NCBI GenBank assembly: GCA_021106775.1
Contig: JAIOTL010000068.1
Coordinates: forward strand, 1 to 10,213
Length of the DNA stretch: 10,213 bases
DNA from: Planctomycetota bacterium
GTDB lineage: Bacteria; Planctomycetota; UBA8742; SKZP01; JAIOTL01
Direction of reading: 5' to 3'
Position 1 is the first letter of the stretch, and each line of letters opens with the position of its first letter. The notes under the pieces are model-generated. The model did not search any database and had not been told where the DNA came from. It was given only the letters and a program-made list of their open reading frames with translations. The translations under genes were made by a program, and so were the position numbers. Shown here piece after piece: positions 1-10,213 of this stretch.

Positions 1-394
1 CAATCGGTAGGAAGAAAGTTTCAATTACAGTTTTCTTGCCTTTTTGAATTGTTGCATTGAAAGACCAAAGACCACTCTCAGCTGCAGTTGGTGTACCGGT
101 GATTTTTCCGTCAGCAAAAATCAGGTTCACAGGACCTTCAGTTTGGTCAAGACTGTTGAGTTTCCAGCTATCGAAACCCCAGATGATGTCTGAGTCAACG
201 AATCCGGTGTTTTCATCCCATCTGTCTCCGCCGTAAGTAACAATGAAAGTGAAATCGTAACTTTTGTCGATTGTTGCTTGTGGAAGCAGCATGTCAGTTG
301 CGAATTCAAGGTACTTTGGTGTTGTGCTGCTGTCGCAAGATGCGGCAAAAACAAGACAAAACGTCATAAGTGCCATAAATAACTTAGCTCTCAT
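1..394 (-). CDS. Lipoprotein with putative-Ig (He_PIG-like) domain, 3' part outside window
   Basis: The frame runs from ATG at 392-394 to the left edge without a stop, giving the first 131 residues. The start is fixed by a textbook AGGAGG at 399-404 (cctcct on the plus strand), 4 nt from the ATG. Residues 1-20 form a lipoprotein signal peptide: a basic start (MRAK), a hydrophobic core and a lipobox AASC with the lipidated Cys at 20, followed by Asp21. The rest is polar and beta-rich. The segment around residues 98-118 (KITGTPTAAESGLWSF) has the ITGTPT...G..F signature of putative-Ig/cadherin-like (He_PIG) domains. Family knowledge suggests an envelope-anchored adhesion or scaffold protein; no enzymatic motif is seen. 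Asp after the Cys is an inner-membrane retention signal in E. coli, which may not apply here. The domain assignment is moderately secure and the function is unknown. Confidence 0.85.
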   Translation of the reverse strand, partial: MRAKLFMALMTFCLVFAASCDSSTTPKYLEFATDMLLPQATIDKSYDFTFIVTYGGDRWDENTGFVDSDIIWGFDSWKLNSLDQTEGPVNLIFADGKITGTPTAAESGLWSFNATIQKGKKTVIETFFLPI

Positions 395-418
395 AAAACC
401 TCCTAAAGGAAAGTGAAA

Positions 419-448
419 ATAATCTGAATTATTTTGAGATATTGTCAA
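419..448 (-). promoter_or_regulatory. Candidate sigma-70 promoter of the He_PIG lipoprotein gene
   Basis: On the minus strand a perfect TTGACA (plus positions 443-448) is followed after 18 nt by GATTAT (419-424), a 4/6 match to TATAAT. Transcription would begin near 412, leaving a short leader with the AGGAGG at 399-404. Spacing and position are right, but the -10 is imperfect and the region is very AT-rich. Confidence 0.4.
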
Positions 449-582
449 TCACAACATTATTAGTAATATTAGCAATCATTATTATGATACTGAATATTTT
501 TTTACATTTATCAATATCAATATTTTTTCAATTGTTTAAGATAGAAATGTAATTCAGCGTTCACTTTTTTTTGAACATATTT

Positions 583-1383
583 TTAATTCATGATTGGAAT
601 TAGTTCGGCAATTGATTCAAAAACGAAATCAGGCTTGATTTCGCTTGTAGGAAGTTCTTCACGCCTTGTTTCACCAGAAAGCAGACATATCGATGTGATG
701 CCAGCATTGATGCCAAGCGCAATATCGGTGTATAAACGGTCGCCAACCATTGCTATGTCAGACAATTCAATATTCATACGTTTTGCAATAACATCAACCA
801 TCTCGCGTCGTGGTTTGCCGATGTATTTTGGCTTTTTGCCTGTAGCAATTTCGAGCATCTGGCACATTGAGCCGCAATCAGGCAGAAATCGGGTCTTTGA
901 CATCGGATATACAAGGTCGGGATTGGTGGCGATGAACGGTACGCCGGACGCGAGATAAAGTGTAGCAATCTTTAATTTCTCGTAGGTCAATTCAGTATCA
1001 TAACCTGCTACGACGTAGTCAATATCATCATCTCCTGTTTCAACAACATCAAAGGCATATTCTCGAAATTCATTCTTCAAAGCCTGCGTACCCATAACGA
1101 AAATTCTTGCACCTTCCTTAATATTCCTAAGATACAGGGCTGTTGCCATGCCTGCGGTGAAAATATTGTCGATTGTTGCTGGTATCCCAAGCTTTTCAAG
1201 CTTCACCAAATATTCCCGCGCACTTTTTGATGAATTATTCGTCAGGAAAACATAGTTAATATTTTTGGCAATCAATTTGTCAATAAACTCGGAAGCACCA
1301 TCAATAAGTTCGTCTTCAAGGTAAATTGTTCCATCCATATCAAGCAAAAAAAGCTTCTTATTCCGAATGATTTCATCGTTCAT
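583..1383 (-). CDS. HAD superfamily subfamily IIA phosphatase (NagD / 4-nitrophenylphosphatase-like)
   Basis: An intact 266-residue protein of the HAD-IIA type, the usual length for NagD/PGP-like phosphatases. Motif I is FLLDMDGT with nucleophile Asp15 and acid/base Asp17. Motif II is FLTNNSS (Thr48). The C2 cap domain lies at roughly 70-185. Motif III is the Lys of YIGKPRREM (Lys190), and motif IV is MVGDRLYTDI with Asp215 and Asp220. All catalytic residues are present, so it should be an active Mg-dependent phosphatase acting in the cytosol on a small phosphorylated metabolite (sugar phosphate, nucleotide or phosphoglycolate in relatives); the substrate cannot be told from sequence. I chose the ATG at 1381-1383 because AGAGG sits 7 nt upstream. 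A TTG 21 codons further out lacks a visible ribosome site and would add residues before the beta strand that begins the fold. The gene is divergent from the LysM gene. Confidence 0.93.
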   Translation of the reverse strand: MNDEIIRNKKLFLLDMDGTIYLEDELIDGASEFIDKLIAKNINYVFLTNNSSKSAREYLVKLEKLGIPATIDNIFTAGMATALYLRNIKEGARIFVMGTQALKNEFREYAFDVVETGDDDIDYVVAGYDTELTYEKLKIATLYLASGVPFIATNPDLVYPMSKTRFLPDCGSMCQMLEIATGKKPKYIGKPRREMVDVIAKRMNIELSDIAMVGDRLYTDIALGINAGITSICLLSGETRREELPTSEIKPDFVFESIAELIPIMN

Positions 1384-1523
1384 CTGATTTCCTCTCAATA
1401 TGTGTTGTAGAACTGCATGAATAACACAATCTGTCGATTTTGACAATATAGATTATTTGAATTTAACTTTCCCAAGAACGTGCCGATTAATTTGACAATC
1501 TAACAAAAGATATGGAGGTTGTT

Positions 1524-2651
1524 ATGATACACGGTGGAATTCCGAAGACAAGAATCGCACATAGAAAAAATGATTCCAAAAAAGGAGGTCTGCTTTTCTT
1601 AACGCTTGTGATGCTCTGCGTAGGTGGGCTAATGATTGTGTTGTTTAGTGGTGGTGAAGAAGGTGAGGATGTTGTTTTGGACAACAGCAACAGTATAAAC
1701 TTACCCTCAAGCGATACAATGGATAGCTTTTCTGATTTAGCAACAAATGACTCTGAAACAATTGGGGCTAGTGATGTTACATCCTCGGATGAACCTGAAG
1801 AAGGGGAATCGGATGCGCCTGATTTCTTTGAGCATAAAATTAAGAGTGGTGAAAATTTCACTGTACTTGCGAAGAAATACTACAACGACACACGAAAAAC
1901 ACACGTTATTGTGAAAGCAAATCCTAATGTGAATCCAAAAAAACTGCAGATTGGGCAGAAAATTATTGTGCCTAATCTCAACAAGAAGAAAGCAACCGAG
2001 GAATCTGCTCACTCGAACACATCTTCAGTGAATTCAACATCAGGCTCAAATAATGGTGTTGATTTGAAAGCATGGAAAGAATTCAATAACAAAAATGAAA
2101 ATAAGAAATCCTCTGGTGAGAAGAAGAACCATCCTTTTCACCCCTTCGGTCGCCAGGAACAACCTGAAGTGCCTGATGATGAAAATGTAGGTTCGCTTGT
2201 AAAAGTTGTTATACGTGAAAAAACTACACATTATGCTTCTCAGGGTGACTCATCAATTGGACTTGCGTTGCAGTATTATGGAAGTTACAAATTGAAATCT
2301 TTGATAGAAAAAGCGAATCCGGGTATTGATTGGTATAATCTTAAAGGCGGTGAAAAGATAATTATACCTGAATATTCTGAGGAGAAGGTTCGTTCACCCA
2401 AGCCTGAGAAGGATTTAAGCCAAAAAAGGGATGAAACAAGCGGTGACCCGGTTATTGAAGAGGAAAAACCTTCTAAACCTTCAGAAAATGCAGACTATGA
2501 GATGTACACCGTTCAGAAGGATGAATCGCTTTGGGTAATAGCAAAGAAAAAGCTTGGAAATGGGATTAGATACAAGGAAATTATGAAGCTCAACAATATG
2601 ACCAGTGATGTAGTTAATGAGGGTATGCGGATTAAAATTCCGAAAAGATAA
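1524..2651 (+). CDS. Membrane-anchored protein with three LysM domains
   Basis: The protein has 375 residues. The ATG at 1524 is preferred over one at 1512 because GGAGG (1514-1518) overlaps the latter and sits 5 nt before the former. A basic N-terminus (residues 1-20, several Lys/Arg) is followed by one transmembrane helix at about 22-41, so the bulk should lie outside the inner membrane. LysM 1 is at about 103-150 (KSGENFTVLAKKYY, then KANPNVNPKKLQIGQKIIVP). LysM 2 at about 226-282 is degenerate at its start but ends in KANPGIDWYNLKGGEKIIIP. LysM 3 at 327-373 is canonical (YTVQKDESLWVIAKKKLG) and forms the extreme C-terminus. The linkers are Ser/Glu/Lys/Pro-rich and low-complexity. LysM binds N-acetylglucosamine of peptidoglycan, so a wall-binding anchor is inferred. 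No catalytic domain is present. The gene ends at its own terminator. Confidence 0.92.
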   Translation: MIHGGIPKTRIAHRKNDSKKGGLLFLTLVMLCVGGLMIVLFSGGEEGEDVVLDNSNSINLPSSDTMDSFSDLATNDSETIGASDVTSSDEPEEGESDAPDFFEHKIKSGENFTVLAKKYYNDTRKTHVIVKANPNVNPKKLQIGQKIIVPNLNKKKATEESAHSNTSSVNSTSGSNNGVDLKAWKEFNNKNENKKSSGEKKNHPFHPFGRQEQPEVPDDENVGSLVKVVIREKTTHYASQGDSSIGLALQYYGSYKLKSLIEKANPGIDWYNLKGGEKIIIPEYSEEKVRSPKPEKDLSQKRDETSGDPVIEEEKPSKPSENADYEMYTVQKDESLWVIAKKKLGNGIRYKEIMKLNNMTSDVVNEGMRIKIPKR

Positions 2652-2672
2652 AACTTCATCTTGATTTGCATG

Positions 2673-2707
2673 AAAAAGATTCCCGATTCAGTCGGGAATC
2701 TTTTTTT
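2673..2707 (+). terminator. Rho-independent terminator of the LysM gene
   Basis: A perfect 14-bp stem (2673-2686 with 2692-2705, core GATTCCCGA/TCGGGAATC) has a 5-nt loop TTCAG and a T-run at 2701-2707. The outer A:T pairs overlap the T-run, so the working stem is about 9-10 bp. It starts 22 nt after the LysM stop codon. The A-run on the 5' side could make it act in both directions. Confidence 0.93.
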
Positions 2708-2719
2708 AGATTAATAATG

Positions 2720-2741
2720 TTTACATTCTAAAACGTGTAAA
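2720..2741. promoter_or_regulatory. Dyad TTTACA-N10-TGTAAA, operator-like
   Basis: Two perfectly complementary hexamers (2720-2725 and 2736-2741) are separated by 10 nt, the geometry of many dimeric regulators. It lies 13 nt after the LysM terminator and about 180 bp upstream of the small-RNA promoter. The local base composition is very AT-rich, so chance is a real alternative. Confidence 0.2.
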
Positions 2742-2880
2742 ATTTGTTGGACATAAATTAATATATCCCTTAAAATCGCTCAATAAAGCATCTTTTCTAA
2801 TTCATTTCAAAACCACATTAGTTAAATTAAATTATTTTATGTCTAAATTATTGGACAACGAAATTGTTTAATCTTCTATA

Positions 2881-2900
2881 AGTGCTTGATTTTAGTGCTT
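2881..2900 (+). repeat. Two AGTGCTT direct repeats upstream of the small-RNA promoter
   Basis: AGTGCTT occurs at 2881-2887 and 2894-2900, 13 nt start to start. A third partial copy (AGTGCT, 2963-2968) lies inside the predicted RNA. The pair ends 17 nt before the -24 element. An activator would fit here, but sigma-54 activators usually bind further upstream and the repeats are short. Confidence 0.3.
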
Positions 2901-2917
2901 TTATGAAAAAAAGTTCT

Positions 2918-2940
2918 TTGGCATCAAAATTGCATATAAT
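2918..2940 (+). promoter_or_regulatory. Sigma-54-like -24/-12 promoter overlapping a perfect TATAAT
   Basis: TTGGCATCAAAATTGC at 2918-2933 matches the sigma-54 consensus TTGGCACG-N4-TTGC except in the two positions after GGCA. The invariant GG (2920-2921) and GC (2932-2933) are exactly 10 nt apart. A perfect sigma-70 -10 hexamer TATAAT follows at 2935-2940, with TG two bases before it (near-extended -10) but no good -35. Both readings predict a start at about 2943-2948, immediately before the folded RNA. Either factor, or both, could be used; rpoN cannot be seen in this window. Confidence 0.6.
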
Positions 2941-2943
2941 AAG

Positions 2944-3054
2944 CAGTTCTCAGCATTATTGAAGTGCTCTCTTGATTGCCCATCATCACTTCAGAAATAT
3001 ATGCCCAATGCTGGAAACATATCTGAGCCTGTTTGCCCGCAGGCTCTTTTTTTT
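2944..3054 (+). ncRNA. Predicted structured small RNA of about 110 nt, family not recognised
   Basis: The RNA is bounded by a promoter at 2918-2940 and an intrinsic terminator ending at 3054. Helix P1 pairs CAGCATT (2951-2957) with AATGCTG (3007-3013), a perfect 7 bp. Nested in it, P2 pairs TGAAGTG (2960-2966) with CACTTCA (2987-2993), also 7 bp, closing a 20-nt loop. The terminator hairpin follows after an 11-nt linker. Three TGCCC pentamers lie in predicted unpaired parts: the P2 loop (2977-2981), the P1 internal strand (3002-3006) and the terminator loop (3034-3038). Repeated C-rich loops are known from sRNAs that bind G-rich ribosome sites, such as RsaE/RoxS, which suggests a trans-acting regulator. 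There is no reading frame with a ribosome site. It does not fit 6S RNA, since there is no long closing stem or large central bubble. The 5' end is uncertain by a few nt. Confidence 0.62.
3025..3054 (+). terminator. Rho-independent terminator of the small RNA
   Basis: GAGCCTG (3025-3031) pairs with CAGGCTC (3040-3046) around an 8-nt loop TTTGCCCG, followed directly by eight T (3047-3054). The T-run places it on the plus strand. It cannot serve the aminotransferase gene, which converges from the other side, because that orientation lacks a T-run. The LysM gene already has its own terminator 320 bp upstream, so this one implies a separate transcript. Confidence 0.92.
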
Positions 3055-3138
3055 GTGGGTAAACCAACTTAAGTTTCCGTCCAATTTACCTATTCCTCGT
3101 AATCACCATGTTTCGCAGAGAAAAAGTACCAATGATAC

Positions 3139-3153
3139 CTCAGAATGACAGGG
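3139..3153. repeat. CTCAGAATGACAGGG motif, possible relic of a dispersed intergenic repeat
   Basis: The 15-mer matches the end of a palindromic intergenic repeat that recurs in many unrelated bacterial genomes, typically as TTCGC...TCAGAATGACAGG. Here a TTTCGC lies at 3111-3116 but the expected complementary arm is not intact, so it would be a decayed copy. Recognition is from memory of the motif only. Confidence 0.3.
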
Positions 3154-3194
3154 TCAGTATTTCTGCACAATCGTTGGGTAAAATAAACTGAAAT

Positions 3195-4385
3195 TTAGAG
3201 GAATTTGGCAAGATTCTGCAGGCGATAACAGGCTTCCTCGATTTCCTCGATTGTCGGCACAAGAGCAAACCGAACATAATTCTCACCGGGATTGCTACCT
3301 GAATCACAATTCTGACTCAGCGCAGCACCAGGTGTACAAACTATGCCTATCTCAGGTTTCAGCAGGATTTCCGTAAACTCCTTACCGGTCAAACCTTCAG
3401 GTGCTTTCTGCCAAACATATAGCGATGCCTGCGGTCGACAATCCTCAAGTCCAAGCTGAGCGAATGCATCGCAGAGAATTTCACGTTTTTTAAGCGTTAT
3501 TTCGCGCATTTCACGAACATGTTCTTCGTCCTTGAGTGCTTCAACTGCACCTGCTTGCACAAAATTTGGCGTTCCACTGTCTATATTTGTTTTCAGTGTC
3601 TTAAACGTGCTGACAGCTTCGGCATCACCAGCAACCCAGCCAATGCGCCAGCCTGTCATCATCGAACGTTTAGACATGGAAAAGAATGAAAGAACGTTTT
3701 CAGTTGAGACATTGAGAGCGGAAATCGGTGGATTGTCGAAATCAAAGTAAATCTCTGAATATGCTTCATCAGAACAAAGCAGAATCTCATGTTTATCGCA
3801 GAAATCCAACGCACGCTTGTAAAACTCGGCATCAGCGATGACACCGGTCGGCGAATTCGGGTAGCACAACCACAGTATTTTCGCTTTCTCAGCGACATTC
3901 TTCGGTATCTCATCAAAATCGACAAGGAATCTGTTATCTTCCGACAGTGATACAAAATGTACGTTTGCTCCTGCGAATTTCGCACCGAGATGATACGGCG
4001 GATATCCCGGGTTAGGCACAATGACATAATCTGAAGGATTCGCAAACGCAAGCGGGGCATTGAAAACCGCTTCTTTGGAACCAATTGTTGATGCAATATT
4101 TTTATTGTGGTCAAGTTCGACACCAAAACGCTTTTTTATCCAATTCGCTGCTTCAACCCTAAAAAACTCAGCACCCTGATATGCTGGATACCCCGCCCTA
4201 TCAAACTCATCAACTGCTGTTTTCAATCTTTCTTTGGCAACTTTAGGTGTCGGCAAAGTATGATCACCAACCCCGAAATCGATAACCTTGACACCAGCAG
4301 ATTTCAGCGTTTGAACCTGTTCATCAACAGAGGCGAAAGCATATTTCGGCAAACTTGACAGGATATTCGATTGTTTGATTTTCAT
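3195..4385 (-). CDS. PLP-dependent class I/II aminotransferase (AspC/DapL/DapC-like)
   Basis: An intact 396-residue fold-type I aminotransferase. PLP-binding Lys239 lies in SMSKRSMMTGWRIGW. Other cofactor residues are Asn177 (CYPNSPTG), Asp206 and Tyr209 (SDEAYS). Arg372 (ENYVRFALVP) is the usual substrate-carboxylate ligand. The N-terminal block DFGVGDHTLPTP and the glycine-rich turn TIGSKEA (100-106) are typical of the subgroup that includes LL-diaminopimelate and succinyl-diaminopimelate aminotransferases. A role in lysine/peptidoglycan precursor synthesis is therefore possible, but aspartate or alanine specificity is equally compatible. I chose the ATG at 4383-4385 (MKIKQSNIL), with GAGAG 4 nt upstream. 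A frame extension of 20 residues is rich in aromatic and basic residues and has no homology character. The gene is cytosolic, monocistronic, and divergent from the 4551 gene. Confidence 0.92.
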   Translation of the reverse strand: MKIKQSNILSSLPKYAFASVDEQVQTLKSAGVKVIDFGVGDHTLPTPKVAKERLKTAVDEFDRAGYPAYQGAEFFRVEAANWIKKRFGVELDHNKNIASTIGSKEAVFNAPLAFANPSDYVIVPNPGYPPYHLGAKFAGANVHFVSLSEDNRFLVDFDEIPKNVAEKAKILWLCYPNSPTGVIADAEFYKRALDFCDKHEILLCSDEAYSEIYFDFDNPPISALNVSTENVLSFFSMSKRSMMTGWRIGWVAGDAEAVSTFKTLKTNIDSGTPNFVQAGAVEALKDEEHVREMREITLKKREILCDAFAQLGLEDCRPQASLYVWQKAPEGLTGKEFTEILLKPEIGIVCTPGAALSQNCDSGSNPGENYVRFALVPTIEEIEEACYRLQNLAKFL

Positions 4386-4424
4386 TTTACTCTCATTTTT
4401 CTTCCAAAGTCTGAATTTATATAT

Positions 4425-4430
4425 ATTATA
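4425..4430 (-). promoter_or_regulatory. -10 element of the aminotransferase promoter
   Basis: A perfect TATAAT on the minus strand (attata on plus) would start transcription near 4418, about 33 nt before the start codon. The best -35 at 17-nt spacing is TTCAAC (4448-4453), only 3/6. That hexamer abuts the end of the 96-bp repeat, putting the repeat's terminal palindrome (4453-4466) directly upstream of or over the -35, a typical place for a regulator. Confidence 0.4.
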
Positions 4431-4452
4431 AGTTTTAAAATGCAAAGGTTGA

Positions 4453-4548
4453 ACAGGTAAACCTGTTTTTACTCACGACATCGGCATTAGGACTCAAGAG
4501 TTACTTGCCCTATTGGCAATGTTGTAAACTTAAAACAGAAAGTCTGCA
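4453..4548 (-). repeat. 96-bp palindrome-rich repeat, copy A
   Basis: Read on the minus strand it aligns without gaps to copy B (7910-8005): 84 of 96 positions are identical. Conserved blocks include TGCAGACTTTCTG, TTTAAGTTTACAACATTG, TAACTCTTGAGTCCTA and CAGGTTTACCTGT. Homology stops sharply at both ends. Internal dyads, in the same reading direction, are CAGA/TCTG; a 13-nt arm CATTGCCAATAGG against CCTAATGCCGATG (9 pairs plus one wobble) enclosing ACTCTTGAGT; and the perfect terminal palindrome ACAGGTAAACCTGT (4453-4466). It precedes the aminotransferase start by 67 nt and lies 2 nt from the 4551 gene on its other side. It has no coding capacity and no terminal inverted repeats of transposon type. 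Confidence 0.9.
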
Positions 4549-4550
4549 TT

Positions 4551-5096
4551 ATGAATAAACCAGACGAGAAATCCTATAAAAAACAATCGAATCCAAGTGG
4601 AAGAAGTGAAAAAAAATCTTCTGAAAAATCGCGAAGATATTATAAAAGCTCCAGTCCAAAAGAACCGTGGTATCTCAAACTCATTTTTTGGACACTTGTA
4701 ACCATTCTAGTTGTAGGTGGTGGTTTTGCTGGGTTCGTCATGATTAATAAACTCAACCTAAATCAGGAAGCTCGAACCATTGAGATTGAAATTGACGAAC
4801 TAATCGTTAATTTCCAGGACAAAATATATCTGGAATCAGACAAAATCATCGATAAAGAGTTTGAGGATGCTCGAAAACTTGCCTTTGAGGGAAAAGAAAT
4901 ATCAGATAAAATCGCGCATTTGATTGAAGTATATTTGAAGAAATATGATGAGAATATTGAAGGATTCATAAGGTTTGTGGAGCATAAAGAAAAATACGAA
5001 AGTCTATACAAAAAGTTTATCGAACTAAACAAAGATGACCCTCGTTATCACAAAGATAATATTCAAACTATGCCGAATAACGAAAACAGCAGATAA
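4551..5096 (+). CDS. Unknown single-pass membrane protein with helical extracytoplasmic domain
   Basis: The protein has 181 residues and I recognise no family. Residues 1-42 are strongly basic and Ser/Lys-rich, hence cytoplasmic and probably disordered. Residues 43-66 form one transmembrane helix with a Gly-rich half (VVGGGFAGFV). Residues 70-163 are charged (Glu/Lys/Asp/Ile) with heptad-like spacing and should be mostly alpha-helical, perhaps a short coiled coil or helical bundle outside the membrane. The Asn/Asp-rich end is polar. The start lies 2 nt after repeat copy A and has only a weak ribosome site (AGAAAG, 4537-4542). The stop codon overlaps the next start by one base (TAATG, 5094-5098), so translation is probably coupled to the phosphoesterase. 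Its layout, basic tail then helix then outside domain, resembles the LysM and 705-residue proteins nearby. Confidence 0.85.
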   Translation: MNKPDEKSYKKQSNPSGRSEKKSSEKSRRYYKSSSPKEPWYLKLIFWTLVTILVVGGGFAGFVMINKLNLNQEARTIEIEIDELIVNFQDKIYLESDKIIDKEFEDARKLAFEGKEISDKIAHLIEVYLKKYDENIEGFIRFVEHKEKYESLYKKFIELNKDDPRYHKDNIQTMPNNENSR

Positions 5097-5629
5097 TGAA
5101 CACAAATCAACTATTACTTGGTATACTTTCTGACAATCACGGCGAGAATTATCAAGTGATTGAAGATACTTTGTGCGATTGCGACGCAATTTTGCATGCT
5201 GGCGACGTCGGGCAATTCAAAATTCTCAAGAGTTTGAATAGTCTCTCCATACCACTTTATGTTGCAACAGGGAATAATGATCGTGCTATGGTTCGGCAAT
5301 TCAGCAAGGAGTTTAAAATGCTGACATTTGATAAAGTCGGCTTAAGAGTGCTGATGACACACGACCCAGGGGCTTACAATCCTTACGTTCTTGAAGATCC
5401 ACCGAAGCGAATTCTTGAAAAGATTGACGAATTCAAACCTCATCTCTTTGTTTTTGGTCACTGGCACATAAGATATGCTGAATTTCACAAAGGAATCTAC
5501 TGTTTCAATCCGGGTTCTGTAACAAAGAAATATTGTCGTGATGGAAAACCGGGATTCTCTAAAATATTGGTTAGGAAAGCGTCCAATAACGATAAATTTT
5601 CGTTTGAACCTGAATATTTCAACCTGTAA
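5096..5629 (+). CDS. YfcE/MJ0936-type metallophosphoesterase
   Basis: The protein has 177 residues, the normal length of this compact calcineurin-like family, and every metal-binding motif is present: SDNHG (Asp13, His15), HAGDVG (Asp37), GNND (Asn60, followed by Asp62), THD (His89) and GHWH (His122, His124), followed by NPGS (138-141). Known relatives are dimeric Mn/Ni-dependent phosphodiesterases active on artificial phosphodiester substrates; physiological targets are mostly unknown. It is a cytosolic protein with no signal peptide. The ATG at 5096 overlaps the TAA of the membrane protein gene, and no separate ribosome site is needed. The pairing suggests that the phosphoesterase works with, or is placed near, that membrane protein, but this is inference. 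No terminator follows, and the next gene begins 87 nt downstream. Confidence 0.94.
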   Translation: MNTNQLLLGILSDNHGENYQVIEDTLCDCDAILHAGDVGQFKILKSLNSLSIPLYVATGNNDRAMVRQFSKEFKMLTFDKVGLRVLMTHDPGAYNPYVLEDPPKRILEKIDEFKPHLFVFGHWHIRYAEFHKGIYCFNPGSVTKKYCRDGKPGFSKILVRKASNNDKFSFEPEYFNL

Positions 5630-5631
5630 AT

Positions 5632-5693
5632 TTGATTCCGAACAATCAAGAAAGATTTTCGTTATATAAATTTAGTAATATGATTAATCTTTC
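5632..5693 (+). promoter_or_regulatory. Two inverted repeats in the leader of the 705-residue gene
   Basis: The 87-nt gap holds TTGATT/AATCAA (5632-5637 with 5644-5649, 6-nt loop) and a perfect 8-bp pair GAAAGATT/AATCTTTC (5650-5657 with 5686-5693, 28 nt apart). The second ends 14 nt before GGAG. They could form a leader structure or operator. AT-richness makes chance plausible, and no convincing promoter was found here. Confidence 0.25.
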
Positions 5694-5716
5694 ATCAACT
5701 GTATCTGGAGTAAAGA

Positions 5717-7834
5717 ATGTTCAATTTCGGCATAAAGGATAAAAAAGTACATTTCAAACTAACTGGTGATAATAAAAGGAGTTCGAGTGGCAAAGGAGCG
5801 TTCAAGCTCAATTTTATGAGAGAGAATAAAGCAAAAAGCAATCAGCGTGAAGTAGATTCGCCGTTATTTGGGAAAATGGTTGTGCCTGACCAGCGCAAAT
5901 TTCTTGGAATGAGTAAAAAGATGCAGTTCAGATTTTACTTACTAATTATCGCAATTATTGGTGCTGCGTTATTGGTTGGTAATAATCTGCTAGCTACATT
6001 TGCGGAAATCAACGAATCTCGAAGAGAAGGCTCAGACACTTCCGAATTTGACGCGCTCCGGGGATTATACACAGAGCGTGAAGGTGACAGTTCTTTGTCG
6101 CCAAATTTCGGTATTGTTGAGGAAGATGCAAGTGATAATCCGGACTTTCAGCTTCCATCCTCGGACCCGCTTGTTTCTGTAGATGAATCCGATATTGAAA
6201 CCTTGTCAAATGACACTACCGAGGAGAAACCTTCTCCGAAACCAGATTCTGCGACCGAAAAAAACACAGAATCGGATGCAAAAAATGATGACCCTTTAGA
6301 GAAATTTGAAATTGATGACAAAGATGTTCCACGTGATGAGCATGGCTTGAAACCTCAGGTTACTTTGCCCGTAGGTGTTTATGATAAAGTCGATTATAAT
6401 GCTGACGAGAATCCTGCATTTCATGCTGAACTATTAGGGAAAATGAACCTTCTTGACGCGCTTCAAGTGAAAAAACTCGCAAATCCCTATAAACAAATTA
6501 AGGCTGAGGGCGAGAAAATCGACACATGGTACAAAACATACAAAAATTCAAGCAAACTCAAGGATTATACCGGTCGCATATTCGAAATAGAGGCGACTAT
6601 TTTCAAACTTGAGAAAAAGCCATGTGAATATTTCAACATTAAAAGCAGCGACATAAACGGTCAGACACATATTTGGCAGGGGATTCTCGCATTTCGATAT
6701 CTGGTGTCATATCCGGTTGGTAACAAGCTTGATGAAAAACTTCAAGACGAGCTTGGTTTCGTTTCGTTTACTGCACTTAAACTTCCTGATTGGATTACAC
6801 CTGGGCGTGTTTACGATGAAAAAGCTCTACCACTGCGTGTGAAATGCGCAGGAGCGTTTTACGGTGTCCCTTACGTTGACCCGAATGTCCTTGAGGGTGT
6901 GAAGCAGGATTCGATATCAATGCCGCATATAGTTTTGGGCGTAACAGAACAGGTGGATTCACTCAAACCGGTTATTGATAATGAACTAATAAATAGAATT
7001 TTCGACGGTAACAGTTACACGATGCAGAAAGTGCCGATTATCGCGCTCTTAAATTTGCTTTACTCAATAAAATTCATGCCCGAAGAAAAAATCGAAGAAC
7101 TTATCAAAAACTATGACCCGTCAATCGGATATTTCGATTTGCTCAATAATCCTCCGGTTTTCCGCAAGGTTTCACCTGTTGTTCGATTCATCGGCGAGTT
7201 GGGTCCGATTGTCAGAGAAACTCAGCCTATGAAGCGATTTGTCAACATTCGACCGAATCCCTACAATATTAGAAGTTTCAAACTCGGTGCGCTTAGGATT
7301 ACAAAATATGATAAACCCCGAAATGTCATCTTTGATACGCTGAATGTTGAGATTATCAATCCGCACACTGGCAAGTATGTTTCTGAAGGGACATCGATTT
7401 GTCCGGAAACAGGTAAGAAAATTGATAAAGCTTATTTGACTGCAGGCGATTCAGTTGAAATTTACGGTTACATGCTCTTCAATTGGCGATACCTTTCACA
7501 GGATGGCGATTTTATCACCAACCCGAGAATTGTTGCTCTGAAGGTCAGACAGATTGTGTCAACACCGGAAAATGTCAGCAGCATCAAGTGGATTTTTCTG
7601 GCGATTGTCATTATCGTAATCGTAATTGTAATCATACTTATGAAAAAAGAGCGTAAAAATGCTACTGAGTTTCGCAAGCAGTTTTTTCGCTCGCATATGC
7701 AGAAAGCTGGGCTGACAAAAGCAGGTGTAGCAAAAACTGGTGTGAATGCTGATGCTATACCTGATGAAAATACTGTTGATTCCTCAACCGAAGACAAAAA
7801 GAATGAAAACACAGATGCCGAGTCTGAAAAGTAG
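5717..7834 (+). CDS. Unknown 705-residue envelope protein with a transmembrane helix at each end
   Basis: I do not recognise a family. The start has GGAG at 5707-5710, 6 nt upstream. Residues 1-70 are basic and cytoplasmic, and helix 1 spans about 72-94. An acidic Ser/Asp/Glu/Pro linker (about 98-215) leads to a large mixed domain (about 220-620). Helix 2 spans 624-642, an almost pure Ile/Val run. A cytoplasmic tail of 63 residues is basic, then acidic. The predicted topology is both ends inside with about 530 residues outside. Two stretches look alike: GRIFEIEATIF...IWQGILAFRYL (286-329) and LGALRITKYDKP...VEIYGYMLFNWRYL (523-593), hinting at a duplicated beta domain. Three Cys (303, 377, 562) do not form an obvious metal motif. 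No enzyme motif was seen. It follows the phosphoesterase by 87 nt on the same strand and may share its transcript. Confidence is high that it is a real gene; the function is unknown. Confidence 0.9.
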   Translation: MFNFGIKDKKVHFKLTGDNKRSSSGKGAFKLNFMRENKAKSNQREVDSPLFGKMVVPDQRKFLGMSKKMQFRFYLLIIAIIGAALLVGNNLLATFAEINESRREGSDTSEFDALRGLYTEREGDSSLSPNFGIVEEDASDNPDFQLPSSDPLVSVDESDIETLSNDTTEEKPSPKPDSATEKNTESDAKNDDPLEKFEIDDKDVPRDEHGLKPQVTLPVGVYDKVDYNADENPAFHAELLGKMNLLDALQVKKLANPYKQIKAEGEKIDTWYKTYKNSSKLKDYTGRIFEIEATIFKLEKKPCEYFNIKSSDINGQTHIWQGILAFRYLVSYPVGNKLDEKLQDELGFVSFTALKLPDWITPGRVYDEKALPLRVKCAGAFYGVPYVDPNVLEGVKQDSISMPHIVLGVTEQVDSLKPVIDNELINRIFDGNSYTMQKVPIIALLNLLYSIKFMPEEKIEELIKNYDPSIGYFDLLNNPPVFRKVSPVVRFIGELGPIVRETQPMKRFVNIRPNPYNIRSFKLGALRITKYDKPRNVIFDTLNVEIINPHTGKYVSEGTSICPETGKKIDKAYLTAGDSVEIYGYMLFNWRYLSQDGDFITNPRIVALKVRQIVSTPENVSSIKWIFLAIVIIVIVIVIILMKKERKNATEFRKQFFRSHMQKAGLTKAGVAKTGVNADAIPDENTVDSSTEDKKNENTDAESEK

Positions 7835-7909
7835 CAAAAGAATTTAGATTTTGCTAAAATATAAAAATGACACCATTTGATTTGCTTAATGTTAAGGAAA
7901 CCTATCGAT

Positions 7910-8005
7910 TGCAGACTTTCTGCTTTAAGTTTACAACATTGTCAATAGGTCAAATAACTCTTGAGTCCTACTGACAATGCTGTGTGTATAAGCAGGTTTA
8001 CCTGT
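7910..8005 (+). repeat. 96-bp palindrome-rich repeat, copy B
   Basis: This is the better-preserved copy. Hairpin 1 is GCAGA-CTT-TCTGC (7911-7923). Hairpin 2 pairs CATTGTCAATAGG (7937-7949) with CCTACTGACAATG (7967-7979), 12 of 13 positions, and encloses ACTCTTGAGT. Terminal dyad 3 is CAGGT-TT-ACCTG (7993-8004). It ends 8 nt before the phosphopantetheinyl transferase start, and its last bases run into the ribosome site GAGG (8006-8009). Copy A is oriented the same way relative to the aminotransferase. The element therefore lies in the 5' untranslated or promoter region of both genes, and could be a mobile palindromic unit or a control element. Confidence 0.9.
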
Positions 8006-8013
8006 GAGGTTTT

Positions 8014-8748
8014 ATGAACATATTTGCAAATATTACAAAACAATTATCGAGCAAGCACATTATCTTCTTTAGTACGTTGGATGAAAAGCAACTTTCGACA
8101 CTCGAACCCATAGAACGAAAGTATGTCGAGAATTCATCGTTGAGTCGACAGAAAGAATTTGCAACAGGCAGATGGTGTGCAAAACAAGCGATGCTTAAGC
8201 TTGGTATTGGTACAAATATGATTCTAATGGGTCCGAATAATGAACCTGTTTGGCGAAACGATATAACCGGAAGCATAACTCATACTGACAAGGCATTTTG
8301 TGCTGCGGTAACCGACAACAAAGATTTACATTCAATTGGCATTGATATTGAGCAGCGAAATCGGAGAATTAGCCCTCATGCACTTGCGCTTATTCTTAAT
8401 GATGACGAGAAAGCATGGATTGCGCAGACGGGAAAGCGCAGGTGGTTTTATGAGAATCTTGTTTTCAGCGCGAAGGAAAGCATCTATAAAATGATTTCAT
8501 CAGTTATCAACAAAGAATTTTTCTTTGATTCTGTTTCAATTTATCAACCGATTTCAAAGCAGAGTTGGCTTTTATTGTGGTCGTCACGACTTAGCGAGAT
8601 GAAATCGAAGCTGGCATTTTATAGAAGAAGCGGTGTTTTAACAGCGGAACTTAAGAAGGATTTGGGAAGCGGATTCGAAGCAACGAGCAGATTTGACGTA
8701 TATTATTTCTTTGATAGAAAGTGGATTGTAACAGCAGCATTCAACTAA
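8014..8748 (+). CDS. EntD/Sfp-type 4'-phosphopantetheinyl transferase
   Basis: The protein has 244 residues, typical for the EntD-like group. Ordered motifs are RQKEFATGRWCAKQAM (45-60), GSITHTDKAFCAAV (86-99), the Mg-binding GIDIE (Asp111, Glu113) and FSAKESIYK (Lys154, Glu155, Lys159). These are the diagnostic motifs of enzymes that transfer 4'-phosphopantetheine from CoA to a conserved Ser of acyl- or peptidyl-carrier proteins. All are intact, so activity is expected in the cytosol. The EntD group mostly serves secondary-metabolite synthases, but in genomes without AcpS it also primes fatty-acid ACP. No carrier protein or synthase lies in this window, so the partner is not visible. The start follows GTGAGG at 8004-8009, which merges with the end of repeat copy B. 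The gene sits 179 nt after the 705-residue gene and probably has its own promoter. Confidence 0.94.
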   Translation: MNIFANITKQLSSKHIIFFSTLDEKQLSTLEPIERKYVENSSLSRQKEFATGRWCAKQAMLKLGIGTNMILMGPNNEPVWRNDITGSITHTDKAFCAAVTDNKDLHSIGIDIEQRNRRISPHALALILNDDEKAWIAQTGKRRWFYENLVFSAKESIYKMISSVINKEFFFDSVSIYQPISKQSWLLLWSSRLSEMKSKLAFYRRSGVLTAELKKDLGSGFEATSRFDVYYFFDRKWIVTAAFN

Positions 8749-8802
8749 TCAGGTCAAATTTTCTTGAATATTAAAAGGCGAGTTATTCTGTGCAAAAACT
8801 AT

Positions 8803-8808
8803 TATAAT
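8803..8808 (+). promoter_or_regulatory. -10 element of the HYDIN-type lipoprotein promoter
   Basis: A perfect TATAAT lies 44 nt before the ATG at 8853, predicting a start near 8815. No good -35 exists at 16-18 nt spacing (GAGTTA or AGTTAT), so strength is uncertain or an activator is needed. Confidence 0.4.
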
Positions 8809-8852
8809 CGTATTTGATATTAAATTGAAAAAGCAATAAAGGGCAATGAGTT

Positions 8853-10213
8853 ATGAAACAGAACATTCTTACAATGCTTGTTGTTTTGGTACTTTCATCG
8901 TTGGTTGTTTCCTGTGACATCGGAAATAACGTCAGTGTTGCGCTTGACATAAAGTTTTTCGAGTTTGACGAAATACTACCCGGTGAAACTTCCGAAAAAA
9001 TCTTTGTGCTGACGAATAAAACCGAAAGTGCGATTACAATATTCGATACAGAATTCAAAGGCAGTCATGCCAGTCAATTTAACGTTCTCGAAGGTTCTGC
9101 ACCACCTGAAATCGTAGTCGCAGCAAGTGGTATTCATAACATTAAAATCGAATTCGCACCTGAAATTCAAGGTGGACTTGCTTGGGCACAATTTAACATT
9201 TTCTTCAGGAATGTTGACGGTGAGAGCTTGAACATCATTATCAACCTCAAGGGTAAAGGTAAGCAGTTCAACGATATTCAAACGACCCCCGATTCACTGT
9301 ATTACGAAAAAACTGTGCTTGATGAAAATAAATCGAAAACAATCGCAATCTCCAATATCGATTACCTGTCACTTAATATCACAGAAATTTCAATCACAGG
9401 AACAGATTTCGAAATCATCTCAGGTTGGACAGACACACCTGTAATTCTGCAAAAAGACGAGTTTTTCGAAATAGTGATTTCATATAAACCACAGATTGAA
9501 GGATTTTCATCTGAGAATCTTTTAATCACTCACGATGACCCGAGTAAAACTTCCCCGCTTGAAGTTGCTCTAACCGGACATGCAATTGCACAACGCATTT
9601 ACACCATTTCCGCAGTTACGCGAGGGACAATATTTACGAAGCTTGAAGGTAATGAAGTTAGTGTTTTCAGAGGTACTGACGTTGATGCGCCCTATGATGA
9701 AGATTTCGTTAAAGTTCCAATAGGCTTCACTTTTCAGTTTTTCACATCGGATAACGCTGAAGTTTATATTGGTGCGAACGGTTTTCTATCTTTTGATGAG
9801 CCAGCATCGATGAATGCGCAAAACACAGAAATTGCCAGCACGGATGCTCCGTACAATTATATTGCTGTTCTCTGGGATGACCTGATTGTCGAGAATTATG
9901 GTGATGAGGACATGGTTTTGTATGAAACAACCGGTATTGCGCCGATGCGCGTGTTTACGGTTGAATGGCAGTCGTTAACTATTGTCAGCGGTGGGGAAAC
10001 GACACATGTAACTTTCGGGGTTCAGCTTTTTGAGGAGACAAACGAGATTTTGATGTATTACAGCAGCGACAACAATGTTTTGGACATGTCAGCGACAATA
10101 GGAATTGAGAACGAAAGCGGTAGGAATGGATTTATGGACATTGAAATGTTATCGCCCAATGTTATCGCGATTCCCGTGGATGATATGAAATTCACTCCCT
10201 CATGGCGTACGAC
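8853..10213 (+). CDS. Lipoprotein with two HYDIN/choice-of-anchor-D Ig-like domains, 3' part outside window
   Basis: The frame is open from ATG 8853 to the right edge, giving 453 residues without a stop. Residues 1-21 form a lipoprotein signal with lipobox VVSC (Cys21), followed by Asp22. Two ASPM-SPD-2-HYDIN-like Ig domains follow. Domain 1 (about 30-136) has IKIEFAPEIQGG and ends LKGKG. Domain 2 (about 143-244) has DEFFEIVISYKPQIEG and THDDPSKTSPLEVALTGHA. A third beta-rich domain (about 250-445) has VPIGFTFQFF, VYIGANGFLSF, YIAVLWDDL and ATIGIENESG, a pattern seen in secreted bacterial surface proteins whose name I cannot fix. The ribosome site is weak: GGG at 8841-8843, 9 nt from ATG. The likely location is an envelope surface or periplasmic scaffold. 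It is the functional counterpart of the lipoprotein at the window's left edge. Confidence 0.9.
   Translation, partial: MKQNILTMLVVLVLSSLVVSCDIGNNVSVALDIKFFEFDEILPGETSEKIFVLTNKTESAITIFDTEFKGSHASQFNVLEGSAPPEIVVAASGIHNIKIEFAPEIQGGLAWAQFNIFFRNVDGESLNIIINLKGKGKQFNDIQTTPDSLYYEKTVLDENKSKTIAISNIDYLSLNITEISITGTDFEIISGWTDTPVILQKDEFFEIVISYKPQIEGFSSENLLITHDDPSKTSPLEVALTGHAIAQRIYTISAVTRGTIFTKLEGNEVSVFRGTDVDAPYDEDFVKVPIGFTFQFFTSDNAEVYIGANGFLSFDEPASMNAQNTEIASTDAPYNYIAVLWDDLIVENYGDEDMVLYETTGIAPMRVFTVEWQSLTIVSGGETTHVTFGVQLFEETNEILMYYSSDNNVLDMSATIGIENESGRNGFMDIEMLSPNVIAIPVDDMKFTPSWRT

Follow-up and report, generated by a model that had tools for sequence, protein, structure and literature searches.

The locus considered here raises the question of whether a gap between two protein-coding genes of a Planctomycetota bacterium harbors a small RNA gene under the control of its own sigma-54-type promoter. 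Within the window (the whole 10,213-nucleotide stretch of DNA that was analyzed), this intergenic gap spans 2652-3194 (543 bp, 68% A+T) and is flanked by two convergent genes: a plus-strand gene for a LysM protein ending at 2651, and a minus-strand class I/II aminotransferase ORF whose end lies at 3195. Given this convergence, neither gene requires a promoter in the gap; moreover, since the LysM gene has its own terminator and the aminotransferase is on the opposite strand, a promoter at 2918-2934 is needed by no neighbor. The initial annotation had described the gap as lacking a protein gene, which agrees with a Pfam scan at E up to 1: no match was obtained for the four ORFs tested out of the five (of at least 20 aa) that overlap the putative sRNA unit. 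Downstream of the LysM terminator the plus strand presents, in this order, TTGGCATCAAAATTGCA, a TATAAT hexamer, two nested stems and a second strong terminator. The features, all on the plus strand, are:

2678..2703, plus strand: a further terminator hairpin, attributed to the LysM gene that precedes it; called at 2678-2700, on the plus strand only
2918..2934, plus strand: sigma-54-type -24/-12 promoter TTGGCATCAAAATTGCA, with a predicted +1 near 2945
2935..2940, plus strand: TATAAT, read from the sequence as a possible sigma-70 -10 with a start near 2947, without a -35
2945..3054, plus strand: predicted sRNA transcript of about 110 nt, with both its 5' and 3' ends predicted
2951..3013, plus strand: outer helix P1 of the fold, CAGCATT, pairing 2951-2957 with 3007-3013 (8 pairs including a flanking pair)
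2960..2993, plus strand: inner helix P2 of the fold, TGAAGTG, pairing 2960-2966 with 2987-2993 (8 pairs including a flanking pair)
2977..2981, plus strand: UGCCC copy 1, in the hairpin loop of P2, with a probability of being unpaired of at least 0.96 for four letters and of 0.5 for the last
3002..3006, plus strand: UGCCC copy 2, unpaired in the predicted fold, where it belongs to the 3' half of the internal loop
3025..3054, plus strand: intrinsic terminator from sequence and terminator call, an 8-bp stem at 3025-3046 followed by T8 at 3047-3054
3034..3038, plus strand: UGCCC copy 3, in the terminator loop, unpaired in the predicted fold

Promoter and terminator signals in the gap

The element at 2918-2934 has the exact GG-N10-GC geometry that had been ascribed to it, with GG at 2920-2921 and GC at 2932-2933, and conforms to the fuller pattern YTGGCA-N6-TTGCW. 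The geometry alone is uninformative, as bare GG-N10-GC is common: 34 instances in the window against a mean of 30.7 in 100 shuffles. The fuller site, in contrast, is rare: among 2000 shuffles of the gap TGGCAN6TTGCA was never encountered, TGGCAN6TTGC was seen in 0.35% and TGGYAN6TTGCW in 0.6%. For scoring we used a matrix derived from E. coli, built on the 42 ChIP-mapped sigma-54 sites that are intergenic and in sense orientation in the part of the source available to us (PMC4591121), leaving out 8 intergenic antisense sites. TTGGCATCAAAATTGCA attains 17.1 bits, more than 30 of the 42 E. coli sites scored leave-one-out; it is the top-scoring site of the window by this matrix, the runner-up reaching 10.9 bits. 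A first-order random model, in which 14 of 6,000,000 positions scored as high, gives an expectation of 0.048 such sites for the two strands of the window together and of 0.0013 for the plus strand of the gap. Hand-set consensus weights again place TTGGCATCAAAATTGCA first, with 22.5 of 24.5 and second place at 20.5. The promoter match thus exceeds chance. An upstream activator dyad was sought in 2709-2917, where the best repeat was matched or beaten in 102 of 150 shuffles; the candidate dyads, TGTCTAAATTATTGGACA at 2840 and the inverted pair GACATAAA, were dropped, the best upstream repeat being at chance level.

The strong intrinsic terminator at 3025-3054 had been held to be attributable to no flanking gene, and this attribution stands: the LysM gene has its own and the aminotransferase is transcribed in the opposite direction. 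Shuffling the window 60 times never produced a terminator this strong; the actual sequence contains two. Both lie on the plus strand of the gap, one directly after the LysM gene and the other closing the sRNA unit. The terminator, too, exceeds chance. Promoter and terminator are on the same strand, in the correct order, at a 91-bp spacing. As a control, 60 similar promoter strings (TTGGCA-N4-6-TTGCATATAAT) in viral contigs, each with at least 120 nt following, yielded 0 strict and 2 loose terminators 60-200 nt downstream; this control is imperfect, in that viral contigs differ from bacterial gaps and just 25 of the strings are spaced by the true six bases.

The promoter match, the terminator and the convergent gap devoid of a recognized gene are direct observations. 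Together they lead us to regard the unit as probably a sigma-54-dependent gene that stands alone and specifies an sRNA of about 110 nt, which probably acts by base-pairing, with UGCCC in three loops. It has its own promoter, its own terminator and, among the four of the five overlapping ORFs that were compared with Pfam only, no recognized coding frame. In mechanistic terms, a signal-activated enhancer-binding protein would remodel sigma-54 RNA polymerase at 2918-2934, both the activator and the use of sigma-54 being presumed for this host. Transcription from a predicted start near 2945 to the terminator would then release an RNA of about 110 nt. Our confidence is kept at a moderate level mainly because of base rates from other bacteria. 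In E. coli, according to the part of that study available to us, sigma-54 is frequently bound where no transcription follows, and of 50 intergenic sites 8 are directed away from adjacent genes (PMC4591121); in Salmonella a reporter was driven by 3 of 7 tested intergenic sites, in the comparable part of a second report (PMC3844500).

Two alternatives bear on the promoter itself. Bound sites in E. coli that are often transcriptionally inactive (PMC4591121, as far as available) would fit the view that TTGGCATCAAAATTGCA is a sigma-54 binding site without transcription, accompanied by an unrelated terminator or a remnant, with no functional transcript at all; the helices described below, which are not significant gap-wide, would fit it equally. 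This we hold to be improbable, in view of two individually rare elements being found in order, on one strand and suitably spaced, and of the absence of such an arrangement from all 60 control strings, among which 25 are correctly spaced. The other alternative retains the sRNA gene and has the housekeeping sigma drive it from TATAAT, the -24/-12 match being incidental or secondary. The initial annotation had a perfect TATAAT overlapping the -12 side and predicting almost the same start; the hexamer is indeed perfect and is spaced for a start near 2947, but it sits immediately 3' of the -12 element and adjoins rather than covers its GC. At distances of 16, 17 and 18 nt upstream of it, the hexamer in each case agrees with TTGACA at 1 of 6 positions, no promoter was called there, and by reading there is no exact extended -10. 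Moreover, at least one TATAAT occurs in 37% of the shuffled gaps, as against 0 to 0.6% for the sigma-54 site depending on strictness. A housekeeping promoter at TATAAT is possible, not supported, and the suggested dual promoter is weaker than it had been made to appear; we consider transcription by this route unlikely, if slightly less so than the lack of any transcript.

The predicted RNA and its possible modes of action

Under the preferred reading of a sigma-54-dependent sRNA gene, the RNA is predicted to fold into a two-tier 5' stem followed by the terminator hairpin. P1 and P2 are the sole 7-bp Watson-Crick stems within 2945-3024, and the predicted fold of 2945-3054 contains both, with 13 of their 14 pairs at a probability of at least 0.92 and one at 0.67. 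This fold has -29.3 kcal/mol (z -2.9; equaled by 1 of 200 shuffles), as compared with z -1.2 (21 of 200) for the 5' domain without the terminator and z -0.87 (41 of 200) for the longer stretch 2940-3060. It tolerates shifts of the 5' end; with the 3' end placed at 3060 the P1 pairs fall to 0.11-0.91, because the 3' flank competes. Two perfect 7-bp stems, one inside the other, arise in 0.4% of cases when 2945-3024 is shuffled 5000 times, and somewhere in 12.5% of 1000 shuffled gaps. Hence, the two nested helices reported earlier do exist, but on their own they are not compelling: as evidence they are weak, not significant gap-wide and suggestive only. This qualifies the earlier contention that the combination of elements is hard to explain by chance, which holds for the promoter and the terminator, each far above chance, and not for the helices. 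The proposal of a self-contained sigma-54-type sRNA gene as a whole remains the best-supported reading by virtue of promoter, terminator, order and gap, with the dual promoter and the helices as its weaker parts.

The sRNA unit contains three of the six plus-strand UGCCC copies in the window, all of them in predicted loops. Shuffling 2945-3046 yields a 5-mer present three times in 19% of cases, and one with at least three G/C letters in 8%; accordingly, we treat the triplication as a lead and not as a result. The RNA would most likely act in trans, its three single-stranded UGCCC copies pairing with GGGCA-type G-rich stretches of mRNAs, where both the pairing and the targets are conjectural. 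A more specific, and on our estimate improbable, version is that of a lineage-specific sRNA of the sigma-54 regulon in an uncultured bacterial lineage, whose three identical loops might either sponge an RNA-binding protein or pair with GGGCA near ribosome-binding sites; by analogy, and with the same low likelihood, this would amount to the logic of CrcZ realized through a new motif. Pairing of the RNA with nine start regions in the window gave none clearly above shuffles, the best being equaled by 34 of 200. GGGCA, the complement of UGCCC, is found within 8841-8855, ending 7 nt upstream of the ATG at 8853 of a gene for a protein with HYDIN/ASH-type domains. Pairing with this region was rejected as a candidate, with 47 of 200 shuffles equaling it; the other eight start regions were paired equally well by 34 to 182 of 200.

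The convergent layout, with the aminotransferase stop near 3195, also allows a cis-antisense action, in which the RNA would pair with a long 3' UTR of a read-through minus-strand aminotransferase mRNA and tune it under sigma-54. Such a role is compatible with the stand-alone gene preferred here rather than exclusive of it. It is possible because, across 2600-3300, a single and weak terminator-like site was called on the minus strand, at 3046-3025. The hairpin at 2678-2703 is, by reading, bordered by A and T runs and, judged by eye, may also work on the minus strand; it may thus terminate from both sides, letting the aminotransferase mRNA overlap the sRNA unit before minus-strand transcripts stop there. 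That a minus-strand mRNA reaches 3054 is, nevertheless, an assumption drawn from the layout of the signals, and we give this role little weight. Far less probable still is that the transcript encodes a short protein. Open frames at 2959-3072 and 2972-3148 would provide 37 or 58 codons from TTG, or fewer from the inner ATGs at 3001 and 3008. Both frames, however, cross the terminator hairpin and extend past the transcript end at 3054, and a comparison of the short proteins with Pfam, at E up to 1, gave no match.

Known sigma-54-driven RNAs and the search for relatives

The initial annotation recognized no RNA family here, and a search of the window with all 4227 Rfam 15 families likewise gave no match at gathering scores. 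At E up to 5, the region 2850-3110 gave four matches far below the cut-off, which we take as chance; none is GlmY/GlmZ, and two are snoRNA families on the opposite strand. Another, RyhB (RF00057), aligns weakly over the terminator with 13.8 bits (E 4.9), far under its 55-bit cut-off, the alignment consisting mainly of the hairpin and the T tail. No covariance-model match to GlmY/GlmZ, CrcZ, NrsZ or Qrr was obtained with Rfam 15, as far as these families are represented there. CrcZ has repeated motifs that are CA-rich, whereas the repeat here is UGCCC.

Several known sRNAs are driven by sigma-54. GlmY of Enterobacteriaceae has a sigma-54 promoter, and the E. coli glmY site TTGGCACAGTTACTGCA, in the part of the source available, has 11 of 17 letters in common with the present one, including TTGGCA and TGCA. 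The present candidate differs in that it lacks an Rfam match, a -35 and a demonstrated activator site. It resembles GlmY in promoter logic and is outside that family. As for the GlmY-type dual promoter, in which sigma-54 and sigma-70 share one start, TATAAT is present here without a -35. CrcZ and NrsZ of Pseudomonas are sRNAs commanded by activators, CbrB for the former and NtrC for the latter (PMC7602753, in the portion available), and Qrr of Vibrio is likewise sigma-54-dependent (PMC10162802, to the same extent); the candidate is without a match among the Rfam models. These named sigma-54-driven sRNAs (GlmY, CrcZ, NrsZ and Qrr), which do not constitute a full survey, are all gammaproteobacterial. 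A study of Flavobacterium psychrophilum (PMC9723704) describes a sigma-54 regulon as well as 45 independent transcripts that are not antisense, with no link stated between the two in its available part. Were a case clearly established in an uncultured lineage, it would broaden the known range of such sigma-54-sRNA wiring and give a handle on the sigma-54 regulon of that lineage; any further meaning would depend on the targets.

Relatives of the locus were sought through its neighbors and through its own sequence. Protein searches recovered relatives of the neighboring genes; for the aminotransferase, the best of those with a name stands at 84% over 70%. A genome-collection scan with this aminotransferase gave one locus, at 25% identity in a Hyphomicrobiaceae MAG, which is no kin. 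That MAG and 40 genomes around it (41 in all) have distant aminotransferases, at 33-35% identity in the best eight among the matches listed. A scan of viral contigs found the promoter string in 61, and a protein scan of viral contigs found no relative of the aminotransferase. BLAST of 2890-3062 against the collected loci recovered the promoter part together with some short chance-level fragments, with no RNA relative among them, and exact-pattern searches gave 0 hits each for P2 with its loop, the nested helices and the terminator. BLAST at E up to 10 gave 16 phage records (best E 0.2) and 2 plasmid records (best E 7), both taken as chance.

Elsewhere in the window, a 705-aa protein encoded at 5717-7834, membrane-anchored by its appearance, has no Pfam match, and the same is true of a 181-aa protein encoded near it at 4551-5096. 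A pair of 96-nt inverted repeats, at 4453-4548 and 7910-8005 and 88% complementary, brackets a three-gene plus-strand cluster at 4551-7834, with its arms ending within about 10 bp of the start codons at 4551 and 8014. The left arm has no match in plasmids, and a 25-base core no exact match in viral contigs. The pair contains the internal palindromes CAGGTAAACCTG and CATTGTCA...TGACAATG, of which the second is imperfect in the left arm, and resembles a small, mobile palindromic repeat element or the ends of an invertible segment.
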